In this document: one piece after another, positions 1 through 64,000 of the stretch
Layout of the letters: every line of letters begins with the position of its first letter
How positions within the stretch are numbered: position 1 is the stretch's first letter
Virus record (IMG/VR): IMGVR_UViG_3300030202_002990
Span: 1 to 64,000 of that record
Direction: 5' to 3' (one strand)
Length of the DNA stretch: 64,000 bases
Source of the DNA: a virus
Made by a program: the position numbers and the translations under genes
Notes under the pieces: model-generated
What the model was told of the DNA's origin: nothing
The model's input: the letters and a program-made list of their open reading frames with translations, nothing else
Database searches by the model: none

Positions 1-3000
1 CAGTTGTAGCTAAAGTTCCTCTGACCGTAACCTTTTCAAACTCTGCTTCACCATTGTTTGCAGAAGTAATCCTCCAACCTTGAACTCCACTTGCAAAATC
101 TGATGTTTGAATAATACCAGCAGAATCTATTACCAAGTTTTGACTTGTGATTTGATTAGGACTTAATGACCAACTTGCTATCTGATTTTTAGCGTCACTA
201 AGGTGTACAATCTCATCTGAAGCTGTAGTACCAGTACCATCAAATATTACTAATCCGAAATGACTTGCAGCAGTTGAATCGACCTCACCTATTCTTACTC
301 GTGTAGCACTTCCATCGGAAACTTCTATTCGGGCGGTAGAGGAATCAATATCTAAGTTTGTAGTGTCGAGTAAAAATGTGTCGGTCTTTATATCGACATC
401 AGTTCCATCAAATTTGACATGACGATTCGAACCATCACCCACATAGAATCGTGGAGTTCCACTATTATACTCCAACTGAATACCTTGATTTCCAAATGTA
501 GCATCATTAATAGTAAGTGCTTTATTCGCTGAGTTTAGTGAAATATTTGTACCACTTTTAATCTCGTCAGCATCTATGGTAAAACCACCAATCGTACCAG
601 CGTTAGCAGTAATCGTACCAGTCATGGTCACATCACCATCAGTCGTGGTGGTTAAATTACCAGCTCCTATATTTAAAGTACCATCGGATTTTAAGAAAAA
701 TTTAGAAGAACTTATTTCTATATTACCCTCTGAACCACTTACATATGCACTTCCAGTAGCTCCCATAAAAAATTGTGGAGTCGCTATCGTAACTGAACTA
801 CCACTTAATGTGGTGTCACCAGTACTAAATATTTTTAAACTTCCACCACTACCACTTATAAAATTATTTAAATCTCCTAAGAAAAAGTCAGGTGCCTTTA
901 ATGTAATCTCACTACCACTTATGTTTGCCTTTTGAGTTCTGATATCAATATTAGTACCATCAAACTTAAAAAACTCACTTGAACCATCACCGACATACAT
1001 TCTTGGTGTACCACCATTGTATTCTAATTGTATACCTTGATTTCCAAATGTAGAATCATTTATTGTTAGTGCTTTAGTGGATGAGTTTAAGGCTATATTT
1101 CCAGCGTTTTTAATTTCATCAGAATCAATTGTAAATCCACCGATTTCACCAGTTGTGGCAGATATGTTACCTGACATAATGACATCACCTTCGGCATCTA
1201 AATGAAAATTACTTGAACTAATTTCTATATTACCATTACTACCACTTACAAATTGAGCTGAACTACCTAAGAAAAATTTAGAAGCACTCATTATTAAGTT
1301 AGTATTATCGAAACTTATTCTATTTCCATCAGCATCACCAATTAATACTTTACCAGTTCCATCGGCGTAAAATCCTTTATTAGTGGTGAGTGAGGTTGGT
1401 GGTGTTGCCCCTAATGCTATTTTTCCATCATTAGTTCCACTATCTATTACTAATTTAGTAGTTGCTAAATCAAATGTTTCGGCTTTAATATCTAATCCAC
1501 TACCATTAAATGATATGTAATTATCTCCATCGGATGCTATCTCAAATTTGGCAGTTCCATTGTCGGTTCCAAATATAATACCATCTGTTGATTGGTCAAA
1601 GTGACTAAATGATGTCTTGTCTCCAACCACCAAATACCTATCCGTTCCATCGTCCTTTAAAGTAATCGCGTTTGCTGCACCAACTGTAATTGTTGAGGTA
1701 GAGGCTCCTACTAATTTAATTTTACCTTCACCCAAACTCATACTTGCCTGTGTGGAAGATAACTCTAAATTACTCGCGTCTAATTCAAATTTAGCAGATT
1801 TTATATCAACATCAGCTCCATCAAATTTCAAATGTTTATTAGACCCATCACCTACATAAAATCTTGGTGTTCCACTATTATAGTCGAGTTGGACTCCTTG
1901 AGCTCCAAATGTAGAACTATTAATTGTAATTCTTTTATTGGTAGAATCTAAAGATACATTAGTTCCTTTTTTAATTTCTGTCGGTGTAATATCCCAACCA
2001 GCAATTGAAGCAGATTTAAAAGTAGCTAAACCATTTTCATCTATGGATGAAGAAGCGTTTAGGTCGGTTGATGTTGCCCCACCAATACTTGCAGGTGTTC
2101 TAATTGTATTGGCCGTTATGTCACCTTGAACAGTCAGAGTGGAACCAACAAATTGTAAAAATTGACCTGCTGACTTGTCACCCAATATTACTGCTGAACC
2201 AGTTATCTGTCCACTTGACCTTAATATTAAGCTATCATCTGTCGAAGCAATTGTAGAATCATCAACATCGAATCCACCAATTGATGCAGATACAAACCTT
2301 GCAAATCCTTCTGATGTGATTGATGATGAGGCATTTAATGTCGTAGATGTTGTCCCACCTATTTGTGCAGGTGTTCTTAAATTATTTACTGTTAAATCGG
2401 CATTAATTGTTGCATCTGCTCCAATGATTAATGCGTCATTTGCTGGGTCTAAATGAAATAATGAGGAACTAATTTCGATATTAGAATTACTACCACTCAT
2501 AAATTGAGTGTTGGTATTACCAATAAAGAATGCTTCAGCAACTATATCAATATTACTACCATCGAACTGAACATGATTACCACTTCCACTTCCAATCAAT
2601 AGTTTACCAGTACCATCCACATAGAAACCATTACCACTATTATATGCTGTAGGTGGAACAGGCCCCATCGCTATCTTACCACTATTTACCGAACTATCAA
2701 TTACGATTGTTGAGGCGTCTAAGAAAAATGTTTGTGATTTAAGTGTTATGGTACCTGAGGTGGCATTATATTGAACCCTATTTCCACTACTACTTCCAAG
2801 TAGTAAATTTCCACCACCATCAACGAAGAAACCAGTTCCACTATCGAAAGCTGAAGGTGGTGATGCTCCAAGTGCAATACTACCCGTACTATCACTTTTC
2901 ATCACTAATGTCGATGCATCTAAATCAAATGTATCGGTCTTGAGTTCTATTGAATTTCCAGTAGAATCAAATTTAAAGAAGTTTGATGAGTTCCCAAAAA

Positions 3001-6000
3001 GTAGGAAGTCACCACTTCCACTCATAAAGATACCTTTATTTGTTCCTGCTATTGATGTGTTAGGTGTTGTACCAAGTGCAATACTTCCACCACCTGCCGA
3101 ATCAACATCAAAAGTAGAGGTATCAAGTTTAAAAGTATCAGTACTTATATCTAATCCAGTTCCATTAAATTTTATATGACCACCACTTCCTACCGCTGAA
3201 AATAATGGTGTTGTACCACTCGCAACTGCAAGTATTATTCCTGTTTCTCCAAAAGCTTTATCTGCAAGAGCTACACTTGGTTGTAATGCTATAAATGGAC
3301 TATTACTATTACCTCTTATAACAACTTCTTGACCAGTTCCCAAAGACATGGAAGCGTGTGTCGTAGATAGTTCAAGTGAAGGTGTATCTAATTCAAATAA
3401 AGTTGTCTTAATTGATACACCATTACTCGAATCATATCTTAAAAAGTTTTGGGCCCCATCACCAGCGTAAAATCTTGGACTTCCACCATTGAATCCTAAT
3501 TGTATTCCTTCATTTGCGAAGGTATGAGAGTTTATGGATATTTCTGAATTATCTCCATTAGCATTAAGTCTAATTCCACTACCATTACTTGTTAAATTTG
3601 TATCATTTATTGTCCAACCTGCTATTTCACCACCACTAAATTTAGCGTTAGAACCTGTTATATCACCATTCTGTTTTACATTAAATTTTGAGGTGCTAAT
3701 GAACATATATCTTGGGTCATCAACTCCACCCTCTAATGGACTACCACTAATGAATAGGTCACTACTGAATAAAGAGGAACTACCAATTGTAAATCCACCG
3801 ATTAAACCTGAACTTGCAGATATTGAACCTTGAAATGTAGCTCCACTTGCAAATAAAATACCATCCTTATCCACACCAAAGTTTGGCCCCATCTTTATGT
3901 AATAACCTGACGAGTCACCACCTTCAGGTGTAAAGTCTATATAATACTCATCTCTTAATTGTGGAAAGGCTGCTGAACTATCAGTATTAGGTCCTTGGTC
4001 TGATTTATAAAGTGCTGCACCATCTGCATCTAATGTAGCATTTGAACCTGATAATTTACTACCAAATATTTTCCAACCAGCTATTGAACCCGATTTAAAT
4101 GTTGCTAGTCCGTCTGCGGTTATGGAAGCAGATGCATTTAATACTGTAGAAGGTGAACCTGCTATAACTGCTGGTGTTGTAATTGAATCAACGGTGATAT
4201 CACCACGAACAGTTAATACATTATCTATGTATTGTAAATATTGAGCGGCAGATTTGTCACCGAGTAAAACTGCAGAACCTGTTATTTCTCCAGTATCTTT
4301 TAATTTTAATATTTCACCAACAGAAACCGTTCCCTCAGAAACATCTAATCCACCTACACTTCCACCTTCAAGTTGTAATGACGATGCTGATACCTCACCA
4401 GTTGCCCTTACTTGAAAGTTTGATGATGATATAAAGAAATCTGTGCCTGTTGCAGAACCACTTATAAAAAAGTTTGGTCTGTCATTGGGTCCTGAAAATA
4501 AAGAGTCGTTATTAAGTTTAAATGCACCTATTGAGGCAGATACAAACCTAGCAAAACCTTCAGATGTAATGGCTGCCTTTGCAGTTTGTGCATTAGTACC
4601 AGCTGGTGAGAATATATTATTAACACTTAAATCTGCATTTATAACAGCATCAGCTCCAATTGTTAATAAATCATTCTTTGGGTCTAAGTGAAACAACGAT
4701 GAACTAATTTCGATATTACCACCACTACCACTTATGAACTGTAATGGCTCTTGACCTATAAAAAATGCATCTGTTCTGATATCGAGTTCTGCTGGGTCTG
4801 TTCTAAATCTAAAGTAACTTCCACTATGTCCAACTAATTCTAATCCAACTCCACCGTTTGCATAATCATCTGTAATGTTTGATAACACCGAACCACTATA
4901 TAGTAGAAAACCAGGTCCTTGACTTGGATACGCTGAACCACTTGTAAATCCTTTGTATCCAATACTACGAAGAAATCCTGAACTAACACCTGCCATTTCG
5001 ATACCACCACCGATTGAACTACCGATGAACATGGAACCACTTAATACATTATCATCTCCAAGTATGTAAGAATTACCACCTTGAAATGTTGATGCCGAAG
5101 CAAATGATATTGTTTCTGCAATATTATTATTTACATCATAAAATTCCGCCAAGAACTCGTAATCATCAGGTCGCTCTTGAGTTAATGGTGGTACAGGTGC
5201 TATAACTTGTATAAAATTAGGTGAAAATCCAGTATCAGTAGCAGGAGTAATACTTACATCGGATACATGAAATCTTCCACCAAATACTACAAATTGTAAA
5301 ACTCCTGTTCCATCCCTTACTGGTGAAAAGGTCTCGTTTATTGTTCCGAAATCTTGTATATTACCATCTGTAACTTTTAAGAAGCCTGGTTTATTATTTA
5401 TATTAGTTAATTGAAATCCAAGTTGACTTCCAAAATCATGGTTGTTTTCAAAACCTGAACCCGAAATAAATATTGCTGCTAAACCTTGATTTGATATGGA
5501 TTCATCTATATTTGTTTTAGGTCCTGTGAAACCTAATACATTTGCACTTATTTCATATTCCGTATCTTTGAGGTAACTTATTGGTAATGAACCAGTTTGT
5601 TGGAACAATAGGAAGTCATCCTTACCTAAATTCGATCCTGAAACCGCTACTGAATTTAATATATATTGAGAGTCTTGAGTCAATAATGTATTTGAGCCAG
5701 ATGACCAATATAAATTTACATGGTCTTGACTGTGAAAGTAACCAATTCTTTGATTACCTGCTCCAAATACATTAAATAATAATTCAGGTGATTCAATTTG
5801 TTGGTCGGACACCATTTCAAAATCACCAAAGGCATCCTTATTTCTTGCGTAAACTTTAACCCTATCTATATCTCCACTAAATGTTCTTAACCTTGATAAT
5901 CTAATATCAGCATATGACCTAAAATTTACAGTCGATATTGATTGAGTTGGTAATGGTGAAAATGAAGCAGTAAACTCAAACCCTTCATTTGCTAGTGGAA

Positions 6001-6964
6001 CAATTACTTCCCTTTCAGGTGAATCTTCATCGAAACGAGTATCTATTATTGTAAATGGTGTACTTGGTATTAGTGTTTCGGCATTTTTAACATTCTCAAT
6101 GTCACTTTTATATGAAGTAGGAACTTCATGAAAATCTTTAAGTTCAAATTTAGAAGTATCAACTTGAGGATTTTTTATTGTTAATTCACCACCAATTAAT
6201 TTTGCATCAAATTCATTACCTGCCTTTTTAGTAATGGTGAATTTGTCTCCCTCTGGTGATGAGCGACGGGCTCTTCTTCTACCCTTCCTTACAAATGAAT
6301 TATTACCACCTCCACCGAATAGTTTAGTACGAAATGAATTTTTTTCTTTCTTTAGAAATTTACCAGGTTCTTCAATTTGTTTAGTATTTGTTGTATTACC
6401 TAACTCTTCAGGTGATGGTTCACCAGTAACATTACCTGTTTGTTGAACAGAACCACTTGGTGTAGTTGTAGTTATATAAGGTTTTACAATCTCTGAAACA
6501 ACCATTCTTGGTTGTTGATAAAAAAGTATTGGTTGAGTATTTACCCCAGCGGCACTAACATAAATTTTTCTTGTATATCTTACATTGTAAACACCTTGAA
6601 AATCAATAGGTACATCGGTCTTTGAGGGGTCAAGTTCACCAACTACGGTTAATGTTGAATCACCAAATAAATTAATATCTTCGTAAACTTCGACAGAAAC
6701 TCTACGAGAAGTACCTTCGAGATAACCAGCTACAGGCTCGGTATAGACTACAGCACCTGTATCATCATTCGTAATTTCGAATTTTATTTCAGTCTGAGGT
6801 TTTAATAGATTTGAACCACCGATTAAGAAAGAACTTTTACCTTGAGTTATTACCTCAGGTACTTCAACTACATTAAAATAGAGAGATATTGGTGCGTCAT
6901 CTTCAATCAAAACATCAATATTTGCTAAACCTTGTGGCTCATTAAATCGTCTTGGGACTGACAT
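1..6964 (-). CDS. Giant modular tail-fibre/structural protein, 3' end outside window
   Basis: One reading frame stays open from the ATG at 6964 to the left edge, about 2,320 residues with no stop seen. The start is preceded by AGGAG about 10 nt upstream. The N-terminus (MSVPRRFNEPQ) is followed by a beta-rich, Ser/Gly/Thr-rich sequence. The rest is built from recurrent modules such as 'PRFYVGDGS..KFDG', 'SSITSEGFARFVSASIGGF' and 'GNIEISSSLFHLDP'. Such modules are typical of long tail-fibre or whisker-like proteins of T4-like marine phages, so a role in host recognition on the virion surface is likely but inferred. No enzymatic motif was seen. A TATTTAT promoter box lies 29 nt upstream. Confidence 0.85.
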   Translation of the reverse strand, partial: MSVPRRFNEPQGLANIDVLIEDDAPISLYFNVVEVPEVITQGKSSFLIGGSNLLKPQTEIKFEITNDDTGAVVYTEPVAGYLEGTSRRVSVEVYEDINLFGDSTLTVVGELDPSKTDVPIDFQGVYNVRYTRKIYVSAAGVNTQPILFYQQPRMVVSEIVKPYITTTTPSGSVQQTGNVTGEPSPEELGNTTNTKQIEEPGKFLKKEKNSFRTKLFGGGGNNSFVRKGRRRARRSSPEGDKFTITKKAGNEFDAKLIGGELTIKNPQVDTSKFELKDFHEVPTSYKSDIENVKNAETLIPSTPFTIIDTRFDEDSPEREVIVPLANEGFEFTASFSPLPTQSISTVNFRSYADIRLSRLRTFSGDIDRVKVYARNKDAFGDFEMVSDQQIESPELLFNVFGAGNQRIGYFHSQDHVNLYWSSGSNTLLTQDSQYILNSVAVSGSNLGKDDFLLFQQTGSLPISYLKDTEYEISANVLGFTGPKTNIDESISNQGLAAIFISGSGFENNHDFGSQLGFQLTNINNKPGFLKVTDGNIQDFGTINETFSPVRDGTGVLQFVVFGGRFHVSDVSITPATDTGFSPNFIQVIAPVPPLTQERPDDYEFLAEFYDVNNNIAETISFASASTFQGGNSYILGDDNVLSGSMFIGSSIGGGIEMAGVSSGFLRSIGYKGFTSGSAYPSQGPGFLLYSGSVLSNITDDYANGGVGLELVGHSGSYFRFRTDPAELDIRTDAFFIGQEPLQFISGSGGNIEISSSLFHLDPKNDLLTIGADAVINADLSVNNIFSPAGTNAQTAKAAITSEGFARFVSASIGAFKLNNDSLFSGPNDRPNFFISGSATGTDFFISSSNFQVRATGEVSASSLQLEGGSVGGLDVSEGTVSVGEILKLKDTGEITGSAVLLGDKSAAQYLQYIDNVLTVRGDITVDSITTPAVIAGSPSTVLNASASITADGLATFKSGSIAGWKIFGSKLSGSNATLDADGAALYKSDQGPNTDSSAAFPQLRDEYYIDFTPEGGDSSGYYIKMGPNFGVDKDGILFASGATFQGSISASSGLIGGFTIGSSSLFSSDLFISGSPLEGGVDDPRYMFISTSKFNVKQNGDITGSNAKFSGGEIAGWTINDTNLTSNGSGIRLNANGDNSEISINSHTFANEGIQLGFNGGSPRFYAGDGAQNFLRYDSSNGVSIKTTLFELDTPSLELSTTHASMSLGTGQEVVIRGNSNSPFIALQPSVALADKAFGETGIILAVASGTTPLFSAVGSGGHIKFNGTGLDISTDTFKLDTSTFDVDSAGGGSIALGTTPNTSIAGTNKGIFMSGSGDFLLFGNSSNFFKFDSTGNSIELKTDTFDLDASTLVMKSDSTGSIALGASPPSAFDSGTGFFVDGGGNLLLGSSSGNRVQYNATSGTITLKSQTFFLDASTIVIDSSVNSGKIAMGPVPPTAYNSGNGFYVDGTGKLLIGSGSGNHVQFDGSNIDIVAEAFFIGNTNTQFMSGSNSNIEISSSLFHLDPANDALIIGADATINADLTVNNLRTPAQIGGTTSTTLNASSSITSEGFARFVSASIGGFDVDDSTIASTDDSLILRSSGQITGSAVILGDKSAGQFLQFVGSTLTVQGDITANTIRTPASIGGATSTDLNASSSIDENGLATFKSASIAGWDITPTEIKKGTNVSLDSTNKRITINSSTFGAQGVQLDYNSGTPRFYVGDGSNKHLKFDGADVDIKSAKFELDASNLELSSTQASMSLGEGKIKLVGASTSTITVGAANAITLKDDGTDRYLVVGDKTSFSHFDQSTDGIIFGTDNGTAKFEIASDGDNYISFNGSGLDIKAETFDLATTKLVIDSGTNDGKIALGATPPTSLTTNKGFYADGTGKVLIGDADGNRISFDNTNLIMSASKFFLGSSAQFVSGSNGNIEISSSNFHLDAEGDVIMSGNISATTGEIGGFTIDSDEIKNAGNIALNSSTKALTINDSTFGNQGIQLEYNGGTPRMYVGDGSSEFFKFDGTNIDIRTQKANISGSEITLKAPDFFLGDLNNFISGSGGSLKIFSTGDTTLSGSSVTIATPQFFMGATGSAYVSGSEGNIEISSSKFFLKSDGTLNIGAGNLTTTTDGDVTMTGTITANAGTIGGFTIDADEIKSGTNISLNSANKALTINDATFGNQGIQLEYNSGTPRFYVGDGSNRHVKFDGTDVDIKTDTFLLDTTNLDIDSSTARIEVSDGSATRVRIGEVDSTAASHFGLVIFDGTGTTASDEIVHLSDAKNQIASWSLSPNQITSQNLVIDSAGIIQTSDFASGVQGWRITSANNGEAEFEKVTVRGTLATT
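395..3540 (-). repeat. Repeated module inside the tail-fibre gene
   Basis: A block of about 45 codons encoding 'TINDSTFGNQGIQLEYN' followed by 'GTPRFYVGDGS' and 'KFDG..VDIK' is present four times, near 395-540, 935-1090, 1800-1945 and 3405-3540. The copies are diverged at the DNA level but clearly alignable. A second module ('SSSITSEGFARFVSASIG') recurs near 1990-2060, 2270-2340, 4080-4150 and 4520-4570. Confidence 0.75.
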
Positions 6965-6993
6965 TAAGAGATTTCTCCTATAAGATGTTTTAA

Positions 6994-7002
6994 ATAAATA
7001 TC
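6994..7002 (-). promoter_or_regulatory. Candidate TATTTAT-box promoter for the tail-fibre gene
   Basis: On the minus strand GATATTTAT ends 29 nt before the ATG at 6964. The same core occurs upstream of about ten other genes in the window. Recognition by the gp55-like sigma factor is inferred. Confidence 0.45.
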
Positions 7003-7019
7003 TAAATTTATGAAATTGA

Positions 7020-7027
7020 CTATTTAT
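7020..7027 (+). promoter_or_regulatory. Candidate TATTTAT-box promoter for the RHH gene
   Basis: CTATTTAT on the plus strand ends 29 nt before the ATG at 7057, the same spacing as the divergent box at 6994-7002. The two boxes form a back-to-back promoter pair. Confidence 0.45.
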
Positions 7028-7056
7028 GGTATGGATAAAGTAAGGAGATTATCGGT

Positions 7057-7230
7057 ATGAAAAAAGAAAAAGTTTCTTTTACCGTAGATAGAGATTTATA
7101 CTTGTGGTTTAAACTTCATGTGAAGGACGAAAGAACAAGTATGAGCGCACTTGTAAACAAATATATAATGGATTTAAAGAATAGTAGAGAAAGTAGACCT
7201 AAAAATCTACTAAAAACTAATCAAAATTAA
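7057..7230 (+). CDS. Small ribbon-helix-helix (Arc/CopG-like) DNA-binding protein
   Basis: This 57-residue protein starts MKKEKVSFTVDRDLYLWF and continues with a 'TSMSALVNKYIMDLK' segment. The pattern is one basic beta-strand followed by two helices, as in the ribbon-helix-helix fold, whose dimers contact operator DNA through the strand. AAGGAG lies about 10 nt before the ATG. It is one of only three plus-strand genes and is transcribed divergently from the tail-fibre gene, so it could control the intervening promoters. Its 3' end overlaps the 3' end of the convergent nuclease gene by 14 nt. A specific regulon is not visible. Confidence 0.8.
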   Translation: MKKEKVSFTVDRDLYLWFKLHVKDERTSMSALVNKYIMDLKNSRESRPKNLLKTNQN

Positions 7231-10200
7231 TCTGACTATAACCTTTTTCTTTCTTGATTTCTAATAGGGAATCTACAGTATCTCTCATGGATTCAATATG
7301 AGATACAATGAAACAGAATTGAAATTGTGATTTTAAGTATTGAAATAACATATAGACAGAATTTAGGTTATCTGAATCCATATTTCCAAAACCCTCATCA
7401 ATAGCTAAAAAGTTTGGTCTTGGTAGATTACACACATTAATCAATCCAACACGAATAGCTAATGAACTAATGAATCGTTCCATACCACTTGATAACTCCA
7501 ACGGCCATACATTATCTTCATCATATGTCAGGTAAGTATTGATATTTTTACCATCCATTTCTAACACAATACCAAAATCAACCATCTGAGAAAGTATATC
7601 ATTTACCTCACCCTCAATTGTAGGTAGTGCCTTTTCAATCAATTCATAAGGTACTCCATCTCGTTTGATGGCGTCCATGTAGTATTTGTAAGCTTCTTGT
7701 TTAGTTTCTAAATCTTGAACCTCATTCATGGTATCTAAGATGGTTTTTTTCTTTGTTTCATTTACTTGTATTTCAGCATGAGCTGTTTGTATTTTAGAAT
7801 CGATAGTATCTATTTGGTATTCCAAGTCATCAATCTTATTCTTTAATTTATCTATATCGTTTTCGACTTTATTATTATATTCTATATCAGTTTCACTATC
7901 GTTATACTTCTGTATTTTTTCTTCTAATTGTTTTATCTTAAGTAAAGTAGTTTTTTTCTTTTCCTTAAGTAATGTTGACTCTGAATCTAAACGGTTCTGT
8001 GAGATTTCAATATCTCTTAACGCCTCAACAGTTCTATCATAATCTACTTTCTTATCATGATACTCCATTAACTCAGATACTTTATCATCTATACCATCCA
8101 ACTCACCTAATTTTTCTCTGGCCAATCCTTTATCATTATCAAGTGATTCCTTTGTACTTATAGCATCTAATGTAAATGGATTACTCATACAATAATCACA
8201 ATTATCATCCCATTCTAAATGACCAAGTTTTTCAATTTTATCAAGTTTATTTTTTACTTCGATTTTTAATTTATCGATATCAACTTTTATTTCTTTTTTA
8301 TGTTCTTGAAAATGAGTCAACTGAAGATACTTTCCATTTACATCCTCATCAGAATATACATTTATCTTTCGTTTAAACTCTTTTATCTTAGTCTTGTTGT
8401 CTTGTTGTGTTCCAACTAACGAACCCATACGAGTATCAATACCTAATAATTCTTCTTCTAATAAATCTCTACCACTTTCAAGTTTATCAATATCCATGAT
8501 AGATTCATCAATAGGTTTTAACTTTTTGGTCATCTGTATAACTTGATTACTGAAATCAGTTCTCCTATCTGTAAGACTTTTTTTCTGATTTCTTAAATCT
8601 GACTGTACTTGTTCGTATTGTTTGTTTTGTTTTTCTAAATCAGCAAGTTCAACATCATAATCTGTTCTATTAAAGTTTCTTAATATAGCAGAGACTTCGT
8701 TTATTTCTTCACTAGCTCTTGTATATAGTAAATCAAAAATACCCATTCCCATAAATTGAGCTAAAAGGTCTTTTCTTTCCTTCTGTGTTTTATCAATAAA
8801 AACAGTTGAGTTGTTCTGTAATGAAAGTGCCGTTAACACAAAATCTTCGTATGTACCAATTACCCTTTTGATATTCAAATTAGTAGTTCGTCTTTGGTCT
8901 CCATTTAACGACACAACCTCATCACTATCATCAATCATCCAAAAGTTAACATCTACCTTCACATGACCATTTCGTTGTTTTTTGGCCTTCCTTTCAATAA
9001 AATAATCGGTGTCATCTATCACCAAATGTGCTTTACAATTAAACTGACCTTTTTTGTTATTCAATACATTACCAGCTTTAAAGGCCCGTGAAGAAGTATC
9101 AAATAAACAGAATGATACGGCATCTAATAAAGATGATTTACCACTTGCGTTTGGTGCGAACATTCCAATAATCCCATTGAGTTTAGTGAAGTCTATTACA
9201 TTATCTTCACCATAACTAAACATATTCGACCATTCAAATCTTTTAATTTTCCAAAATATATTTCTATTTACATCATCATCAGGTAGGTCTGAATTTAATT
9301 CATCATTAATGTCTTTTATCTTTAATAATGTTTTCTCATCTACAATATGATTTCTACCTAAATAATCCTCTATTAATTCATACTGAAAATCAGGATTCTG
9401 TACATCTCCAACATCAACAATTTGACCATCTCTAACCCTTTCGGTCAATCTATCAGTTCTCGATACAGCTATCTCCTTTATACCATATTTGGTCTGTATT
9501 ATACTCAAGGCCTTCTTAAGTTGTACCGAGTCGGTATCTTGTACCCTTACTCTTAACCTGGCCTTTTCTGGCATATCCTTTACATTAGGAACTTTACCTT
9601 CTGTGATATCCATTGTGTAATATCCATAATCATTATGGATTCTAATATATTTAGATTTTCTCTTTGGAACATCCCATAGTAAATAACCGTGGTCTAAACC
9701 TTCACCATGATTCTGTTGAACCAATGAACCACAATAAGATATAGTTTCTTCCTTATTTAGATGTTGTCGTTTATGAATATCACCAAGTAATCCCATATCG
9801 TATCCATCAAATTTTGTAATCTTTACATCACTTGGTAATCTATATCCTAAATCAGTCTCACATCTATCTACGGTTCCATGAAACAATACAATTTTAGTAT
9901 CACCTTCTACTTGGTCTGATGTGATAAAGTCTTTTTCATCACTCCAACAATCCCAAACTACGAATTGTGTATCGGCACAAGTATAGATACCACTATCCTT
10001 TAGATAATGTAAATCAGGATGATTCAGATTTTCAACTATTGGAGTAAGCACATCCATACGAGAACGATTGTTTAAATTACAATCGTGATTACCAGCAATT
10101 ATTATTGTGGGAACTATGTCGGATAGATTCTTAAATAACCTTGATAGTTGGTCAACCAATTCAGGTGACATATCAGTTTTAGAGTGTGCAATATCACCAC

Positions 10201-10366
10201 CTATATAAGCAACAGCATTGTCTTTGTTTTCTCTGACCTTTTCGTAGAGACGATTGAATACTTCTTCGTATTCTGTGTGTCGCTTTAAGTTTCGGATTTG
10301 TATGTCCGAAATGTGATGTATGTGTTTAAGTTTTCGAAAAGGAACTTTTACAACATTTTTTATCAA
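7217..10366 (-). CDS. Single-chain Mre11-Rad50 (gp47-gp46 / SbcD-SbcC) fusion nuclease
   Basis: This 1,049-residue protein joins two enzymes that T4 encodes as separate genes 47 and 46. Residues 1-340 are a calcineurin-like nuclease: SDIQ (20-23), GGDIAH (56-61), GNHD (92-95), HGT (163-165), GDIHKRQ (195-201). Residues 370-1049 are a Rad50/SbcC ATPase: Walker A 'GMFAPNASGKSS' (401-412), long coiled coils, a zinc hook CDYC (723-726), signature LSSGM (958-962) and Walker B 'FLAIDEGFGNMD' (986-997). The predicted role is processing of double-strand ends for recombination-dependent replication. The start is TTG, overlapping the previous stop as TTGA; no in-frame ATG precedes the nuclease motifs. 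The whole frame is open, so this is not a sequencing read-through of two ORFs. Confidence 0.93.
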   Translation of the reverse strand: MIKNVVKVPFRKLKHIHHISDIQIRNLKRHTEYEEVFNRLYEKVRENKDNAVAYIGGDIAHSKTDMSPELVDQLSRLFKNLSDIVPTIIIAGNHDCNLNNRSRMDVLTPIVENLNHPDLHYLKDSGIYTCADTQFVVWDCWSDEKDFITSDQVEGDTKIVLFHGTVDRCETDLGYRLPSDVKITKFDGYDMGLLGDIHKRQHLNKEETISYCGSLVQQNHGEGLDHGYLLWDVPKRKSKYIRIHNDYGYYTMDITEGKVPNVKDMPEKARLRVRVQDTDSVQLKKALSIIQTKYGIKEIAVSRTDRLTERVRDGQIVDVGDVQNPDFQYELIEDYLGRNHIVDEKTLLKIKDINDELNSDLPDDDVNRNIFWKIKRFEWSNMFSYGEDNVIDFTKLNGIIGMFAPNASGKSSLLDAVSFCLFDTSSRAFKAGNVLNNKKGQFNCKAHLVIDDTDYFIERKAKKQRNGHVKVDVNFWMIDDSDEVVSLNGDQRRTTNLNIKRVIGTYEDFVLTALSLQNNSTVFIDKTQKERKDLLAQFMGMGIFDLLYTRASEEINEVSAILRNFNRTDYDVELADLEKQNKQYEQVQSDLRNQKKSLTDRRTDFSNQVIQMTKKLKPIDESIMDIDKLESGRDLLEEELLGIDTRMGSLVGTQQDNKTKIKEFKRKINVYSDEDVNGKYLQLTHFQEHKKEIKVDIDKLKIEVKNKLDKIEKLGHLEWDDNCDYCMSNPFTLDAISTKESLDNDKGLAREKLGELDGIDDKVSELMEYHDKKVDYDRTVEALRDIEISQNRLDSESTLLKEKKKTTLLKIKQLEEKIQKYNDSETDIEYNNKVENDIDKLKNKIDDLEYQIDTIDSKIQTAHAEIQVNETKKKTILDTMNEVQDLETKQEAYKYYMDAIKRDGVPYELIEKALPTIEGEVNDILSQMVDFGIVLEMDGKNINTYLTYDEDNVWPLELSSGMERFISSLAIRVGLINVCNLPRPNFLAIDEGFGNMDSDNLNSVYMLFQYLKSQFQFCFIVSHIESMRDTVDSLLEIKKEKGYSQINFD

Positions 10367-10590
10367 CTATTATCCTTGATGTATTTTTTGACTTTTGTAA
10401 TGAGTTTGTTGGGTACTATTAAATCCCATGAAGTTTCTTCTTTCCATGTTCCACTTTCATAATAAGTAGTTGTGGAATTTCCAAGATTGAATTTTTTTAG
10501 CACTTCTTCTTTTAGTTGTCCACTTGTGATGTGAACTTTCCATTCTTCATCGTTAAATTTCCAAATCGATTCCTGCTGTTTTCTTGCCAC
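10363..10590 (-). CDS. Hypothetical protein between primase and nuclease
   Basis: A 75-residue, Lys/Trp-rich soluble protein (MARKQQESIWKFNDEEW) with no motif I recognise. The GTG start lies inside the end of the primase gene (38-nt overlap) and the stop overlaps the TTG of the nuclease gene, so it is translationally coupled on both sides. The location suggests a replication accessory role, which is unproven. Confidence 0.7.
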   Translation of the reverse strand: MARKQQESIWKFNDEEWKVHITSGQLKEEVLKKFNLGNSTTTYYESGTWKEETSWDLIVPNKLITKVKKYIKDNS

Positions 10591-11500
10591 TTAATTTATA
10601 CCTCATCAGGTCTGAAAATTTCATCTTTGGTGTTTGTTTTATAACATCTACCATCTTACGAAACCCCAAATCTGAAGGGTCCTTCTCAGTTAGTTTTACA
10701 AAGTAGACATCAATATTGTGATTCATAAACTCTTCAACCATTTTTAATGAATCACTTATCGCGTCCGTGTCTAAAGATATATATATCTCTTTAACTTTAT
10801 TTTCGACTATTTTTCTTTTTAGTGACTTAAGAATTTGTTTACCGAACAGAGGAATACAATTTCTTCTAATTGCTATTGCATCAAAGGGACCTTCACAAAG
10901 TACTAATGGTTCAGACCAATTGATGAATAATTCAAATCCAACCACATCTTTTGATGTAGCAGAATTTTTATATTTCATTGGTGATTCATAGATGTCTCTA
11001 CCAACAAAAAAATTTAATTTACCATCTCTATCATAACTTGGAATCACTACACGATTACTAAACATACCACTTTCACAATAACCAATGTTATACTTTAGTA
11101 TATCTTCGTGTGTAATTCCTCTTTTTCTTAAATATGATAATGCATTTTTATAAAATGGATTTGATGACTTTTCCCACATTGGTTTAAATTCATCAGGTAG
11201 TTTTACAATACTTTTATCATCATTTTTAAATTTTCTTGGTTTACTATCAACCAAACCACCCAATTCATCAAATTGTGCTTTAGTGGCTCTCATACCTTTC
11301 AATAAGGTAAATAAACTTCTACCTTTCTTATCACATACCCAACAATGCCATACCGACTTTAAGATGTTTACTTCAAGTTTTGGTTTATAGTGATTACAAA
11401 AAGGACACATCCAAGCAAACTGACCTTGTTTTTTATGTCTTTTATGTTTACCACCTAATACTCTATCGAGTAAGTTTAATATTTTAGTTTCTTCAAACAC
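10553..11500 (-). CDS. DNA primase (DnaG/T4 gp61-like)
   Basis: 315 residues, close to T4 gp61 in length. An N-terminal zinc-binding domain has Cys pairs at 32/35 (CPFC) and 53/56 (CWVC). A TOPRIM core follows, with 'CEGPFDAIAI' (Glu203) and 'SLDTDA' (243-247), the acidic residues that bind metal for RNA primer synthesis. It would act with the replicative helicase, which is not in this window. The start is GTG, 8 nt inside the end of the upstream glycosyltransferase gene. Confidence 0.9.
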   Translation of the reverse strand: MFEETKILNLLDRVLGGKHKRHKKQGQFAWMCPFCNHYKPKLEVNILKSVWHCWVCDKKGRSLFTLLKGMRATKAQFDELGGLVDSKPRKFKNDDKSIVKLPDEFKPMWEKSSNPFYKNALSYLRKRGITHEDILKYNIGYCESGMFSNRVVIPSYDRDGKLNFFVGRDIYESPMKYKNSATSKDVVGFELFINWSEPLVLCEGPFDAIAIRRNCIPLFGKQILKSLKRKIVENKVKEIYISLDTDAISDSLKMVEEFMNHNIDVYFVKLTEKDPSDLGFRKMVDVIKQTPKMKFSDLMRYKLSGKKTAGIDLEI

Positions 11501-12668
11501 TTTTACTTGGACTTATATTTGTAGGTAACCAAACTTGGTCTCCATCTTTATTGTAGATACTGAGTAAATCATCTCTCCACTTTTCAACATCTGAATACTT
11601 GGATAAATACTCTCTTAACTCCCCTAAATAATTATTTCTATCTTCAACAGAAAGATTAGATATTTCAGCAACTTGTTTTTCAAATTGTTTTTGTGTTGAA
11701 GCTCTAAAAGGATACTTCATATCTTTACTCCAATCCTTGTGTAGTATAGGAATTTTACCATAATCTATAGACTGAAAAATACTATAACCAAAAGGCTCAC
11801 TTTCAAAACAACTGTGACTTATTCCCCATTCTTCACTTCGGAAAAACCTATCTATTTTTTCTGACCTATAATCAATGACCTTGAATTTATTTAATTTAAC
11901 ACTTTTTTTATAATCATTAAAACACTTCTCATAAATCTTTTCTAATGTTAAACCAATCGATTCAATTTTTTCTAAAAAATGTAGATTCTTTCTTGGTTCA
12001 CATCTAGCTGGGAATCCTACAACATTAGAACTATTGGCAGGTAGATTGTTTTTAAATTCATATGTGTTTGGTATTGCATAATCAAAATCACCCTCATTAT
12101 CAATACCAATCCATATAGAATTTTCTGAATCCTTAATCAAATAATTTTGATAATCAATAGATTTTTGTTGATAATTTATAACTTTTTTGGTGAACTTTCG
12201 TAACTTTTGTTGACACTTTAATGTAACAGATTCAAGACTATGAATACAGACCGAATCTATTTTTCTGTCGTAAACTTTCCTCATCCTTTTAGATGACCAA
12301 TTTTGAGAATTACCATACATCATTATCGGTAATGGATATGAAAGTAAATGAAACTTTCTTGCACCCTTTATAACCATATCTACTGTTCTTCTATCAGGTA
12401 ATGAAAAGTAATTAGATATTGGAAGACGAGACATTGTATATTCCCACTCCCATTCAGTACCTGGTCTATGGATTACATCTACATATTGTTTGGTATACTC
12501 AATCCATTCCTTATCTTGTTCAATTTCAACTATTAGAATTGGTTTAACAATCAAATGTGGAGATACATTACTTATCCAATCATCAATCCATTTTGAAACA
12601 CCACCATTTGAAACATCACCTACCTCAGTAGCTACATAAACATCATAAGGTTCGTTTAAATTTATCAT
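11493..12668 (-). CDS. GT-B-type glycosyltransferase
   Basis: 391 residues. The C-terminal half carries a nucleotide-sugar-binding pattern: 'VGFPARCEPRKNLHFLEKI' resembles the G-R-x-x-x-x-K-N motif of GT4-type enzymes. 'CFESEPFGYSIFQSIDYGK' followed by IPIL resembles the E-x-x-P-F-G...G-x-P donor-site motif. No membrane segment is visible. The acceptor cannot be told from sequence. Modified phage DNA bases (as with T4 glucosyltransferases), virion proteins or cell-surface glycans are all possible; its position in the replication block slightly favours DNA. It overlaps its upstream neighbour by ATGA. Confidence 0.75.
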   Translation of the reverse strand: MINLNEPYDVYVATEVGDVSNGGVSKWIDDWISNVSPHLIVKPILIVEIEQDKEWIEYTKQYVDVIHRPGTEWEWEYTMSRLPISNYFSLPDRRTVDMVIKGARKFHLLSYPLPIMMYGNSQNWSSKRMRKVYDRKIDSVCIHSLESVTLKCQQKLRKFTKKVINYQQKSIDYQNYLIKDSENSIWIGIDNEGDFDYAIPNTYEFKNNLPANSSNVVGFPARCEPRKNLHFLEKIESIGLTLEKIYEKCFNDYKKSVKLNKFKVIDYRSEKIDRFFRSEEWGISHSCFESEPFGYSIFQSIDYGKIPILHKDWSKDMKYPFRASTQKQFEKQVAEISNLSVEDRNNYLGELREYLSKYSDVEKWRDDLLSIYNKDGDQVWLPTNISPSKSV

Positions 12669-12997
12669 TTTATTAAATCTATAAAATCTTTAATTTCCAA
12701 CACCGCGTAAGTTTTACTACGATTTCTCTTAAATATTAAAACAGGTTTACCCTTTTCACTATTGGATTCTGCCTGTTTTAATGATTCCCATATGTTTAAT
12801 TTTTCTTGATTCTTACATTCAATAGCATATGGTATCAATTTACGAGCAGCAGGTGAAAGTTGTATATCTTCACCACTTTCTCCCATCGTAGTAGATTTGA
12901 TGTCATCGGGTTCTAATTGTTTGAAGTTTTCTAATAACTGGTCACGAATTTGATTCTGTAACCTTTTACCTTTATTTTTAGCAGAACGAGTTTTCAT
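12665..12997 (-). CDS. Small PD-(D/E)XK-type nuclease-like protein
   Basis: 110 residues. A basic N-terminus (KNKGKRLQNQIRDQLLENF) precedes 'GESGEDIQLS' and 'YAIECKNQEKLNIW', giving the E...D...E-x-K arrangement of Holliday-junction-resolvase-like or VRR-type nucleases. The family is typically small and single-domain. It sits upstream of the glycosyltransferase with an ATGA overlap and close to recombination genes, so a role in DNA processing is likely. The exact substrate is unknown. Confidence 0.7.
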   Translation of the reverse strand: MKTRSAKNKGKRLQNQIRDQLLENFKQLEPDDIKSTTMGESGEDIQLSPAARKLIPYAIECKNQEKLNIWESLKQAESNSEKGKPVLIFKRNRSKTYAVLEIKDFIDLIK

Positions 12998-13025
12998 ACT
13001 AATAAGTATAACCTAAATTTTGAAA

Positions 13026-13412
13026 CTATTTAAAAATCTTGCTCCATTTTCTTCTGTATTCTTTTTGTGCCCACTTTTCAGCTAATTCTTCCCACTTGTT
13101 GTCATCGTGTGGGTCTCTACCTTGGTGGACTGCCATATTACCAGCTTGATTGTATTTCTTGACGAACTTTCTAACACCCAATCTTTGTGCATCTAAAGCA
13201 TGTTTGATTTCGTGTAATACAGAAATAATGAATTCTTTAACATTTGGATAGGAACGATTTAATAATATGGTATCTTTTTCAGGTATGTAATCACCATAGT
13301 CGTGTTTAGCACCAAACTTTACCTTACTTTTTAACTTGTACTTTTTTACAAGTGCATTTGCAGTTTGTAAGTAATCAATCCGTTCTAATAGTAATTGTGA
13401 TAATTTAATCAT
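13026..13412 (-). CDS. HExxH metallopeptidase-like protein with candidate capsid-targeting N-terminus
   Basis: 128 residues. HEIKH (67-71) is a zincin active-site motif, with downstream glutamates at 108-112 that could supply the third ligand. The N-terminus MIKLSQLLLE matches the decapeptide shared with the next three genes. If this is a capsid-targeting sequence cut after the Glu, the mature enzyme would be packaged and injected. It may also act in the cytoplasm. The start overlaps the upstream stop by 8 nt. Protease activity is predicted only from the motif. Confidence 0.7.
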   Translation of the reverse strand: MIKLSQLLLERIDYLQTANALVKKYKLKSKVKFGAKHDYGDYIPEKDTILLNRSYPNVKEFIISVLHEIKHALDAQRLGVRKFVKKYNQAGNMAVHQGRDPHDDNKWEELAEKWAQKEYRRKWSKIFK

Positions 13413-13758
13413 CTAAAATATCCGATATCTCATAATTTGTTGAATAATCCTCACTACCATACTTATCCCAACTTCCAACATCCTCTTGGAAATTATCGTA
13501 CTTGACACCAGTATTCTTCACTTTTTTAATCACTTGAATTCGTTGTTGGGACTTATCGTTCTTGTCATAAATATTACCTGCCTTTGGAAAACTCCATTGA
13601 ACATAGCCACCTTTTTCAAACCAAGGCTCAGGTTTGTTAGATTTGATACCTAACTTTCTAACCTTTCCTTTTGGTAGGAAACCTGTATCAGGTTCACCAG
13701 CATCATTGTAGGCTGAATTTAAACTGGTTTCTCTGAGTAAGTCCATAAGTTTAATCAT
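13405..13758 (-). CDS. Hypothetical protein with candidate capsid-targeting N-terminus
   Basis: 117 residues starting MIKLMDLLRE, then a Gly/Asp/Lys-rich soluble body with no recognised domain. It is the second of four adjacent genes with the same N-terminal decapeptide pattern. A packaged internal protein is a reasonable guess. Confidence 0.7.
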   Translation of the reverse strand: MIKLMDLLRETSLNSAYNDAGEPDTGFLPKGKVRKLGIKSNKPEPWFEKGGYVQWSFPKAGNIYDKNDKSQQRIQVIKKVKNTGVKYDNFQEDVGSWDKYGSEDYSTNYEISDILDD

Positions 13759-14684
13759 TAAATAGTTATCTCACCTTCTCGTTTTAAATACCACTTACGA
13801 AATTGTGCAGGTGTTCCAATGGTTATCTTACTCTCAGGTACATACTTTAATAATTCTTTCTTGTGTGCTATTTCTTCATAATCAGTACCCGTATATGAAT
13901 CTTTTTGAAAATAATAATCATCCCAAACCCTTTTCAATACAAATACATCTATTACCTTAGTGTTGTAAACAATTATTTCGTTCCACCAAGCTGATGTTTC
14001 TTTAGATGGATGTGTAATGCTTTTCTTAACATCATCTTTATGCTTCTTTAATAGTTTATTGGTGGTATCGATATATTTTTTTATTTGTTTTTGAGCGTAT
14101 GGGCCTAAGTTCTGTCTAATAATTTTCATCTGTTCAGTATATCTTAAATCTTCATACTTAGGGTCATTTTCAACCTCATCTTGAATCTTTCGTTCTAAAC
14201 TTCTCCATGAATCATAATCGTGTAATTTTGCCTTTTTAATGGCAGTCTTTACAATCATATGGTCTCCATCAAATATATGAAACCCCCTTACCCATCTTCT
14301 ACCAGTTCTATCGGGTACCGTATCAAAATCCATATACTTTCGTGCTAACAACTCACCCGATACATGAAATATAACACCACCACTTTTCGTTTGAACACCA
14401 CGACCTTTCGCTAACGGAGAGGATTTATTTGCCTTGGTAAATGTAGAGATTGATTTTTTCTTACCCAATACATCCTTTAAGGTTTTTATATAACTCGGTC
14501 CTGTAACATGAAATGAGTTTATCGGTATCTTACCAATCACCTTTTCCATTGTCTTTGGGTAAAGTGGAACATAGTCTTGTGTGAGTGTCCAAGATAGGGC
14601 ATCCTTTGTGTGTGCTGGATACCATTCGTCTCTTAACCTACCCAAGTAAGTACTTTCGTTCAGTAAGTCCTTCAACTTAATCAT
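13758..14684 (-). CDS. Hypothetical 308-aa protein with candidate capsid-targeting N-terminus
   Basis: Starts MIKLKDLLNE, then a soluble body rich in Lys and Tyr. A central 'FHVSGELLARKYMDFDTVPDR' region is followed by 'RRWVRGFHIFDG' and a charged, helix-rich C-terminal half. I do not recognise the family. The start sits next to the preceding stop (4-nt overlap at 14681-14684). Confidence 0.75.
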   Translation of the reverse strand: MIKLKDLLNESTYLGRLRDEWYPAHTKDALSWTLTQDYVPLYPKTMEKVIGKIPINSFHVTGPSYIKTLKDVLGKKKSISTFTKANKSSPLAKGRGVQTKSGGVIFHVSGELLARKYMDFDTVPDRTGRRWVRGFHIFDGDHMIVKTAIKKAKLHDYDSWRSLERKIQDEVENDPKYEDLRYTEQMKIIRQNLGPYAQKQIKKYIDTTNKLLKKHKDDVKKSITHPSKETSAWWNEIIVYNTKVIDVFVLKRVWDDYYFQKDSYTGTDYEEIAHKKELLKYVPESKITIGTPAQFRKWYLKREGEITI

Positions 14685-14983
14685 ATCAAATCTTCTATCT
14701 GTTCTTCTATTTTTTTATGTAATATTTTTAGTTCTTTTAAACCTTTTTTAATCATAGCTGGTTTCTCAGCGTTTACACCTTTAAATACCTTACCCATATT
14801 GACACTCCAACTCTGACCCCAAATTTTCAACATAAGAAATCCTTTCTTAGTATCACTCATTGGTGCTTCATTTTGTATTTGTTTTGGTGTTTTAAAAGGC
14901 GGGTTATCCTTTTCGGTATAAATTTTACCCAACACTAATTTATTATCAGACCACTCTTTGAGTAAATCTTTTAGTTTTACCAC
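14681..14983 (-). CDS. Hypothetical 100-aa protein with candidate capsid-targeting N-terminus
   Basis: Starts (GTG) MVKLKDLLKE, matching the pattern of its three downstream neighbours. The remainder is Lys-rich with a C-terminal amphipathic helix (KKGLKELKILHKKIEEQIED). It overlaps the 3' end of the upstream basic protein gene by 7 nt. Confidence 0.7.
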   Translation of the reverse strand: MVKLKDLLKEWSDNKLVLGKIYTEKDNPPFKTPKQIQNEAPMSDTKKGFLMLKIWGQSWSVNMGKVFKGVNAEKPAMIKKGLKELKILHKKIEEQIEDLI

Positions 14984-16644
14984 TTACGACAACTCCAATA
15001 ACGGGCTTTATGTCTTGGCCCTGGTGAATCACAATTATGTCTTGCTCTAAAATTAGCTCTAGCTTTAGGATTAGATTTCCTAATTCTCATAGTTCCACCT
15101 TTGGCATCTCCACCTTGTCCAAAGTTTACCTTTACGACATTACCTTTTGGATTTTTAACATATACTTTAAATTTCTTTGAGTCTCCTTGCATCGGTTTTC
15201 CAAGTTTAACCTTACGACCTTGATACTCAGCTTCTACCAACCCAGTCATGGTGTATCCCCAAGAACCATCTTCCATCCATAAATCATAAGACTCGTTTAA
15301 CTCATCATCGTGTAATGGTTTTACACTTATACCAGGATAACCTTCCTTCTTTTTCTTCTTTTTACCCTTTTCTTCATATCCACTAGCAAATGCTGCTCGT
15401 CTCTGAGCGTCACTTGAGAATCCTTCCTTCACACCTTCTTTCTTAGATTCGGAAATTTGTATTCTTTTTTGAATATTTGTCTCAAAAGTTTTGTATGCTG
15501 TATCAATATCTGATAATACTTTATCAAAAATAGATTTGTTCAATGATTTTATTTTAACAACATTTGATTTTACTTTTTTCAAACCTTTAATCATTTCTTT
15601 TTTATCTTTAACTTGATAATAGGTATCTACATCCATTACATCACTCATCATTTTTTCTATTTTATTGTTATGTTTAATACCAAAACTTAAATCTGCCGTA
15701 TCACCTTCTAATGCATTAAGTAATTTATCTGTAAATTTTTCCATACTCATTTTTAATTCATTTAGTTTAACTTCATCTACGGATTCTTTTTTAGATTTAT
15801 TACCCCAATTCTTAGCACCTACCTTACGACACTTTACTAATGCTCCACTTGCATATGCTGATGGCCATACATCATAACGAGCTTTGACCTTGTGATAACA
15901 GGCATCTTTTTTACCTGCCTTCTCATCAAATTGTTCTTCGGTCATCATTTGAGATTCACGAATTTTTTTGATTTCAGTACGAATCAGATTTCTAATCATG
16001 TTTTCAACTTTATCACTTTTCATAATACTCTCCTCTTGGTCTTTACCCTTTTTAAATCTGTGTTCTCCATCAGGATTATTCTGTGGAACATTCCCAACAT
16101 TTCTTAAATAATTTGGTGGATTCAACATTTCCTTTTTAATAAATCTTTTTACTAATTGTAAAGCTCTTTTGTGTAAAGGGTCTTTTTTATTCTTAAGAGC
16201 AGTACCGACCTTCTTAGTTTTAGTTAATTGTTTCTTCAACAATTGATTATAAGCTTGGGGATTTACTACTGCCATATTTGGTACTAATTCATTAATTTCC
16301 ATATGTTCTCTCTTTTTTCTCCCTTGACAATGAGCCTTTTGACTAAACCCCTTTGGGTTATTACAATCAATAGACTTTTTATATTTTTTACTCCATCCCT
16401 CTTCTACATTTTTATCATAATAGTCTTTGGGATGAAATTTCATGTGAACTACCTTACCAGCTTTAGCGACACTCTTACCATCGACTATGATTTCTACTGG
16501 ATATGGTTTATCAGGTTTGTTCAACCAATATGCCATTTTGTATCCACCTTTGTCGAGTAGTTTCATCAGAACACCTCTCTTGTATTCCTTGTCTTCAGCT
16601 TGAAGTACTTTTAATTCTCCTCTTGGTAGTATTAAATCAGCCAT
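14977..16644 (-). CDS. Basic multi-module phage protein (Cys-motif modules)
   Basis: 555 residues, strongly basic and assembled from separate modules. Residues about 80-115 contain 'WSKKYKKSIDCNNPKGFSQK' and 'HCQGRKKR'. Residues about 245-290 contain 'DACYHKVKARYDVWPSAYAS', a motif I recall from a DUF family (DUF5872-like) in marine phages and giant viruses. The C-terminus carries 'RKSNPKARANFRARHNCDS' and a terminal WSCRKW. Between them are helical, charged linkers. High Lys/Arg content and the location next to candidate internal head proteins suggest a nucleic-acid-binding virion component. This is inference. Confidence 0.75.
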   Translation of the reverse strand: MADLILPRGELKVLQAEDKEYKRGVLMKLLDKGGYKMAYWLNKPDKPYPVEIIVDGKSVAKAGKVVHMKFHPKDYYDKNVEEGWSKKYKKSIDCNNPKGFSQKAHCQGRKKREHMEINELVPNMAVVNPQAYNQLLKKQLTKTKKVGTALKNKKDPLHKRALQLVKRFIKKEMLNPPNYLRNVGNVPQNNPDGEHRFKKGKDQEESIMKSDKVENMIRNLIRTEIKKIRESQMMTEEQFDEKAGKKDACYHKVKARYDVWPSAYASGALVKCRKVGAKNWGNKSKKESVDEVKLNELKMSMEKFTDKLLNALEGDTADLSFGIKHNNKIEKMMSDVMDVDTYYQVKDKKEMIKGLKKVKSNVVKIKSLNKSIFDKVLSDIDTAYKTFETNIQKRIQISESKKEGVKEGFSSDAQRRAAFASGYEEKGKKKKKKEGYPGISVKPLHDDELNESYDLWMEDGSWGYTMTGLVEAEYQGRKVKLGKPMQGDSKKFKVYVKNPKGNVVKVNFGQGGDAKGGTMRIRKSNPKARANFRARHNCDSPGPRHKARYWSCRKW

Positions 16645-17015
16645 TACTTCTTAGGTTTGGTTGATACATAAATTGGTTTCTTACCTTGTCCTGCAGATTG
16701 TTTACCACCTCTTCCAGCTTTATTTTGTGCTGACCTCTTCCTACGAGTAGCACTAGCTTTTTGTTTCTTTGTCATACCTGCAGCTTTAGACTTTGGAACA
16801 CATTTAGCATATCCTCTTTTCTTTCCACTTGAACCACATGGTGGATGTCCACCACCTTTTTTCTTCTTACCGATGTTTACCCATTTATCTTTAAACCACT
16901 TTCGTAAGTTTTCGTGGACAGGTAAACCACACTCGATACATAAGTTATCAAGAAGTTTATGTGTCTGTTCTGTAGTTAATTTTTTTAGTATTTCGTTAAG
17001 TTTAGTCATCTGCAT
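16644..17015 (-). CDS. Small basic Cys-motif protein
   Basis: 123 residues. The N-terminal helix includes CIECGLP. It is followed by 'WFKDKWVNIGKKKKGGG', HPPCG and 'RGYAKCVPKSKAAG', then a Lys/Arg/Gly-rich tail (TRRKRSAQNKAGRGGKQ). The combination resembles small basic proteins (DUF6321-like) of aquatic phages. DNA or RNA binding is likely from composition. The stop abuts the start of the multi-module protein, and the start overlaps the end of the upstream membrane protein gene. Confidence 0.72.
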   Translation of the reverse strand: MQMTKLNEILKKLTTEQTHKLLDNLCIECGLPVHENLRKWFKDKWVNIGKKKKGGGHPPCGSSGKKRGYAKCVPKSKAAGMTKKQKASATRRKRSAQNKAGRGGKQSAGQGKKPIYVSTKPKK

Positions 17016-17322
17016 GTTCTAATAATTTAACATCATCTTCAGCGTTGTTGAACCAAAAGTCAATTACCTTGGCAAATGAACCAACGAATCCACCCAACAT
17101 CAGTAGTAATATTTCTTTCCATCCACTCTGAACATCTACACCATTACTCATAAAGTAAATCATAAGAGCAAGAATTGTAGAGAAAAGTGCTACTACAGAT
17201 ATACTAATATACCATTTCTTGTTCTGTCTAAACTTTATGATATCAACTAATTGTTGATTGATAGCATGTTTTTGGTCTTGTATATGGTAGTCTTCTTTAA
17301 CTACTTTTCTTAATTCAGCCAT
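17002..17322 (-). CDS. Small two-TM membrane protein
   Basis: 106 residues with two predicted membrane segments, 'WYISISVVALFSTILALMIY' and 'ILLLMLGGFVGSFAKVIDFW', flanked by charged N- and C-termini. Position between a holin and a virion protein makes a lysis accessory (second holin or antiholin) possible. GGAG precedes the ATG, and a T4-late-like TATAAATA lies at 17340-17347 on this strand. Confidence 0.72.
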   Translation of the reverse strand: MAELRKVVKEDYHIQDQKHAINQQLVDIIKFRQNKKWYISISVVALFSTILALMIYFMSNGVDVQSGWKEILLLMLGGFVGSFAKVIDFWFNNAEDDVKLLEHADD

Positions 17323-17331
17323 TTTACTCTC

Positions 17332-17457
17332 CTAACCGTTATTTATACATTTTTTAAAGCGTTTATAGACTCTTTGAACTATATGTTCTTTACCTTGATT
17401 TCTCCACATCATTAATAGTGCTTGTTGTCTTATAATAGCCTCTTGTTTTTCACTCAA
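17332..17457 (-). CDS. Possible 41-aa basic peptide (TTG start)
   Basis: The frame opens at TTG (17457), translating MSEKQEAIIRQQALLMMWRN and ending at TAG 17332-17334. AAAGG directly precedes the TTG. A shorter ATG start 15 codons in is possible. It fills the gap between two coupled genes and is amphipathic and basic; no family is recognised. Confidence 0.4.
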   Translation of the reverse strand: MSEKQEAIIRQQALLMMWRNQGKEHIVQRVYKRFKKCINNG

Positions 17458-17470
17458 CCTTTATTCCCCC

Positions 17471-17896
17471 TTATTTTGCTACTTGTTTAACCTTTTCGAT
17501 TGAACGACCAGCAAAGTATGCTGCGTAAACTGTCATTAATAATGTTTGATACACAGGAACATATGCTGCTCCTATTGTAAATGCCTGTTCACCTATTTTT
17601 AAGTTTCCATCAAATATACTTAAAACGGTAAATATAGCAGTTAAAAACACCAATGTTAATGGTCTGATATTTTTACTCAACCAACTTCCATGTTTCATAT
17701 CAGCTTCCCAACGAGCAGATACTTGAGCTTGTGCTGCTTGTTCGGCTGTTGCTAAAATTTGTGTAATTTTTTGTCTGGCTTCTTCCTTTTCTTCTCCTGA
17801 AGTATGTAAGTTATCTATGATATTCCCTACATCTTTTATTGTATCACCACCTAATAAACTACCTGCTCCTTTGGCGATTGTACTTAGTAACCCCAT
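17471..17896 (-). CDS. Holin, 3TM gene-transfer-release type
   Basis: 141 residues. A helical N-terminal half (KEEARQKITQILATAEQAAQ) leads to 'HGSWLSKNIRPLTLVFLT', the conserved entry to the first TM segment of GTA-type/3TM holins. Hydrophobic stretches follow at about 85-103 and 110-130. Such proteins permeabilise the inner membrane at the end of infection. AGGAG is well placed before the ATG. No endolysin is next to it. Confidence 0.75.
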   Translation of the reverse strand: MGLLSTIAKGAGSLLGGDTIKDVGNIIDNLHTSGEEKEEARQKITQILATAEQAAQAQVSARWEADMKHGSWLSKNIRPLTLVFLTAIFTVLSIFDGNLKIGEQAFTIGAAYVPVYQTLLMTVYAAYFAGRSIEKVKQVAK

Positions 17897-18020
17897 TACT
17901 TTCTCCTTGTTGTTTTTTCAACCACTTTTTGTATTGTTTTTTTGTACGACCTTTTTCTTTCAACTCTTTATTTTTCTTGAGTCTGGTCTGTTTTCTTAAT
18001 TTGGCCTTTTTACTTGGCAT
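17859..18020 (-). CDS. Very basic 53-aa protein
   Basis: MPSKKAKLRKQTRLKKNKEL continues with 'KGRTKKQYKKWLKKQQGE'; about 40% of residues are Lys/Arg. Small proteins with this 'PSKKAK...QYKKWLKKQ' pattern occur in T4-like marine phages, as I recall. The 3' end overlaps the holin start and contains the holin ribosome-binding site. Function unknown; nucleic-acid binding is plausible. Confidence 0.68.
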   Translation of the reverse strand: MPSKKAKLRKQTRLKKNKELKEKGRTKKQYKKWLKKQQGESNGVTKYNRQRSR

Positions 18021-18038
18021 ATTTTTTATCCATTAAAT

Positions 18039-18047
18039 ATAAATATC
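18039..18047 (-). promoter_or_regulatory. Candidate TATTTAT-box promoter
   Basis: Minus-strand GATATTTAT ends 18 nt before the ATG at 18020. Same core as the other boxes listed. Confidence 0.4.
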
Positions 18048-18053
18048 TGTTAT

Positions 18054-18707
18054 TCATTTTTTACTACTGCTAACAAGATTATTGGATACTTGTGCACTTA
18101 ATAAAGTTTGAAGTGTGAAGTATAAAGATGGATTCCTTTTTAATAATTCTTTAAATTCTCTCTGTTTCCAAACTAAACACTCACATGGATGTTTGACTAT
18201 ACAAGTCGCAGTTGCTGATTTTTCTGTTAAAAATGACATCTCCCCTACAAACTGACCATCTTTTAATTCAGCTACTTTATTACCATCTACTGCAACATCT
18301 ATTGTTCCATTGTATATCAATACTAAATCTGGTACAAGGTGTGTTTGTCTTGTAACAAATTCACCAGGTTGAAATGTTTTCCAAATGGCAGCCTTACTAA
18401 TTTTTAAATATTCTACAGGTGTTAAATCTTTAAATAGGGTTTCATATAACTCATTGTTTTTATCGTCCATGTGGACAGGTCGTTTTTCATAGATAAGAAC
18501 TGCTATGTGGTATACATTTACGAGTACAAAAACAATATTCCAATTTATCGCCAACCACATTGGTTCAAGGGGGATGTAAAAATTATAAAATACAGAAAAT
18601 AAACTTGCTAGTATGGATAGGATTCTAAGGTATAAAATATCCTTTACTAAAAAAGAAAATGCTATTAGACCAAATGCCAGATGTCCTGCTATCGTTGCGA
18701 TATTCAT
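18054..18707 (-). CDS. Popeye-like membrane protein with cyclic-nucleotide-binding domain
   Basis: 217 residues. Three hydrophobic segments fill residues 5-75 ('HLAFGLIAFSFLVKDILYL', 'LRILSILASLFSVFYNFYI', 'INWNIVFVLVNVYHIAVLIY'). A cNMP-binding fold follows at about 110-200, with 'GQFVGEMSFLTEKSATATC' as the phosphate-binding cassette. The canonical Arg of that cassette is not present. The layout matches Popeye-domain proteins, which bind cAMP at membranes. No cyclase gene is near. It may sense or sequester a cyclic nucleotide in the infected cell, but this is speculative. Confidence 0.75.
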   Translation of the reverse strand: MNIATIAGHLAFGLIAFSFLVKDILYLRILSILASLFSVFYNFYIPLEPMWLAINWNIVFVLVNVYHIAVLIYEKRPVHMDDKNNELYETLFKDLTPVEYLKISKAAIWKTFQPGEFVTRQTHLVPDLVLIYNGTIDVAVDGNKVAELKDGQFVGEMSFLTEKSATATCIVKHPCECLVWKQREFKELLKRNPSLYFTLQTLLSAQVSNNLVSSSKK

Positions 18708-18710
18708 ACA

Positions 18711-19088
18711 TTAAAACACATCTTCGGCCAATACATCATCTATTGCCGACTTGATTTCCTTATTACTTAAATCAAGTTCTCCGTCCATATCGGCTTTCCA
18801 TGTTTCCTTTTTAGAACCATCATAGAATAATGCCATTGATGGAAAGTTTCTAAATCTAAGTTTCTTAACAACCTTTGGTGCTTCTTCACTCTGTACTCTT
18901 AAAATTTCACAATCTTGATATCCACTAACACCTTTGATTAGTTTCTCATCAAATTCGGTTTCTTGCCATTCTGCTGTAAATACCACAACAACAATTCCAC
19001 CATTTATTTTTTCTTTAAAATTCTTATCGTTAACACCTTGACCAAATGTCATGGAGAAAAATAATATCAATCCTAACAAATTTCGCAT
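18711..19088 (-). CDS. Exported thioredoxin-fold protein lacking the CxxC
   Basis: 125 residues from the ATG at 19088, chosen because AGGAGTT sits 6 nt upstream; this also removes an overlap with the upstream gene. The N-terminus 'MRNLLGLILFFSMTFGQ' is a signal peptide. The body has 'VVVVFTAEWQETEFDEKL', where a thioredoxin would have WCGPC, and 'FRNFPSMALFYDG' with the conserved cis-Pro. Redox catalysis is therefore unlikely; a binding or chaperone role in the periplasm is more plausible. Confidence 0.75.
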   Translation of the reverse strand: MRNLLGLILFFSMTFGQGVNDKNFKEKINGGIVVVVFTAEWQETEFDEKLIKGVSGYQDCEILRVQSEEAPKVVKKLRFRNFPSMALFYDGSKKETWKADMDGELDLSNKEIKSAIDDVLAEDVF

Positions 19089-19098
19089 AATGTAACTC

Positions 19099-19785
19099 CT
19101 ACTTGTCCTTTTTTCTCGCAACTTCAACCCTTAAGTTAGCTACAAGTTTTTCTAAATCTTCAATTGCCTCTTCATACTCATCTATTATTTCATAGACGGC
19201 ATCCATATCTTCTTGTAAACCACCTACTTGTGATTTATATTGTTCATAAGAACGAGGCCAGTTATGTCCATCTGGTTTGGATGGATACTCATCACCAAAT
19301 ATAGATTCTATAGATGGTGGTTCAGGTAAATTTTTTGCTTCTTCTATTTCTGATAGTAACATATAGTAACCACCGACACCTGCTGCTATTACACTAACAA
19401 GTGCAATAATGGTCTGAATAGACATTGTAAACTTTGTACCCATAACTTTATCTTCCGAAAGTTCTATTGGTTCTTCTACTTTTGGTTCTTCTACTACAGG
19501 TTGTGGGGTAGGTTGAGCTACAACAGGCTTCGATTCAACTACTGGTTTTGGTATGGGTTCTTTGTGAATCTCTTCGTGCTTTTCTTCGTGTTTTTGGGTA
19601 TCCGAAGAGTGATTCATCATAGCATCGGTGATGTCCTCAAATGTGCAAACACCCATGTCTACAAGAATCTCACCAAGTGTACCTTTACGACCCTTGACTT
19701 GTTCTTGTAAGGCTTTACTTAGTTGTCGTTTTGTGATAACATCTGCATCACATAGCAACTGACCTAATTTAACCCCATCACTCAT
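19099..19785 (-). CDS. MshEN/GspE-N domain protein with TM segment and coiled coil
   Basis: 228 residues. Residues 5-57 ('KLGQLLCDADVITKRQLSKA' then 'GTLGEILVDMGVCTFEDI') match the N-terminal domain of GspE/PilB/MshE ATPases, a fold that in MshE binds cyclic-di-GMP. There is no ATPase domain. A Pro/Glu-rich linker (75-110), one TM helix (121-144) and a C-terminal coiled coil (190-225) follow. It could dock to, or compete with, the host type IV pilus or type II secretion ATPase, linking it to the prepilin-like genes at 41-43 kb. The function is inferred. Confidence 0.75.
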   Translation of the reverse strand: MSDGVKLGQLLCDADVITKRQLSKALQEQVKGRKGTLGEILVDMGVCTFEDITDAMMNHSSDTQKHEEKHEEIHKEPIPKPVVESKPVVAQPTPQPVVEEPKVEEPIELSEDKVMGTKFTMSIQTIIALVSVIAAGVGGYYMLLSEIEEAKNLPEPPSIESIFGDEYPSKPDGHNWPRSYEQYKSQVGGLQEDMDAVYEIIDEYEEAIEDLEKLVANLRVEVARKKDK

Positions 19786-19788
19786 ATA

Positions 19789-20376
19789 TTATTCACCTGT
19801 ATAAAATGTTCCTTCAGGATCCATTCCGATTTCTATATTATCAAAAACCAATAATGCTATCTGTAATTCATCTCTATATGGATTGTAGAACTGACCATTG
19901 ACCACACCTGAGATTTTGTTATCTTTAACTTCTGTTATTTCTGCTTGACCAAAATTTGTATAATCAAAACTACCTATAATTTCTAAGTCTATTGTTTTAT
20001 CCCTATAAACGGTATCTTCAACTCCGTAATTTAAGTACAAACCTTCATCTATTAAATTATCATTATCCTCACCATCTTTATCATACCATATAGTAGCATA
20101 ATGTTCTAATTCAGGTAAAACTCTACCAACTTCCCTTTGAAAGTGAAAAACCAATAGTTTCTTTATCTTACCATCCTCACCAACTTGTTTACTTCCAAAA
20201 GTTGTTATTGAACCATAGTAAGTAAACGGGTCTATTGGGTCACCATTTACCCACATTTGCATAGAAGGTTCTATTGTTTCTTCTACTCGTGTGTCTTCAC
20301 AACTAATAGATAAAATTAAAATAATCCAAACCAATGGATTAAGGTACTTTTCTTTTATATCAAACCATTTTTTCAT
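19789..20376 (-). CDS. Lipoprotein of unknown function
   Basis: 195 residues. 'LVWIILILSISC' followed by EDT is a lipoprotein signal with the modified Cys at residue 27. The mature part is beta-rich and acidic. It includes 'ATIWYDKDGEDNDNLIDEG', a segment resembling one in the lipoprotein at 48752-49279 ('KAIWYDNFGN'). It lies 1 nt from the barrel gene, suggesting a pair that works in the outer membrane. Confidence 0.75.
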   Translation of the reverse strand: MKKWFDIKEKYLNPLVWIILILSISCEDTRVEETIEPSMQMWVNGDPIDPFTYYGSITTFGSKQVGEDGKIKKLLVFHFQREVGRVLPELEHYATIWYDKDGEDNDNLIDEGLYLNYGVEDTVYRDKTIDLEIIGSFDYTNFGQAEITEVKDNKISGVVNGQFYNPYRDELQIALLVFDNIEIGMDPEGTFYTGE

Positions 20377-20377
20377 T

Positions 20378-21679
20378 TTAAAACCCCATAAATTGATAAT
20401 TAATTCCTAATTTGATATCGTATGCTGGTCGTTCCCAATAATACAGATATCTACCTTCAGCAAATACTCCAAGATTATCTTTAACCTTTACACCGAATAT
20501 AGCTCCCATATCATAATCATTCCAATCCGCCCAATTGGGTTCAGAATATTCAAAATCATATGGTTCATATCCTTCATCTAAATGTTTTTTATATAGTGAA
20601 GCATTCTGATAAGAGTATTTGGTGTGTCCGTAATGAACAGGTAACCAATTACCCCAACCATGTATCCACCAATTATCTGCGTAATGGTAAAAATCCACAC
20701 CTATTATCAAGGATGTTTCACTCTGATATCCTAAATTCTTTTTCTTTCCATTTATATAAGTCTCTAACATCTGTGGAAAATGGTATATGAAATATTCTCT
20801 ATCTGTGTAGGCAAATATCTTACCATTGGCATCTCTCCACAACCAATCATGTCCCCAATATTCACCTTGACCATTCCAAAAAGGACCATCACCTTCAACC
20901 TTTACCCATTCACCATCTACAAGTTCTAACAACTCATCATGAGTCCAAATAGGATTACCATTTTCATCGTATCCCTCTAACATAGATTCATCATACCACA
21001 TATTGTCATCAACACCGAAGGCATCTTCTGCAAATGCCCACCATGAACCACGATACCAAGTCGTGTCCAATACCATAGCATCGAATCCATATACAGGATG
21101 TTGTCTATGTTTTAGACCTACACTAAAATGTAGTTTATCATTTAGTACTTCTGGTGTAAGGTGTAATCTTAAATCTCCGTGAATATAACTAATATCTTCT
21201 AATCCTAAATCAGTCATACCAACTTTAGCCATAGCCCAATCACCGATGTATCGTACCCAATATTCTTGATTGATATATTCGTTACCCCATTGTCTACCTT
21301 CAGACAATTTAAGTAAATATTCCCAACCTTTTACAGGTCCGAATGTAGCACTTTCGTTAGCATTCTGTTCTGAACCATCATACCAAGTCCCACCTTTACC
21401 AGCAGACTTAACACCTCTTTTTGGTTCGTATTGAAATCTACCAATCTTTCTCAGTCCAAATGATGATTGAAAATCAGGTTTTAAATCTCTCTCTGTCCTA
21501 TCCACCACCAAGTCGCCCGTGCTCAATCCACCAACGATAGCAAACCTATCATCTTGAAATCGTGGAGCATTTAAACTAAAACTAGCATATGCTGTTGAAT
21601 ATTTTAAAAATTTAAGTATTTCATTTTCAGCCAACAAAGATGAGGTTATAAGTAAACCTATTATAATTTTCTTTAACAT
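20378..21679 (-). CDS. Outer-membrane beta-barrel-like protein
   Basis: 433 residues. Signal peptide 'MLKKIIIGLLITSSLLA', then 'FLKYSTAYASFSLNAPRF' and many aromatic, alternating beta-strand segments. It ends in 'IKLGINYQFMGF', a terminal Phe typical of outer-membrane barrels. I recall related proteins in marine T4-like phage contigs. Possible roles are receptor masking, porin-like change of the infected cell surface, or a virion component. A TATTTAT box precedes it. Confidence 0.7.
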   Translation of the reverse strand: MLKKIIIGLLITSSLLAENEILKFLKYSTAYASFSLNAPRFQDDRFAIVGGLSTGDLVVDRTERDLKPDFQSSFGLRKIGRFQYEPKRGVKSAGKGGTWYDGSEQNANESATFGPVKGWEYLLKLSEGRQWGNEYINQEYWVRYIGDWAMAKVGMTDLGLEDISYIHGDLRLHLTPEVLNDKLHFSVGLKHRQHPVYGFDAMVLDTTWYRGSWWAFAEDAFGVDDNMWYDESMLEGYDENGNPIWTHDELLELVDGEWVKVEGDGPFWNGQGEYWGHDWLWRDANGKIFAYTDREYFIYHFPQMLETYINGKKKNLGYQSETSLIIGVDFYHYADNWWIHGWGNWLPVHYGHTKYSYQNASLYKKHLDEGYEPYDFEYSEPNWADWNDYDMGAIFGVKVKDNLGVFAEGRYLYYWERPAYDIKLGINYQFMGF

Positions 21680-21712
21680 CTGTTTTCTCCCATTAAGCGA
21701 TAAATTACACTA

Positions 21713-21720
21713 ATAAATAT
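21713..21720 (-). promoter_or_regulatory. Candidate TATTTAT-box promoter
   Basis: Minus-strand ATATTTAT ends 33 nt before the ATG at 21679. Confidence 0.4.
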
Positions 21721-21732
21721 AAAACTATCCAA

Positions 21733-22818
21733 TTAAACATCAAACCGAACAACAAAACTCATAGCTGTTTTGTCATCATTTTTTATTGGTTTTGCTGTTC
21801 TACCAACCACTAATAATTCTCCTGCATCATTATATAATCCTATTGTTGTGATGTACGGTCTGAACTCACTATGTGTTACAAAGTTTTCGTAAAATTGTGT
21901 TCCTTCGTATGTTTGATTATATGAACCACTCCCAATACCATCAAGTGGATTATCACTCGGTGGGAAAATTGAATCAGGATTTGTACCCTCACCCAATTGG
22001 AAACTACCACTTCTTTCAAAAGTTGCACTTACATTGCTTGTAGCATTATGTTGACCTGCCTGTGAAGTTACCATATATTCGTGTTGATAAATTGTATGTG
22101 TGGCTTGATAATTTAAAGTATACCCATCACTATTTGTACCAGTAAATGCATTTAGATACTTTGAACCAGTACTTGTCATTACTATTAAACCTTGTTTATA
22201 AAAAACATTTCCTAATACATAACTCGAACTAACATCACTCGTAGGTGTGTTGGTAAAGGAGCTTGATTTAAAAGCTGCATAACTTTGTGAATATGCAAAA
22301 TCAAATAAATTACCATCTCCGTCATCACGGATATCAGTAGTCATATCACTTATATTATCTAATACACGAACACTCTTTGGTTTGATTCCCTCACCCATCA
22401 ATTGCTGAGGAATCGTAATTACTGATGCATTATTATGCAATTCTCTAAAACTAACATTTGTGTTTGAGTTACCATATGATAAAAATGGTTCAATTTGATT
22501 CGTGTGCTTACTAAATTTTGGACGATTGCTAAATCTTTCATAAAACTTGTGATTTAACATATAGTATGTTGGAAGGTCATAGAATGTTCCTCCACTATAC
22601 CAAGTAGATTTTGGTAATGCCATACTTCGAGACATTTGATTAAATGAACCAATACTTTGGGATAGGGCGGAACCTGAATCGAACCCCCTAAAACTCCCAC
22701 TACTTGCCTTAAGAGCGAACACTCCACTTCCACTATCAGTATTGGTGAAAGTGAATCGCTTGTGGGTTTTGAAGGGCTCTATAGAAACATCTTGTGGGTG
22801 GACATCTCTTAAAATCAT
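21733..22818 (-). CDS. Tail/baseplate structural protein
   Basis: 361 residues, Ser/Thr/Asn-rich and beta-rich, no signal peptide. The C-terminal 45 residues ('RPYITTIGLYNDAGELLVVG' onward) are homologous to the C-terminus of the next upstream gene product ('KVYITTVGLFNNSNELLAVA'), so the two share an attachment domain. It is the last gene of the tail operon. Exact virion position unknown. Confidence 0.75.
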   Translation of the reverse strand: MILRDVHPQDVSIEPFKTHKRFTFTNTDSGSGVFALKASSGSFRGFDSGSALSQSIGSFNQMSRSMALPKSTWYSGGTFYDLPTYYMLNHKFYERFSNRPKFSKHTNQIEPFLSYGNSNTNVSFRELHNNASVITIPQQLMGEGIKPKSVRVLDNISDMTTDIRDDGDGNLFDFAYSQSYAAFKSSSFTNTPTSDVSSSYVLGNVFYKQGLIVMTSTGSKYLNAFTGTNSDGYTLNYQATHTIYQHEYMVTSQAGQHNATSNVSATFERSGSFQLGEGTNPDSIFPPSDNPLDGIGSGSYNQTYEGTQFYENFVTHSEFRPYITTIGLYNDAGELLVVGRTAKPIKNDDKTAMSFVVRFDV

Positions 22819-22834
22819 TCCACTCCCCTATGTT

Positions 22835-23872
22835 TTAGAAGTCAAGTTTGACTTTGATTAATGCCTCACGAGAATAAGATTTCAATACAGGTTGACTTAA
22901 CTTGGCTACTGCTAATAGTTCATTACTATTGTTAAACAGACCTACTGTTGTTATGTAGACTTTTGGGTCTTTAAAGAAAGTAGGTTGTGTGAAGTCACCA
23001 GTAGATGCTGTGAAGAAAGTTGGATTGTTAGAAAAATTAAATTCTTTATTTCCAGCCCTTACGAAGTAATGTGTAGATGAGAGTTTTTCTTCTCTACGAG
23101 CTTGAAAGTATGCTCCACCTTTAACACTACTAAAGAATGCTGGAACATTACCACCATCAGTATTTGAAGTTGTATTAACACTTATAGATGCTGACGCGTC
23201 TACAATATCAGCGTTTAATAAAATAATACCTAAATCAGGATAGAACAAACCATAACCACCACCAGGATTAGATGTTGCTGCTGTGTTTATAGATGTAGTA
23301 CCACTTGTAATGGAACCAGTAACCACATTAAATACTCTACCACCTATTCCTGCTTCTGGATCTGTTGTAGAATTACTATCGTCTATCAGTCTAATATTTT
23401 CACCAACATTTTTGTTACTACCACTAATACGGAGTTCCCAATTACCTGGATCCATCTTTTCTCTCATACGAGCTCTTTTTAATGATAGAACAAAAAAGTG
23501 TTTTGAGGTTACCGAACCAGCGTATGTGAATCTATCTCTATTTGGTGGTAATAATAAGTTTACAAGTTGTGCGTGAATAGCTGCAGAAGCTCTATTACCA
23601 GTTGCTCCCCCAATTGTACCTAATGAACCACTACCTTCTAAGTGTCCATATCCAAGACTAAATTGGACTTCAGCTTCTGTATCTGATGATGGGTCTGTCT
23701 TATACACATCATAATAATACTTACCAGCTGAAGAGCTGTTTGCTGATTGTGAAAAGAATGTAGTTAGTGTACCAGTTCCACCACTCCATATACCACTTGA
23801 TATCGTGGCCTTGATATTTTTAACCACATCATTTTCTTGGTCAAATAATTTATATGCTCCTGCTAATGCCAT
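22835..23872 (-). CDS. Tail/baseplate structural protein, paralogous C-terminus
   Basis: 345 residues, starting MALAGAYKLFDQENDVVKNI. Contains 'NRDRFTYAGSVTSKHFFVLS' and a segment giving 'MDPGNWELRISGS', a pattern I associate with cyanophage-type structural proteins. The C-terminal domain is shared with the downstream gene product. TAGGAG precedes the ATG. Likely a virion protein on operon context. Confidence 0.75.
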   Translation of the reverse strand: MALAGAYKLFDQENDVVKNIKATISSGIWSGGTGTLTTFFSQSANSSSAGKYYYDVYKTDPSSDTEAEVQFSLGYGHLEGSGSLGTIGGATGNRASAAIHAQLVNLLLPPNRDRFTYAGSVTSKHFFVLSLKRARMREKMDPGNWELRISGSNKNVGENIRLIDDSNSTTDPEAGIGGRVFNVVTGSITSGTTSINTAATSNPGGGYGLFYPDLGIILLNADIVDASASISVNTTSNTDGGNVPAFFSSVKGGAYFQARREEKLSSTHYFVRAGNKEFNFSNNPTFFTASTGDFTQPTFFKDPKVYITTVGLFNNSNELLAVAKLSQPVLKSYSREALIKVKLDF

Positions 23873-23889
23873 TTTCTAACTCCTAACTA

Positions 23890-24558
23890 TTAAGATGAGA
23901 CTGGTGAAGCTGGACTTCCAAGTACTGTCTTATTAACAGTAACTGTTATTGTCTGTGTCGCTCCAGTCTGATTACCCACCACAGTAATTTGTGTTTTCTT
24001 CCTATTTGGTGTGGTAAATGTTTGTGGTATTACTCTTGCAGTTAAACCAACTACACTTTGTGAGTTTGTTATTTCTTCACTACTCAAATTGACAGGTACT
24101 AATGGTGCTGTCTGTCCGGGTGCTGCTTGTCCAATCTGTAGTCTCGCGACTGCTGTGTCATGTACTAAAAATGTATATCCTAAATCTGCATCTGTTGAAT
24201 TTAAAGTACCAGGACTCAATAAATCACCATTACCACCACCTTGCTGAAATGTTAGTGATGGAACAGCGATATCTAAGATTGGTAAACGAGATGTTTCCTT
24301 TGGGAGTGAAATTAACTTGTACTTTAATGCTTGTGTTTCATCAGGTACAGGTTCCAATAGGGGCATGTTCTCGATTACTGCTCCATAAAAATTTGTTCCA
24401 TTGGGATGTGAGGTATCCCACAAACGATAGTCGACCTCATCGTCTGCTAATGCGAATTTCGTAACTTGAAATTCATTATTACCACGGGCTAATAACTCAC
24501 GACCTCTTTTCGTAAGTATCGCATCAACCGTGATTGTGGTATTATTTAAAAATCCCAT
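23890..24558 (-). CDS. Tail/baseplate structural protein
   Basis: 222 residues, starting 'MGFLNNTTITVDAILTKRGR'. The phrase 'ILTKRGRELLARG' with 'FQVTKFALADDEVDYRLWD' recurs in tail or baseplate proteins of large aquatic T4-like phages. The C-terminal half is Thr/Val-rich beta structure. AAAGGAG precedes the ATG. Confidence 0.75.
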   Translation of the reverse strand: MGFLNNTTITVDAILTKRGRELLARGNNEFQVTKFALADDEVDYRLWDTSHPNGTNFYGAVIENMPLLEPVPDETQALKYKLISLPKETSRLPILDIAVPSLTFQQGGGNGDLLSPGTLNSTDADLGYTFLVHDTAVARLQIGQAAPGQTAPLVPVNLSSEEITNSQSVVGLTARVIPQTFTTPNRKKTQITVVGNQTGATQTITVTVNKTVLGSPASPVSS

Positions 24559-24624
24559 AATTGTATCTCCTTTAGGACTGAGTAGTTTGGATTTATGTTA
24601 TAATAAGATTAAAACTTCTTATCT

Positions 24625-24632
24625 ATAAATAT
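24625..24632 (-). promoter_or_regulatory. Candidate TATTTAT-box promoter
   Basis: Minus-strand ATATTTAT lies in the 93-nt gap before the gene starting at 24558, ending 66 nt upstream of its ATG. Confidence 0.4.
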
Positions 24633-24651
24633 AATCAAACTAAATTTTTCA

Positions 24652-27600
24652 TTATAATACATCAAGTTTAGATTCACCAGTTTCTTTTGTTACCAATGTA
24701 GTTGGTGAAGTTAGTACTACCGTTACAGGATCTAACTTGTCAAGGGTTGTTCTCTTAGTCTGTTTTGAACCTTGATACACTAATCTAAACATTTGATTGT
24801 CTTGATATAAACTTTGTTTATCACTTCTTACAAATGAAGATGAATAAAAATTATCTAATGAAGCACTTGCCTGAGTTGTATAAAAATATCTTCTTTCATA
24901 ATTGTGCTCTGAAGTTCTCGAACCACTTATGTTTGGTTGTAATACTTCTCTAAATATATATTCAGGTCCTCCAATAGTAAGGATAAAATCACCATATGTT
25001 TCTTTTCCACCACCCCATCCAGCTAATGAAGATGAAAGTATATAAGTGGCTGGTGACCTAAATATGTCTGTTGATATTGAAGAGGTAAAAGTCAAATACT
25101 GACCACCTGATGCGGATGGTGCTGTAGAAAGGGAACCAGTGTAAGTTAGATACTGACCACTCTGTGAAAACTGAGCCATTACATCAATGGATTGTGTCAA
25201 GGGTAATGTTGAACCACTAACAACTCTACCGAATCCCGCATCTAAATTACCCCTTACATTCACCACATCAAAATCAGGCGGTGCACCAACTACTTCCTTT
25301 CTTCTCTCCAATAAATTTGGCTCTATTAACAATCCAACATTAGCCCTTGCTTTTGCAGGAATCATCTTTCTTATTTGTTCAAATACACTTGTATCGTAAA
25401 ATCTTATCAATCTCATATAATCCCAAAAATTATTTGGGGCGTTATATTTTTGCCAATAAGTCGTTGCTATGTCATCAAGTCTTCTGTATCTTCTCTCGTA
25501 TTTATCTCTTGGGTCTCCTATATATTGGTCATAATCTAAATCTGCAACACTCAGTATAATATCTTCATTGATTGAATCGGTAGGACTAAAGTAAACTCCA
25601 AGTTTATTACTATCCAATGGTGCTAAATCATACGCACTTAGTTCAGACCTTTCATCTACGGCTAAATTACCAAGTAACTTACTATCTTCTATTCTTACTT
25701 TATTTTCTACACGAACATTAGGACCCAAGTTCGGAACTTTTGCTTTTTGTTGGTCTACTAACTTTCTAAAATGTGGACGATTACCACTTGAATATCCATT
25801 AGCAGTTCCCTCTGCTGTATAAGATTGGTCTGCACTTGTATCACGAATACTTGTTGATGAATCTAAATTTTTATCATCATCGAAACTATATCTTAATACC
25901 AAATCGGTATATGATGCGGATGGATGGTTTCCATCAAATGCCTTTGGTGCCTGAACATGATTATCAAACGAACCACTATTAAGTGCAGTATTCCAATAAC
26001 GAAATTCCATGATACTACCACTAAGTTGATTACCAAAATCATTACTTGGTTTACCACCTATATAGGCAGTTTCATTACCAACAAATGCTGAATTGTTACT
26101 TGAAGTAGATGTACTACCACTTGAAAATGACTTATAAATAATTCTTGATAGTCCTGAATCGTAACGACCAACATATAATGAGTATAATATATTTTGTGAT
26201 GTGGTATCGGCTGTTAATTGTCCAGTCGAACTACCACTATGATGAAATCCACTATTTTGTACACTTGCACTCATTCTTGTTAACATTACATTATAAAATT
26301 CACCATCATATATTGGTAATGAATCTGAAGAAACCGTCAAATCAGGATTTGCTCCACCCTCTAAGAAAAATTGTACTGTTCCATAATCATCCACAGAACC
26401 ATTATCAACCAATCGTAATGCTATGTCTGTACCAGCTTGCCATAATGTTTGATTACTTCCACTAGCTGCCCTAAATCTCATCTCAATGGTATCAGGTTTT
26501 CTACCACTATTAGTATCATTAGCCCAAGTAGTTTCTATGTATTGACCAGCCTTAAACTCTGCGGCCTTTGTAAATTTTCTCGTAATTTGAAAGGATGGTT
26601 TATTCCTATTTGGATTGGGTCCTCCATACTCTCTCACTCTCAATATACTACTTGGTATTCCGTAACAATTTATTAAACCTTTGATTGACCTAATAGTACC
26701 ACGAGTTTTTAAGAAGAAAGGCATGTTGTTTAAAATTCTTTTCCAAATTTCTCTCGATATATCTTTCTGAGGAGTTACTGACTGAACAGAATATTCTGAA
26801 CTCGAACCAGTAACATCGGCACCAATTAAATAGTTTGGTAAACTCACAAGGTCTTGACCATCGTTTAGATAAAATCCAAAAGACCTTCCCACTTGAAAAA
26901 TTAAGTCTCTTGATAATCCAACATCTAATCCATCCCTTCTATCATGTACAGCGGGAATTTGGTTTATATATGACCATATACCATCGAAATGTTCACCAGT
27001 CATATTAATAAATGTTGTAAAGGCATCATTTCTTTCATCATCTTTTATGTGGTTTGGTATATTTTCCAATAGTCTATCACGATTTTCTCTATCATAATTA
27101 GAACTACTTATAATCTGACCACTATACCAATCTACAGCAACAGATTCGGAAACCGAATATAAAACATATGGACTAAGTGATGTACCCTCTCCACTTTTCT
27201 TAGGCCATGTGTTATCATGAAATTCACCAAGTGAACCACTCGAATAACTCGAAGATTCGAAATACATATATTTTTCAAAGGTAGTAAAATTATTTTTAAT
27301 CTCACGGACATTATCTTGTAATGATTGAGTAAAAGTTGCAGTTTCTTGACCCAATACACCACTCAAAGAATCACTTTGACTTGTAAAAAGTTCTATCTTA
27401 TCCAACTTATATTTAAAGTTAACTAATCTATCTTCAACAGAACTAAACTTTGCAAAATTTTCAAATTGGGAATAATCTATACCATCCAATTCAATACTTT
27501 CATTGAAACTACCACTAATAACTTTATCTTCAATAATTTCTTGGATAGTTTTATTTGATGTTACAATTTCATTGTAGGTTTTGTAATTTGATTCATTTTG

Positions 27601-28701
27601 ATTTAATGCTCCATCAGAATGTAAACCAGCATCCCATTTAGGGTTTCTTAAAACAACATCTTCTATTTCTTCATCTGTAAAATCTACTAACTCCACAGTT
27701 TCCAATACAGGAGATGACATCTGTTTACAAATATAAACTAAATCATCTTTTGATATATTATCAGGTAAAGGTTCGTATAATTTGTAATTAATGGCGTAGG
27801 GAAAATTATTAAATTTTTCTCTGTCCTCTATCTGATTTATAATTAAAGAACTACCATTCTCCCCATGTTTCATGTATGTATATAAATCTTGTCTTACAGG
27901 AGTATCAACATACCAAGTATCAAATTTTGTTTGTAAATTAACTTGAGTAGGTCCTATATGTTCAACCTCGGTTGCACCTACACTCCAAGTTTTATCCGTA
28001 CTAATTGAATCTTGATTGTGAACATCAGTTATAGTAGCAACATAATTTTCATAAATAGGAACTTCTCGGTCTTGGTCTGTTGGTAAAAATTTTGTTTCTT
28101 GATTACCAAAATTAATCCAAGTACCTGGTGGGTCTTTCCACACATACAACTCACCATTTATTATAGCCTGCTGTCCTACAAAATCTGCAGGTTGTGGTAA
28201 ATCATCAACACTATCAAGTTGAAGAGGTGCTACAGGATCTAAACCACTATCAGGTGGGTTTTCTTGTAACCTAGCTAGGTCTATTTCAATACCATTTATG
28301 GCATCTTGTAAATCACCTTCGGATAAACTTGACCTCGCTGCACTTCTTGGTGGTGGACTACTTAGTTCTGCATTTAAATCACCGAGTTGTCCTTCTAAAT
28401 CTGATATCTTTTCACCTGTACTTGGTCTATTTTTTTGAAAGGTTACTCCAAATGCTGGGTCACCTATGAGTGCGGTTGCTAGTGTACCGATTGCCGCATC
28501 TTGTAATTCAAAACCTAATTGGGCTAAGGCATCAATTACTAAACCAAACTTTCCTCCGTCTTTTGGTTTTTCGGTTTTCTTTTGACCATCACCAGCTCCA
28601 CCACTTCCACCTGATGGTTCGACACCATCTCCACATGCACCCATTCGTGGGACTATTGTTTGGTGATTACCACCCCAATATATAATTCTTTTATTCTTCA
28701 T
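24652..28701 (-). CDS. Large structural protein with concanavalin/LamG-like region
   Basis: 1,349 residues. The N-terminal part is Gly/Pro-rich and helical. The centre has 'IPSSILRVREYGGPNPNRNK' and a lectin-like fold at about 700-900 ('NTALNSGSFDNHVQAPKAF', 'LVLRYSFDDD'). The C-terminal part has 'MIPAKARANVGLLIEPNLLE'. Such proteins occur in tails of T4-like marine phages, and a glycan-binding surface role is possible. The start overlaps the upstream stop by one base. Confidence 0.78.
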   Translation of the reverse strand: MKNKRIIYWGGNHQTIVPRMGACGDGVEPSGGSGGAGDGQKKTEKPKDGGKFGLVIDALAQLGFELQDAAIGTLATALIGDPAFGVTFQKNRPSTGEKISDLEGQLGDLNAELSSPPPRSAARSSLSEGDLQDAINGIEIDLARLQENPPDSGLDPVAPLQLDSVDDLPQPADFVGQQAIINGELYVWKDPPGTWINFGNQETKFLPTDQDREVPIYENYVATITDVHNQDSISTDKTWSVGATEVEHIGPTQVNLQTKFDTWYVDTPVRQDLYTYMKHGENGSSLIINQIEDREKFNNFPYAINYKLYEPLPDNISKDDLVYICKQMSSPVLETVELVDFTDEEIEDVVLRNPKWDAGLHSDGALNQNESNYKTYNEIVTSNKTIQEIIEDKVISGSFNESIELDGIDYSQFENFAKFSSVEDRLVNFKYKLDKIELFTSQSDSLSGVLGQETATFTQSLQDNVREIKNNFTTFEKYMYFESSSYSSGSLGEFHDNTWPKKSGEGTSLSPYVLYSVSESVAVDWYSGQIISSSNYDRENRDRLLENIPNHIKDDERNDAFTTFINMTGEHFDGIWSYINQIPAVHDRRDGLDVGLSRDLIFQVGRSFGFYLNDGQDLVSLPNYLIGADVTGSSSEYSVQSVTPQKDISREIWKRILNNMPFFLKTRGTIRSIKGLINCYGIPSSILRVREYGGPNPNRNKPSFQITRKFTKAAEFKAGQYIETTWANDTNSGRKPDTIEMRFRAASGSNQTLWQAGTDIALRLVDNGSVDDYGTVQFFLEGGANPDLTVSSDSLPIYDGEFYNVMLTRMSASVQNSGFHHSGSSTGQLTADTTSQNILYSLYVGRYDSGLSRIIYKSFSSGSTSTSSNNSAFVGNETAYIGGKPSNDFGNQLSGSIMEFRYWNTALNSGSFDNHVQAPKAFDGNHPSASYTDLVLRYSFDDDKNLDSSTSIRDTSADQSYTAEGTANGYSSGNRPHFRKLVDQQKAKVPNLGPNVRVENKVRIEDSKLLGNLAVDERSELSAYDLAPLDSNKLGVYFSPTDSINEDIILSVADLDYDQYIGDPRDKYERRYRRLDDIATTYWQKYNAPNNFWDYMRLIRFYDTSVFEQIRKMIPAKARANVGLLIEPNLLERRKEVVGAPPDFDVVNVRGNLDAGFGRVVSGSTLPLTQSIDVMAQFSQSGQYLTYTGSLSTAPSASGGQYLTFTSSISTDIFRSPATYILSSSLAGWGGGKETYGDFILTIGGPEYIFREVLQPNISGSRTSEHNYERRYFYTTQASASLDNFYSSSFVRSDKQSLYQDNQMFRLVYQGSKQTKRTTLDKLDPVTVVLTSPTTLVTKETGESKLDVL

Positions 28702-30836
28702 TACATACCCGATTCTACTTTGACATAAAAATTTCTATTACCATTTACCAATACTTGTTGGTTTTGGTCATTATCAGGTTGAGGGTCAAATGATGGTTGT
28801 GTAAAATCAGGATCATCAAAAAAACCGATAAAAGTATTTATATCAGAATTACCCATCGTCTTGGCCTTAATATTTATGAATTGATTACCAACAAAATTCA
28901 TTTGTTGAAATGCCGTATCATTTGTGCTTTCGTATTCAGTCGCCTGTGGATTACCGAATTTAACAAAACTACCTGCCAGTCCTTCTTGAAAATCAATCGG
29001 ACTATTGTATAGTTTAATTGTGAATGAAGTACCATCACTATTAGAATCATCATTTGAGTCATCTGATGAATCATCCGAATCATCGGTTTGCTCTTCTTGT
29101 TCCTCTTCTTGTTCACCAAAGTTACCTAAGAATTGTGGTTCTCCCATATCTTGAGTAGGTAATGAAACTGCCGTAGAAATTCCATTAGATAAACTATTCA
29201 ATTCATAGTTCGGGCCGACTGGAAATTGATTTATAGTGGTTGAGGGTAGGAGTACATCTGCTGGTAACCAACTTCCATCGTAGGCGTCATCAATTATGTT
29301 TCCTTCACCATCTACTTCGGGTACCTGTCCAAGTGCACTTCTAAGTAACGATACGGCATCAGAAGAAACGATATGTCGTCTGTATCCGTTTTGTATGTAC
29401 CACCTTGAACCTGCACCTGCTGCCTCGAATCTGGTCAATGATTTGATTGGAGCTCCACCATTACCATTCCATTTTATTATCCTACCATCCAATTGACTTT
29501 GACCGACAGATGGTGAAGCATCAGCTGGTGGTGTTGATATTCCAAGTTCTACAAAATCTAATATCCTACCACTTGGTGTTCTAATCTCAGTAATTTCTTT
29601 TTGAAAGTTTGGTGTAAATACATATACACTCGGAGCATATGAACCTTCCGTGTCGTAATTATGTGATGCAGTTGAATCCTTTGATGCTTCTTTTGTATGA
29701 CCACATCCAAACTCCCAATAAAATTGTACTCCATTTGTATTTGGGTTGAATTCTTCTCCATCTTTGGTATACATTGTGAAGTTGACTTGTTTAGTATCAG
29801 TTACACTAACTACTTGAATATATAATTCAGGTATTCCATCTTCTGCACTATACTCTGAATTTTCTTGTGTATCAGGTCTTGTTTCATATCCAACTATATA
29901 TGCTTTTTTAATAGTTATGGTGGAACCAATCATAAAATCTTTAAAACCTTCATCTTCCACTTCTCGTCTGACATTAAACTCTAATCTTGAACTATCGGGT
30001 CCTGTCCAACTTATCTGACCACCACCATCTTGGGTTGGTAAATTTCTATTTGGTTCATTTTGACCAAATAAGTTCCAATGTAACTTTCCAAAATCAGCCT
30101 TCTTTGTAATATTATCTTCAAATTGTAATCTTGGTCTCCACCATTTTGACAAACCATCATCAGGATTATCCCTTATCGTTCTCCAAGCATTTAATAAACC
30201 ACCATCTCCATCTATATATTCAGTCCAAGCAGTTTCAGGTATATACCTTTTTGGTTCTATTAATTCTCTAAATTCTTTTATATAATTTGAATTGTTTATT
30301 AACTGAGGGACTATTCTAATTTCTGTTCGTGATGGTGATATTTCATCTATTTTGAACTTCCATTCTTTAATATCAAGTGGTTGTGCATCTTGACCATTAG
30401 CAGGTGGATTCTCACCTACAAAGGCATTACCTTCACTATCGGTGTGAAATTGTCCCATTGGTACACCTGTTAGTGCAGGATTACCACTATGAATTATATT
30501 TGGTTGACCACTTACAGTTTTTGTCAATACTATATCATTACCACCAGCAACTTTTCTAACAAAATGATAACGAACTTGAAATTCACCACGATTGTAATCT
30601 CTATCTCTTAAATCTTGACCAATATTAAGAATTATCGTATCATCCTCAAAAGTAGTATGAGTGGAATTAAATTTTTCTAAGAAATTCTCATCGGTATCCA
30701 AAAGGTGAACTTCAACATAGTCATCTGTTGATTGACCAAACGGTGGATTCAGATATCCACTAGCACCCAATACTTCCTTAGATTCTTTTTTTAACTCTCT
30801 ATAGTCGTTATCGTTTAGTGGTGTGTTTATTCTCAT
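28701..30836 (-). CDS. Structural protein with PKD-like domain
   Basis: 711 residues. A PKD/Ig-type module is visible as 'VQFYWEFGCGHT' and 'ASHNYDTEGSYAPSVYVFTP'. Further on is an acidic linker (EEEQEEQTDDSDDSSDDSND) before a beta-rich C-terminus. It is probably a tail surface protein. It overlaps its upstream neighbour by ATGA. Confidence 0.78.
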   Translation of the reverse strand: MRINTPLNDNDYRELKKESKEVLGASGYLNPPFGQSTDDYVEVHLLDTDENFLEKFNSTHTTFEDDTIILNIGQDLRDRDYNRGEFQVRYHFVRKVAGGNDIVLTKTVSGQPNIIHSGNPALTGVPMGQFHTDSEGNAFVGENPPANGQDAQPLDIKEWKFKIDEISPSRTEIRIVPQLINNSNYIKEFRELIEPKRYIPETAWTEYIDGDGGLLNAWRTIRDNPDDGLSKWWRPRLQFEDNITKKADFGKLHWNLFGQNEPNRNLPTQDGGGQISWTGPDSSRLEFNVRREVEDEGFKDFMIGSTITIKKAYIVGYETRPDTQENSEYSAEDGIPELYIQVVSVTDTKQVNFTMYTKDGEEFNPNTNGVQFYWEFGCGHTKEASKDSTASHNYDTEGSYAPSVYVFTPNFQKEITEIRTPSGRILDFVELGISTPPADASPSVGQSQLDGRIIKWNGNGGAPIKSLTRFEAAGAGSRWYIQNGYRRHIVSSDAVSLLRSALGQVPEVDGEGNIIDDAYDGSWLPADVLLPSTTINQFPVGPNYELNSLSNGISTAVSLPTQDMGEPQFLGNFGEQEEEQEEQTDDSDDSSDDSNDDSNSDGTSFTIKLYNSPIDFQEGLAGSFVKFGNPQATEYESTNDTAFQQMNFVGNQFINIKAKTMGNSDINTFIGFFDDPDFTQPSFDPQPDNDQNQQVLVNGNRNFYVKVESGM

Positions 30837-31162
30837 AATTCTTCAAATTCTCGATTAAGTATATCATTCCATACTGGGTCGGTAGAATAGACAGTTGTTT
30901 TTTTAGAAATTTTAATTAGTTGGTCTTCTTCTTCTAAGTTTTTTCCTTCCTCAAATGGATCCTCAACTGCTATAAAAACACCAGCATCATTTCTTAAAGG
31001 TGGTGTTGCTTCGTTGATAATTATTTGGTCGTTTTCAGTAACCACTACGCCCCCACTCAACTTTCGTCTCTGTTCTAATTCATTAAGATATGTTTGCCTA
31101 TCTTGTTCTCTTAACTTTTGATAGAATTCACTTTTTTGTAATTCTTCTTTTGTTAAAGGCAT
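30833..31162 (-). CDS. Hypothetical protein in tail operon
   Basis: 109 residues. The helical N-terminus (KEELQKSEFYQKLREQDRQ) is followed by a 'GGVVVTENDQIIINEATPPL' strand-rich part and an acidic C-terminus. Both ends overlap neighbouring genes. No family recognised. Confidence 0.68.
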   Translation of the reverse strand: MPLTKEELQKSEFYQKLREQDRQTYLNELEQRRKLSGGVVVTENDQIIINEATPPLRNDAGVFIAVEDPFEEGKNLEEEDQLIKISKKTTVYSTDPVWNDILNREFEEL

Positions 31163-31464
31163 TAATCCATCTCCAAACCAAAAAATTCATAATTCTTTTT
31201 AATATATTTATTCCATTCTGCAGGAACTTCACTTTCCTCAAAGATTGCCTCTACTGGACATTCGGGTTCACAGGCTCCACAATCAATACACTCATCAGGA
31301 TTTATGTAAAGTGAATCAGTTTCTTTTGGTATAAATCCATCTACTTTTGCCTCTTCACCACTTCCCTCAACATCATATGGGCCATGGATACAATCTACAG
31401 GACAAACCTCTACACATGCTGTATCACAAGTTCCAACACAAGGTTCAGCTATAATATATGACAT
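31162..31464 (-). CDS. Bacterial-type two-cluster ferredoxin
   Basis: 100 residues with nine Cys at 9, 13, 17, 21, 25 and 59, 62, 65, 69. The second site [12 protein letters not shown] is a classical [4Fe-4S] motif. The first ('[17 protein letters not shown]') resembles the 7Fe/8Fe ferredoxins of aerobic and FCB-group bacteria. The C-terminal extension ([19 protein letters not shown]) is also typical of those. It should carry electrons in the cytoplasm. It lies inside the tail operon with its own GGAG site. Acquisition from a host is likely. Confidence 0.9.
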
Positions 31465-31474
31465 TTTAACTCCT

Positions 31475-32593
31475 TTATTTTACTACTTTGAATGATGGTA
31501 GGTAATTGAAAAACTGTATTGTCTCATCTGCAGTACCACTACCACTTATAATTTTATAATCAACACGATAAAATCTATCAGCTAATAATGGTTTTAAATG
31601 TAGATTAAAATAATTACCGGTAGAATCACAACTAACTTTTGAACCACTACCATATGGTATGATAATATCATCTGTAAAAACATCAACCACTTGATAAAAT
31701 GTACTACCACTCGGTAACATTTTTGCAGTATTATATCCTGTTGAATATCCAGCTGTGGCTGAAAAAGTTTTTTCAGGATACAATGGTCTACCAGCAACTC
31801 TAAACTTTACTTTCGAATCTTCTTTATATTGGTCTCTCAAACTTCTTGGATATAATTTAACATCTTCAAGTTCCGTTGAAGTCAAATATTCTAATGAACC
31901 ACTATTCCATTTAGAATCATCCCAAACAGCCTCTAACTTAGGTTGGTAAATCGTATGGGTTTCTCTACTGAAAAATGAAAAGTTACCAAGTGCCTTAGAT
32001 GTACCTTCATCAAGTGTAGAGTCTAAATTACCAATACTTCCACTTCTTTTGACCATAAAACCATCATTCTCTATGTTTCCATGTAACCACTGCCAAACAA
32101 TGTTAGAAACATCCATACGAACATCAGATGCTTGGTTAGAAAAAGATTGTGAGGCTTCGTATTGATTGTACCAAGTACCACCCGAACCAGTCATAGAACC
32201 TGTCCACATGGTTTTGACATCATTGTTATCACGGAAATTATAACTGGCACCATCTGTAATTATTGGGAAACTATCTTCCCTACCAAATCCATTGTCCCAA
32301 GATTGACTTACTGGATATGCATATAAATTTTGATTAACATTTAAACCATTAGAATTTGCATCATATAAATTTAAATAAAATTTTGTGTACGAACTTGAAG
32401 GTATCAATCCACTTGATACAGAAGATGAAATATAAGTTGTATCAAATTTTATCAACACTCGACTTATACCTTGTACAACACCAGCTGCACTTACATCCTT
32501 TACTACTTCTATTATCTCATCTATACCTGTATTTTGACTTCCACTACGAGAATATAGTGTTGTGTCTTTTTCAGCGTATTCAAAATAATGCAT
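31475..32593 (-). CDS. Structural protein, DNRLRE-like beta domain
   Basis: 372 residues. The N-terminal part ('[19 protein letters not shown]', 'SRVLIKFDT') resembles carbohydrate-binding/DNRLRE-type repeats that open surface proteins. The rest is beta-rich with '[15 protein letters not shown]'. Located directly downstream of gp6, it is likely a baseplate-attached protein. Confidence 0.7.
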
Positions 32594-32603
32594 CTATGGT
32601 CTC

Positions 32604-34589
32604 CTACAATTTATTCCCAATTGAATCGCCAATTGACCGTGCCTCCACATCAATATTTGGGTATTTCAATTCGAATATACTTGGGTCAAGTGATGGATAA
32701 ACTATACCATCTTTGGTTGCGTAATTTATATCGTAAATATTACCTGAGTAACCATCTGCAGTACTGAACTTGTTAGTAATCAATACTGGTACATTTTTAG
32801 GATTATCAACCGTAGGTGGAACTATCGCACCTACACCTTCAACGATAGATAATTCATATGCCAACTCTTGTAAAACAATTGGTTGGTTAACTTGCCACCT
32901 ATCTATTTGGAAAAAATCTTTCACCTTTTGTATAACTTGTAATGATACTTGGTCTTTATTGAATCCAGTACGACATATAAAATTTACTTTTAATCCAATA
33001 TTAATAATATATGCATCTTTTATATTGACCGCATCCGTCATTAATCTATATTGTGAAAGATATGTTTTTAAATTTTCTTTTACTGCTAAATTTAAAGTAG
33101 TTAATTTTTTACCAGCTGTATATCCAAGAGTGTATAAATTAAGTGCATTTGGATTAGGTAATCTATTAGAAGAAGCAGCATCTTGTGACTTAAGTTGGTC
33201 AAGGTTTCTTTCATCCATAAAAAGATTAGACTTGACTTCTTTTTGCATTGTTGGTATATTCAATTGTTCATCTTGAACAATGTATGCCTTTGCTATAGCT
33301 CCAAATTTAGGTGGTAATGCATATACCCTTGTTATGTAATCTTCACGAGTTACACTCCTACCTTGAGCCTGAAAGTAAGCTAAAGCATTTTCTTTTAGTT
33401 CTTCTGTTGTTTCTGCACCTTTACCACCATTAGCTGGAAATGGATTTGTTACTGCTACAGAATCTTTAACTGTTGCGACCAATCCAGCATTTAAACTTGT
33501 TTCATCTAATGTTAATGATATTTCTGATAAATTAGAAATACTATCTTGGGTAGCGTTATCACCTAATCCACCACCATGAGAATATTTTATTGTAAGTATT
33601 GTGTTTGATGGTGATTGACCATAAGCTTCTGTTTTTAAAAAGTTAGATGGGTCAAAGTATGTATCTAAATAAGTTGGACTACCAGGTAATGATGAACCTA
33701 CATTACTTGGATTTGGTACTATTTCTTCATCAAACGAATCACTTACACCTGCCCCAAATCTTAATTCAGTTCTACTATCAGCCCTTATAAAAGTTTTAAA
33801 TCGTCTTGGAGTTTTTAGAAGTTTTAAAAGGTATGGTGCTTCATCACTATATTGTGATAGTTCAGAATCATTAGCTGCAGTATTTTGTACAGAATCAAAC
33901 AATGTGTCTTGTGCTAAAAATGGAACCTCTTTCCAAGTATTACCATCACTATCTGTACAAGATATTATTTCTAATACATTCTCACTTCCTAATATAATCC
34001 TTTGATACTTTTTAGCACTTCCAAAACTAAATTGTTCTTCAACAACCGTTCCACTTACAACACCTACCGTTTTCTTTAGTAGATAAAAAGTTGGGGCCGT
34101 TCCTGATGTTTCATAAATACTTACCGTGGTTGGGTCAAAAGAACTTGAGTAAGAAAAGTTGACATTTTCTCTTATCCTAAATGTAGTTGTACCAGTAGAA
34201 GCCAATGTTCCTTCATTAACTTGTAGTGCATAATTGTAATTAGGTCTCACATTAACACCCGTACCAACTGCTGGTACTATTTGAAATATATCAAGGTTGG
34301 TAAATGACGGAGACGACAACTTAGGTTTGTATCCAAAGGATTGTGCCATTTCAAATAAAGTTTTTGTGTCTTCTGCATAAGCTAATAATTGTTCTTTGAA
34401 TTGTGAATCTACATAGTAAGACAACACATCACCAACATAAGATGCCATCTCAATAAACATCATACCAGGTGATGCTTCATTAAAATCATTATATGTGTTT
34501 GGATAGTATTGTTTTGCAAAATCGATTAAATCAGAACGAAATCCTGAAAAATCTTTGTTTAAATATCTTACTTCTTTTTGTGCTGGCAT
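32604..34589 (-). CDS. Baseplate wedge protein gp6-like (J family)
   Basis: 661 residues, the length of T4 gp6. The N-terminus has 'LNKDFSGFRSDLIDFAKQYY' and 'NEASPGMMFIEMASYVGDVL', the conserved opening of gp6/J-type wedge proteins. The mid region 'AETTEELKENALAYFQAQGR' with 'VTREDYITRVYALPPKFG' is the family core. It forms the inner ring of the contractile-tail baseplate with gp25 and gp53. It directly follows gp25, as in other T4-like phages. Confidence 0.93.
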   Translation of the reverse strand: MPAQKEVRYLNKDFSGFRSDLIDFAKQYYPNTYNDFNEASPGMMFIEMASYVGDVLSYYVDSQFKEQLLAYAEDTKTLFEMAQSFGYKPKLSSPSFTNLDIFQIVPAVGTGVNVRPNYNYALQVNEGTLASTGTTTFRIRENVNFSYSSSFDPTTVSIYETSGTAPTFYLLKKTVGVVSGTVVEEQFSFGSAKKYQRIILGSENVLEIISCTDSDGNTWKEVPFLAQDTLFDSVQNTAANDSELSQYSDEAPYLLKLLKTPRRFKTFIRADSRTELRFGAGVSDSFDEEIVPNPSNVGSSLPGSPTYLDTYFDPSNFLKTEAYGQSPSNTILTIKYSHGGGLGDNATQDSISNLSEISLTLDETSLNAGLVATVKDSVAVTNPFPANGGKGAETTEELKENALAYFQAQGRSVTREDYITRVYALPPKFGAIAKAYIVQDEQLNIPTMQKEVKSNLFMDERNLDQLKSQDAASSNRLPNPNALNLYTLGYTAGKKLTTLNLAVKENLKTYLSQYRLMTDAVNIKDAYIINIGLKVNFICRTGFNKDQVSLQVIQKVKDFFQIDRWQVNQPIVLQELAYELSIVEGVGAIVPPTVDNPKNVPVLITNKFSTADGYSGNIYDINYATKDGIVYPSLDPSIFELKYPNIDVEARSIGDSIGNKL

Positions 34590-34599
34590 CTATGTTCTC

Positions 34600-35016
34600 C
34601 TATTCACCTACAAGAAAATTCAGAGTTATCACTTCGTGTACTGTTGGTTGTATTGCTAAAGCAAATTCAATAAGTATGTTTAATTGGTGTGGTTCGGCCT
34701 CATCCCTTTCCACACTTATATTATTTATAGTAACATGAGGTAACCAAAAGGCTATCGACTCTTCTATTTCAGACCTAACAGATTCTAATAAATCATCACT
34801 CATCGGTTCGAACAAAACTTGTAACAAACCACATCCAAATTCAGGTTGTCCAACTCGTTCACCTTTATTAGTAAGTAATAAATTTCTTATATTACTACTT
34901 GTTTGAGTTAGGGTTGTTGATGTGCCAGGAAAGAAACCTGAACCATTTATGTGATCCATTGGTAGAGATATACCAATTTTCACATCAGGGTTTAAGTCTT
35001 TTTCTAATACGGACAA
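34600..35016 (-). CDS. Baseplate wedge protein gp25-like
   Basis: 138 residues. 'RNLLLTNKGERVGQPEFGCG' followed by LLQVLFEP is the gp25/GPW family signature. It nucleates sheath assembly at the baseplate. The order gp5-like, gp25, gp6 fits a baseplate operon. Confidence 0.93.
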   Translation of the reverse strand: MSVLEKDLNPDVKIGISLPMDHINGSGFFPGTSTTLTQTSSNIRNLLLTNKGERVGQPEFGCGLLQVLFEPMSDDLLESVRSEIEESIAFWLPHVTINNISVERDEAEPHQLNILIEFALAIQPTVHEVITLNFLVGE

Positions 35017-35026
35017 CTAATTTCTC

Positions 35027-35557
35027 CTATGGACGATAATTCGTCCCACCATCTTTCTTTTTATTTATTGCTTTCATCAAACCACTATAATCCCTTGTGA
35101 GTGCATTTACAACATCGTCACCTACTTGTTCAGAACTTACACCTTGTGCCTTTAACGATTCAACCGCTCCAACTTGTCTTCTCTTTTCTTTACCTTGTTC
35201 TGTATTCGCCATCATTGGATTTCCACCCATCAATTCATGTACTCTATCAGATGTATAAGTTCCACCACCCATTGTTGGATATTCGGAATCACCTTGTGGA
35301 ATACCACCGGCCGTTTCGTTCAAGATTCTATTGAGAGATTCATTCTTCGTATATTCTTTATACTCCCTTTTCTTGGGTTTTGGTTGTGTGTATTCTTGTT
35401 CTGCTATTTGAGTTAAAGAGGATGAGATTTCATCTTTTTCTACGGAACGATTAGCTAAAGCTTTCTTTCCTTCATTAATAAATATCTCATTTACCTGTTT
35501 ATTAACTTCTTTACGAACTAATCTCTCTATTATCTTTATTAGTTCTTGTTTCTTCAT
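35027..35557 (-). CDS. Hypothetical structural/assembly protein
   Basis: 176 residues. The N-terminal helix (KKQELIKIIERLVRKEVNKQ) is amphipathic. The middle has 'NESLNRILNETAGGIPQGD', and the C-terminus 'DDVVNALTRDYSGLMKAI'. I recall similar sequences beside baseplate genes in marine T4-like phages. No enzymatic motif. Confidence 0.7.
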   Translation of the reverse strand: MKKQELIKIIERLVRKEVNKQVNEIFINEGKKALANRSVEKDEISSSLTQIAEQEYTQPKPKKREYKEYTKNESLNRILNETAGGIPQGDSEYPTMGGGTYTSDRVHELMGGNPMMANTEQGKEKRRQVGAVESLKAQGVSSEQVGDDVVNALTRDYSGLMKAINKKKDGGTNYRP

Positions 35558-35571
35558 TATAGACTCCTATT

Positions 35572-36144
35572 CTATATTATTGTACTACTGATTATACCTG
35601 GTATAACAGCTGGTGGTTTGGTAACCACTCCTGTAAAAACTGTAGCTAAAAAAGATGCAGTAATTATGGTTGCCATACTATCACAAACATCTTCTATACT
35701 TCCACCACCCATTCCAACTGCTACGGCTGGTGCTAATATTGGTGGAACTGACATTAAACTTGTTCCTACTGCTGAATGAGCTGGTGTTCCAAAATTTATC
35801 ATTAAAGCTGCGGCAGATATGATACCTGTTGTTATCTGTGTCATCGTTGGGTCTTCCACATTAAAACTACCCAATATTGCTGCCTTTAATGGGGCCTTAG
35901 CTCCTCCAACACCACTTACCTTTAACTTCAAACCTAACGATGTAGGATCGGGTACAGGTACCGCAGGTGGAGCAGGTGTTAATGCTGGACTACCAATTGG
36001 TATTATCTCAGCATCTTTCATAAAATCTATTATGGCCGTTGACATTCCCTCGGCCGATTCTGATTTACTTGATTCACCATCTTGTGCTAGTTTACTATAA
36101 TTATCAATTAATCCTTGTTTAAGTTTTTTTTTATCCAGTCCCAC
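35572..36144 (-). CDS. Hypothetical Gly/Ala/Pro-rich baseplate-region protein
   Basis: 190 residues. A charged N-terminal helix precedes a long small-residue, hydrophobic stretch (ISAAALMINFGTPAHSAVG and onward). It could be membrane-interacting or a component near the spike tip; neither is shown. It abuts the spike gene (36144). Confidence 0.68.
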   Translation of the reverse strand: MGLDKKKLKQGLIDNYSKLAQDGESSKSESAEGMSTAIIDFMKDAEIIPIGSPALTPAPPAVPVPDPTSLGLKLKVSGVGGAKAPLKAAILGSFNVEDPTMTQITTGIISAAALMINFGTPAHSAVGTSLMSVPPILAPAVAVGMGGGSIEDVCDSMATIITASFLATVFTGVVTKPPAVIPGIISSTII

Positions 36145-37709
36145 TAAACATCCACTTTTGTTAATATGTTACATATTCTTGCCCGTATGGTCTCCACTCC
36201 AGCCTCCCATGCAGCCATTGCTGGTTGATTTGTTGGGCCACTACTGATTGGGCCACTTGGGCCTGCACCAGTTGCTATACCTGTCAAACTAAGAATTGTG
36301 CTTCCTAATTCAACAAATGAATTACAAACACTATCCAATAAATCTGCTAACTCCTCACCATAAACCAAATGTTGTTCCTTAACATCATCACGACCTTTTA
36401 TGTATATAACAGCTTCATCATTACTACCACCTATTTTAAAGTAACTTCCGTTGTCGGTGTATAATCCTGCACAATCATCAAGGTGAACATTTGCACCTTT
36501 ACAACTTTCTAAATGTGCTTTATCATCAAGTGTTAAAAAAGATGGACATTCACTTGACAAATATATTACATCAGGTCCTCCTTCTTTACCACCCTCTCCC
36601 AAATCTAATCTTGAATTACCAGGTGTTATCAAACTAATACCACCAGGTCTCATATCCATTGATGTGGCACCACCTGTATTAATATTCATTCCATCATCAG
36701 CATCGACTGTAAATGCTTTCTTGGTTGAGAATCCAATACCATCGTGACTAAATCCAAGTATCTTTCCTCGTTTAGTATTGAATGTAATTCTATCTGAATT
36801 TATTGTTATTTGTTTACCACCAAGATTTGGTTGGTCATCTTCATGAAATGATGACATATAAGAATGGTCATCAGCATTAGTTTCCTCTATATCAAGATTT
36901 ACCTTTTGGTCTGTAGTCATCCATATTGAACTACCATCTGAATTTATGTTTTCTTCTGCAGGTTTGAAGTTTGTATCTTCAAGTTCTTGCCTTAAATTTT
37001 GTTCATCGAATAACTGAGCATCTGTTAGTTGTCCAACTCTCATCAATATGTTTGGAGAGTCTTGAGTAGATGTATCGTCTCCGTGTGCACCTTCAACTAT
37101 TGCACTTCCAAATCTTATTGTATTACCAAATCTACCTTCAAGGGTCACATCACCTTCTCTTGGTATTAATCTTCGTACTTTTTCATCATTACCAAAGTCT
37201 TTGTTTGCCTCAAAAAAGTCATATATGAAATCATCATCTATCATTTTTTGGTCTCTAAAACCACTTGTACCTGGTATTATATTTGCATTAACACTACCTA
37301 ACATTGATACAACAGGTAAATAATAATGATTATTTAAATATTTTACAATAACCACATGCTCATTTCTTAATGGCATCTTTGTCATGTTCATATCAAGAGG
37401 TTGATATATTTTTAATTTTGCAACAATCTTATCTTTTTCAGATTGGTGTGGTCTTGCCTTGATACAACCCAACAATCCCCAAATCTTTTCACCTTTGTCA
37501 TTTTCAGGTAATTTTTCTTCGGAATCAAAAACTTCTAAGACTTCTGCTATTTCAAGTTCATAGTATTCCCAACCTTTGGGGTTTTGTGTATTTGACTTTA
37601 CTATCTGTCTAACACGACCTTGTGTTGGCACTCCACTACCATCTTTATCATATGTAGTTTTTTTAGGGCCCGAATCAGAATATTCCGAGCTTGGTGTCCA
37701 ATGACCCAT
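36144..37709 (-). CDS. Baseplate hub/central spike protein (gp5-like, no lysozyme)
   Basis: 521 residues. The N-terminal OB-like region ends with 'HVVIVKYLNNHYYLPVV'. 'REGDVTLEGRFGNTIRFGS' is the motif of spike proteins. The C-terminal half has repetitive strands ('KQITINSDRITFNTKRGK', 'DDGMNINTGGATSMDMRPGG') expected for a trimeric beta-helix. There is no lysozyme insertion, unlike T4 gp5. It would puncture the outer membrane during contraction. Confidence 0.82.
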   Translation of the reverse strand: MGHWTPSSEYSDSGPKKTTYDKDGSGVPTQGRVRQIVKSNTQNPKGWEYYELEIAEVLEVFDSEEKLPENDKGEKIWGLLGCIKARPHQSEKDKIVAKLKIYQPLDMNMTKMPLRNEHVVIVKYLNNHYYLPVVSMLGSVNANIIPGTSGFRDQKMIDDDFIYDFFEANKDFGNDEKVRRLIPREGDVTLEGRFGNTIRFGSAIVEGAHGDDTSTQDSPNILMRVGQLTDAQLFDEQNLRQELEDTNFKPAEENINSDGSSIWMTTDQKVNLDIEETNADDHSYMSSFHEDDQPNLGGKQITINSDRITFNTKRGKILGFSHDGIGFSTKKAFTVDADDGMNINTGGATSMDMRPGGISLITPGNSRLDLGEGGKEGGPDVIYLSSECPSFLTLDDKAHLESCKGANVHLDDCAGLYTDNGSYFKIGGSNDEAVIYIKGRDDVKEQHLVYGEELADLLDSVCNSFVELGSTILSLTGIATGAGPSGPISSGPTNQPAMAAWEAGVETIRARICNILTKVDV

Positions 37710-38102
37710 TTAGTTTCCTTTGACTTTTTCTACTTCGTCTGTTATTTCGTCTGTCTTACTTTGTAAATCTACTACAACATCATCAATACTTTTCAGTAAT
37801 TGCTCTTTTTCATTATCCGATAATCCAAACTCCGCCTCTGCTCCACCCTTATTTTCGTTGGCTATTATTCTCTGAACAATACCAGCAAGTTTAACGAGTT
37901 GTTCATCATTTTTCACATTTATTTCTAAATATTCTTTAATCATTGGGATTAGTTGAACGGCCATATCCCCATCTTTGATGAATCCTGTAACTTCCTTTAC
38001 CAATACCTCGAGCTGGTGTTTATTATGTTTGGAATTATTATATATATCTTCAAATAGTGATGATAGTGATTTACCTTTAAACAGTTCATATTCAGTTGAC
38101 AT
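37710..38102 (-). CDS. Hypothetical helical protein, first gene of baseplate operon
   Basis: 130 residues, acidic and mostly helical (HKHNKHQL-like N-terminal region, 'SIDDVVVDLQSKTDEITDEV' C-terminus). Immediately upstream of the spike gene and preceded by a TATTTAT box, so it heads the 38.1-24.7 kb operon. Family not recognised. Confidence 0.72.
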   Translation of the reverse strand: MSTEYELFKGKSLSSLFEDIYNNSKHNKHQLEVLVKEVTGFIKDGDMAVQLIPMIKEYLEINVKNDEQLVKLAGIVQRIIANENKGGAEAEFGLSDNEKEQLLKSIDDVVVDLQSKTDEITDEVEKVKGN

Positions 38103-38141
38103 ATCTAATCCTATGTTGTTTATTGGTACAATAACTCATAA

Positions 38142-38149
38142 ATAAATAG
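38142..38149 (-). promoter_or_regulatory. Candidate TATTTAT-box promoter of the baseplate operon
   Basis: Minus-strand CTATTTAT, with a second overlapping copy ending at 38138. It lies 39 nt before the ATG at 38102. It is divergent from the plus-strand box at 38206. Confidence 0.45.
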
Positions 38150-38205
38150 TAAAAACTCCCAAAGTTGATTCATATATATAGCTTAATGAAAGTTTTTAAA
38201 TTAGA

Positions 38206-38213
38206 ATATTTAT
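38206..38213 (+). promoter_or_regulatory. Candidate TATTTAT-box promoter of the plus-strand pair
   Basis: ATATTTAT, 94 nt before the ATG at 38308. The long leader contains a strong hairpin. Confidence 0.45.
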
Positions 38214-38216
38214 ATA

Positions 38217-38239
38217 TACTCGGGCAAAGTGTCCGAGTA
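38217..38239 (+). promoter_or_regulatory. 10-bp leader hairpin
   Basis: TACTCGGGCA and TGTCCGAGTA pair over 10 bp (one G-T) around an AAG loop, starting just after the promoter box. It would sit at or near the 5' end of the transcript and may stabilise the mRNA. The rest of the leader to 38307 has no other gene. Confidence 0.6.
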
Positions 38240-38307
38240 CAGAACTGAGGAAGTTAAATATCCCTTTTCTGTTTAGTGATAAGAAACAACAACGGGAGAA
38301 AACAACA

Positions 38308-38529
38308 ATGAAGGAAATCATAACACTCGTCAAAGGTTGGGTAGATGATTTAGCTCATCTATTAATGTCCTTTGTTGCCATTGGTGCTATATCCGAAGTA
38401 ATATTCGGTACTGGTGTCTTCGGCGTTAATGTTATTGGTAACCTAACACTAATCATAAATAAATTCGGCGAATCCGGTTTCGCTGGGTTAGTCGCTTTAT
38501 TGGTGTTAGTGGGTTTATTCCGTAAATAG
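38308..38529 (+). CDS. Small two-TM membrane protein, plus strand
   Basis: 73 residues, starting MKEIITLVKGWVDDLAHLLM. Two hydrophobic segments, 'LLMSFVAIGAISEVIFGTGV' and 'ESGFAGLVALLVLVGLF', flank a Gly/Asn turn. GGGAG lies 11 nt before the ATG. I recall very similar proteins in aquatic T4-like phages, but no function. The gene stands alone between its own promoter and terminator, which implies strong, separate expression. Confidence 0.82.
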   Translation: MKEIITLVKGWVDDLAHLLMSFVAIGAISEVIFGTGVFGVNVIGNLTLIINKFGESGFAGLVALLVLVGLFRK

Positions 38530-38545
38530 CTATTATCGGTGCACA

Positions 38546-38577
38546 GAAAAGGGGGAATTCATTTCCCCCTTTTTTTT
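38546..38577 (+). terminator. Rho-independent terminator
   Basis: AAAAGGGGGAA and TTTCCCCCTTTT form a G/C-rich hairpin followed by a run of T. Confidence 0.9.
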
Positions 38578-38611
38578 GCTTTAAATTATGTATATTATGA
38601 GTTTATAAGGA

Positions 38612-38618
38612 TATTTAT
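38612..38618 (+). promoter_or_regulatory. Candidate TATTTAT-box promoter
   Basis: GATATTTATT lies 50 nt before the ATG at 38669 and downstream of the terminator at 38546-38577, so the second plus-strand gene appears to be separately transcribed. Confidence 0.42.
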
Positions 38619-38668
38619 TAACGATTGATATGTTTATCAATCATAACGCGTTATTAATGGAGAGTATT

Positions 38669-38866
38669 ATGAAAACAATACTTACAAGTATACTTTCTTT
38701 ATTTATCTTTTTTGGTGCTGTTCCAACTGCTAATGCTTCAGATATGAACAATAGTGCTGGAATGGAAGAAGTCAAGAAGAAGAAAAAGAAAGGTAAGAAG
38801 ATAGGTGGTAAGAAAGGGAAGAAATCTAAGAAAGGTTTTTTCTCTAAAATCTTCGGAAGTAAATAA
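38669..38866 (+). CDS. Secreted Lys-rich 65-aa protein
   Basis: The ATG at 38669 is chosen because GGAGAG lies 5 nt upstream; an in-frame start at 38630 has no such site. 'MKTILTSILSLFIFFGAVPT' followed by ANA is a signal peptide. The mature part of about 41 residues is acidic at first, then carries about 18 Lys (KKKKKKGKKIGGKKGKKSKK) and ends GFFSKIFGSK. A cationic periplasmic peptide could bind envelope polyanions or DNA. Its own terminator follows. Confidence 0.8.
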   Translation: MKTILTSILSLFIFFGAVPTANASDMNNSAGMEEVKKKKKKGKKIGGKKGKKSKKGFFSKIFGSK

Positions 38867-38875
38867 TCTTAAAAC

Positions 38876-38906
38876 AAAAAGGGGAATAAAAATTCCCCTT
38901 TTTTTT
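38876..38906. terminator. Bidirectional terminator
   Basis: AAAAAGGGGAAT and ATTCCCCTTTTT hairpin with a T run on the plus strand and an A-rich flank that serves the converging minus-strand gene ending at 38912. Confidence 0.85.
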
Positions 38907-38911
38907 ATTGT

Positions 38912-39010
38912 TTAGAATTTAAAAAAATCCTTGTAGTCATCAGCGTAAATTTTACCAACAGAATATAATACTACAAAAGTAATCCCTAATCCTATATATA
39001 AACCAATCAT
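38912..39010 (-). CDS. 32-aa single-TM peptide
   Basis: MIGLYIGLGITFVVLYSVGK continues with a short charged tail (IYADDYKDFFKF). One membrane helix. AAGGGG precedes the ATG. Last gene of the minus-strand envelope island. Confidence 0.55.
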   Translation of the reverse strand: MIGLYIGLGITFVVLYSVGKIYADDYKDFFKF

Positions 39011-39019
39011 AATAACCCC

Positions 39020-39337
39020 TTATTTTAGTTGTAATTTCTGTACCCAATCAGGTACATTCTTTTCCATGTAATGTTGTATGACAAATGCTTCTACTATATG
39101 AGTAAAAAACCAAAAGAATGTTAATAGTGGAACAAATATCTGATAATCCATATCTAACTTACTTATACCCAACCAAGTTAAAAATATCATACCAATTGAT
39201 TTGGTTAAAAATCCCATTCCACTAAATCCCAAACTCATTATACTTCCTCGTTGCATCACGATATAAATTCCTACACATAGATGCATGAGATTTAGAAACA
39301 CTGGTGCTAAAACACCTAAAACAATATATTCAATCAT
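39020..39337 (-). CDS. Three-TM membrane protein
   Basis: 105 residues. Hydrophobic segments at about 3-27, 40-60 and 68-90 are separated by short loops, with a charged C-terminal tail (EKNVPDWVQKLQLK). No family recognised. Ten nt downstream of the TonB-C gene. Confidence 0.7.
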   Translation of the reverse strand: MIEYIVLGVLAPVFLNLMHLCVGIYIVMQRGSIMSLGFSGMGFLTKSIGMIFLTWLGISKLDMDYQIFVPLLTFFWFFTHIVEAFVIQHYMEKNVPDWVQKLQLK

Positions 39338-39347
39338 CAGTACTCCG

Positions 39348-39683
39348 TTATTTAAAAACTATCGGTAAAGTGTACTTTACTGTGACAGGTTTACCATTTT
39401 GGATTGCTGGATGATAAGAACTACTTCGTACTTTATCTAACACTACTTCATTAAGGTCAAGATTAAAAGTATCTCTGATAACAGGATTCTCTACTTCTCC
39501 CTTTTCATTTATAAAAAAATCCACAACTATTTTACCTTTTGGATTTTTTAAAAGTATATCTTCTCTAATGTCGTAGTATGTAAGTACGAATGGTACTTTG
39601 GGTTGGGGTAATTGACTCTCACCATTTGGTAAGTCTTGGGCTGTCAATAAGCCCATTAGCATTAGGTATGCTAGTGCTCTCAT
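39348..39683 (-). CDS. Periplasmic protein with TonB C-terminal domain
   Basis: 111 residues. Signal peptide (MRALAYLMLMGLLTAQ), then 'GKIVVDFFINEKGEVENPVI', 'LNEVVLDKVRSSSYHPAIQN' and GKPVTVKYTLPIVF. These are the consensus elements of the TonB C-terminal domain that grips TonB boxes of outer-membrane receptors. The inner-membrane anchor and Pro-rich linker of TonB are absent. A soluble TonB-C could interfere with receptor energisation, which many phages exploit. This role is inferred. Confidence 0.82.
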   Translation of the reverse strand: MRALAYLMLMGLLTAQDLPNGESQLPQPKVPFVLTYYDIREDILLKNPKGKIVVDFFINEKGEVENPVIRDTFNLDLNEVVLDKVRSSSYHPAIQNGKPVTVKYTLPIVFK

Positions 39684-39727
39684 CGGTTTTCTCCTTTATT
39701 TAGTGATAAGACTATGTTTCCGGTTTC

Positions 39728-39751
39728 TTGAAAAGTATTTCTACTTTTCAA
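39728..39751. terminator. Hairpin between envelope genes
   Basis: Perfect 10-bp stem TTGAAAAGTA/TACTTTTCAA with a 4-nt loop in the 140-nt gap 39684-39823. There is no long T run, so it may be a processing site or weak terminator. Nothing else is visible in the gap. Confidence 0.5.
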
Positions 39752-39823
39752 AACATAATTATCTTATATATTTAGAAAAAACACTTTTATTTACTTATTT
39801 TGTGATAGTTTTTTGTTAGATTG

Positions 39824-40453
39824 TTAAACTTTTTTCATTTTATATTCTAACTGAGATAATAAATTATTTATCTTTTCTAATTTGGGATGATTGGGGTTTT
39901 TTTCTAAAAGTTTATCTTTTGTATTCATCAACTTACCATAGGCCTTCTGTAAATCTATTAGAGCAATTCCTTTCATACTTCGTCTGTAATATAGATGGTC
40001 AAGTGCTTCATCTTCTGCTTCAGCACCACGAACACCAGCAACTGCTGTTATCTGTTCTACTTCTCCGTATATGGTATCTTCTACATCTTGTATTTCTTGC
40101 CATACAGTATTATCCCACATGGCATCTAAATCTAAATTATCCATCTCTGCCAATGCTTCTTGTGTATCTATACTATCTTGTTTGGCCCGTTCTATTTTTC
40201 TGAGTCTATCCCTTTCAGCAAATTCTTTATCTAAATTTACAGAACGGATTGAATCACATTCAGATATCCACCCACCATAACCTTTCCAAGCAGGTGAACC
40301 TTTATAATCTCTATATTCCGTATCATCACAATCTTGTCCAAATGCAACATCTCGTTTAAACTCAGATGTTCTTGTGATACCTTGGTCTGTAAAGACTTGT
40401 TCGTCTACTTGTGAATACATAACACTTACTAACAATAATGGTAAGTATTTCAT
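39824..40453 (-). CDS. Exported helical protein
   Basis: 209 residues. 'MKYLPLLLVSVMYSQ' is a short signal peptide. The mature part has 'EYRDYKGSPAWKGYGGWISE' with a Cys pair (C42 and C66 region) and then a long charged helical domain. It probably acts in the periplasm. Overlaps the upstream 40-aa gene by ATGA. Confidence 0.72.
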   Translation of the reverse strand: MKYLPLLLVSVMYSQVDEQVFTDQGITRTSEFKRDVAFGQDCDDTEYRDYKGSPAWKGYGGWISECDSIRSVNLDKEFAERDRLRKIERAKQDSIDTQEALAEMDNLDLDAMWDNTVWQEIQDVEDTIYGEVEQITAVAGVRGAEAEDEALDHLYYRRSMKGIALIDLQKAYGKLMNTKDKLLEKNPNHPKLEKINNLLSQLEYKMKKV

Positions 40454-40572
40454 TTTTCTCTCTGTTGTTCAATTCTTTTTTTCTTCTTGTATTTCTTTAT
40501 TGTTTGTTTCTCGTCTAATTCCCAAATAAGACAAGCTCCTAAACAAATAATGATTAGAGGTGCCCAACTCAT
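40450..40572 (-). CDS. 40-aa membrane peptide
   Basis: MSWAPLIIICLGACLIWELD gives one TM helix, followed by a very basic tail (IKKYKKKKRIEQQREK). Both ends overlap neighbours by ATGA, which strongly supports translation. Confidence 0.72.
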   Translation of the reverse strand: MSWAPLIIICLGACLIWELDEKQTIKKYKKKKRIEQQREK

Positions 40573-40994
40573 AATATTTCTATTTCGGTTCCTATACCTC
40601 TCTTATCATATTGTGTTCCAACTACTATCGTATAAAAACCTGGTTCTATGTTAGATGACCATTCCGTTCTATATAATTTCCATGTATATGTTTCGATTCT
40701 TTTTCTTCCATCTCTATGTGGACTTAGAGAGATAGGTGTTTGATGTACACTCTTTCCATTTCCATCAAACATAAATAACTTGGTTTTTTTTCTTTTTACT
40801 TCGTATCTGACCTTTACACAAGGTCCTCCTTTTCTATCATAGTCCAACCAAGCAACAATTGGATGTTCATCGAAATCTACTAATGATGGGGTTACTACTG
40901 TAGGTTTAGAATCTTTTTCGGGTGAGAATATCACATATGCTAAACATATAAAGATTCCACCATACAAAAGTAATTCTTTTATTTGATTACTCAT
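40569..40994 (-). CDS. Membrane-anchored beta-domain protein
   Basis: 141 residues. One TM helix (ELLLYGGIFICLAYVIF), then an extracytoplasmic domain rich in Lys and beta-strand, ending with 'SSNIEPGFYTIVVGTQYDKR'. The 'GFYTIVV' strand pattern resembles FlgD/Ig-type folds. It directly follows the prepilin-like genes and could be a minor assembly component. Confidence 0.68.
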   Translation of the reverse strand: MSNQIKELLLYGGIFICLAYVIFSPEKDSKPTVVTPSLVDFDEHPIVAWLDYDRKGGPCVKVRYEVKRKKTKLFMFDGNGKSVHQTPISLSPHRDGRKRIETYTWKLYRTEWSSNIEPGFYTIVVGTQYDKRGIGTEIEIL

Positions 40995-40995
40995 A

Positions 40996-41442
40996 TTATT
41001 GTGCTATATATCTAATTGGTTCCTCAGATAATTCAAATGATGTAGAATCATATGTATAATAATAAATTTCATCGTCACGCCTGTGATGAAAGATAGCAGG
41101 TTCTTCAGCATCAATCAAACTAAACTGCCATTCGTTATCCTCATCAGGTACACCCAATGTTAAATTTATCTTGATATTACGAGTTCTACCCATGACTGTG
41201 AGTGGATTATAAGGCCATGATTCATTTCCAGTTTCGATTAGCTTATCACTTGCGTAAGTTTCACACCCTGCCCATATTGTATCTACAGTCGTCTTTTCAG
41301 CTGATACTGCTGCTGAGTTTAAAACAGATGTCATCTTAGGGACAGCCACTGCTGATAATATTCCTAAGATGACCATAACCATTACTAATTCTACTAAAGA
41401 AAAACCTTCATTCATTTTCTCTTTCAGTATTTTTTTTATCAT
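40996..41442 (-). CDS. Type IV/type II prepilin-like protein A
   Basis: 148 residues. Leader 'MIKKILKEKMNEG', then 'FSLVELVMVMVILGILSAVA', i.e. a class III prepilin signal cleaved after Gly13 with Glu5 conserved. The globular part has 'ESWPYNPLTVMG', 'DEDNEWQFSL' and 'HHRRDDEIYYYTYDS', shared with the next two gene products. Processing would need a host prepilin peptidase; none is encoded here. Ends 3 nt before the start of the downstream membrane protein gene. Confidence 0.9.
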   Translation of the reverse strand: MIKKILKEKMNEGFSLVELVMVMVILGILSAVAVPKMTSVLNSAAVSAEKTTVDTIWAGCETYASDKLIETGNESWPYNPLTVMGRTRNIKINLTLGVPDEDNEWQFSLIDAEEPAIFHHRRDDEIYYYTYDSTSFELSEEPIRYIAQ

Positions 41443-41444
41443 TT

Positions 41445-41915
41445 TTATTGTCCTTCCAAATCTCGTCTATATACAACTTGATTTGGTTGATATGGTGGAT
41501 TGGAATATCCAATCTCACCCGTTGATGAATTATAAGTCCAAACTGCTAAACTATCTTCTTTCCTACGATGAACTATTGAATTTTTAAAATCATTACTTGC
41601 TTCACCAGTAAAAATCCAATCACTATCGTTCATCTCTACCATCAAAGTGGTATTTGATTTGTCGTAGGATTGTGGTACTTTATTAAGTGCGTCAAATGGA
41701 TTGTTTGGCCACTCTTGGACACCATTATCGATAAACTCTTCTTGACTATAAGTATCTAAAGCAGCGACCAAATTAATCAAAACTCCTTGTTCGGAAGCTG
41801 CTTCGGATTGTCGGACAATATTTGTAAATCTCGGTATCGAAACTGCGGCTAAAATTCCAATGATTACCATTACCATAATCAGTTCGACTAAGGTAAAACC
41901 ATTCTTTCTATTCAC
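41445..41915 (-). CDS. Type IV/type II prepilin-like protein B
   Basis: 156 residues. Cleavage after Gly6 (MNRKNG), then 'FTLVELIMVMVIIGILAAVS'. The globular part repeats the family pattern: 'EWPNNPFDALNKVPQSYD', 'DWIFTGEASND', 'HRRKEDSLAVWTYNS'. Paralogue of A and C, pointing to gene duplication in situ. Overlaps C by 8 nt. Confidence 0.9.
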   Translation of the reverse strand: MNRKNGFTLVELIMVMVIIGILAAVSIPRFTNIVRQSEAASEQGVLINLVAALDTYSQEEFIDNGVQEWPNNPFDALNKVPQSYDKSNTTLMVEMNDSDWIFTGEASNDFKNSIVHRRKEDSLAVWTYNSSTGEIGYSNPPYQPNQVVYRRDLEGQ

Positions 41916-42357
41916 TTGACAGACTTTCTCGGTTTCCTAAGAATCCAGTAGTGTCTGCATCTGTTCCTGTGTTTACTCCTGCGTCATACTCCCACTTAAA
42001 CCTTGAGTTGTCTGAGCGTTGATGAGTAATGTAAGCTGGGTCACCATCTACAAATGTCCACTCGTTATCTGTGTCGGCGTTTGTACCATCATCAGTATAA
42101 GTTTGTGGTTTGTCTTTAAGTGCGTCAAAGGGATTATCTGGCCATATAGCTCTTCCACTATCTATGAGTTTATGAACTCCATAGTTTTCGAGTGCTACAC
42201 CAATATTACTGACGACAGCATCTTCAGAAGCTTCTTCAGCTTTTGTAATGGTCTCCAAGTATCTTGGGATAGCGACAGCTGATAATATACCTAATATTAT
42301 CATTACCATGATTAATTCAATCAAGGTAAATCCGTCTTGGTTATTTAGTTTCTTCAT
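41908..42357 (-). CDS. Type IV/type II prepilin-like protein C
   Basis: 149 residues. Cleavage after Gly9 (MKKLNNQDG), then 'FTLIELIMVMIILGILSAVA'. Globular motifs 'AIWPDNPFDALKDKPQTY', 'DNEWTFVDG' and 'HQRSDNSRFKWEYD' align with A and B. AAAGGACAAG precedes the ATG. Confidence 0.9.
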   Translation of the reverse strand: MKKLNNQDGFTLIELIMVMIILGILSAVAIPRYLETITKAEEASEDAVVSNIGVALENYGVHKLIDSGRAIWPDNPFDALKDKPQTYTDDGTNADTDNEWTFVDGDPAYITHQRSDNSRFKWEYDAGVNTGTDADTTGFLGNRESLSSE

Positions 42358-42388
42358 TTTCTTGTCCTTTCAGGTTTGTTATTAAGAA

Positions 42389-43057
42389 TTAAGGTACTAA
42401 AGTTTTATGTAGTTTAGATGGGTTCTCAGTATCTATCACGACAAGAACAGGTGCCTGTGCTGATGTACCACTACCACTTCCTGGTATAATTAGGTAAGCG
42501 TATGAACCATCCTGAAATGGTGAGGTTAAACCATTGTTACCAAAATCTTGTTTGAAGTCAAGAGCACCAATTTCAGAGTTACCATCGTAACCAACTGATG
42601 TTTCAAGACTCATCCAATCGTTTTGTAAAGCGTCATCATCATCGGAAGATGGTGAGAACACATATACGAATTCACTAAGGTCATCTGTATAAGATTCTTT
42701 TTGGTCAAGGATAGTTTCTACATATGCTTCAAGTGTTTCGTCTGTAGATGCATCTTCGGATAAATCAACACCACCAACGGCGACATCATACTTTTCTTGT
42801 CCTGGAAATCTTCCTTTTCCTTCTTCAGATAATGTTTGGTTATAAAAGTTGTTTGCTACAGTTAAGATTTTATCAATGTTTGCCATTGTCTTTTTCTCTT
42901 TAGCACCTGCACCAACTGCACCAAATTTTGGAGCGGCTGTTGTAGCTAATGTAGCCATCATTGCAGTAGTAACAGCGAATTCAGCTAGTGAATTACCATT
43001 AGTACTCTTGAGTTTTCTCATAAAAGATTTTACGAGTTTCTTTATTGTTTCGAACAT
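42389..43057 (-). CDS. Larger prepilin-like protein D
   Basis: 222 residues. A 21-residue basic leader ends in 'KLKSTNG', then NSLAEFAVTTAMMATLATTA: Glu at +5 and a hydrophobic stretch fit a divergent class III signal. The remainder is acidic and beta-rich with no similarity to A-C that I can see. It is the first gene of the pilin set and is preceded by AAGGAG and by a 220-nt regulatory gap. It could be the major subunit with A-C as minor ones, or the reverse. Confidence 0.72.
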   Translation of the reverse strand: MFETIKKLVKSFMRKLKSTNGNSLAEFAVTTAMMATLATTAAPKFGAVGAGAKEKKTMANIDKILTVANNFYNQTLSEEGKGRFPGQEKYDVAVGGVDLSEDASTDETLEAYVETILDQKESYTDDLSEFVYVFSPSSDDDDALQNDWMSLETSVGYDGNSEIGALDFKQDFGNNGLTSPFQDGSYAYLIIPGSGSGTSAQAPVLVVIDTENPSKLHKTLVP

Positions 43058-43116
43058 TTCAGTTCTCCTTCTTTTGTATTTTTCTAATAGATTCGAATAA
43101 CCTATTCCTACCTATA

Positions 43117-43135
43117 TGGTACAATAACTGTACCA
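43117..43135. promoter_or_regulatory. Inverted repeat, possible operator
   Basis: TGGTACA and TGTACCA separated by 5 nt, 60 nt upstream of prepilin-like gene D. No TATTTAT box was seen here, so control may differ from that of the other operons. Confidence 0.4.
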
Positions 43136-43194
43136 AAGTACCCCAATTTTTAAAGTTTTTTTTATGTTACAATATTGTTGTACTTAGAAGTAGG

Positions 43195-43221
43195 CAATAA
43201 AAAACCACTTGAATAAGTGGT
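43195..43221 (-). terminator. Rho-independent terminator of the gp55-like gene
   Basis: Read on the minus strand, ACCACTT and AAGTGGT form a stem with loop ATTC, followed by TTTTTTATT. Confidence 0.85.
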
Positions 43222-43277
43222 CTTTTACATTGTGTATTGTTTTGTTACTCTATGTAACAGTTTGTAATATCATTTTG

Positions 43278-43997
43278 TTACAAAAACGAACCTGTACTTT
43301 GGGTATCAATCATACCATTATTTAGATATTCAGTAGAAAGATTCTGATGATATTTTTTCATCGTGTTGACAATTCGAGTAATGTGTTGTGTTTTGGAACC
43401 ACTCATCTCACGAATCATAATGTACAATGCCTTCTTGTTGAAGTTTTCAATATGTTCAGACCTTCTGAATATTTCCAATACAGAATCAGCAACCAATATA
43501 TCTTTCTTTCTTGTAAAAACATTAGTGATATTGTTTTCCCAATACTCAATAAATTGATTTACATACTCTTTGACACTTTCATTTTCTTCAGCCGTATTCA
43601 TCTCTTCTTTATTTTTCTTATTCCAATCTAACACATCCAAACCATCATGTGATTTATAATGAGCATAATTTTTATTATTGTGTAGAATTAGATAATTCTT
43701 AGCAACAATACTAAAGTATGAGAAAGCCTTTCCCTTACCTTCTTTGAATTTATGCATATTTAATACCAAAAATGATATTACTTCTTGTTTAACTTGTTCA
43801 CTTGAAACATCAAAGTAATAAAACTTAAATGTATGAATTATATTTTCACATAATTTATCAAACGCCCTTCTTATATGGTCGTTGTAAATTCTTTCTTTCA
43901 TGTAAGCCCGTTCTTCTTTATTGTAACGGATTATTGCATCTTCAGTTCCTTGTGTGAAATAATATCTTGGTGAACTTTTTTTAGCTTTTCTTGGCAT
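43278..43997 (-). CDS. Late-transcription sigma factor (gp55-like)
   Basis: 239 residues. 'NIIHTFKFYYFDVSSEQVKQ', 'HKFKEGKGKAFSYFSIVAKN' and 'YLILHNNKNY' form the sigma-2-like core of the gp55 family. A helical C-terminal part follows. It would direct host RNA polymerase to phage late promoters, here perhaps the TATTTAT boxes. The T4 co-activators gp33 and gp45 are not in this window. It ends at a clear terminator and is separately regulated from the pilin genes. Confidence 0.88.
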   Translation of the reverse strand: MPRKAKKSSPRYYFTQGTEDAIIRYNKEERAYMKERIYNDHIRRAFDKLCENIIHTFKFYYFDVSSEQVKQEVISFLVLNMHKFKEGKGKAFSYFSIVAKNYLILHNNKNYAHYKSHDGLDVLDWNKKNKEEMNTAEENESVKEYVNQFIEYWENNITNVFTRKKDILVADSVLEIFRRSEHIENFNKKALYIMIREMSGSKTQHITRIVNTMKKYHQNLSTEYLNNGMIDTQSTGSFL

Positions 43998-44256
43998 TTG
44001 TGTCCTCTTCTATGTATTGGTTTAATTCTTCAATTGTTTCTTTGATGGATGTAAATATACTACCGATTTCGTCATCTGATTCAAAATGACCAGTAGAATC
44101 TATCGTTTGAATTTCTTCATAAGTACTAGCTACTCTGTCACTAAAGTCCTCGACCCAAGTTTCTAATAACTCTACCTTGTTAAGTAAGTTCCAAACAACA
44201 TAACTCTCGGTAATAAAAATTACAACCATTAATCCTAAAATAATTTCTAATATCAT
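43981..44256 (-). CDS. Single-TM protein with cytoplasmic helical domain
   Basis: 91 residues. One TM helix (IILGLMVVIFITESYVVW), then 'LETWVEDFSDRVASTYEEIQ' and 'DSTGHFESDDEIG'. I recall similar small proteins upstream of gp55 in T4-like cyanophages. Overlaps both neighbours. Confidence 0.7.
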   Translation of the reverse strand: MILEIILGLMVVIFITESYVVWNLLNKVELLETWVEDFSDRVASTYEEIQTIDSTGHFESDDEIGSIFTSIKETIEELNQYIEEDTNAKKS

Positions 44257-44462
44257 TCTTCCACCACCCCAACAGAAACTTCAACTTCATTAGCTGGTCT
44301 CCATTCACTATCTCCATCATCCCAATCAATATCCTCTACCCATTCAGGTTCATCAATATCACCAGCTTGGAACTTTCTATATTCTTCAGCTTGTTCTTCT
44401 GTTATTTCAACATTAGTCCAAACATCATTTTCTTGTATTGTGTATCTTTGTAAATACGGCAT
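44253..44462 (-). CDS. Small acidic protein
   Basis: 69 residues, Glu/Asp/Trp-rich (VEDIDWDDGDSEWRPANEV). No family recognised. ATGA overlap with the downstream gene and only 1 nt from the HD hydrolase stop. Confidence 0.68.
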   Translation of the reverse strand: MPYLQRYTIQENDVWTNVEITEEQAEEYRKFQAGDIDEPEWVEDIDWDDGDSEWRPANEVEVSVGVVEE

Positions 44463-45248
44463 TTAACTTTCTCCAAAAAGTTCGTCAAACAAATCTTGAT
44501 GTTTAGACTTCTTTTCTTCTTTTTTAGGTTTAGGTTTATCAGTACCCACACTTATGTTCTTGATTTTATCTAACCGAGCTTCCATCTCTTCTTTCTCATC
44601 TTCGTCACCTCGTTTCCATTCATCATATTCAGCTTGTGTAGCCATATGGTCAGCCCAATGTATGATGTATGGCATATGATTTTTTAAGGAACGACTTGCA
44701 TCAAACACTTTCATATAGTAGGTGTTTGCTTCGTCATATAACCCATCAGATACCTTGATAGCAAGAGTTTCTTTCATATTAACCTTAATACCAAAGTGTT
44801 GTAATATAAACAACGCTCTATCCGTTACCCTCATATTATCTATATCTGTGTTGTGTGTAAAAACCTCACCGAGAGTCTTTCTTCTCCAATCATTATCTTG
44901 AGGAATATAATACTCTGAGTTTAAATCTCCAACCTTACCCAAGTCATGGTGCATAGCAGAAAAGATTAATTCTTCATCTGTCCAATCTTTATAACCACCA
45001 ACCTTTTCATATGTCTTGGATACTTCTAATGCTGTTTCAACCACATGAAGAACATGATTAACATAACCACCAGCGTAACAATAATGGTATTCTTCTTTAC
45101 CACTTGCTGGAGCTACAACCATTCTATCTTCAAAGTATTTGTACATCTCCAAGAGTTTTTCCTTTCGGTCACCCTCAAATGTATCTTCTACGAGTTGTAA
45201 CAGCTTTTCCCAATTACCAAGTAATTGTTCTTCTGTTAATTGTTTCAT
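44463..45248 (-). CDS. HD-domain phosphohydrolase
   Basis: 261 residues. His65 in 'GGYVNHVLHVVE' and 'AMHHDLGKVGD' (98-108) form the H...HD metal site, with further His/Asp at 'QHFGIKV' and 'HWADHMATQ'. The C-terminus is a Lys-rich tail. Substrate unknown; nucleotides or phosphate esters are possible. HD proteins of this shape occur in T4-like marine phages. It precedes small coupled genes and gp55. Confidence 0.82.
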   Translation of the reverse strand: MKQLTEEQLLGNWEKLLQLVEDTFEGDRKEKLLEMYKYFEDRMVVAPASGKEEYHYCYAGGYVNHVLHVVETALEVSKTYEKVGGYKDWTDEELIFSAMHHDLGKVGDLNSEYYIPQDNDWRRKTLGEVFTHNTDIDNMRVTDRALFILQHFGIKVNMKETLAIKVSDGLYDEANTYYMKVFDASRSLKNHMPYIIHWADHMATQAEYDEWKRGDEDEKEEMEARLDKIKNISVGTDKPKPKKEEKKSKHQDLFDELFGES

Positions 45249-45467
45249 TTATAACCTTTTTAATTTCTTCTTATCTATAGTCATCTTGTGTTGATAACAA
45301 CCTTCCGTTTGAACTACGGTATATTTTTTACCACCATCAATAACTTCTGTACATTGATATGCCGGTTCGAACTTTCCAATCTGAACATTAGTAGGATACA
45401 CCCAATCACCAACTTCAATTGGTTTATCTGAATATCTGTATGCCTTTTTTCTGCCTCTTTTAGCCAT
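45249..45467 (-). CDS. Small basic protein, possible SH3-like fold
   Basis: 72 residues. 'VGDWVYPTNVQIGKFEPAYQ' and 'GKKYTVVQTEG' suggest a small beta-barrel. Starts with a basic MAKRGRKKAYR. Function unknown. Confidence 0.66.
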   Translation of the reverse strand: MAKRGRKKAYRYSDKPIEVGDWVYPTNVQIGKFEPAYQCTEVIDGGKKYTVVQTEGCYQHKMTIDKKKLKRL

Positions 45468-45481
45468 TTTTGACTCCTTAT

Positions 45482-46030
45482 TTATGATTTATTATTTTGT
45501 ATTAATTGTAAATTGTCTGTCCAATTCATCTTGTAGATATGGACATTTTCATATTTGTATGGTATTACATTTTCTGATTCTAAAATATCCACAACATTGA
45601 CCCACTTTGGATTCATAGTATCTCTTACTTGATATACTCCATCTTTATCTTTTGTTCCCTTGATGTATATAAAATCTCCATAGTCAAATCCACCACCCCA
45701 TCTCTTCAATAGATTTCGTGATAGAGCTACAAACTTGTATTCACTTGCTTTATGAATACGAATCCTTGTTCCATCTGCTGTAACATCAGGTGTATCATCA
45801 CATTGAATAGTATTTGGTTGATACATAGTTACATCTACCTCTACTCCAAACCTATAAAACTCGTGAAGTTCTTTGTGTAGTTTTTGATTCATTACCATTA
45901 ACGAATCACTTGATTGTTTATACATACTTGAATGTTTGGTCATCATACTTGTTGAGATGTACCCATTCATAAAAGTTACAAACACCATCCCCGCAATAGC
46001 TGTAGTTGTACTTATAGTTTTGTTTAACAT
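45482..46030 (-). CDS. Exported 3D/double-psi-barrel domain protein
   Basis: 182 residues. An N-terminal hydrophobic signal (residues 8-28) is followed by a short helix. Then come 'VDVTMYQPNTIQCDDTPDVT', 'YKFVALSRNLLKRWG', 'YGDFIYIKG' and 'GVYQVRDTMNPKWVNVVDIL', the layout of 3D-domain (MltA C-terminal-like) proteins with the Asp residues retained. Such folds act on peptidoglycan, so a lysis or cell-wall role is possible. A TTGACT-type promoter lies upstream. Confidence 0.7.
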   Translation of the reverse strand: MLNKTISTTTAIAGMVFVTFMNGYISTSMMTKHSSMYKQSSDSLMVMNQKLHKELHEFYRFGVEVDVTMYQPNTIQCDDTPDVTADGTRIRIHKASEYKFVALSRNLLKRWGGGFDYGDFIYIKGTKDKDGVYQVRDTMNPKWVNVVDILESENVIPYKYENVHIYKMNWTDNLQLIQNNKS

Positions 46031-46056
46031 ATTATTATACCTCGTTTTGATATTAG

Positions 46057-46085
46057 AAATTACAAAATAAATTCATAAAAGTCAA
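46057..46085 (-). promoter_or_regulatory. Candidate sigma-70-type promoter
   Basis: Minus strand TTGACT, 17-nt spacer, TAATTT; 26 nt before the ATG at 46030, which has its own GAGG site. Confidence 0.5.
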
Positions 46086-46086
46086 G

Positions 46087-47538
46087 CTATTTTTTATAAA
46101 AAATAAAAATAGGCTCATACTTTAAATAAGTTCCATTAACCTTTACCGAGTTTTTGACATTAGATTGGTCAACTCCGACCATTGAAGTCATCAACATTTT
46201 GAGTTTACCTTGATATTCCCCACCGAGGTTTTCGATTATATCGATACTATCTTGTTCAAGATGGTGGTATTTATCTTTACCGATTTTGATATCGGCGATG
46301 TTCCACAATAAATATCTATCATTCCTTAAACTTTGATATGCATTAGTTAATGTAGGTTTAAGGAAGTTGTCTCTCCAATCATCATACTTAGGATATGCCT
46401 TAAATGATTGTTCTTCATCTTCACTATATTGTTCTCTATCAAAGTAAGGTGGTGATGTAAACACCATATCTAACTTACCTTTGTATTGTTGAAAATCAGG
46501 ATGGTTTCCAATGTGTTCACTACCTTCTTGAAAATAGTGAAATGTATTTTTTTCTTCTTCCCAAAAATTATTACTTTCTAAAACCTCATTGTTAAAGAAA
46601 TTAGCAACATATTCATACCTTGATATACCTACCTCATCGATAAAATTATCTGTGTTTGGGTCTGTTCCAATATAATGTATTCTTTTTAATGAAGACATAG
46701 CACCTAATATTCTACCACCCCAACCACTTGATGGGTCGTAGATATTTAATTGTTTGGGTTCGAGTTCATTGATATTAATATGGTCTGTAAATCTTTCATA
46801 CAAATATCTGGCTGTCAATGGTGGAAAGTTTACAGCAGGTTGTCCTAATCCTAATCTAAAAGCTTGTATACCAGCTGGGAATAACTTCAACTTAATTTGT
46901 TTGGGGTTTCTTAAAACATTCCTAACCAAGAATTTATATGTATCACCATCTAATTCTTTTGGTAGATTGGTTTTATGTTTATCATCTAACTTCTCTACTT
47001 CCTCAACTGATAAAGTCTTATACATACTTTCTACAGCGTTATGTTTGTGTTGTACGATAAAGAAGTTTTCAGGTATCTCTTCACCATCTAAGACACACTT
47101 TGACCAATTATACATTGAATCTCTTTTTAATATTCTCAGTATAACTTTTTCAAACTTATGTTTATACTCATCAGTAAACCAATCATAGATACTACCATTC
47201 TGAACACGAGTCTTTAACATCGTGGGAAAGAATTGATTAACACTACTAGCATGTTTATTATAATTCTTAATTACATTTTTATTACCATCATCATCGTGGA
47301 TTAAAAATTTATTGTGAACATCATACTCTCTAAGTTTTTTAAAGTTCTTTTTTATAACTTTGGTATTGGAACCGATAGTTGGTGGAATACCCTTATCATC
47401 CCATTCAGATATAATAAAACTTCTAAGTTTTTCAATCCATTCAGAAGTTTCTTTTTCGTTCATATATAGTAATTCCTCAAAGTTGATGTTTACATCACTT
47501 TCAAGCAAATTACTTCTTTCATAATAGTATTTTTTCAT
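46087..47538 (-). CDS. DNA methyltransferase-like protein (SPPY motif)
   Basis: 483 residues. A helical N-terminal half of 230 residues has no recognised domain. The catalytic part has 'YDPSSGWGGRILGAMS' (267-282; AdoMet-binding) and 'MVFTSPPYFDRE' (358-369; the catalytic S/D/N-PPY motif of N6-adenine or N4-cytosine enzymes). No nuclease gene is adjacent, so it looks like an orphan modifier. Protection from host restriction is a likely role. Confidence 0.75.
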   Translation of the reverse strand: MKKYYYERSNLLESDVNINFEELLYMNEKETSEWIEKLRSFIISEWDDKGIPPTIGSNTKVIKKNFKKLREYDVHNKFLIHDDDGNKNVIKNYNKHASSVNQFFPTMLKTRVQNGSIYDWFTDEYKHKFEKVILRILKRDSMYNWSKCVLDGEEIPENFFIVQHKHNAVESMYKTLSVEEVEKLDDKHKTNLPKELDGDTYKFLVRNVLRNPKQIKLKLFPAGIQAFRLGLGQPAVNFPPLTARYLYERFTDHININELEPKQLNIYDPSSGWGGRILGAMSSLKRIHYIGTDPNTDNFIDEVGISRYEYVANFFNNEVLESNNFWEEEKNTFHYFQEGSEHIGNHPDFQQYKGKLDMVFTSPPYFDREQYSEDEEQSFKAYPKYDDWRDNFLKPTLTNAYQSLRNDRYLLWNIADIKIGKDKYHHLEQDSIDIIENLGGEYQGKLKMLMTSMVGVDQSNVKNSVKVNGTYLKYEPIFIFYKK

Positions 47539-47592
47539 ATATAGAATTTACAACTTTTTATAACCATTTACAAGTGTTTTCTTGCTGTTTTG

Positions 47593-48005
47593 TGGAGGTG
47601 TGGGGATTCGAACCCCAGTCCTGTTTATTATTAATATTAAGTCATTCACAGTTTAGTTAGGTTACTACCCTCTGAGAAGTTACCTACAAACCACCAACTA
47701 TTTTCTTGGATAGCTCCGTATGTTCTTTTATACTCATAACATGAGGAGTTGATGTCTAACTTATTTTATGACCGAGTGTTAGACAACTCAGTAACTTATG
47801 CGTAAGCGTAAGTTGGTTGGTCATTCTGAACAGGAGTGACAAAGTTGTCAAATCCCATTTCAGCATTGGCTAAATGCCAATCAATGTCCAACCCTTCAAG
47901 CGATTTATCGCCATTTGAGTTTCGTTGGGTTTTATTTAAGAGTTTACCCAAACTCTACTGCACTTAAATATCAACCAATACCAGTCGATTTCCAAGTTCA
48001 CCCCC
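47593..48005 (-). ncRNA. ssrA: Transfer-messenger RNA (tmRNA)
   Basis: 413 nt. The 5' end GGGGGTG pairs with CACCTCC at the 3' end. T-arm is TGGGG-TTCGAAT-CCCCA. The 5' region has the tmRNA-type TCGACTGG. A long P2 helix pairs 'TTGATATTTAAG' with 'CTTAATATTAA'. Pseudoknot PK1 is GAGTTT-GGGT-AAACTC (47955-47940) with loop GGGT pairing to ACCC (47930-47927). A 14-nt gap then leads to a resume codon candidate GGC at 47912. That frame runs 38 codons to TAA (47798-47796) and ends TPVQNDQPTYAYA, a hydrophobic Ala-ended tag. A PK2-like stem TGTCTAAC/GTTAGACA follows. CCA is not encoded. The tag start is less certain than the gene. Confidence 0.93.
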
Positions 48006-48015
48006 ATATTAAATA

Positions 48016-48156
48016 TCATTGTTCTTCATCAAAATATTCCGAGAAATCGTCTCCCTCTCCCTCGTATCGTAGGGTTTCGATAAGTTCACGAACTAAATCC
48101 CAATCTTTACTTTCAAGGGCCTGTCTTAAAGCCTCGATTATTTTTTCTACTGACAT
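48016..48156 (-). CDS. 46-aa acidic peptide upstream of tmRNA
   Basis: MSVEKIIEALRQALESKDWD continues to '...GDDFSEYFDEEQ'. Amphipathic helices and an acidic end. AGGAG lies about 10 nt before the ATG. It ends 10 nt before the tmRNA 5' end, so both may come from one transcript. Function unknown. Confidence 0.7.
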   Translation of the reverse strand: MSVEKIIEALRQALESKDWDLVRELIETLRYEGEGDDFSEYFDEEQ

Positions 48157-48188
48157 ATGTGTATCTCCTAATACTTAATGTATAAGTA

Positions 48189-48503
48189 TTATGCCATATA
48201 GTTTTTCTTTATAGAATCAAGCACTTGATTCCAATCTATTGGCTCATCGTTATTCTGTTGTGATTTAATATTTTCCATCGTTTGCTTAAAGTCAAACTTT
48301 GTATTTCTTATATAAAATATCATTAACCACAACCCAAAGGATTGAATTAATGTAATGTTTGGTAATCCAAATATAGTTGGTATCAACCAATTCCACATTA
48401 AATAAAATGGAATACTTGCCACTAATACTATACAAAATAATGTAAGTAATATAAAAACTAAAGCAAGCACATAAGATAATATACTTTTTAAAATGTTACC
48501 CAA
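48189..48503 (-). CDS. Two-TM membrane protein
   Basis: 104 residues. Hydrophobic segments 'YVLALVFILLTLFCIVLVAS' and 'ITLIQSFGLWLMIFYI' are followed by a polar C-terminus with 'EPIDWNQVLDSIKKN'. Overlaps the next upstream gene by 8 nt. No family recognised. Confidence 0.7.
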   Translation of the reverse strand: MGNILKSILSYVLALVFILLTLFCIVLVASIPFYLMWNWLIPTIFGLPNITLIQSFGLWLMIFYIRNTKFDFKQTMENIKSQQNNDEPIDWNQVLDSIKKNYMA

Positions 48504-48741
48504 CTAAAACCTCTTTCTTTGGTTTATCTCTGACATAACCATCGTCTTCAAAATGTTTTTCTAAAACTAATAGGTTCTCTTCTGCTTCTGATAATTTAGA
48601 AGTCCACTCGTTTATCTCATTTAATATCTTTGAGTGTTCCCCTATACCTACTGATTTTTGAAAATACAACTCTAATGTTGCTATTGCTTCATCTTTTTGT
48701 GCTGTCCAATAAGAAACAGCTGCTTTATAAAAATGACTCAT
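48496..48741 (-). CDS. Small helical protein
   Basis: 81 residues, mostly amphipathic helix (EWTSKLSEAEENLLVLEKHF). No family recognised. Located between a membrane protein and a lipoprotein. Confidence 0.66.
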   Translation of the reverse strand: MSHFYKAAVSYWTAQKDEAIATLELYFQKSVGIGEHSKILNEINEWTSKLSEAEENLLVLEKHFEDDGYVRDKPKKEVLVG

Positions 48742-48751
48742 CTTTTACTCC

Positions 48752-49279
48752 CTAATCCATTAAAAATATTTCTTGTGAGTCTATCAATGTAGACTCTATA
48801 CTCCAATATAATTTCATCCAACTACCACTACCCTTATTTTGCATTACTTTTACAGGTGTTAATGTGTTGTAGAAATAACCTAAACTATCAACCATAGAAA
48901 CTTTATCTGTTGTCCATCTCAATGTATCTACATTTACATCCATCGTATCTCTGTTACCAAAGTTATCATACCATATAGCTTTATTTCTTCTGTTTGGTAA
49001 TAATTTGTAATGTCCACTTGAATCATCCTCATCCCAATACATATTACTCCACCAATGAACAACTAATCTATCAACAGGTACACCATCTCCTGATTCTAAA
49101 TGTCCCCATATTGGTGCTGGTGTAATCCATAGATTGTCTTGTATTTCAATTCTATTTACTCTTAACATCGTTACGATTATATTGGCTTCATTTGGTTCTT
49201 CTATTCTATCATCACAAGTAACCGTTAATGTAGTTAATATCAGAACAATCCAAATTATTTTATTCAATTTATTCTCCAA
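48752..49279 (-). CDS. Lipoprotein of unknown function
   Basis: 175 residues. 'IIWIVLILTTLTVTC' then DDR is a lipoprotein signal with the Cys at residue 23. The mature part is beta-rich and has 'RNKAIWYDNFGNRDTMDVN', similar to a segment of the lipoprotein at 19789-20376, so the two are probably distant paralogues. Overlaps the IMP dehydrogenase gene end. Confidence 0.72.
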   Translation of the reverse strand: MENKLNKIIWIVLILTTLTVTCDDRIEEPNEANIIVTMLRVNRIEIQDNLWITPAPIWGHLESGDGVPVDRLVVHWWSNMYWDEDDSSGHYKLLPNRRNKAIWYDNFGNRDTMDVNVDTLRWTTDKVSMVDSLGYFYNTLTPVKVMQNKGSGSWMKLYWSIESTLIDSQEIFLMD

Positions 49280-50465
49280 TCAAATGTGGTCTCGCCTCTA
49301 ATTGTCCTGCACTTGTTACTTCTACAAACTCTACTTTACTATGAAACTCAGAAAGATTGTTAGCACCAACATAACTGAAACTGCTAGAAATTCCATCTTT
49401 AATATCTGATAATATTCTATAGACTTTCCCCTTATACGGTATAACTTTATGATTCCCTTCAACATTCTTATCATTTCCTTTTGAGTCCCTTGAGGCGGAA
49501 CCCCTATACTTTTTAAATAATTTTTCGTTAGGCCATTGTCCTTGTTTTTCTATTTGACCTGGACTTTCTTTGGTGCCCGAAAGTAACGAACCAACCATGA
49601 TGGTGTCAGCTCCACAACCAAGTCCTTTAGCCACATCACCCACATTCCGAATACCACCATCAGCAATGATAGGAATATCCCAATCGTCAGCAACGGAACA
49701 AACATCAATAAGAGTAGTAACCTGAGGTAATCCAACACCAGTCCTGATTCTTGTTTCACATAGTGAGCCGTTACCGATTCCCACTCTGATGGCGTCAGCA
49801 CCCTTTTCAGCCAGAAATCGTGCCCCATCACTTGTTGCGATGTTTCCTGCGACAACCTCGACATTCGATATTTTACTTTTGATTTTCTCAATGGCTTCTC
49901 CTACATTCTTATGATGTCCGTGTGCTACATCAATAAGTAGTACATTACAACCGTTTAAAACTAATTCTTTAGCCCTCTCTAAGTAGTCTCCCTTGACTCC
50001 AATAGCTGCACATAAGGGTCTTTTACTCCAATACTCTTCATCTTTCTTAGCCTCATCTGCAAACCATAGTAATTCTTCTAAATCTTCAAAATCAGATTTT
50101 GTTGGTGGATGGTTCCAAGACATTACACCTCTGTACCAATCTTCATATACTCTATGGTGGTCGGTTCTATCTTCATCCTTGTCGCCTATGTTATACCAAC
50201 TATCCCATTGTCTCCAAACTCTTTTCATTTGTTCGGTTTGTTTTTCAATACTTTGAAATCTATGTATAACACCAACACCGCCTTGGTCTAACATTTCAGA
50301 AGCCATCTTGTATTCTGTAACCGTATCCATAGGAGACGCCACTATTGGTACACTCATTGTTGTGTTTTTTGTAAACCTTGTAGAGAGGTCTATATCTTCA
50401 CGAGATAAAACTTCTGAGTATTTTGGGACGATGTTTACATCATCATATGTTAAATATTTTTTCAA
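49269..50465 (-). CDS. guaB: IMP dehydrogenase / GMP reductase family enzyme
   Basis: 398 residues. '[15 protein letters not shown]' and '[13 protein letters not shown]' open the TIM barrel. The catalytic loop is '[20 protein letters not shown]' (Cys236). '[16 protein letters not shown]' and the flap '[13 protein letters not shown]' follow. The CBS pair present in most bacterial GuaB is replaced by about 60 residues of unrelated charged sequence (85-148). It would divert IMP to XMP for guanine nucleotide supply; a GMP reductase function cannot be fully excluded. The start is TTG, directly after the upstream stop. Confidence 0.85.
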
Positions 50466-50690
50466 CTATGCCATTCCTAATTCACTATTTTGGGTGAGTT
50501 TTTCAAAATATAAATCTTCTGCCAGGTCTACCAATTCACTAAATTGGTCACCTGTTAATAATTCTTTTTGACCTTGTAGACTTTGAACATTAAAATGTTC
50601 CATTATAAAATCCACAATGATACTATCGATGGGTGATTTTGATTTAGTTTCTATCTCTTTTACTCCTATTGTCATTAGAGGTTTTTTCAT
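50466..50690 (-). CDS. Hypothetical 74-aa protein
   Basis: The start at 50690 is chosen because GGGAG lies 6 nt upstream; a longer frame lacks this. 'MKKPLMTIGVKEIETKSKSP' leads to helices. Overlaps the basic 55-aa gene and abuts IMP dehydrogenase. No family recognised. Confidence 0.66.
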   Translation of the reverse strand: MKKPLMTIGVKEIETKSKSPIDSIIVDFIMEHFNVQSLQGQKELLTGDQFSELVDLAEDLYFEKLTQNSELGMA

Positions 50691-50811
50691 TCTTTTCTCC
50701 CTTTTTACCGAAAATCTTTTCCCAATTATCGGCATACTTTTTGAGGTTTGTTATTCTATTCTTGTCACCCTTGCCGGCGTTAGAATGTTTTGGTTGTGTT
50801 TTTTTACTCAT
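50644..50811 (-). CDS. Basic 55-aa phage protein
   Basis: MSKKTQPKHSNAGKGDKNRI followed by 'TNLKKYADNWEKIFGKKGEK'. The 'GKGDKNR...NWEKIFG' pattern is familiar from small conserved phage proteins, as I recall. Overlaps the downstream gene by 47 nt in another frame. Confidence 0.7.
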   Translation of the reverse strand: MSKKTQPKHSNAGKGDKNRITNLKKYADNWEKIFGKKGEKNEKTSNDNRSKRDRN

Positions 50812-50815
50812 ATTT

Positions 50816-50932
50816 TTAGAACCATAAAATATACATATAACCTAAACCCATGAGAATAATTATTATTAATTTGAAATACTCCCACATCTCATCACTTCTT
50901 GTAAAAGTTACTTTATTATTTTTTTTATCCAT
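50816..50932 (-). CDS. 38-aa single-TM peptide
   Basis: MDKKNNKVTFTRSDEMWEYF, then 'KLIIIILMGLGYMYILW'. The start overlaps the stop of the next upstream gene (TATGGATAA). Confidence 0.6.
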   Translation of the reverse strand: MDKKNNKVTFTRSDEMWEYFKLIIIILMGLGYMYILWF

Positions 50933-51044
50933 AAAGCTCAAATGAAACCACCCACATGGCTATCATATATCCTAATCCTATTCCAATGAATATACCAATT
51001 ACAATATATTGTATTTTTTCATCATCTGGTATATTTCTAATCAT
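50925..51044 (-). CDS. 39-aa single-TM peptide
   Basis: [20 protein letters not shown] continues 'GIGLGYMIAMWVVSF'. ATGA overlap with the upstream gene and 8-nt overlap with the downstream one. Confidence 0.6.
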   Translation of the reverse strand: MIRNIPDDEKIQYIVIGIFIGIGLGYMIAMWVVSFELYG

Positions 51045-51193
51045 ACATTCCACTTCTTATCATCTTGATATTCTTTTTTCTTGGTTATACCATCATACAA
51101 CCATTTAATATACCATCTTACTCTTGCACCAAGTTCCATATCATTAGGGTATTTATCAACCATATCTCTTATTATTTGTCTTACACTTTTCAT
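51041..51193 (-). CDS. Hypothetical 50-aa protein
   Basis: [20 protein letters not shown] then '[15 protein letters not shown]'. Soluble and basic. The start overlaps the end of the deformylase gene by ATGA. Confidence 0.65.
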
Positions 51194-51777
51194 AAGCAAC
51201 ACCTTTTATATTTTTTACCACTACCACAATAACAAGGTTCATTACGACCAATCGATTTTTTTGTTACTATTGGTTTTGGTTTATTCTCTCTATCATGAAT
51301 AGTATTACCCATTAGGTGGTCAATTTCGTGTTGGACACATATAGCCTCTAACAATCTTTGTTCTTGGTCTTGCTTCTTACCGTCTTCTTCCCAAGTTCCT
51401 TTAACTTCTTTACCAGTTTCTACTCCACTAAAATACCATTCACTTTCTTCTTGTTCTGTTTTAATAATTATGTTCTTGTATCTTTTTGTGTGTAAACCTC
51501 GTTTTGGATAACTTAAACAGCCTTCGTAGTAATCTACTTCGTCCCATTGTTCCTTGATTTTTGGGTTAATGAGAACCAAAGGTTCAATAACATTGACAAC
51601 GGCCACTTGTGCATCAATTCCCACTTGATTCGCTGCCAACCCAATACCGTCCCCTCTTTTGTTAAGTATCTGAAATAATTCTGTGGCAATAACTCTTCCT
51701 TCTTCAACCGACACCTCTTTTAATTTTTTATTAATTAAGATATTACTATTTTTTGTACAATCGATTACTTTACGCAT
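51190..51777 (-). CDS. def: Peptide deformylase with C-terminal SEC-C zinc motif
   Basis: 195 residues. All three deformylase motifs are present: GIGLAANQ (44-51), EGCLS (85-89, metal Cys) and HEIDH (150-154, two metal His and the catalytic Glu). A SEC-C motif '[18 protein letters not shown]' (177-194) is appended. It removes the formyl group from nascent proteins. Phage deformylases are known from cyanophages; the SEC-C tail could tether it to ribosomes or SecB-like partners. It overlaps upstream and downstream small genes. Confidence 0.92.
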
Positions 51778-51877
51778 AACATCCCATATCTACTTCGTCA
51801 ATATATTCAACTTTGTCTTGTTGAGTATTACACGAGTTCATCTGTAAAATAAGTAGTAATATAAAAATATTCTTCAC
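51770..51877 (-). CDS. 35-aa lipoprotein-like peptide (GTG start)
   Basis: [16 protein letters not shown] then [14 protein letters not shown] signal-peptide core with a Cys at residue 16 suits lipidation. GTGA overlap with the upstream stop and 8-nt overlap with deformylase support translation. Confidence 0.52.
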
Positions 51878-52155
51878 TTTTCTTTATAACCTGATGTTTG
51901 GTTTACATCTATTTCCGAAATGTATTGTTTAAATCTACCACACTCATCACAAAAAATTGGTTCAATAGAAATCGTTGATGAGTAATCACGAAGCTTTTGT
52001 TCTATATAACCCTCTATCAATTTCCAATCTTCCTTATTACCTTTCATCATGGATGTGTGATTTTTTGATTCTCCACAACATTTAGTTTTGTTTTCACTAT
52101 CATCGTATTTTGGATTTTTCTTTTTCTCAAAATATGCCCTATCAATTTTTACCAT
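51874..52155 (-). CDS. Cys-containing hypothetical protein
   Basis: 93 residues. KCCGES and 'FCDECGRFKQY' could bind zinc. Otherwise charged and helical. No family recognised. Confidence 0.66.
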   Translation of the reverse strand: MVKIDRAYFEKKKNPKYDDSENKTKCCGESKNHTSMMKGNKEDWKLIEGYIEQKLRDYSSTISIEPIFCDECGRFKQYISEIDVNQTSGYKEK

Positions 52156-52476
52156 TTACTTCCTCAATACATTTTTCATTTTAATTAAACTATAAAATTC
52201 ATATAACTCATTACACATCTGTAGTTCTTTCTTTGTCAAAGTCTTACCATCACCTAACATAAAATCTAACTTAGATACAAACTTTAAATCATCTTTCCAC
52301 TCTGATATAAACTCACCCCAACCTTGAGGTTGTGACATTCGTGGTGGTATGATATAATCAGTACCAGGATTACCAGGATTGGTTGGATATTTGTTATCCT
52401 CTGCCCATACAATCATAGTATGGTTCAAATGTTTTATCTTCTTATGAATTTCTGTCAATCTTCTTTCTTTACCCAA
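52156..52476 (-). CDS. Hypothetical 106-aa protein
   Basis: Starts MGKERRLTEIHKKIKHLNHT and contains 'PGNPGTDYIIPPRMSQPQGW'. Soluble, no recognised motif. Overlaps its upstream neighbour by 22 nt. Confidence 0.66.
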   Translation of the reverse strand: MGKERRLTEIHKKIKHLNHTMIVWAEDNKYPTNPGNPGTDYIIPPRMSQPQGWGEFISEWKDDLKFVSKLDFMLGDGKTLTKKELQMCNELYEFYSLIKMKNVLRK

Positions 52477-52685
52477 ACACCTCTAAGGTATTCTTTTAAC
52501 AATCCGTTTTCTGCCCTTCTACGAGTTTTATAATCCTCAAAGGATTCATTCTCAAGTCTTTTAGGTCCTTGTAAACCAGCTGATATTTGGTATCTTTCTT
52601 CTAAATACAATTCCTTTGTAATGTATTTTTGTCTTTCCTTACCTTCACCTGGTTTTGTAATTGGTTTCATTGGTCTCATTGTCAT
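52455..52685 (-). CDS. Hypothetical 76-aa protein
   Basis: MTMRPMKPITKPGEGKERQK with a Lys/Arg/Glu-rich helical C-terminal half. No recognised motif. Lies 4 nt after the 60-aa membrane gene. Confidence 0.62.
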   Translation of the reverse strand: MTMRPMKPITKPGEGKERQKYITKELYLEERYQISAGLQGPKRLENESFEDYKTRRRAENGLLKEYLRGVWVKKED

Positions 52686-52689
52686 TATG

Positions 52690-52872
52690 TTACTCCCATA
52701 TCCTTGCTAGTCTACGAACAAAACCAAGTGTGGCTCCGAACCCAAACGCTATTCCTGCTATTTGTAATTCACCCCAATACATTGCTATTGAAGCAAGTAA
52801 GTATGCGGTAAATCTAAAAACTCCATAAATTGAAAACTCACTTTGAGCTTGGAGTGCTTCTCTTCTTGTCAT
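52690..52872 (-). CDS. 60-aa membrane protein
   Basis: 'YGVFRFTAYLLASIAMYWGE' and 'LQIAGIAFGFGATLGFV' suggest two short membrane segments, with basic flanks. AAGGAG precedes the ATG. Confidence 0.62.
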   Translation of the reverse strand: MTRREALQAQSEFSIYGVFRFTAYLLASIAMYWGELQIAGIAFGFGATLGFVRRLARIWE

Positions 52873-52881
52873 TATAACTCC

Positions 52882-52962
52882 TTAAAAGTTAGGTTTATTA
52901 TTATTTTTTGAAATCTCATTTGCTATGTATAGTAAAATACACACCACTAAAAACTCAAACAT
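52882..52962 (-). CDS. 26-aa membrane peptide
   Basis: MFEFLVVCILLYIANEISKN then a polar end. Overlaps the upstream micro-gene by 8 nt. Too short for more than a one-helix prediction. Confidence 0.45.
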   Translation of the reverse strand: MFEFLVVCILLYIANEISKNNNKPNF

Positions 52963-53044
52963 CTTTTTTCCGTTGTATTCGTTTGGCTTCGATATCTATA
53001 AGATACCACATAACCAAACATCCTACAAACATAATGGTAAACAT
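52955..53044 (-). CDS. 29-aa membrane peptide
   Basis: MFTIMFVGCLVMWYLIDIEA with a basic tail (KRIQRKKDV). Two nt after the upstream stop. Confidence 0.45.
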   Translation of the reverse strand: MFTIMFVGCLVMWYLIDIEAKRIQRKKDV

Positions 53045-53046
53045 TA

Positions 53047-53199
53047 TCACTCTTTAACTTCTTTTAAAGAACCTAAGTGAATACCAGTATGTTTTAGATA
53101 CAATTTAGCATCTTCTTTATCTTTAGCTAAAAATGTATAACCTTCATCGGTTGTCCACTTTTTCATATGTGACCAACCCTCTTTATTTTTCTTTGACAT
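53047..53199 (-). CDS. Hypothetical 50-aa protein
   Basis: MSKKNKEGWSHMKKWTTDEG then 'YTFLAKDKEDAKLYLKHTG'. AGGAG at a good distance. The 'GYTFLAKDKEDAKLYL' pattern suggests a small alpha/beta fold. Confidence 0.62.
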   Translation of the reverse strand: MSKKNKEGWSHMKKWTTDEGYTFLAKDKEDAKLYLKHTGIHLGSLKEVKE

Positions 53200-53362
53200 T
53201 TATTGTCTCCTTGTATAATTCATCGATTGATTTTGCATCACCACCTTGTTTTATCAAGGCCTCTTTTCTTGTCATTATTGTCATTGGAACATCGGATAGA
53301 TTTAATGGTCTACCATATAAATCACACATAACCTTTTGTTCTAACCATTCTTTTTTAGACAT
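53183..53362 (-). CDS. Hypothetical 59-aa protein
   Basis: MSKKEWLEQKVMCDLYGRPL; soluble, with 'MTRKEALIKQGGDAKSIDEL'. The 3' end contains the ribosome-binding site of the next gene and overlaps it by 17 nt. Confidence 0.62.
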   Translation of the reverse strand: MSKKEWLEQKVMCDLYGRPLNLSDVPMTIMTRKEALIKQGGDAKSIDELYKETINVKEK

Positions 53363-53510
53363 TTATTTTATCCTTTATGTAATGTATTATATCACTAATG
53401 TAAATTGCTATTATTGTAAAGAGTCCAAACCCACTTACTAAAACACTTGGGTGTGATTCTCCACACAACCCTAAAAAGTGTTTAAAGAAATGTATTAAAG
53501 ATTCGAACAT
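53355..53510 (-). CDS. 51-aa single-TM protein
   Basis: MFESLIHFFKHFLGLCGESH then a TM helix 'VLVSGFGLFTIIAIYI'. TAATG coupling to the upstream gene. Confidence 0.6.
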   Translation of the reverse strand: MFESLIHFFKHFLGLCGESHPSVLVSGFGLFTIIAIYISDIIHYIKDKINV

Positions 53511-53956
53511 TACTTATCTCCGAATTGATGGTTTAAGAAATCCTTTTGTTTCTTAACTGCTTTCTTTAGTTCTGCTCTTTTTTCTGCTTCACGGGCTACA
53601 AGAATCTCTTGTTTACTTCTCCGTTTGGTTTTCTTCTTCTTAGGTGGTACTACCTTAGTAGGTTTCAATGTACCCTTTAACTTAGGTTGTTCCTTACCCA
53701 AGTGATAAACCGTTCCATCTTTATCTACAAACTCTTTCATCCAATGCCATCCAGCTGGTCTACCAGTAGGTGTATATGATGGTTTAGAAGTTTCAGGAAA
53801 TTTCTTGTGAAGCATTCCTGTCAAAGCTCTACTACCAATAACAGACTTACAATCTGTACTGACATTTTTTACTGATTCACCAGTAATTTTACAATCCATG
53901 TACGCTACTCCACCTATGAAGTAACCACCATTTTTTTCAAATGTACTTTTAGCCAT
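53510..53956 (-). CDS. Basic 148-aa hypothetical protein
   Basis: The N-terminal half has 'GGYFIGGVAYMDCKITGESV' and 'RPAGWHWMKEFVDKDGTVYH'. The C-terminal half is a Lys/Arg helix (PKKKKTKRRSKQE). Nucleic-acid binding is plausible. No family recognised. Confidence 0.68.
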   Translation of the reverse strand: MAKSTFEKNGGYFIGGVAYMDCKITGESVKNVSTDCKSVIGSRALTGMLHKKFPETSKPSYTPTGRPAGWHWMKEFVDKDGTVYHLGKEQPKLKGTLKPTKVVPPKKKKTKRRSKQEILVAREAEKRAELKKAVKKQKDFLNHQFGDK

Positions 53957-54298
53957 TTAGTTTTCCTCTCTGTTGTTATTTAATTCTATGTAAGGTATAT
54001 TTCTATCGAATAGTATTTCATAACTTAATTCGATATCCCTTTCTTGTTTAATATTCTCTAACCTATTAGATATAGCAGTTTCAATCTTTTTAGCCTGTGG
54101 TGTAAAATCATATCTACTATATACACTTGACCACACAGGAAAATCCTTTGGTACTTTTTTTATTTTAACAATTACCTTACCCTCATCGTAATATTCTTTG
54201 AAGGTTGTTACAGATACTCTGAATCCCATTTTGTTCATCATCGGTGAAAGTTCTTTACGATACTCTGTCGCAAAAGATTTAGCTTCTTGAAAATACAT
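53957..54298 (-). CDS. Hypothetical 113-aa protein
   Basis: MYFQEAKSFATEYRKELSPM; alternating strands ('FRVSVTTFKEYYDEGKVIVK') and helices. No motif recognised. Directly upstream of the 148-aa gene and one base from the SWIM protein stop. Confidence 0.66.
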   Translation of the reverse strand: MYFQEAKSFATEYRKELSPMMNKMGFRVSVTTFKEYYDEGKVIVKIKKVPKDFPVWSSVYSRYDFTPQAKKIETAISNRLENIKQERDIELSYEILFDRNIPYIELNNNREEN

Positions 54299-54546
54299 TA
54301 TTTATTCCCTTTAGTTAGTTTTTCAAATTTTTTATTTTGTATTTGAATTATATGTTTACATTTAGATATTTTATGTCTTCTACGAAAAGTAAATGCTGGA
54401 CAACTACAACTCCATTCAACTCTACTTCTATCAAATGTAATCTTATATGGTTTTCCCTCTATACTATGAACCTCTCTATCATAGTCATCAAGGATAATCC
54501 CATCAAACTTATCTACTATGTAATCTATTAATTGTTGATTTGTCAT
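54298..54546 (-). CDS. SWIM zinc-finger protein
   Basis: 82 residues. 'WSCSCPAFTFRRRHKISKCK' followed by H gives the C-x-C-x(n)-C-x-H pattern of SWIM fingers, preceded by the typical beta-hairpin. DNA or protein binding is expected. Promoter-like hexamers lie only 5 nt upstream, so a leaderless transcript is possible. Confidence 0.78.
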   Translation of the reverse strand: MTNQQLIDYIVDKFDGIILDDYDREVHSIEGKPYKITFDRSRVEWSCSCPAFTFRRRHKISKCKHIIQIQNKKFEKLTKGNK

Positions 54547-54551
54547 ATACG

Positions 54552-54580
54552 AACTTACGAATAATATTTGATAAAGTCAA
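54552..54580 (-). promoter_or_regulatory. Candidate sigma-70-type promoter
   Basis: Minus strand TTGACT, 17-nt spacer, TAAGTT, ending 5 nt before the ATG at 54546. Confidence 0.42.
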
Positions 54581-54588
54581 GGCTTTTT

Positions 54589-55521
54589 TTAAAAAAATTT
54601 ATTATCTTCATTACTAACATTGTCCAACCATTCTTTTCCCAAGTTACAAAACTTAGAATCTAATTCACCAATTATAAAATTTCTATTTAGATTTTTACAA
54701 CTTACAGCTGTACTACACGAACCACCAAAAAAGTCTAATACAATATCACCTTCATTTGTACCACACTCTATTATTCTATTCATCAGTTTTAATGGTTTTT
54801 GTGTTGGGTGAAATTTAATCTTTCTATATTCTCTATCATAGAAATTAATATCATCAAATACATCAGTTACACCAGTTGGTGTATTGAATTTATACACGAT
54901 ATCTTCATACTTTGGTAATCCACCAAATAAAGTACTTAGTTTTTCCCAATCTACTTTCGTAGGTTCTTGTAAGGTTTTTTGTCTCAATCCTGCTATACTA
55001 CTCCAAGTACCACCACCATTACTAGCCTTTCCAAGATACTCATTAATTTCTTTTGATGTTAGGTTTAGCCTTTCTCTGTGAGATTGTAGTAACTCTCTTA
55101 TGTAGTTTTTACTATCTACATAATAGAAGTTACAATGTTCAGTTGTGGTTGGATACATTTTTAATTTATCTGATATCCTACCAGCTGCACTTTGTAATCC
55201 TTTCCAAATAACTATATCTTGTTTGAATGTAAAACCATTATTCTCAAAATTATTTATCAATTTCATCAATTGATATGAAAAACCAAATATGTAAAATGAA
55301 CCACTCCGTTTCAAAACTCTCTTAGATTCACTTATCCACTCTTCACACCATTCAACATAATCATCAATAGTTTTCCATTGTCTATCCCACTTTTCATTTA
55401 CAACATTCATATATGGTGGGTCAATAACAATACAATCTATCGACTTGTCAGGTAGTTGATTTAACAACTCAATACAATCGGAGTTGTGTATTTTGTTTAT
55501 ATGTTTATCTACTGAGTTCAC
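54589..55521 (-). CDS. Type II DNA methyltransferase (N6-adenine/N4-cytosine)
   Basis: About 310 residues from the GTG at 55521, which has a purine-rich site (AAAGGAACGAG) upstream; a TTG at 55536 is the alternative. 'SIDCIVIDPPYMNVVNEKWD' holds the catalytic DPPY near residue 35. 'HPTQKPLKLMNRIIECGTNE' and 'IVLDFFGGSCSTAV' form the AdoMet site. This order (catalytic first) fits the beta group. It overlaps the 3' end of the upstream nuclease candidate, and the two probably form an R-M pair. Confidence 0.88.
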   Translation of the reverse strand: MNSVDKHINKIHNSDCIELLNQLPDKSIDCIVIDPPYMNVVNEKWDRQWKTIDDYVEWCEEWISESKRVLKRSGSFYIFGFSYQLMKLINNFENNGFTFKQDIVIWKGLQSAAGRISDKLKMYPTTTEHCNFYYVDSKNYIRELLQSHRERLNLTSKEINEYLGKASNGGGTWSSIAGLRQKTLQEPTKVDWEKLSTLFGGLPKYEDIVYKFNTPTGVTDVFDDINFYDREYRKIKFHPTQKPLKLMNRIIECGTNEGDIVLDFFGGSCSTAVSCKNLNRNFIIGELDSKFCNLGKEWLDNVSNEDNKFF

Positions 55522-56287
55522 CTCGTTCCTTTCCAAATGATTTTTTATTCATGATTTCTTCCACAGATAGTTTATAGAATTTCTCATCACCAATTTCAGG
55601 TTCTTTGTTCTCTGTATTTAAATAGTTTATTTCAACTCCATCCTTCGAAATAGTTGCGTCAAGATGAAGACATGGTGAAGACCTATAGAAATCTTGTCCA
55701 AGAGGCATAAAATTTATACCATTACTTTTTGGTGAATTGAATTGTCTTGTGGCGTATTCGGTCAAGTATTTATCTTTGGTTTCTATGAACCAACTTCTCA
55801 GGTGAAACACCCTACATTCAGAATCAAATGTTTCAGGTTCTAATAGAGTCAATCTATAACCTTTCATCTCATCAATATACTCAAGGTGAGACTTTGATGC
55901 GATACCGAATCTTGAATCCTTTGAGTATTTACCCAAATCCTCTGAACCACAAACTGGACATTTAGAAAGGAAGAACATAACCTTTTTATAGTTCCAAATT
56001 TTCTTACCATTTTTATTAACACGACCATCCCAAGTTTTACAACTATTACAATTTCTTGATTGTAAACGATTTGAGAATTTACTTTCCCCCTTGTCGTATG
56101 TATCCCAACCACTTCCACCACTTCCCATACATAGAGTGTCATACATACATGCGTGTAACATCTCTGTGAAACTATCCCCTAACGGGTCAAATGGTTGGTT
56201 GTATCTTTGGTGAAATTTTATACCAACTTCGATATCACCAAGTTGATATTCGAGAAGTTCTTTAACTTCTTGTTTTTTATCTTTCAT
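55505..56287 (-). CDS. Candidate type II restriction endonuclease
   Basis: 260 residues; the ATG at 56287 is chosen for its GAGG site. 'SGWDTYDKGESKFSNRLQSR' contains Asp62 and Glu68-x-Lys70, a PD-(D/E)XK-type core. Two CxxC pairs (80/83 and 110/113) could hold zinc, and 'DSRFGI' (124-129) follows. The 17-nt overlap with the methyltransferase gene supports a restriction role. Specificity is unknown and the family name is not recalled with certainty. Confidence 0.65.
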   Translation of the reverse strand: MKDKKQEVKELLEYQLGDIEVGIKFHQRYNQPFDPLGDSFTEMLHACMYDTLCMGSGGSGWDTYDKGESKFSNRLQSRNCNSCKTWDGRVNKNGKKIWNYKKVMFFLSKCPVCGSEDLGKYSKDSRFGIASKSHLEYIDEMKGYRLTLLEPETFDSECRVFHLRSWFIETKDKYLTEYATRQFNSPKSNGINFMPLGQDFYRSSPCLHLDATISKDGVEINYLNTENKEPEIGDEKFYKLSVEEIMNKKSFGKERGELSR

Positions 56288-56310
56288 AATAACCTCATTA
56301 ATCATATATG

Positions 56311-56340
56311 AATATAATACTAAAAACCTATACGAGTCAA
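56311..56340 (-). promoter_or_regulatory. Candidate sigma-70-type promoter of the R-M pair
   Basis: Minus strand TTGACT, 18-nt spacer, TATATT, 23 nt before the ATG at 56287. It shares TTGACTCGTATA with the promoter at 57273. Confidence 0.6.
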
Positions 56341-56353
56341 GTCTTTTTTTAAA

Positions 56354-56914
56354 TTATTTTAAAATAATTTTTATTGAATCGGTTTCCCAACTTGTATACC
56401 AACCACCCCAACTATACCAAATTGTCATCGTATCTCCAATCATGGATTGTACAGGTGCTATCATTGTATTTACTTCACCATCTGAATTACTATAACTGGC
56501 TGGATTGATTGTAGGTACTTCTTGTCCATCAAAACCAACAACATAGGATGTATCATAGCTAACCCATTCTAAATCATCGGTCAAACCTTGTCTAATCCAA
56601 AAACCTAATGTGTCTCCGAGAGTCCAATAATGTGAAGATTCCCATTCTACCCTACAACTCACAACGGGCTGATTTGTAGCAGAATCTACAATAGAACCAC
56701 TTAGTCTATGTAGTGTTTGCCAATTAGTTGTATCGATATTCAAATGATAATAACCATTTCCATCTTGTTCTAATCTTGGGTTTTCATCAAACCAAAATGT
56801 TTGTGAAAATGGTTCATCAGGTGTTTCAATAACCTCATCAACAGGTTCCAACATAAAGTTAGAATCACTACAACCAATTAAAAATAAAAATAATATTGGA
56901 ATAAACCTAAACAT
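56354..56914 (-). CDS. Lipoprotein with carboxypeptidase-regulatory-like domain
   Basis: 186 residues. 'MFRFIPILFLFLIGC' is a lipoprotein signal (Cys15). The mature part has 'LHRLSGSIVDSATNQPVVSC', the start of a carboxypeptidase-regulatory-like beta-sandwich. Downstream is 'GDTMTIWYSWGGWYTSWETD'. Probably faces the periplasm or surface. Function unknown. Confidence 0.74.
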   Translation of the reverse strand: MFRFIPILFLFLIGCSDSNFMLEPVDEVIETPDEPFSQTFWFDENPRLEQDGNGYYHLNIDTTNWQTLHRLSGSIVDSATNQPVVSCRVEWESSHYWTLGDTLGFWIRQGLTDDLEWVSYDTSYVVGFDGQEVPTINPASYSNSDGEVNTMIAPVQSMIGDTMTIWYSWGGWYTSWETDSIKIILK

Positions 56915-57245
56915 AATACTCTCCTATTGTTTCTTGTAAATTACCATACATTAAAAGTGCTGTTAAAAGTTCCTCATCATTATCTGTCCATTCATCATTG
57001 GGTTTATCTTCCCAAAGAATCTCACCAGTATCATGATTGTAAATTTGATGAACCATAACATCCCCATCATCTTCATACCAAACAACAGACAATGTAAATA
57101 TTTGAGTATACTCATTTTCAGGTATAAAACCTAACTCATTCATAAGGTCAATCAATGGAACATTTAATATTTTATGTTTCCCATCAACATAGACATCCTT
57201 ACCGAGTAAGTATTGTTTTCCATATAGTGTTTCTTGATAATTCAT
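56907..57245 (-). CDS. Acidic hypothetical protein
   Basis: 112 residues, Asp/Glu/Tyr-rich, starting MNYQETLYGKQYLLGKDVYV. A SUKH- or Imm-like beta sheet is conceivable but not shown. 8-nt overlap with the lipoprotein gene; promoter at 57273. Confidence 0.68.
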   Translation of the reverse strand: MNYQETLYGKQYLLGKDVYVDGKHKILNVPLIDLMNELGFIPENEYTQIFTLSVVWYEDDGDVMVHQIYNHDTGEILWEDKPNDEWTDNDEELLTALLMYGNLQETIGEYYV

Positions 57246-57272
57246 TTTTTAACTCCTTTTAATTTCTACAAG

Positions 57273-57302
57273 AATATACGGTAAAAACTATATACGAGTC
57301 AA
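57273..57302 (-). promoter_or_regulatory. Candidate sigma-70-type promoter
   Basis: Minus strand TTGACT, 18-nt spacer, TATATT, 27 nt before the ATG at 57245. Nearly identical in layout to that at 56311. Confidence 0.6.
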
Positions 57303-57311
57303 GTCTTTTCT

Positions 57312-57650
57312 TTACTTTTTTTGATATTTTGATAAATCCAAATTAGGTAAGGGTTTTTCTATTTTTAAATCCTTGAGTTTTGAATTTGCTACAACTAATT
57401 TTGCACCACCTACTATTTGTCCATTGACAACATGATAGATAAAGAATACAGTTTTCCACAAACCGACTCTTACGATACGGCCGGGCTCACCATCGACTTC
57501 AACGACATCATCTTCGTTGTAATCATTTCCAAGAAAAACCATTATACCATCAACGGCTTCTCGTATGGTGTTTTGAAATAATAAGACCACGATACCTGAA
57601 GCAAATAACCAACCATACTCACCGATTAGGGCTTGTAATTGAGCTTCCAT
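57312..57650 (-). CDS. Mini MscS-like protein
   Basis: 112 residues from the ATG at 57650, which has AGAGGAA upstream. One TM region (GWLFASGIVVLLFQNTIREA), then 'GNDYNEDDVVEVDGEPGRIV' and 'LVVANSKLKDLKI', the beta domain of MscS channels. Full MscS has three TM helices and an alpha/beta vestibule, both missing here. It could mix with host channels or be a scaffold. Seen by motif only. Confidence 0.72.
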   Translation of the reverse strand: MEAQLQALIGEYGWLFASGIVVLLFQNTIREAVDGIMVFLGNDYNEDDVVEVDGEPGRIVRVGLWKTVFFIYHVVNGQIVGGAKLVVANSKLKDLKIEKPLPNLDLSKYQKK

Positions 57651-57704
57651 TTGAGTTCCTCTGTTGCTGGTTTTATGACCTTGTGGGAGAACACCCACTA
57701 ATAT

Positions 57705-57713
57705 ATAAATATC
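57705..57713 (-). promoter_or_regulatory. Candidate TATTTAT-box promoter
   Basis: Minus-strand GATATTTAT ends 54 nt before the ATG at 57650. Confidence 0.4.
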
Positions 57714-57717
57714 TAAG

Positions 57718-57984
57718 TTATTTTTTAAAACCTAACAATTTTAAATTATGTGATATAAAACCACCTATCTCAGGTTTACCACATTTACTTCTATATATGT
57801 TTTCTAATCTCGTCCAAGGACAATCCAATGTCCTACTGAATCCCAAGTGCATTATCCAAGCACATATTGGAAATGATATCCAAAATGGTTCATTCAATAA
57901 CACTAAAGGTATTGTTACTATGGTTGATATTAAGAATAACCAATGTAATAATTGAATTATAAATAATATTATATGATTTATCAT
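57718..57984 (-). CDS. Small membrane protein
   Basis: 88 residues. 'HIILFIIQLLHWLFLISTIV' and 'FWISFPICAWIMHLGF' suggest two membrane segments; the C-terminus has 'SKCGKPEIGGFISHNLKLLG'. Overlaps the upstream gene by 4 nt. Confidence 0.68.
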   Translation of the reverse strand: MINHIILFIIQLLHWLFLISTIVTIPLVLLNEPFWISFPICAWIMHLGFSRTLDCPWTRLENIYRSKCGKPEIGGFISHNLKLLGFKK

Positions 57985-58943
57985 TTGTTATGTACTATTG
58001 CCCCTCGACCAAAAGTTTTAGTTGGTTTTTCTTCGGGTTCGAATACTCCACCACCTGGTTCCTCTTCTTCTTGTGTAACCTTTTTAGACTTTTTTACTTC
58101 TTCCTTTTCAGGTTTAAATGTTTCCGTTACAACCTTCTCTATCATAGATTTACCTTCTTTATATAATCCAAGTCGTTTAGGTTTCTTTTTCTGTTTTTCT
58201 GTTTTTTCAGATTCATCAGGGCCCTGTTCATCTCTCATCCTAACTTGTAGCGTAAGGTTGTAAGATATGACCAATACAACAGCAAGTGGGTCGAATACTG
58301 CTATTAACATAAAGATAAAATACTTAACAACCGTATCCACATCTGTGTTGAATACTCTCGCAAGAAATATTGCAGGTCCTACATCAACACCAGTTTCTAC
58401 CAAGGCTATCTTCAAGTCACCAACCTCTTGTTTAAGATTCATCATATCCTCATTGATTTGATTTATCTTTGGTTGGTATTCCTCTCTGAGTTTTCTTTTA
58501 GCAGTTCTGTAATTATCTGGTAGTTCGTCAACAGCCGCTTCCAACTCTTCTTTTAAGAATTTTTTATCTTCTGTTAGTTGGTCTAACCTATCTTGTTTAT
58601 ATAATAGGGCAGTCGATTCCTTTTCGAATGATGCTGTAGCACCTTGATAGGCATTCGATAGAAAGCCAAAGATACCAGCACTCGTTATCACCACAAGAGT
58701 TACCACTCCTATGATTAAATAAGTTTTCATGAATCGATTTATATCATCCCAATATCTGTATAGGAATGATGCTGTTACCAACTTGGCAAACTCAAGTGAA
58801 CCAGCCATGATTACTACTGCTAAGGCCGCTCCACTAAAGAGTTTTGATAAACCAAATACTGAATAAAACGCTGCTGAACCTGCGACTAAAAATGCCGCAA
58901 GGCCAACTAAATATGGAAATAACCTACTATTCTTAGTTTCCAC
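57981..58943 (-). CDS. Multi-TM protein with coiled coil
   Basis: 320 residues. TM segments at about 10-30, 36-55 and 72-95, a coiled coil at about 105-180 ('LDQLTEDKKFLKEELEAAVD'), a further TM at about 205-228 and a Lys/Glu-rich cytoplasmic tail. Similar proteins occur in T4-like marine phages, as I recall, with no known function. Confidence 0.74.
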   Translation of the reverse strand: METKNSRLFPYLVGLAAFLVAGSAAFYSVFGLSKLFSGAALAVVIMAGSLEFAKLVTASFLYRYWDDINRFMKTYLIIGVVTLVVITSAGIFGFLSNAYQGATASFEKESTALLYKQDRLDQLTEDKKFLKEELEAAVDELPDNYRTAKRKLREEYQPKINQINEDMMNLKQEVGDLKIALVETGVDVGPAIFLARVFNTDVDTVVKYFIFMLIAVFDPLAVVLVISYNLTLQVRMRDEQGPDESEKTEKQKKKPKRLGLYKEGKSMIEKVVTETFKPEKEEVKKSKKVTQEEEEPGGGVFEPEEKPTKTFGRGAIVHNK

Positions 58944-58959
58944 ACTTTTTCTCCGTTAG

Positions 58960-59142
58960 TTAATCTTCTATTTCTATTAGGTTTTGTATTCTCTCTACAA
59001 GTTGTTCGATATTTGACATTTCCCTAAAGAAAATATCAGGTGGAATTGTTGCACCATTTGGGCCTATATAATTCGCCTTCAATCGTTCAACTTGTGTTTG
59101 TAACTGGTCGAGTTTAGTTTCGATTTGGTCTTTTCTTAACAT
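58960..59142 (-). CDS. 60-aa coiled-coil protein
   Basis: 'LRKDQIETKLDQLQTQVERL' and 'IEQLVERIQNLIEIED' are two helices around 'PNGATIPPDIFF'. Family not recognised. Confidence 0.65.
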   Translation of the reverse strand: MLRKDQIETKLDQLQTQVERLKANYIGPNGATIPPDIFFREMSNIEQLVERIQNLIEIED

Positions 59143-59155
59143 AATTTACTTTACT

Positions 59156-59338
59156 TTACTTTGCTTCTTCAACTGAAGCTTTACGATACTCAGTAACAAG
59201 TTTCTTAATTTCACCGATAGATTTTCTAGCTCTTCCACCAGCCGCTTTATTACCCCTTTCAGCATTTACTTTATGGTTTTCTTCAAATGATTCCCATAAT
59301 TCACTTAACTGATTGAATAATTCATTACTTGTTGCCAT
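59156..59338 (-). CDS. Hc1-like histone H1-like protein
   Basis: 60 residues. 'NERGNKAAGG'-type core, here 'AERGNKAAGGRARKSIGEIK' and 'LVTEYRKASVEEAK', closely follows the Hc1-type histone-like proteins of Bacteroidota and Chlamydiota. It should bind and compact DNA. The start overlaps the end of the J-domain gene by 14 nt. Suggests capture from a host in that broad group. Confidence 0.8.
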   Translation of the reverse strand: MATSNELFNQLSELWESFEENHKVNAERGNKAAGGRARKSIGEIKKLVTEYRKASVEEAK

Positions 59339-59888
59339 TTTCTTTCTCCTTTACACCCATAACATTCAATATGTGTTTTTTAAGTTGAGGTCGATTCTCT
59401 TTTTCTGAATGAACCCACAACCACGCGAATGTTTGTTTTATTTCACTAATTTTAGATTCTATATTGTTTATACTTTTTTCTAAAAATACAGAATCATTAT
59501 CCTCAACATCAGTAATATCAATTTCAAGTTCCTCAGCTATCTGAGTAACTCTTGACCAATCTTTCTTTTCAACTGATTGTTGAGCTTCTTTATATAGTTC
59601 CACTAACCTATCACTATCATCATTGTTGATGTTCTTATCAGGATGGGTTTTTGTGGCTATCTTTTTAAATACTTTGTTTACTTTTTCTTTAGGAATATCA
59701 AATTCTATATCTTCATCTACTCTTGATACTTTTTTAGTTTGGTCGAAGTCTTCTAAATATTCAACAAAATCGTTTTGAAATTCAACAAGACTATTCCGAA
59801 ATATCCATTGTGTTTCTTCGAGTTCTACTCTTAGATAATCTGATTTTAATTTAAGTTTTTTATTTTTTAATTCCTCTTGAAAGTCCAC
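59325..59888 (-). CDS. J-domain protein
   Basis: 187 residues, GTG start. 'PKEKVNKVFKKIATKTHPDK' contains the HPD tripeptide (82-84) that stimulates DnaK-type ATPase. Helical regions lie on both sides, with no Gly/Phe or zinc region. It may recruit host DnaK to phage assembly or replication complexes. Confidence 0.85.
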   Translation of the reverse strand: MDFQEELKNKKLKLKSDYLRVELEETQWIFRNSLVEFQNDFVEYLEDFDQTKKVSRVDEDIEFDIPKEKVNKVFKKIATKTHPDKNINNDDSDRLVELYKEAQQSVEKKDWSRVTQIAEELEIDITDVEDNDSVFLEKSINNIESKISEIKQTFAWLWVHSEKENRPQLKKHILNVMGVKEKENGNK

Positions 59889-59889
59889 A

Positions 59890-60093
59890 TCATGCCTGTG
59901 CTATCGTATCCTTGTTTAACCAACAATATAAACTATCCCTTTCATCCTTTGTTAACTCATCAAAAAATTCAACTGGTAAAGTATATTCCTCAATCCGTTC
60001 ATCATCTGTTTCGTGTAATACTTTAGGTTCAATTTCAATTTCTTTGAGTTTTTTAATCAAATTATCAAATAATTTATTTGGTTTGTTTGGCAT
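59890..60093 (-). CDS. Hypothetical 67-aa protein
   Basis: 'MPNKPNKLFDNLIKKLKEIE' and 'DDERIEEYTLPVEFFDELTK'. No recognised motif. TATTTAT box 17 nt upstream. Confidence 0.68.
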   Translation of the reverse strand: MPNKPNKLFDNLIKKLKEIEIEPKVLHETDDERIEEYTLPVEFFDELTKDERDSLYCWLNKDTIAQA

Positions 60094-60110
60094 TTAATTC
60101 TCCTCAGTAT

Positions 60111-60118
60111 ATAAATAG
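60111..60118 (-). promoter_or_regulatory. Candidate TATTTAT-box promoter
   Basis: Minus-strand CTATTTAT ends 17 nt before the ATG at 60093. Confidence 0.42.
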
Positions 60119-60129
60119 TTGAATTTTCT

Positions 60130-60324
60130 TTAAATGTCCGTAAATTCAGCATCGAGAATAGTTCTCACAAAGTAAAAATCATTACCATTTCTCAATACAG
60201 CATCGACATTCCAACATTGTTTCCAATATTCTGTACCCTTTTCATTAGTTGATTCTACGGATTGTACACCAATGCACTCATATAGGGTATCATTAACTTT
60301 TATTAATTTGTTAAATCTACCCAA
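60130..60324 (-). CDS. Hypothetical 64-aa protein
   Basis: 'MGRFNKLIKVNDTLYECIGV' onward, beta-rich with 'GNDFYFVRTILDAEF'. AGGAG precedes the ATG. No family recognised. Confidence 0.68.
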   Translation of the reverse strand: MGRFNKLIKVNDTLYECIGVQSVESTNEKGTEYWKQCWNVDAVLRNGNDFYFVRTILDAEFTDI

Positions 60325-60341
60325 TATAAGTTCTCCTATGG

Positions 60342-60425
60342 ATTAATGAGGCCACCCTTACGCTACACACTTTCCCGTTGCTTTGATTATATGTGAAAAG
60401 AACGGAAAAACACCTCCTCATTAAT
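60342..60425 (-). promoter_or_regulatory. Structured RNA element between hsp20 and the next gene
   Basis: ATTAATGAGG and CCTCATTAAT close an 84-nt domain with a perfect 10-bp outer stem. An inner stem TTTCCGTT/AACGGGAAA (one bulged G) is nested in it. It begins at the hsp20 stop codon and ends 17 nt before the next start. It could be a processing signal, attenuator or small RNA. Confidence 0.55.
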
Positions 60426-60898
60426 TATGAGATTTTTACTGAAGTCCTCTTTGGAAGTTCAGGTTCGGTTTTAGGAATATCAATGGATAGTAAACCATCT
60501 TTAAAAGATGCTTTAATATTATCTCCATCCAATAGTTCACCCAATTCGAATGAACGCTTAAATGATGAATGTTTTAATTCCCTACGAATAACCTTGGCTC
60601 CCTCATCATCAAACAAACCATGTTTGTCACCTGAGATAGTTAATACACCATCTTCGACTTCTACTGATAAGTCTTTTTTATCCAAACCAGGTATCTCTGC
60701 TACTACACCGATTTTATCATCGTATTCGTATACATTTACCTTTGGATATGCTGAACCTTGAAATGGTTTAACACCAACGGACTTGTTAATATCAGGAAAG
60801 TTACTTTCCACGATTTGGTCAAACATCCTATCAAATGGTGTTAAAAAAGAATCCCTATCGATTATAGGGAATGCACGATTTAAAACTACTTTAGTCAT
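60425..60898 (-). CDS. hsp20: Small heat-shock protein Hsp20
   Basis: 157 residues. Alpha-crystallin domain: 'NVYEYDDKIGVVAEIPGLDK', 'VEDGVLTISGDKHG' and 'ASFKDGLLSIDIPKTEPE' with a short tail. ATP-independent chaperone. hsp20 genes are common in cyanophages and other T4-like marine phages. AAGGAG precedes the ATG. The 149-nt upstream gap is extremely A/T-rich and includes TATAAT-like sequence near 60993. Confidence 0.95.
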   Translation of the reverse strand: MTKVVLNRAFPIIDRDSFLTPFDRMFDQIVESNFPDINKSVGVKPFQGSAYPKVNVYEYDDKIGVVAEIPGLDKKDLSVEVEDGVLTISGDKHGLFDDEGAKVIRRELKHSSFKRSFELGELLDGDNIKASFKDGLLSIDIPKTEPELPKRTSVKIS

Positions 60899-61047
60899 TT
60901 TGTTTCTCCTTGTTTTGTTTACTTTGTAGTCAAACTTGTATCCTCATTTGAGCGATACAAATATCGAGATACTCTACCACAATTGTGCGTATTATATCTC
61001 AATAATAATATATATATAATTAAATCATAAAAAACATATTTTTTTTG

Positions 61048-61215
61048 CTAAATTCTGTATTCTCGTAGTATCTTTTTTGGAATAAACCAAATACGGCCCA
61101 TAGTGTCTTTAACCCTAACATGACCGTTAGGTTTACTCTCGTGTTCAGTTACTAACTCACCTTTATATAATATACCCTCTGCTGTTGGGTAATCTTTTAT
61201 AACCGTATACTTCAT
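61048..61215 (-). CDS. Hypothetical 55-aa protein
   Basis: MKYTVIKDYPTAEGILYKGE and 'RVKDTMGRIWFIPKKIL': small beta-rich protein. ATGA overlap with the upstream micro-ORF. Confidence 0.62.
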   Translation of the reverse strand: MKYTVIKDYPTAEGILYKGELVTEHESKPNGHVRVKDTMGRIWFIPKKILREYRI

Positions 61216-61289
61216 TCATCCCACCTATAATACCTATACATTTGTGTTGTTGTAGAGGTTTTGTATGGAACAACTATTTCATATATCAT
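61212..61289 (-). CDS. Possible 25-aa peptide
   Basis: MIYEIVVPYKTSTTTQMYRY then YRWDE. AAGGA upstream and ATGA coupling downstream are the only support. Confidence 0.4.
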   Translation of the reverse strand: MIYEIVVPYKTSTTTQMYRYYRWDE

Positions 61290-61297
61290 ACTTATCC

Positions 61298-61789
61298 TTA
61301 CGAGTTTTCCTCGGCTGGTTTATCAACCAAATCTTCTTTCTTAGCTGCCTTTTCTGTTTCAATCTCTGATACAAACGCCTTCTTCTTACCACCATCATAT
61401 TCATAAGCGTGTCCTTCGTTAATTAATATATCATTTATACTAACTAATCCATCAGAAGACTTATCAACATTCTCTGATACTTCATGTCCTACTGCATCTG
61501 GTGAAACAAATATCTCACCCAACACTCTACCGAATTTACCAGTTCCATGTGAAACAATTTTAAAAGTTCCAGCCTCTAATAACTCTTTGTTACGAGCTTT
61601 AGCCGCCAAACCTTTTTCTTTTTCAGCTAAATCTCTTGTTCTACTTTCCCAAGTATCAATACCCATGTATCGAATTCTCTTTTTAATTTTTAAATCGAAA
61701 CCCAAATCAATATAACAATCTATTGTATCTCCATCTAAAACTCTAACTAATGTGCCGTTATACTCAAACGACGCTGGTTTTTTTGCCAT
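61298..61789 (-). CDS. Staphylococcal-nuclease-like protein
   Basis: 163 residues. 'VRVLDGDTIDCYIDLGFDLK', 'RIRYMGIDTWESR' and 'TGKFGRVLGEIF' supply the catalytic set Arg40, Glu48 and Arg88. Asp19 and Asp21 supply the metal ligands. No signal peptide, so it should act in the cell, perhaps on host DNA or RNA. The C-terminus is a charged tail. Confidence 0.85.
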   Translation of the reverse strand: MAKKPASFEYNGTLVRVLDGDTIDCYIDLGFDLKIKKRIRYMGIDTWESRTRDLAEKEKGLAAKARNKELLEAGTFKIVSHGTGKFGRVLGEIFVSPDAVGHEVSENVDKSSDGLVSINDILINEGHAYEYDGGKKKAFVSEIETEKAAKKEDLVDKPAEENS

Positions 61790-61827
61790 TTTTTTCTCCT
61801 ATACCGATAAGAGAAAAACTATTCAAA

Positions 61828-62127
61828 TTAACCTACTCTTAAATTTCTTAATCCAAGTACCTTTGCAATAATCATAATATCATCATCCCAAAGTAATTTT
61901 TCCATCTTATCGAAAATCTTATCAATTGTACTACGAGTCACACCTAAGTCAAGTGTAACACCATTGTGATAATAATTATCTGCTGGTTGACCTTTTACGA
62001 CATTTTGTACAACACTCTTCAGTACCTTATAATCTAAAAACGCTGGATAATCACTTCGTATATAATGTTTTGATTTGTCTCCCATTACAACGAATTTATC
62101 AAACTCTGACCATCTTTCTTTTTTCAC
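61828..62127 (-). CDS. Hypothetical 99-aa protein
   Basis: 'MKKERWSEFDKFVVMGDKSK', then helices with 'LGVTRSTIDKIFDKMEKLLW'. A DNA-binding helix-turn-helix is possible but not shown. Confidence 0.65.
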   Translation of the reverse strand: MKKERWSEFDKFVVMGDKSKHYIRSDYPAFLDYKVLKSVVQNVVKGQPADNYYHNGVTLDLGVTRSTIDKIFDKMEKLLWDDDIMIIAKVLGLRNLRVG

Positions 62128-62129
62128 TT

Positions 62130-62288
62130 CTAACCTCTATTTGTTTTTTTATTTTTTTTAAAATATATCTCATGTAGGCAATCTAAACATAATTGTCCAA
62201 CACCTTTGATATAACCTATTCTAAATTTTATATGTTCCCAAGTATCGTAGATACTATCTACTCCACAAGTTACACATTTGTCTTTCAT
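62130..62288 (-). CDS. 52-aa zinc-ribbon-like protein
   Basis: MKDKCVTCGVDSIYDTWEHI with CVTC (5-8) and CLDC (34-37). The two CxxC pairs suit one zinc ion. The start shares a base with the upstream stop. Confidence 0.66.
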   Translation of the reverse strand: MKDKCVTCGVDSIYDTWEHIKFRIGYIKGVGQLCLDCLHEIYFKKNKKTNRG

Positions 62289-62803
62289 TAAAAGAATTTA
62301 TTTATATTCGGTTCAAGTATAGTCTTGTCTTTGAATATCATATCGAATATTTCATCACCAAGTCCATCTGTTGAGTAGCTTGTAATTAAACCACTATCCA
62401 CCAACTTATCCAATTGAGACCAATACTTATCTTTTAGTCCATTATATATTAAATGTATTTCACAATTCGGAAATTTATTTCTAAAACATTGTGCCTTTAA
62501 TGCTATATCGGTTGCATCTTTTGATGCACAACCAGTAGATTTACAATCAAAGAATATCGGTACAACCTTATCATCTTGGAGAGTTTCAAAGACAAAATCC
62601 CAATGTACTGATTTATCTAAGTTTGAAAGTGGTATATCGTTTAGGTCGGAATAGTTAGCTGTATACTTAATTCCAACATCGGTGTTTCGATTTTTACCAT
62701 CGATACTCCAACCACTTTTATCTTCTACATAAACTCTAAGGTAATCTTCATTTACCTTACCTTGTGCACTTTCTTGTTTGAATGCGTGATTACCGTTCAT
62801 CAT
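62288..62803 (-). CDS. PD-(D/E)XK-like hypothetical protein
   Basis: 171 residues. 'VHWDFVFETLQDD' and 'VVPIFFDCKSTGCASKDATD' give Asp...Asp-x-Lys on consecutive strands, followed by 'LKAQCFRNKFPNCEIHLIYN', reminiscent of the nuclease fold. Could be a nuclease; the activity is not certain. Confidence 0.6.
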   Translation of the reverse strand: MMNGNHAFKQESAQGKVNEDYLRVYVEDKSGWSIDGKNRNTDVGIKYTANYSDLNDIPLSNLDKSVHWDFVFETLQDDKVVPIFFDCKSTGCASKDATDIALKAQCFRNKFPNCEIHLIYNGLKDKYWSQLDKLVDSGLITSYSTDGLGDEIFDMIFKDKTILEPNINKFF

Positions 62804-63191
62804 TAATATCCTTTACTAATATTTTTTCATCACTACCTACAGCTCTTTTGTAAATAGTTTTACCACCATCAGAGGATTCATATATCCACTCGGTTCCATC
62901 TCCATCAGGTCTCGTATCACTTATCTGTTCCACTAACCTATCCTTCTCTTTGAGTATTACATCTAAACCAGGAAAAGAATGTCTTTCCATATCTTCTTCC
63001 CAACGACCTTCGTGGAACCCATCTGCAAAATGTTTTGTTTCATTATTATCAGTTGGAAATTTTCTGTAATGACCTCGTTTCTTTAACTCTGTTGATATCG
63101 TGGAAGATATTAATTCTCTTGCTCCATCTGATTCGAGGTTCATTTGAGAACCACTCATACCATCCAATACTTCTTTTATTATTTCTTTCAT
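62790..63191 (-). CDS. Hypothetical 133-aa protein
   Basis: 'MKEIIKEVLDGMSGSQMNLE' with 'HFADGFHEGRWEEDMERHS' and 'SDGGKTIYKRAVG'. No recognised motif. Overlaps both neighbours. Confidence 0.66.
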   Translation of the reverse strand: MKEIIKEVLDGMSGSQMNLESDGARELISSTISTELKKRGHYRKFPTDNNETKHFADGFHEGRWEEDMERHSFPGLDVILKEKDRLVEQISDTRPDGDGTEWIYESSDGGKTIYKRAVGSDEKILVKDINDER

Positions 63192-63958
63192 TAGATACTC
63201 CCTATTTGTATAGACCTTGTTTGTTTTTCACCACCTCGGTGTACCTTTCGTTTATCTTGTGGTATCCATCCTATTCTGATAATCATTTCATCCCAAGGTA
63301 AACCTTTTGTATTACCATTTACATTCAAGTATGCATCATCCCATAAATCACATTCTTGTTTAATAGCGTTATTGAATGATATTCTCTTATTCATCAGACC
63401 CTTTACATCATCTATTTTTGTATGGATGTAAGTAAGAACTTCTGTTGGGTATCCGTTCTGCCAATTTTTAAGAACTTGTCGTAAAAATCTTGCTATATAA
63501 TCTTTATCGTGCTGTAACTCGGTTTGATAACATTGTCCTGTTTCATTAAAAAAATATTTAGGTGGTTGTGCCCCTTTATTACCCCTAACTTTCCAGCCGT
63601 GTTTTGGTTTGTTTTCCCAAGTGTTCTCAATCCAATCTTCAAATAGAGTATAGGATGATGGTGAATAAAAACTACCAGGATAAGTTACTATTTTCTTATG
63701 TCCTTTTTTGGCTGCAAATTTACAAATCTTTTTTGCGAGTTTACCTACCCTACTTGAATCCATAAAATATGGTTCCATCACTATCAATCTTTTTGTAACA
63801 TCACTTTCACTATTTGAAATCCAAGTCTTATTTATTGCCTTTAAACAGGAATGTATTAAATCATCATCAGAATTATCTTTACTATACTTCCTTGAATTTA
63901 ACCTACCTCTTAATTTTTCTTCCACATCTGCGTCTTGACATTTAACAATGTTGTTCAT
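63191..63958 (-). CDS. Hypothetical 255-aa protein
   Basis: 'MNNIVKCQDADVEEKLRGRL'. Contains 'VGKLAKKICKFAAKKGHKKI' and 'FNETGQCYQTELQHDKDYIA'. Soluble and basic. Family not recognised. Confidence 0.68.
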   Translation of the reverse strand: MNNIVKCQDADVEEKLRGRLNSRKYSKDNSDDDLIHSCLKAINKTWISNSESDVTKRLIVMEPYFMDSSRVGKLAKKICKFAAKKGHKKIVTYPGSFYSPSSYTLFEDWIENTWENKPKHGWKVRGNKGAQPPKYFFNETGQCYQTELQHDKDYIARFLRQVLKNWQNGYPTEVLTYIHTKIDDVKGLMNKRISFNNAIKQECDLWDDAYLNVNGNTKGLPWDEMIIRIGWIPQDKRKVHRGGEKQTRSIQIGSI

Positions 63959-64000
63959 AAAGAAGTTTTTTGAATTTGAAAGTAATACCTCTCTACCAAA
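63955..64000 (-). CDS. C-terminal end of an upstream gene (partial)
   Basis: The frame ending ...YYFQIQKTSL is open to the right edge and its TGA overlaps the ATG at 63958 as ATGA, matching the coupling style of the window. Only 14 residues are visible. Confidence 0.38.
   Translation of the reverse strand, partial: LVERYYFQIQKTSL

Follow-up and report, generated by a model that had tools for sequence, protein, structure and literature searches.

We analysed a window of 64,000 nucleotides (positions 1 to 64,000 of IMG/VR virus record IMGVR_UViG_3300030202_002990) that carries, at 7217..10366 on the minus strand, a gene for a fused SbcD/Mre11-SbcC/Rad50 protein of 1049 aa. The gene is a single uninterrupted open frame of 1,049 codons in the ORF list; the chance of so many stop-free codons is ~1e-43 at its 31% GC, and 97 and 157 stops occur in that strand's two other frames. 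Its TTG start overlaps the TGA of a preceding 75-codon ORF (as TTGA), and AAGGA lies just 5' of this start. Pfam assigned Metallophos to residues 15-199 (E 1e-9) and AAA_23/SMC_N to residues 374-1042, and PHROGs placed a metallophosphoesterase (phrog_35725) at 11-223 and an SbcC-like match (phrog_77, E 3e-50) at 373-1047. Together with the hook sequence C723-D-Y-C726 and an alignment of 79 proteins, these matches bore out an earlier note on this DNA, which had read one 1,049-residue frame as a nuclease joined to a Rad50-type ATPase with a zinc hook.

Directly upstream of the fusion is a DnaG-type primase gene (10553..11500, minus strand; PF08275, PF01807, phrog_47), an order that recurred on the same strand in 77 of the 83 loci with enough upstream sequence, Microcystis phage Mel-JY01 included. 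The 75-aa ORF from the ORF list (10363..10590, minus strand) sits between primase and fusion and overlaps both; it had no Pfam or PHROG match and was present in 10 of 83 related loci. The same replication-recombination cluster contains a PDDEXK/RusA-like resolvase gene (12665..12997, minus strand; PF24608, phrog_244). Between resolvase and primase we observed a 391-aa ORF (window 11493-12668, minus strand) that matched neither Pfam nor PHROG and was not detected beside the fusion in most relatives. Elsewhere on the minus strand, this phage record encodes a tmRNA at window 47590-48005 (Rfam RF00023, 85.3 bits, full model length, 3' end TTCGAATCCCCACACCTCCACAA), which ARAGORN did not report, and a full-length homologue of IMP dehydrogenase (GuaB) at window 49269-50465 (PF00478, E 1.5e-107).

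The first part of the fusion protein, all of it encoded on the minus strand, is a Mre11/SbcD-type calcineurin-like nuclease core (residues 14-244; 9635..10327), recognised from PF00149, from conservation in the 79 proteins and from alignment to 7dog_B, and bearing the motifs D21-x-Q23, GD58IAH, GN93H94D, H163 and GD196IH198. A capping domain (residues 245-304; 9455..9634) follows in the AlphaFold2 model and in the alignment to an SbcD nuclease and capping domain. The predicted secondary structure then contains a helix-loop-helix (residues 325-339 and 344-359; 9290..9394), which from its position would correspond to the Rad50-binding motif, as in Thermotoga maritima Mre11 (PMC3175470). The border between the halves is a linker of 11 residues (360-370; 9257..9289), delimited by the model and by conservation of segment length, and lies within the 9250-9350 stretch that the earlier note had flagged. 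Beyond it, Pfam, alignment and a structural match to SbcC defined a Rad50/SbcC N-lobe (residues 371-541; 8744..9256) with Walker A NASGKS and Q-loop Q517. Model helices form an ascending coiled coil (542-714; 8225..8743) and a descending one (730-900; 7667..8179), so that the hook CxxC (C723-C726; 8189..8200), both cysteines of which are invariant in 79 of 79 proteins, is flanked in the model by two helical arms of ~170 residues each. The chain ends in the C-lobe (residues 905-1049; 7220..7654), assigned by the same three lines of evidence as the N-lobe, with the signature SSGME, the Walker B/D-loop FLAIDEGFGNMD and H-loop H1023. Both halves of the P-loop ATPase, Walker A and Walker B/signature, are thus present in Pfam matches and alignment.

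The AlphaFold2 model, built from 57 sequences, reached a mean pLDDT of 82, so that the individual domains can be trusted; its pTM of 0.48 lends no such confidence to the relative arrangement of the two halves or to their docking within the chain. Residues 14-304 of the model matched the nuclease and capping domain of Staphylococcus aureus SbcD (7dog_B) with Z 24.0 and 2.9 Å over 275 residues, and residues 372-1049 matched the Escherichia coli SbcC head (7yzo_D) with Z 29.4 and 3.2 Å over 350 residues. The first Rad50 strand starts at residue 371, eleven residues after the helix-loop-helix, and 9-12 residues had been computed to bridge the end of Mre11 and the start of Rad50 in T. maritima (PMC3175470). 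Hence, the linker barely suffices for the known complex to assemble within one chain, and we infer that the fusion may indeed form it in this way. The helix-loop-helix would then bind the coiled coil of the same chain at its base, two chains would pair through their nuclease and ATPase halves to give the usual M2R2 head, and ATP binding and hydrolysis would gate the nuclease. Split Mre11-Rad50 already assembles 2:2, so the suggestion that a fusion fixes a 1:1 stoichiometry adds little.

A lost stop or a frameshift error could in principle have joined two normally separate genes. Such accidental joins do occur: in Listeria phage LMTA-57 (L113, 2417-5446), the usually separate nuclease and ATPase genes are joined into a frame of 1,009 aa by the loss of one A from an A-run that immediately precedes the A511-type stop. 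This loss, whether a true mutation or an error of sequencing, left the old intergenic region, its ribosome site and its ATG untouched. No such relict start remained at the border of the window fusion, where we found neither a start codon nor a strong ribosome site. The border segment (residues 321-373) was of near-constant length across the family, with 52 or 53 residues in all but one of the 79 proteins and 50 in the exception. Furthermore, pN was well below pS in every block of the gene, the border block of residues 271-375 included, indicating purifying selection throughout. Above all, 78 other distinct full-length fusions came from separate assemblies. An artefactual join is refuted by these independent intact homologues, and its probability is negligible; the sequencing error feared in the earlier note, one that removed a stop/start pair between the domains, is ruled out by the same homologues, linker and selection. 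We also considered an internal restart that would yield a separate Rad50, and rejected it: the stretch of residues 300-400 has just two in-frame start codons, TTG307 and ATG382, and neither lies at the border or has a good ribosome site.

The relatives were gathered in two scans of IMG/VR. A first scan with the window protein gave ten, five of which were complete fusions, the other five being truncated at a contig end, and a second used an alignment and short patterns confined to the nuclease half, from which the best 80 of at least 586 relatives were kept. This kept set favours full-length matches, and the fused share given here applies to it rather than to all 586. After removal of duplicates, the two-domain architecture, for which the earlier note had suggested a search of phage protein databases, was found in 78 distinct proteins besides the window's own, at 98% to 24% identity and with both halves in one stop-free frame; those IMG/VR loci that did not span both halves all ran off a contig end. 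At least two cultured phages carry the fusion, Mel-JY01 and Tenacibaculum phage PTm5 (1,318 aa), and a fused form also occurs in a 735-kb phage. Matches in genome contigs were mostly on short contigs in MAGs of unrelated phyla, probably as phage carry-over, and the plasmid search gave one short C-terminal match only. The fusion thus appears to be the rule among the relatives examined here, and the doubt in the earlier note that it is a standard arrangement did not hold up, the arrangement having been in the literature since 2011 (PMC3175470). As represented in these records, the single-chain Mre11-Rad50 nuclease is standard equipment of a large group of aquatic phages, where it stands beside the primase.

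Three features of the active sites are unusual, two of them at metal-ligand positions of the nuclease and the third in the ABC signature, which reads SGME. Invariant in 79 of 79 proteins are D58, N93, H94, H163, D196 and H198 of the nuclease half and, in the Rad50 half, the Walker A GK, the signature SGME, the Walker B DE and the H-loop His; GDxxH, in the form GDIAH in the window protein, is present in 78 of 79. The GHxH motif is replaced by GDIH in all 79, which puts Asp at the position of Pyrococcus furiosus His206. The canonical DxH of motif I is also missing from the window protein, which reads D21-I-Q23 and keeps the rest of the active site; DxQ occurs in every member with at least 55% identity to the window protein in which the residue is present, and DxH in the rest. 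Changes at these two positions (Q23 and the Asp in place of His206) may set the activity apart from that of classical Mn-dependent Mre11. One might go further and take the nuclease half to be degenerate, leaving a protein that would cut DNA little and work chiefly as a tether or ATPase in the manner of Rad50, as would be suggested by the Gln that replaces His in the window's own clade and by the Asp that, family-wide, takes the place of the initial His in GHxH. All other metal and catalytic positions are invariant, however, and pN over the first 100 residues of the nuclease half is among the lowest in the gene. Asp and Gln are, moreover, able to bind metals, and the nuclease of Mimivirus R555 was reported to have both GDxxH and the same Asp at the His206 position (PMC3175470), features that the window protein shares. 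We therefore regard a degenerate nuclease half as very improbable.

Our proposed reading, drawn from sequence and structural model and given a probability of roughly 0.88, is that an aquatic tailed phage here makes its DNA-end-processing Mre11-Rad50 (SbcD-SbcC) nuclease as a single chain. The fusion appears to replace the separate pair, as no separate partner was found in the window's record, which holds one Metallophos protein and one SbcC and no second copy of either, or in the complete Mel-JY01 genome, in which nothing but the fusion matched Metallophos or gave a strong match to SbcC. By analogy with T4 gp46/47, the enzyme would process DNA ends and hairpins in the course of repair and recombination-dependent replication of the phage, and might help to break down host DNA. 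Its cluster with primase and resolvase genes, together with a RecA-type recombinase encoded in two of six relatives tested (Mel-JY01 and the L061 record), fits such a role in recombination-dependent replication; RecA was not found in the window's 82-kb record, which is probably incomplete. A specialised duty of the single-chain enzyme, such as host-DNA degradation or attack on competing replicons in place of replication or repair, would find some precedent, since SMC-like nuclease complexes can restrict foreign DNA and T4 gp46/47 also degrade host DNA according to the T4 record annotation. The conserved place in the primase/resolvase cluster, and the distribution of the fusion over hundreds of related contigs, unlike that of a sporadic accessory gene, make this improbable compared to a role in replication and repair. 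Single-chain proteins of ~1,050 residues with short coiled coils could suit structural work on gating of the nuclease by the helix-loop-helix and the ATPase.

In a tree of the nuclease, a supported branch set the split proteins of T4 and the Herelleviridae apart from every fused protein; within the fused side, the order of many forks was unresolved. Two nuclease-only rows (L106 and L105) fell among the fused proteins, of which we left L105 out of the interpretation, as its contig may be chimeric. L106 (5977-6828) is a nuclease-only ORF on a 286-kb contig of a Bacteroidales MAG, and an ATPase ORF of ~800 residues (L111, 1357-3747) lies ~12 kb from it by record coordinates, taking G001:C1 to be the same contig. 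In family numbering, the alignment of the nuclease stops near residue 258 and that of the ATPase begins near residue 292, ahead of which the ATPase has ~40 extra residues. As the cut thus falls between nuclease and capping domain and not at the Mre11/Rad50 border, it suggests re-splitting of a fused ancestor, and we consider this one case a probable secondary split. A 484-kb phage (LR756508; L014, ~3600-4650) has ~1 kb inserted into its fusion gene immediately behind the active-site motif GDIHKRQ. This insert contains a 305-codon ORF and matched no Rfam intron family; we take it to be a probable mobile intron with a homing endonuclease. It is tempting to view the fused lineage, which in at least one Bacteroidales-associated contig seems to have been cut again between the nuclease and its capping domain, as a functionally distinct enzyme class. 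The altered two-metal site (GDxH in all members and DxQ in the window clade), the SGME signature and obligatory in-chain coupling could then bring different metal use or an endonuclease bias. From the sequences considered here, we hold such a class to be unlikely.

Fusions of Mre11 and Rad50 were first described by Yoshida, Claverie and Ogata in 2011 (PMC3175470), who listed R555 of Mimivirus, a protein of Bacillus phage 0305phi8-36, and six eukaryotic and five bacterial examples, some of the latter plasmid-borne. The same study traced homologues to the aquatic GOS marine metagenome, on scaffolds with phage-like genes, primases among them, and suggested that some were phage-derived. Beyond that study, we found no later literature directly relevant to phage Mre11-Rad50 fusions; part of a review on jumbo phages calls SbcC and SbcD near universal and, in that part, does not mention them as fused. 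The window protein resembles the R555-type family in its domain order, GDxxH, the Asp at the P. furiosus His206 position, the occurrence in aquatic viruses and the primase genes on some metagenome scaffolds. It differs from R555 itself in length (1049 versus 1351 aa), in its phage rather than giant-virus setting and in having DxQ instead of DxH in motif I. The best full-length BFVD structural matches of the model were mimivirus-group fusions (Tupanvirus, Harvfovirus, Yasminevirus and Catovirus), most of them annotated as DNA repair proteins.

Mel-JY01 WWT39521.1 shares with the window protein 39% identity over the full length, the architecture, the upstream primase and the lack of a detectable separate partner, but has DxH in motif I and is annotated as 'AAA domain containing protein' rather than as a fusion. 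The domains of phage T4 gp47 and gp46 are homologous, and there too the nuclease gene lies upstream of the ATPase gene; the two T4 genes are, however, separated by 46.1 and 46.2, carry GHFH and GDIFD motifs and are far off in the nuclease tree. Hence, the label of fused gp47 and gp46 given in the earlier note stands for gp47-like and gp46-like (SbcD and SbcC) parts in one polypeptide and not for the T4 proteins in particular, as the window family forms its own lineage and the full-length structures closest to the model are giant-virus fusions. The Herelleviridae pair (A511 gp114/gp115, phiNIT1 and Twort) has a similar neighbourhood of nuclease, ATPase and primase, with a RusA-like resolvase near the primase in Twort, but consists of two separate genes and has GHYH where the window family has GDIH. 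E. coli SbcCD and the archaeal and T. maritima Mre11-Rad50 share the folds of both halves and differ in having two polypeptides, canonical metal ligands and an SGGE-type signature instead of SGME. Overall, the window gene has the traits of the kind of fusion described in 2011, and the arrangement itself was already known; long contigs and one complete phage genome now support what had been inferred from short marine reads, to which our analysis adds scale, a near-constant linker, a fixed primase neighbour, the DxQ clade and a probable re-split.

Follow-up and report, generated by a model that had tools for sequence, protein, structure and literature searches.

The capsid-targeting sequence of phage T4 has served to load foreign proteins into heads. 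In the T-even phages, the internal proteins were described as diverse defence proteins among which the capsid-targeting sequence alone is conserved (PMC3012670), and in T4 this sequence forms a short N-terminal propeptide on the diverse bodies of IPI-III and Alt, together with a protease of the gp21 family (PMC3012670, PMC9026906). IPIII is incorporated by virtue of its first 10 residues alone, among which positions 4 and 7 weigh most for targeting while processing depends on positions 8 and 10, the gp21 cut falling after L/I-X-E (PMC9026906); IPIII was also reported to be required on one E. coli strain (PMC9391042). The giant phages phiKZ and SPN3US also have a gp21-related protease, whose cuts in ejection proteins and in proteins of the inner head fall after Glu (PMC5694885, PMC9026906), their head propeptides being described as much longer than those of T4, several of them >100 residues. 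The N-terminus of DarB from phage P1 suffices to carry a foreign protein into the head, and the Dar proteins are reported to have no consensus in common (PMC9024508). Polyvalent MPTase-PolyVal proteins, in which a zincin metalloprotease with HExxH is fused to effectors, are thought to be injected, and one widespread group of them has an Asp three residues after HExxH (PMC5512222).

We analysed a 64,000-base window (bases 1-64000 of an 82,353-base IMG/VR record, the other 18 kb of which was also read), in which four adjacent genes share an N-terminal decapeptide tag. The preliminary description of this DNA had likened the tag to the signal of T4 internal proteins, and the likeness was borne out: T4 ipII and ipIII start with MKTYQEFIAE (the N-terminus of ipI being MKTFKEFTST), and the tag resembles the T4 sequence in its short N-terminal position on diverse bodies, in its key residues 4 and 7, and in an L/I-x-E site at residues 8-10. 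A short N-terminus common to different proteins, which marks the T4 type and there measures 10-19 residues, was found; its removal would follow by analogy. The tag differs from that of T4 in its letters (MIKLKDLLxE vs. MKTYQEFIAE), in its spread over at least 86 body families as opposed to a handful of bodies, in a candidate cargo in which some enzymes can be recognised and fusions of several domains have sites inside the chain, and in its occurrence in a distant T4-like clade, nearly all of which is uncultured. With 9-10 residues it also contrasts with the head propeptides of the giant phages, and, unlike the polyvalent proteins, most of the forms seen here are short stand-alone proteins or fusions a few hundred residues long, each with a tag or site of its own. 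What is new are therefore the other letters and the much larger cargo set, whereas a T4-type targeting propeptide with a T4-type site is known. The strings MIKLKDL, MIKLKDI, IKLKDLL and IKLKDIL were not found in the open PMC literature, and titles and abstracts of that literature yielded no account of an environmental-phage tag of this kind.

Distribution and conservation of the tag

The four genes, all on the minus strand and each an open reading frame (ORF) overlapping or abutting its neighbour, encode proteins of 128 aa (13026-13412; N-terminus MIKLSQLLLE), 117 aa (13405-13758; MIKLMDLLRE), 308 aa (13758-14684; MIKLKDLLNE) and 100 aa (14681-14983, with a GTG start; MVKLKDLLKE), the tags themselves occupying 13383-13412, 13729-13758, 14655-14684 and 14954-14983, respectively. 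As had been noticed at the outset, M-[IV]-K-L-x-[DQ]-L-L-x-E fits 4/4 of these N-termini while the bodies are unrelated, BLASTP among the four (residues 13 on) returning self matches only below E = 0.1. All four window tags have the gp21-type end L/I-x-E, and in the 128-aa protein the cut is predicted after Glu10, before RIDYLQ. A motif search of the rest of the genome, which the preliminary description had called for, located the 10-residue pattern at just these four N-termini in the 82,353-base record.

To place the tag beyond this record, 94 sources were assembled, namely the record itself, 8 related records, phage Mel-JY01, and loci L002-L085, of which 17 were fetched by relatives of the 308-aa protein and 67 by relatives of the 128-aa protein. 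A degenerate pattern was present at the first start codon of 66 of 3083 distinct ORFs (>=60 aa), as against a mean of 0.425 and a maximum of 2 when residues 2-25 were shuffled 200 times. When any start within the first 40 residues was allowed, 79 distinct ORFs carried the pattern, with bodies falling into 30 BLAST families; many of the loci having been obtained via two tagged proteins, the two largest families, 19 ORFs each, contain these baits, and 41 of the 79 ORFs in 28 families remained without them.

A body-blind scan of viral_contigs with a DNA pattern for MIKLK[DN][LI][LI]xE, which largely forces I2, K3, L4, K5, D/N6, hydrophobic residues at 7/8 and E10 and leaves residue 9 and those from 11 on free, revealed at least 120 stretches, as compared with 6 for the identical codons permuted, 5 of which have open frames of just 7-14 aa. 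Among the matches listed (139 in total, 133 distinct), 125 of the 133 lay <=40 codons after an upstream in-frame stop, that is, at gene starts, and 132 ORFs (>=40 aa) fell into at least 86 body families. In genome_contigs, covering 84,980 prokaryote species, the tag pattern occurred in 74 stretches with 79 matches, 25 of which head an ORF of >=50 aa near an upstream stop; several of these loci (e.g., L350, L354, L355, L357 and L358) look by eye to be phage-derived and binned with bacteria or archaea. Chance as the cause of the shared tag was ruled out by the shuffles, the permuted pattern and the prokaryote genomes. The metagenome-assembled genomes holding tagged-gene contigs were assigned to Flavobacteria (L350, L354, L355, L358) and Nitrosopelagicus (L357), a weak hint at hosts. 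Apart from uncultured phages, a single isolate, Microcystis phage Mel-JY01, has the tag, and nothing similar was present among the 14 N-termini examined in Pelagibacter phage HTVC008M.

In a profile of one sequence from each of the 30 families, in which residues 2-4, 7, 8 and 10 are partly forced by the search pattern, E10 and [LI]7 were both present in 30/30, and conservation ended at residue 10, the entropy being at least 3.45 bits from residue 11; positions 4, 7, 8 and 10 were conserved across the tagged families, again partly forced by the patterns. In 20 aligned homologues of the 308-aa protein, L4, L7 and E10 were invariant and were followed by a stretch of variable length and then the conserved body, and 17/17 loci of this family had the tag or a sequence close to it (MILLKDLINE, MQIIKLKDLLLE). 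Among 104 N-termini picked blind to residues 8-10, 77 had [LIVMF]xE at 8-10 and another 10 had [LIM]xE at 7-9, i.e., a 9-residue register; 17 had no site at 7-10, some being signal-peptide-like, which counts against the cleavage reading. The P3 residue of the site was V, M or F as well as the L/I of T4, which also counts against that reading.

A second, 9-residue tag, M[GS]KF[KR][KR][LIM]ME, was observed on 11 ORFs, every one of which overlaps a metalloprotease match (L030, L034, L037, L041, L044-L046, L052, L053, L060 and 81505-82332 of G006).

Predicted cargo and other genes of the window

The 128-aa protein is predicted to be a zincin-like metalloprotease and a packaged cargo. It has HEIKH at residues 67-71, and in the metalloprotease alignment the HExxH columns and E112 were invariant, with D74 conserved at >=90%. 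The protein itself scored under the Pfam cut-off for MPTase-PolyVal (14.7 vs. 27.5 bits), and 21 of its 31 homologues matched this family at E <= 0.01. Its model was matched best by metallopeptidases such as PprI/IrrE and CapP in Foldseek, these matches being weak (best E 0.0098); the HExxH with a downstream Glu and, on such matches, the zincin fold of MPTase-PolyVal were accordingly both found. A metalloprotease profile gave nothing useful against solved-structure sequences. For the 117-aa protein, Pfam and PHROG matches were absent; L030, L034 and L037 are examples of loci where a relative of its body is fused in front of the metalloprotease, with an EPDTGF...KPEPWF stretch in common.

The 308-aa protein, also a predicted packaged cargo, has a conserved body from about W21 and a fair AF2 model (mean pLDDT 78.7), in which residues 1-25 fall under pLDDT 50, as do residues 1-9 of the 128-aa protein. 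Foldseek detected no PDB fold match for it (best E 0.31), and for this reason an ADP-ribosyltransferase guess made from its sequence was dropped. Among 50,697 phage records, none from an isolate held a relative of the 308-aa or of the 128-aa protein. The 100-aa protein, likewise predicted to be packaged, has tagged homologues in L020 and L024.

Other tagged bodies include a Nudix protein, a zeta-toxin-like kinase, an RNase_T exonuclease, an M23 peptidase plus lysozyme and a weak HAD match, most of the others examined having no family match. The tagged M23 peptidase plus lysozyme need not act inside the host cell, which counts against the reading proposed below. Comparison with known defence models gave only a weak match, that of a Nudix protein to PDC-S07. 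Different tagged proteins at 2427-3260 of L140 and 3263-4045 of L017 match neighbouring parts of phrog_12810 (788 positions).

Elsewhere in the window, three adjacent genes at 40996-42357 (minus strand) match PF07963 above its cut-off, the N-terminal methylation motif of type IV pilins, which is unusual for a phage, and a fourth at 42389-43057 resembles these neighbours by eye with the Pfam match absent. The phage also encodes an IMP dehydrogenase/GMP reductase (49269-50465, minus), a ferredoxin (31162-31464, minus) and an Hsp20 (60425-60898, minus).

Cut-type sites outside the tag and the prohead protease

Sites of the same type were recognised in proteins of the head. The related MCPs carry [IV]-x-E-[AS] upstream of a GVALPL[VI]R stretch (7/7 by eye), at the place where T4 gp23 has FLTE-A, and in the TPYAF-type head-block proteins [LIVM]-x-E stands ahead of a conserved stretch in 13/13. 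The untagged 555-aa head-block protein of the window (14977-16644, minus strand) contains an internal LVE at residues 469-471 before AEYQGR and is predicted, from this conserved [LIVM]-x-E site, to be cut by the same protease. Glu precedes the AEYQGR-type stretch in 15 of 16 rows of its homologues, the 16th row being an unrelated match, and P3 is L, I, V or F in 12 of the 15 and M in three. A homologue 46.98% identical lies in the head block of the related record G002; the C-terminus of the 555-aa protein, RARHNCDSPGPRHKARYWSCRKW, is a Cys/His-rich end common to both.

In the metalloprotease homologues, [LIVMF]-x-E-[RE]-x-D was located at a near-fixed distance before HExxH, the site itself lying anywhere from residue 6 to 388. 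Removal of 15 duplicates, and of 8 loci left unscored because their HExxH pattern did not match, left 28 distinct fusions, 27 of which had the site before the metalloprotease domain, and 16 distinct lone forms, 12 of which had it. The site was absent in the coding frame of four lone homologues (L072, L075, L079, L081) and the fusion L082, which counts against the reading proposed below. Such a conserved site in mid-protein would fit cutting better than targeting; the conserved stretch before HExxH could also be the edge of the metalloprotease domain itself. In the untagged L072, L075 and L079, ILE is still encoded in frame directly before the start codon; this may be a relic, or a frameshift may fuse the gene to the one upstream.

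Peptidase_S77 (gp21-type) was detected in 7 of 26 related records and, for the matches listed, in 12 of 21 body-blind tagged records; it was also present in 1 of 3 control-pattern records, which counts against the link. The 82,353-base record itself has no S77, MCP or TerL match, another point against, so that the association with the protease is drawn from its relatives; those related records that hold a head module do encode a gp21-family protease. In the 9 of 21 body-blind tagged records without S77, the MCP match was absent in 9/9 and TerL in 8/9. Across 28 S77-less records there were 0 related MCPs, in a run without its own positive control, and 1 TerL, near a contig end, and family models found gp23 in 0/10 and terminase in 1/10 of such records, both being found in S77-bearing G005, G046 and G032. 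Because MCP and TerL are nearly always absent too, most S77-less records look like fragments without a head module. An exception is a record of 207029 bases (G041, the record of L205), in which a gene is tagged while models of S77, gp23, the related MCP and terminase all gave no match; it counts against a protease-linked tag.

The proposal that tags be sought near the prohead protease proved fruitful: across 8 protease-bearing genomes or contigs, the tag was carried by 14 of the 157 genes lying no more than 8 kb from the protease vs. 8 of 608 elsewhere (Fisher p 9.7e-6, the contigs being related and the genes not independent). In relatives, tagged genes sit among portal, protease and scaffold, where T4 keeps its core genes. 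A single block of G002 comprises four tagged or near-tagged small genes, the 555-aa homologue, protease, portal and terminase, then a 308-aa homologue, as well as genes resembling by eye those at 17471-17896 and 17002-17322 of the window. The isolate Mel-JY01 (PP395634), no mention of which was found in the open PMC literature, has the closest protease (61.8% identical) and an MCP with LISE-A, where the predicted cut would leave ANRTGTSAG. Its three tagged paralogues lie at 60-63 kb, far from its head block; in the proteins at 60276-60926 and 62056-62718, Glu10 is followed by IISDRVWH and TISDRVWH. In this phage, 0 of 21 genes within 8 kb of its protease are tagged, which counts against the association.

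Proposed function and alternatives

Sequence shows the tag with its modularity and protein-level conservation, the motif of the site, the clustering of tagged genes beside a protease that relatives encode, and the conserved sites at domain junctions. On these grounds we regard the decapeptide as very probably a propeptide for capsid targeting of the T4 type, which is lost by a cut after Glu10 and is shared by an interchangeable set of cargo proteins. Were it instead a docking helix that recruits to the prohead core and stays uncut, the Glu being part of the binding surface, its modelling as a short helix (H4-8, at low confidence) in both AF2 models would be accounted for. T4 IPIII with Asp10 is described as targeting yet unprocessed, so that targeting and cutting are separable (PMC9026906). 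This alternative is nevertheless improbable, as the Glu and the [L/I]-x-E spacing persist in the 9-residue variants shifted by one residue, the fusions keep their mid-protein site where an N-terminal tag is not needed, and the same site stands ahead of the mature part of the MCP. The recurrence of the [L/I]-x-E end in MCP and core proteins also argues against a general localisation or partner-binding helix (for a membrane, a replication compartment or a host factor) unrelated to heads, to which the tagged genes away from the protease and the remote position of those in Mel-JY01 would be suited. T4 ipI-III, however, lie away from gene 21 as well, and given the enrichment beside the protease and the placement that matches the T4 core genes, we find a role of this sort rather less credible still.

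A DNA element, such as a translation initiation signal or a recombination linker with the peptide as its by-product, is very hard to reconcile with codon usage. Among the body-blind matches listed, synonymous codons differ at all tag positions, with 6 Leu codons among the 84 Leu at position 4, ATA/ATT/ATC at position 2 and GAA/GAG at position 10. The tag Leu codons do lean to TTA (entropy 1.35 bits vs. 1.46-2.01 expected from the bodies), and those of Ile slightly so. Because this lean is mild and synonymous codons vary everywhere, it is the peptide and not the DNA that is conserved. Moreover, no shared block upstream of the tagged genes was seen by eye, and the register-shifted and MGKFKK variants preserve features of the protein rather than of the DNA; the codon variation thus led us to reject this explanation. 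Descent of the four genes from one duplicated ancestor, with the N-terminus as residual homology, would suit their adjacency and single orientation, but the absence of BLASTP similarity among their bodies led us to reject it, and the tag lies on bodies of several known families (Nudix, zeta-toxin-like kinase, exonuclease, M23 peptidase, zincin), which leaves this the most improbable of all.

For a capsid-targeting propeptide removed after Glu10, the following course can be envisaged, in which core binding, cutting and virion content are modelled on T4. The tagged proteins would be made late in infection, and their amphipathic N-terminus would bind the prohead core, Leu4 and Leu7 acting by analogy as residues 4 and 7 of T4 IPIII, so that they would be enclosed as the shell forms around the core. 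The S77 prohead protease would then cut after Glu10 at [L/I]-x-E and so remove the tag, and sites of this kind would also be cut in the capsid protein, in core proteins and in multi-domain cargo, with DNA packaging to follow. Once freed, the proteins may leave the head together with the DNA and be active early in the next host, where they would probably counter defence or reprogramme the cell. By this analogy, packaging and cleavage of the tagged proteins are likely; ejection into the host is plausible, a step that we infer more weakly.

A broader proposal, towards which we incline only slightly, is that this T4-like branch relies on a 9-10-residue label with its [L/I]-x-E site as the universal adaptor for cargo of the head, new genes joining the injected set merely by gaining the label, and multi-domain cargo being loaded under one label and cut into effectors in the head at repeated sites.

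The proteins that phages bring into a cell are difficult to determine, since virion proteomics depends on having the phage in culture. If the tag works as read here, the cargo of a large uncultured phage group could be listed from sequence, many candidate early anti-defence or takeover proteins would come to hand, including families with no fold match such as that of the 308-aa protein, and a second capsid-targeting sequence would be available for comparison with that of T4. Should the universal label hold as well, genomes would provide a readable list of injected proteins, comprising at least 86 families, most of them without known function.

Follow-up and report, generated by a model that had tools for sequence, protein, structure and literature searches.

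A T4-like marine virus and its relatives carry a conserved cassette of prepilin genes that would probably feed altered subunits into a filament machine of the host, re-tasking that apparatus during infection. The window analysed here comprises bases 1–64000 of the 82,353-base record of this virus. Four tandem prepilin genes, all on the minus strand, occupy positions 40996–43057, exactly where a sequence-only reading of the window had placed them. The row begins with P44 (42389–43057; 222 aa), a G|NSLAEF prepilin that is the first and most conserved member of the cassette, continues with two GspG/PilA-like prepilins, P43 (41908–42357; 149 aa) and P42 (41445–41915; 156 aa, GTG start), and ends with P41 (40996–41442; 148 aa). 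Two further minus-strand genes, u40569 (40569–40994) and u39824 (39824–40453), belong to the same cassette, whose order is P44-(P43-P42)-P41-u40569-u39824. Directly upstream of P44 lies a gp55-like gene (43278–43997), which we take to encode a sigma factor; it is homologous to T4-like phage genes and has homologues in Flavobacterium phage immuto, Microcystis phage Mel-JY01 and one uncultured phage. Baseplate genes are found downstream of the cassette, below 38102, so that the flanks described earlier, gp55 and tail genes, are borne out.

P41 to P44 are genuine prepilins in genuine phages. A class III prepilin signal, made up of a charged leader, G|xxxxE and a hydrophobic helix, is recognized in the three small proteins by curated models: the N_methyl model PF07963 returns 27.6 bits for P41, 35.0 for P42 and 34.7 for P43 (Pfam cut-off 21.2), and all three lie over the cut-off of the NCBIfam GFxxxE domain (TIGR02532). 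P44 matches no curated family; over the N-terminal helix, a profile built from P44 family members of phages and hosts matches PDB geopilin/PilA (E 7e-5). The prepilin identity proposed from the letters of the window is upheld by these searches, in P41–P43 through pilin/pseudopilin families and in P44 through the geopilin match. The globular domain of P44 found no match in a PDB fold search with its AlphaFold model, which consists of a helix (24–79) and a small alpha/beta domain and has a moderate pLDDT of 76. The best NCBIfam match of P41–P43 over the N-terminal helix is GspG (TIGR01710), with 34.5, 41.4 and 42.0 bits for P41, P42 and P43, respectively, all below the equivalog cut-off of 88.85: by this model their globular part is not GspG-like. 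Their kinship with host prepilins is one of sequence only. Among the landmarks said to be shared by the three small paralogues, WPxNP is invariant, while E/DWxF, HxRxD and WxY are only roughly common to them.

This gene row is found again in dozens of independent virus contigs, which excludes chance and an assembly chimera. Misbinned host DNA is likewise ruled out, as the cassette lies between phage genes in these contigs, and the earlier judgement that contamination is unlikely holds. An IMG/VR search with P44 yielded 41 loci; 32 distinct contigs among them, some of these near-copies, extend far enough downstream to show the layout. All 32 display P44, then one or three prepilins and then the u40569/u39824 segment. 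The gene u40569 is adjacent in 30 of them and was not detected in L042 and L045; in L041 the order of u40569 and u39824 is swapped. This set had been selected by P44, and the survey was therefore repeated from u39824: in each of the 51 loci that reach 2.35 kb or further upstream, P44 and one to four prepilins immediately precede the gene. In a shorter contig, L279, a u39824-like gene sits beside a TonB-like gene, with no prepilins within 1.8 kb. Recurrence of the gene set in related contigs, which the sequence-only reading had put forward as a check, is thus confirmed. A survey of the phage group with baseplate genes returned mostly short fragments. The upstream neighbours vary across contigs and include gp55, thioredoxin, a cNMP-binding protein, a PhoH-like ATPase and others, and the position of the cassette relative to other phage genes shifts among relatives. 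In distant phages P42 is replaced by a prepilin resembling a host minor pseudopilin. The cassette genes are under purifying selection: estimated dN/dS values for the six of them range from 0.06 to 0.23, comparable to those of gp55 (0.07–0.10).

The two partners of the prepilins differ in their relation to the host. The product of u40569 is predicted to be an accessory membrane protein with an N-terminal transmembrane helix and an Ig-like beta domain; its AlphaFold model (pLDDT 83) contains a helix at residues 3–23 and strands in a beta-sandwich-like set. It has no match among 18 host genomes. A relationship to PilP/GspC was considered and found no support, the fold search returning only Ig-like matches with weak scores. 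The u39824 product is predicted to be exported, with a signal-peptide-like N-terminus. Its C-terminal half is homologous to a secreted protein of the host (L118:11940–12386; motif AVAGVRGAEAEDEAL), the two sharing 57% identity across 102 aa, a homologue is present in 12 of the 18 host genomes, and the host homologue is located approximately 20 kb from P44 in the same filament locus. This secreted protein and its relatives (L075–L086) form an exported family with a near-invariant AVAGVRGAEAEDEALHHLYYR motif and no Pfam family; its members occur in dozens of phages as well as in 12 of the 18 Marinimicrobia genomes covered.

Gene content points to Marinimicrobia as the probable hosts of these phages. 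Marinimicrobia are an uncultured, abundant ocean phylum whose filament/secretion locus is poorly known. When 84,980 prokaryote genomes were scanned once with a profile of P44, 21 loci were confirmed. All except L054 belong to Marinimicrobia (Neomarinimicrobiota) genomes or marine bins labelled otherwise, the only places outside phages in which full-length P44 homologues were found, and most of them carry the same filament locus. L054, although binned in an Alphaproteobacteria MAG (DQLC01000014.1), is a phage contig, on which sugar-nucleotide genes adjoin a phage nuclease homologous to that at window positions 61298–61789. In two complete host regions the P44 locus encodes a prepilin peptidase, a motor ATPase with an MshEN domain, an NtrC-like regulator and a platform protein, together with P43-like genes, minor pseudopilins, an ExeA-like ATPase, a secretin and a CHASE2-cyclase. 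The row of subunits is headed by P44- and P43-like prepilins, and the P42 class is also present in host genome G016. In the same genome, L119:10346–14240 holds eight tandem P41/P42/P43-like prepilins, a number unusual for a pseudopilus locus. The host P44 locus (G003:C12, L117/L118; G016:C1, L119/L120) resembles the phage cassette in its P44 and P43 classes and its AVAGVRGAE exported protein. It differs in adding the peptidase, MshEN motor, platform, minor pseudopilins and secretin, and, unlike the cassette, it has no recognizable orthologue of u40569 or P41.

The host locus is named T2SS-like/type IV filament because curated models place its components between families: motor, platform and secretin fall between PilB/GspE, PilC/GspF and PilQ/GspD, all below equivalog cut-offs. 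Host motors form two classes, and a PilT-like ATPase accompanies the class other than that of the P44 locus. The machine that matches the phage subunits is the T2SS-like/type IV filament locus without a PilT of its own and, it appears, not the retractile type IV pilus encoded in the same genome. The latter was considered as a target and is not supported: the phage prepilins have no BLAST match (E 1e-2) among the proteins of the PilT locus of host G003 (L283), a contig that ends inside a possible major pilin gene. Of the two host targets envisaged at the outset, type IV pilus or type II secretion machine, the class-matched locus thus favours a T2SS-like/type IV filament machine, and the retractile pilus, where no homologue was found, is the less likely one.

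The individual prepilins have different histories. P43 is orthologous to the host prepilin L069:13002–13541 and nests with a G016 protein (support 99/98); P42 is orthologous to host L069:10108 and L069:12539 and nests with G016 proteins (support 100/99). A tree test rejects the descent of all small prepilins from one phage source (p-AU 8e-5), which together with the separate host nesting rules out internal phage duplication of one pilin for P42 and P43. On profile scores, P41 belongs to a class specific to the phages and lacks a clear orthologue in the hosts: its globular-domain profile scores phage proteins at 138–169 bits, whereas the highest score across 17 host genomes is 44 bits, little above the 31–37 bits that it returns on the paralogues P42 and P43. 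Window-type P44 proteins make up one phage clade, and with broader sampling the P44s of other phages proved 77–81% identical to a host copy. Exchange of P44 between phage and host is suggested by the P44 of host L056, which falls beside phage P44s, phage monophyly not being rejected (p-AU 0.12). Between phage P44 and the main host class, identity declines from 92% in mature residues 22–46 to 57% in residues 47–79 and 37% in the globular part. Such a gradient would be expected of a subunit whose polymerization helix is constrained by the host machine and its subunits and whose exposed face can vary freely.

The phages do not appear to possess a machine of their own. In 16 phage records of 53–132 kb, all of them fragments, prepilins are present without exception, whereas a motor ATPase (PF00437) remained below the cut-off and a prepilin peptidase (PF01478) was absent. 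A self-sufficient phage-encoded pilus or T2SS was thus not found in these records; as all phage records are fragments, the absence of motor genes is not final. As peptidase and motor are lacking, it is almost certainly a type IV filament machine of the host to which the phage prepilins are directed. We infer that processing, incorporation, a hybrid filament and a biological outcome would follow one another. After synthesis P44, P43, P42 and P41 would insert into the inner membrane, and the host type IV prepilin peptidase would cut them at G|xxxxE. The motor and platform of the host P44 locus would then polymerize the phage subunits, beside or in place of host subunits. This would yield a hybrid pseudopilus whose surface or cargo properties are altered, as the helix of P44 is host-like, its exposed domain is diverged and P41 is phage-specific. 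Acting together with u39824 and u40569, this hybrid pseudopilus would allow the phage to re-task the secretion/filament apparatus of the host, leading to different exports or a changed cell surface.

An alternative is that the prepilins of the phage act as dominant-negative or capping subunits and jam the host platform, such that a receptor or secretion route of competitors is lost or progeny are kept off debris. Pilus inhibition for superinfection exclusion is an established phage strategy, exemplified by Tip, Aqs1 and Zip (PMC11656802), most minor tip subunits are missing from the phage set and P41 is phage-specific; conserved gene order and purifying selection would likewise be expected of a specific inhibitor set. 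Yet one subunit would be enough for a block, and up to four matched paralogues are kept, a matched set being retained even in distant phages with their minor-pseudopilin-like prepilin. Furthermore, the known blockers are small peptides that act on PilB or PilZ, and the phage set matches a T2SS-like locus rather than the retractile type IV pilus usually exploited by pilus phages. Jamming is for these reasons a rather unlikely explanation. A working hybrid filament is favoured over it because the phages carry, under purifying selection, a full matched subunit set and a partner from the same locus, a combination that appears more in keeping with a filament that is altered and still works than with plain blockage.

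It is improbable that the cassette consists of auxiliary genes which keep the host filament or secretion function running unchanged, in the manner of cyanophage photosynthesis genes. Such a role would suit subunits that mirror host genes by order and class, the repeated exchange of P44 suggested by the nesting of host L056, with phage monophyly not rejected, and the single pilin that cyanophages carry among their auxiliary genes. It sits poorly with exposed P44 domains as strongly diverged as 37% identity, with P41 and u40569, for which host orthologues were not found, and with a gene set restricted to subunits and partners, the remaining machinery being left out. A role in the virion or in lysis, as structural or envelope-disrupting proteins whose prepilin signal would serve membrane insertion only, is very improbable indeed. 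Tail genes lie near the cassette in the window and several neighbouring products are exported, but the location of the cassette among other phage genes differs between relatives, no T4-late-type TATAAATA motif was found upstream of P44, and the host orthologues are filament subunits.

Set against described systems, the proposed feeding of altered subunits into a host machine has partial parallels. The Pseudomonas phage proteins Tip, Aqs1 and Zip inhibit PilB or PilZ as small peptides (PMC11656802). Like the cassette, they are phage proteins directed at a host type IV filament machine; by their descriptions they bind the motor or its cofactor and are not themselves filament subunits, which sets the cassette apart. 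The cyanophage pilin (Synechococcus phages ACG-2014f and S-CAM7; phrog_3433) is, as here, a prepilin in a T4-like marine phage. It matches P43 only over the N-terminal helix, and in those genomes one pilin stands among photosynthesis and carbon genes (psbD, talC), with no annotated multi-subunit set or partner. Searches for cultured-phage homologues of P44 and of the host AVAGVRGAE protein found none, and literature on phage-encoded pilins or pseudopilins and on Marinimicrobia phages with pili, subscription literature lying outside the scope, described no multi-prepilin cassette. Phages that shut down host pili by means of small inhibitors are already known, as are occasional phage genomes with one pilin gene. 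If the present reading is true, the exchange of subunits matched by class to one host locus gives a phage the means to rebuild a host nanomachine. The cassette also points to a function of this filament/secretion locus and is a strong host marker for Marinimicrobia phages.

Another gene of the window may bear on the regulation of such a filament. This minus-strand gene at 19099–19785 encodes a protein with an N-terminal MshE-related c-di-GMP-binding motif, a transmembrane helix and a coiled coil; it scores 46.9 bits with NF053729 (cut-off 38) and aligns in hhalign to the N-terminus of the host motor, which carries the same MshE-related motif. In several relatives (L042, L030, L243, L276, L281), genes of this type closely precede the cassette. 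Tentatively, and with prospects short of even, we propose that a widespread group of marine phages equipped with exchangeable pseudopilus shaft subunits and an exported partner might turn the host T2SS-like machine into a phage-controlled filament/export system tuned by this c-di-GMP-binding membrane protein. The gene adjoins one for an exported thioredoxin-like protein (18711–19127, minus strand; PF00085, E 2e-5), a type likewise found upstream of the cassette in several relatives. At 18054–18707, also on the minus strand, lies the gene for a POPDC-like cyclic-nucleotide-binding membrane protein (PF00027 and PF04831); its counterpart is directly upstream of the cassette in L030, and the CHASE2-cyclase encoded in the host filament locus may be compared with it. 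Directly downstream of the cassette, a minus-strand gene (39348–39683) encodes an exported protein with a TonB C-terminal domain (PF03544, E 1e-10), a frequent and not constant neighbour, present in part of the related contigs. This protein comprises little beyond the TonB C-terminal domain, without the long transmembrane-anchored spacer expected of TonB. Near-full-length homologues of the 18054–18707 protein, with 27–31% identity, occur in five Marinimicrobia genomes.

Follow-up and report, generated by a model that had tools for sequence, protein, structure and literature searches.

A one-piece tmRNA gene in an uncultured phage

The stretch of DNA that we analyzed (the window) comprises bases 1-64000 of a virus record of 82,353 bases. 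At 47590..48005 on the minus strand, it holds what is almost certainly a complete, one-piece tmRNA (ssrA) gene. The Rfam covariance model for tmRNA (RF00023) matches 48005..47590 (-) from end to end (model positions 1-374; E = 1.1e-31), with a score of 85.3 bits as compared to a gathering score of 47. This is the sole RNA family match from an Rfam scan of the window. (A second match to the tmRNA model, at 77.6 kb in the record, turned out to be a tRNA-Ala.) An earlier note on this DNA had proposed a complete phage tmRNA here, to be checked with ARAGORN or a covariance model. The covariance model bears this out; ARAGORN does not call any tmRNA in the window.

Most of the expected parts can be located individually on the minus strand. 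The 5' acceptor strand GGGGGUG (47999..48005) pairs with CACCUCC (47600-47594). Together with a canonical T arm (UGGGG-UUCGAAU-CCCCA, 47617-47601), the 3' acceptor strand occupies 47594..47617, as seen in the sequence and in the Rfam alignment. The acceptor stem includes a G3-U70 pair, which is the identity pair for alanine. The chargeable part ends with a discriminator A at 47593, which is followed by CAA instead of CCA, so the CCA end is not encoded; the same is true of the bacterial ssrA genes of the likely host clade. The sequence and the Rfam alignment also place PK1 (GAGUUU/AAACUC and UUGGGU/ACCCAA) at 47925..47955. Farther along, the P5 hairpin (47793..47814), which covaries strongly, encloses the end of the tag frame together with its stop codon. 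In PK2 (47754..47792), 100% and 97.8% of cells are paired in the alignment of relatives, and 10 of 13 pairs have double changes. Overall, the gene has a tRNA-like domain, PK1, an adenine at position -4 before an in-frame resume codon, a stop codon within P5, and pseudoknots after it, of which PK2 was delimited individually. Judging from these sequence features, it most likely works as a tmRNA.

We found no promoter for the tmRNA gene that could be distinguished from chance. Directly upstream is a 46-amino-acid open reading frame (MSVEKIIEALRQALESKDWDLVRELIETLRYEGEGDDFSEYFDEEQ, 48016-48156 (-)), which has a good ribosome binding site by eye and ends 10 nt before the 5' end of the tmRNA. The tmRNA is probably processed out of a longer transcript.

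tmRNA genes in phages are not new. Bxz1-like mycobacteriophages, the mycobacteriophage Wildcat, Bacillus phage G, Streptomyces phages, and the marine phage Melnitz likewise carry ssrA. The earlier note described such genes as rare, which is overstated: a published survey found them in 402 of 18,146 phage genomes (PMC9004378). The tmRNA of Melnitz is a two-piece RNA related to that of SAR11 (PMC9004378), while the tmRNA in the window is one-piece.

A long tag that is conserved among phages

Translation of 47912-47796 confirmed the tag that the earlier note had read from this gene. The tag frame (47796..47912, minus strand) runs from the resume codon GGC to the stop codon TAA and encodes 38 amino acids, GDKSLEGLDIDWHLANAEMGFDNFVTPVQNDQPTYAYA-stop, ending with PTYAYA-TAA. 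The earlier note expected the resume codon about 14 nt after PK1; PK1 is not displaced, but the distance is actually 12 nt. The corresponding distance in E. coli is also 12 nt, and there the frame is set by the adenine at -4 (A86; PMC2481249).

We then looked for relatives of this gene. Using the gene just downstream of the tmRNA (46087-47538) as the query, we identified 72 related loci in IMG/VR. Among the close relatives (at least 62% identity) whose upstream sequence is long enough, nearly all carry a tmRNA in the corresponding position. Two loci, at 71% and 76% identity (L037 and L040), have no tmRNA match over the cut-off, and the more distant relatives that we scanned (37-44% identity) have no tmRNA beside the neighboring gene. 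A search of IMG/VR with the tag alignment gave 129 stretches that encode a relative, of which 80 were kept. In total, there are 61 distinct genes with long tags, and the phages that carry them form a group that is uncultured and mainly marine. Against named phage records, the nucleotide matches were all short and fell mostly in the T arm, and the neighboring gene has matches at only 25-30% identity (for example, in phages of Bacteroides, Vibrio, and Staphylococcus). When run on the phage relatives, ARAGORN either missed the gene or placed the start of the tag too late, so tmRNA genes of this kind will be missed or mis-started by this tool.

These relatives support the identification of the gene. 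We do not think that the tmRNA is a chance match, because the gene folds with z = -4.4, related loci have a tmRNA in the matching position next to the shared neighboring gene, P5 and PK2 covary, and all 61 distinct relatives have the adenine at -4.

The reading frame is also kept in all 61. Their resume codons are GGC, AGC, GGT, or GAC, and their tags have 34-40 residues. These tags share a layout: the front block is SLxGLx[IV]DWHLA, the middle is variable, and the C-terminal part is QP[ST]YAYA(A). The C-terminal end varies (YAYA, YAYAA, YANA, HVYA, or YALAA), but every tag finishes with alanine, and with few exceptions the end retains its small and hydrophobic or aromatic character. Tags of this length are unusual. 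In a 2025 database of 97,179 tmRNAs, the commonest tag length is 10 amino acids (PMC11915505). The tag of Streptomyces phages, ANSKFAFALAA, is short, in contrast to the tags of this phage group, which were absent from the bacterial genomes that we searched. In the open literature, we did not find any description of a tag that is long, conserved as protein, and confined to phages. Since phage tmRNAs were already known, it is this long, conserved, phage-only tag module that is the new element. The earlier note missed that a phage group has conserved this tag as a long peptide, that it was not seen in bacterial ssrA genes, and that RNA structure overlies it.

Protein-level selection and RNA structure in the same bases

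Several comparisons indicate that the front block is selected as a protein. First, in the columns for L6 and I11-A16, which include the DWHLA codons at the core of the block (47868..47882, minus strand), pS is 0.55 and pN is 0.027, for an in-frame pN/pS of around 0.05. The nonsynonymous variants in these seven columns are changes of I to V, changes of L to M, I, or F, and one change of A to F. Second, across codon columns 4-16, pS and pN are 0.351 and 0.117 in frame, as compared to 0.085 and 0.133 or 0.155 and 0.126 in the other two frames. Third, changes counted along a tree were 61 synonymous and 8 nonsynonymous for L6 and I11-A16, versus 90 synonymous and 170 nonsynonymous for the middle of the tag. 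(The counts are approximate because we picked the seven columns after viewing the alignment, which was also the basis for the tree.) The front block is also more strongly conserved than the end of the tag. We compared the front block to PDB chains, to other phage proteins, and to proteins from the candidate host family, and nothing matched above chance, so we rejected the idea that the block is a copy of one of these.

According to the alignment, the tag DNA is additionally under RNA constraint, from a hairpin at the resume codon, an arm within the tag, and P5, and part of the conservation of its codons is due to the RNA. The resume hairpin (GCGA/UCGC, 47900..47911, minus strand) starts within the resume codon. 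It is paired in 99% and 97.5% of cells, and two pairs have double changes. In some relatives, it has changed on both sides, to GUGA/UCAC (L044 and L139/L140) or to ACGAA/UUCGU (L086/L087), and in another (L030) it is retained in a shifted register. The serine codon in this hairpin is TCG in 57 of 61 genes.

A second RNA element, an arm across the tag insert (47815..47893, minus strand), is likely but not certain. The arm would be closed by GGUUGG.CAUU / AAUG.CCAACC, and the region's minimum free energy fold has z = -5.3. The near-invariant closing part (GGUUG and CAACC) shows no covariation. The stem that continues the arm does covary, chiefly at alignment columns 83-153 (36 AU and 15 CG). We consider the arm only likely because RNAalifold, when run by itself, leaves out this outer arm and because 39 of 59 sequences lack pairing between columns 82-154.

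Could the insert be kept mainly as an arm of the tmRNA, with the long peptide as a passenger and all of the function in its C-terminal end? Besides the covariation in both of these RNA elements and the region's strong folding, this explanation would account for the codons in the tag. GGC, GGG, and TCG are rare in this phage (2.4% of glycine codons, 4.7% of glycine codons, and 5.3% of serine codons, respectively), yet they are near-invariant in the tag. Similarly, residues 10 and 35 of the tag tend to vary together as base-pairing partners (D/D, V/Y, or E with S or F). But a constraint on the RNA alone would be blind to the reading frame, so the excess of synonymous changes at L6 and I11-A16, which has no counterpart out of frame, argues against this explanation, and we consider it unlikely.

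The host and a possible role for the tag

What does the host's own tag look like? Among the genomes of 84,980 species, the long tag was found once, on a phage-like contig of 7.5 kb that was binned into the bacterium TMED198 (which is unclassified in the NCBI taxonomy). The bin also has its own ssrA gene, with the tag ADYGYAAAA. The link to this host is based on one metagenome-assembled bin and on the resemblance of tags. We searched 23 relatives of TMED198 from the same family and 60 from the same class, and the tags that we read were 9-10 amino acids long (ADYGYMAAA, ADYGYAAAA, GNYSYSAAA, ADNGYLAAA, and similar). We set aside as doubtful four ARAGORN calls from bacteria of the TMED198 family (L175-L178), in which the odd tag (ENSFTSVNIQDSFILL and similar) is probably in the wrong frame. 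The comparison to host tags that the earlier note called for finds short tags in the candidate hosts and the long tag only on phage or phage-like DNA.

We wondered if the real host might bear the same long tag, so that the phage gene would be a plain copy. With the host still a candidate and many marine lineages yet to be sampled, there is some room for this. Yet none of the 84,980 species had a bacterial ssrA with the long tag (the scan relied on short peptide patterns, which diverged tags might escape), and the relatives from the family and class have short tags, save for the four doubtful calls. We think it quite improbable that the host has the long tag.

Instead, in the simplest history, the phage probably took up an ssrA gene with a short tag from a member of the host's bacterial class and later enlarged it. 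Two of the phage relatives have the short tag GEYQYMAAA (L043:2899-3250 and L042:603-954), which is close to the tags of the candidate host class. An insertion after the first two codons and before the last ten probably added around 27 codons. The direction of this change is not proven, because L043, with its unusual T loop, may be a degenerate copy. (The short-tag form in L042 and L043 could be either ancestral or degenerating.)

The phage would depend on the host's machinery. We found no SmpB (PF01668) in the phage's 82-kb record or in 30 related records, so the phage SmpB that the earlier note suggested looking for did not turn up, and host SmpB would have to serve. (These records may be incomplete.) SmpB is present in 17 of 23 genomes from the candidate host family, and ClpX in 13 of the 17 candidate-host genomes searched. 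SspB (PF04386) was found in none of 33 phages and candidate hosts, while control searches matched it in E. coli and Caulobacter, so a docking partner for the tag, if any, is not SspB.

We propose that, during infection, host alanyl-tRNA synthetase would charge the phage tmRNA with alanine and host SmpB would bind it. The charged tmRNA would enter ribosomes that have stalled on broken or stop-less messages, such as those cut during infection, and would add alanine and the 38 encoded residues to the stalled product. The C-terminal QP[ST]YAYA(A), at the position of the protease signal in the host's ADYGY[MA]AAA, would be read by ClpX or a different AAA+ protease of the host. At the protein level, the front block would be an added recognition element, joined to the C-terminal part by the variable linker. 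Most likely it would dock an adaptor or a second protease site, leading to more disposal, or redirected disposal, of tagged products. The redirection to different proteases that the earlier note raised is likewise an inference. We give this whole account (a working phage ssrA gene with a bipartite tag, including the docking role) a probability of roughly 55%.

The suggestion that the front block docks a protease or an adaptor is made by analogy to two known systems. The E. coli tag AANDENYALAA is the model of a two-part tag, with an adaptor site for SspB in front and a ClpX site at the C-terminus (PMC9382460); it has just 11 residues and uses SspB, in contrast to the phages and candidate hosts here. 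The long ssrA tags of Mollicutes, such as that of Mesoplasma florum (which ends with NYAFA), are also longer than the E. coli tag and also end with Y-A-aromatic-A. These long tags are read by Lon, which is a precedent for reading by another protease, but they belong to bacteria without ClpXP (PMC9382460), whereas most of the candidate hosts have ClpX. More tentatively, the front block could be a targeting peptide that evolved in phages, with the rescue route delivering stalled products to a partner beyond the reach of the host's tag, such as an adaptor, a protease, or the target of an inhibitor.

Alternatively, the tag might protect or re-use products, with the front block inhibiting a bound host factor or with phage proteins being spared the host tag. 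The last residues vary in a way that would not be tolerated in a strict end signal for ClpX, which fits with this idea, as does the stronger conservation of the front block than of the end. On the other hand, the invariant final alanine and the character of the end resemble bacterial degradation tags, and Mollicute tags that end with YAFA are degraded by Lon (PMC9382460). Protection or re-use is clearly unlikely.

If the bipartite tag works as we propose, then phages have rebuilt the trans-translation tag, by fitting a protein-selected module of around 27 residues into a host-type tag, over RNA structure in the same bases. This would be a testable case of a phage altering the fate of stalled proteins, and the tag peptide could be used as bait for a novel protease adaptor in uncultured marine bacteria.

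We also noted other genes in this record. In the window, these are a protein with an IMP dehydrogenase / GMP reductase domain (49269-50465 (-); PF00478, E = 1.5e-107), a peptide deformylase (51190-51777 (-)), an Hsp20-like protein (60425-60898 (-), by eye only), and a protein of 222 amino acids (42389-43057 (-)) whose N-terminal region, NSLAEFAVTTAMMATLATTAAPKFG, resembles a type IV pilin and which is a putative pilin. Beyond the window, by eye, the record encodes adjoining MoxR-like AAA ATPase and VWA-domain proteins (L210:1125-2288 and L210:3191-5341).
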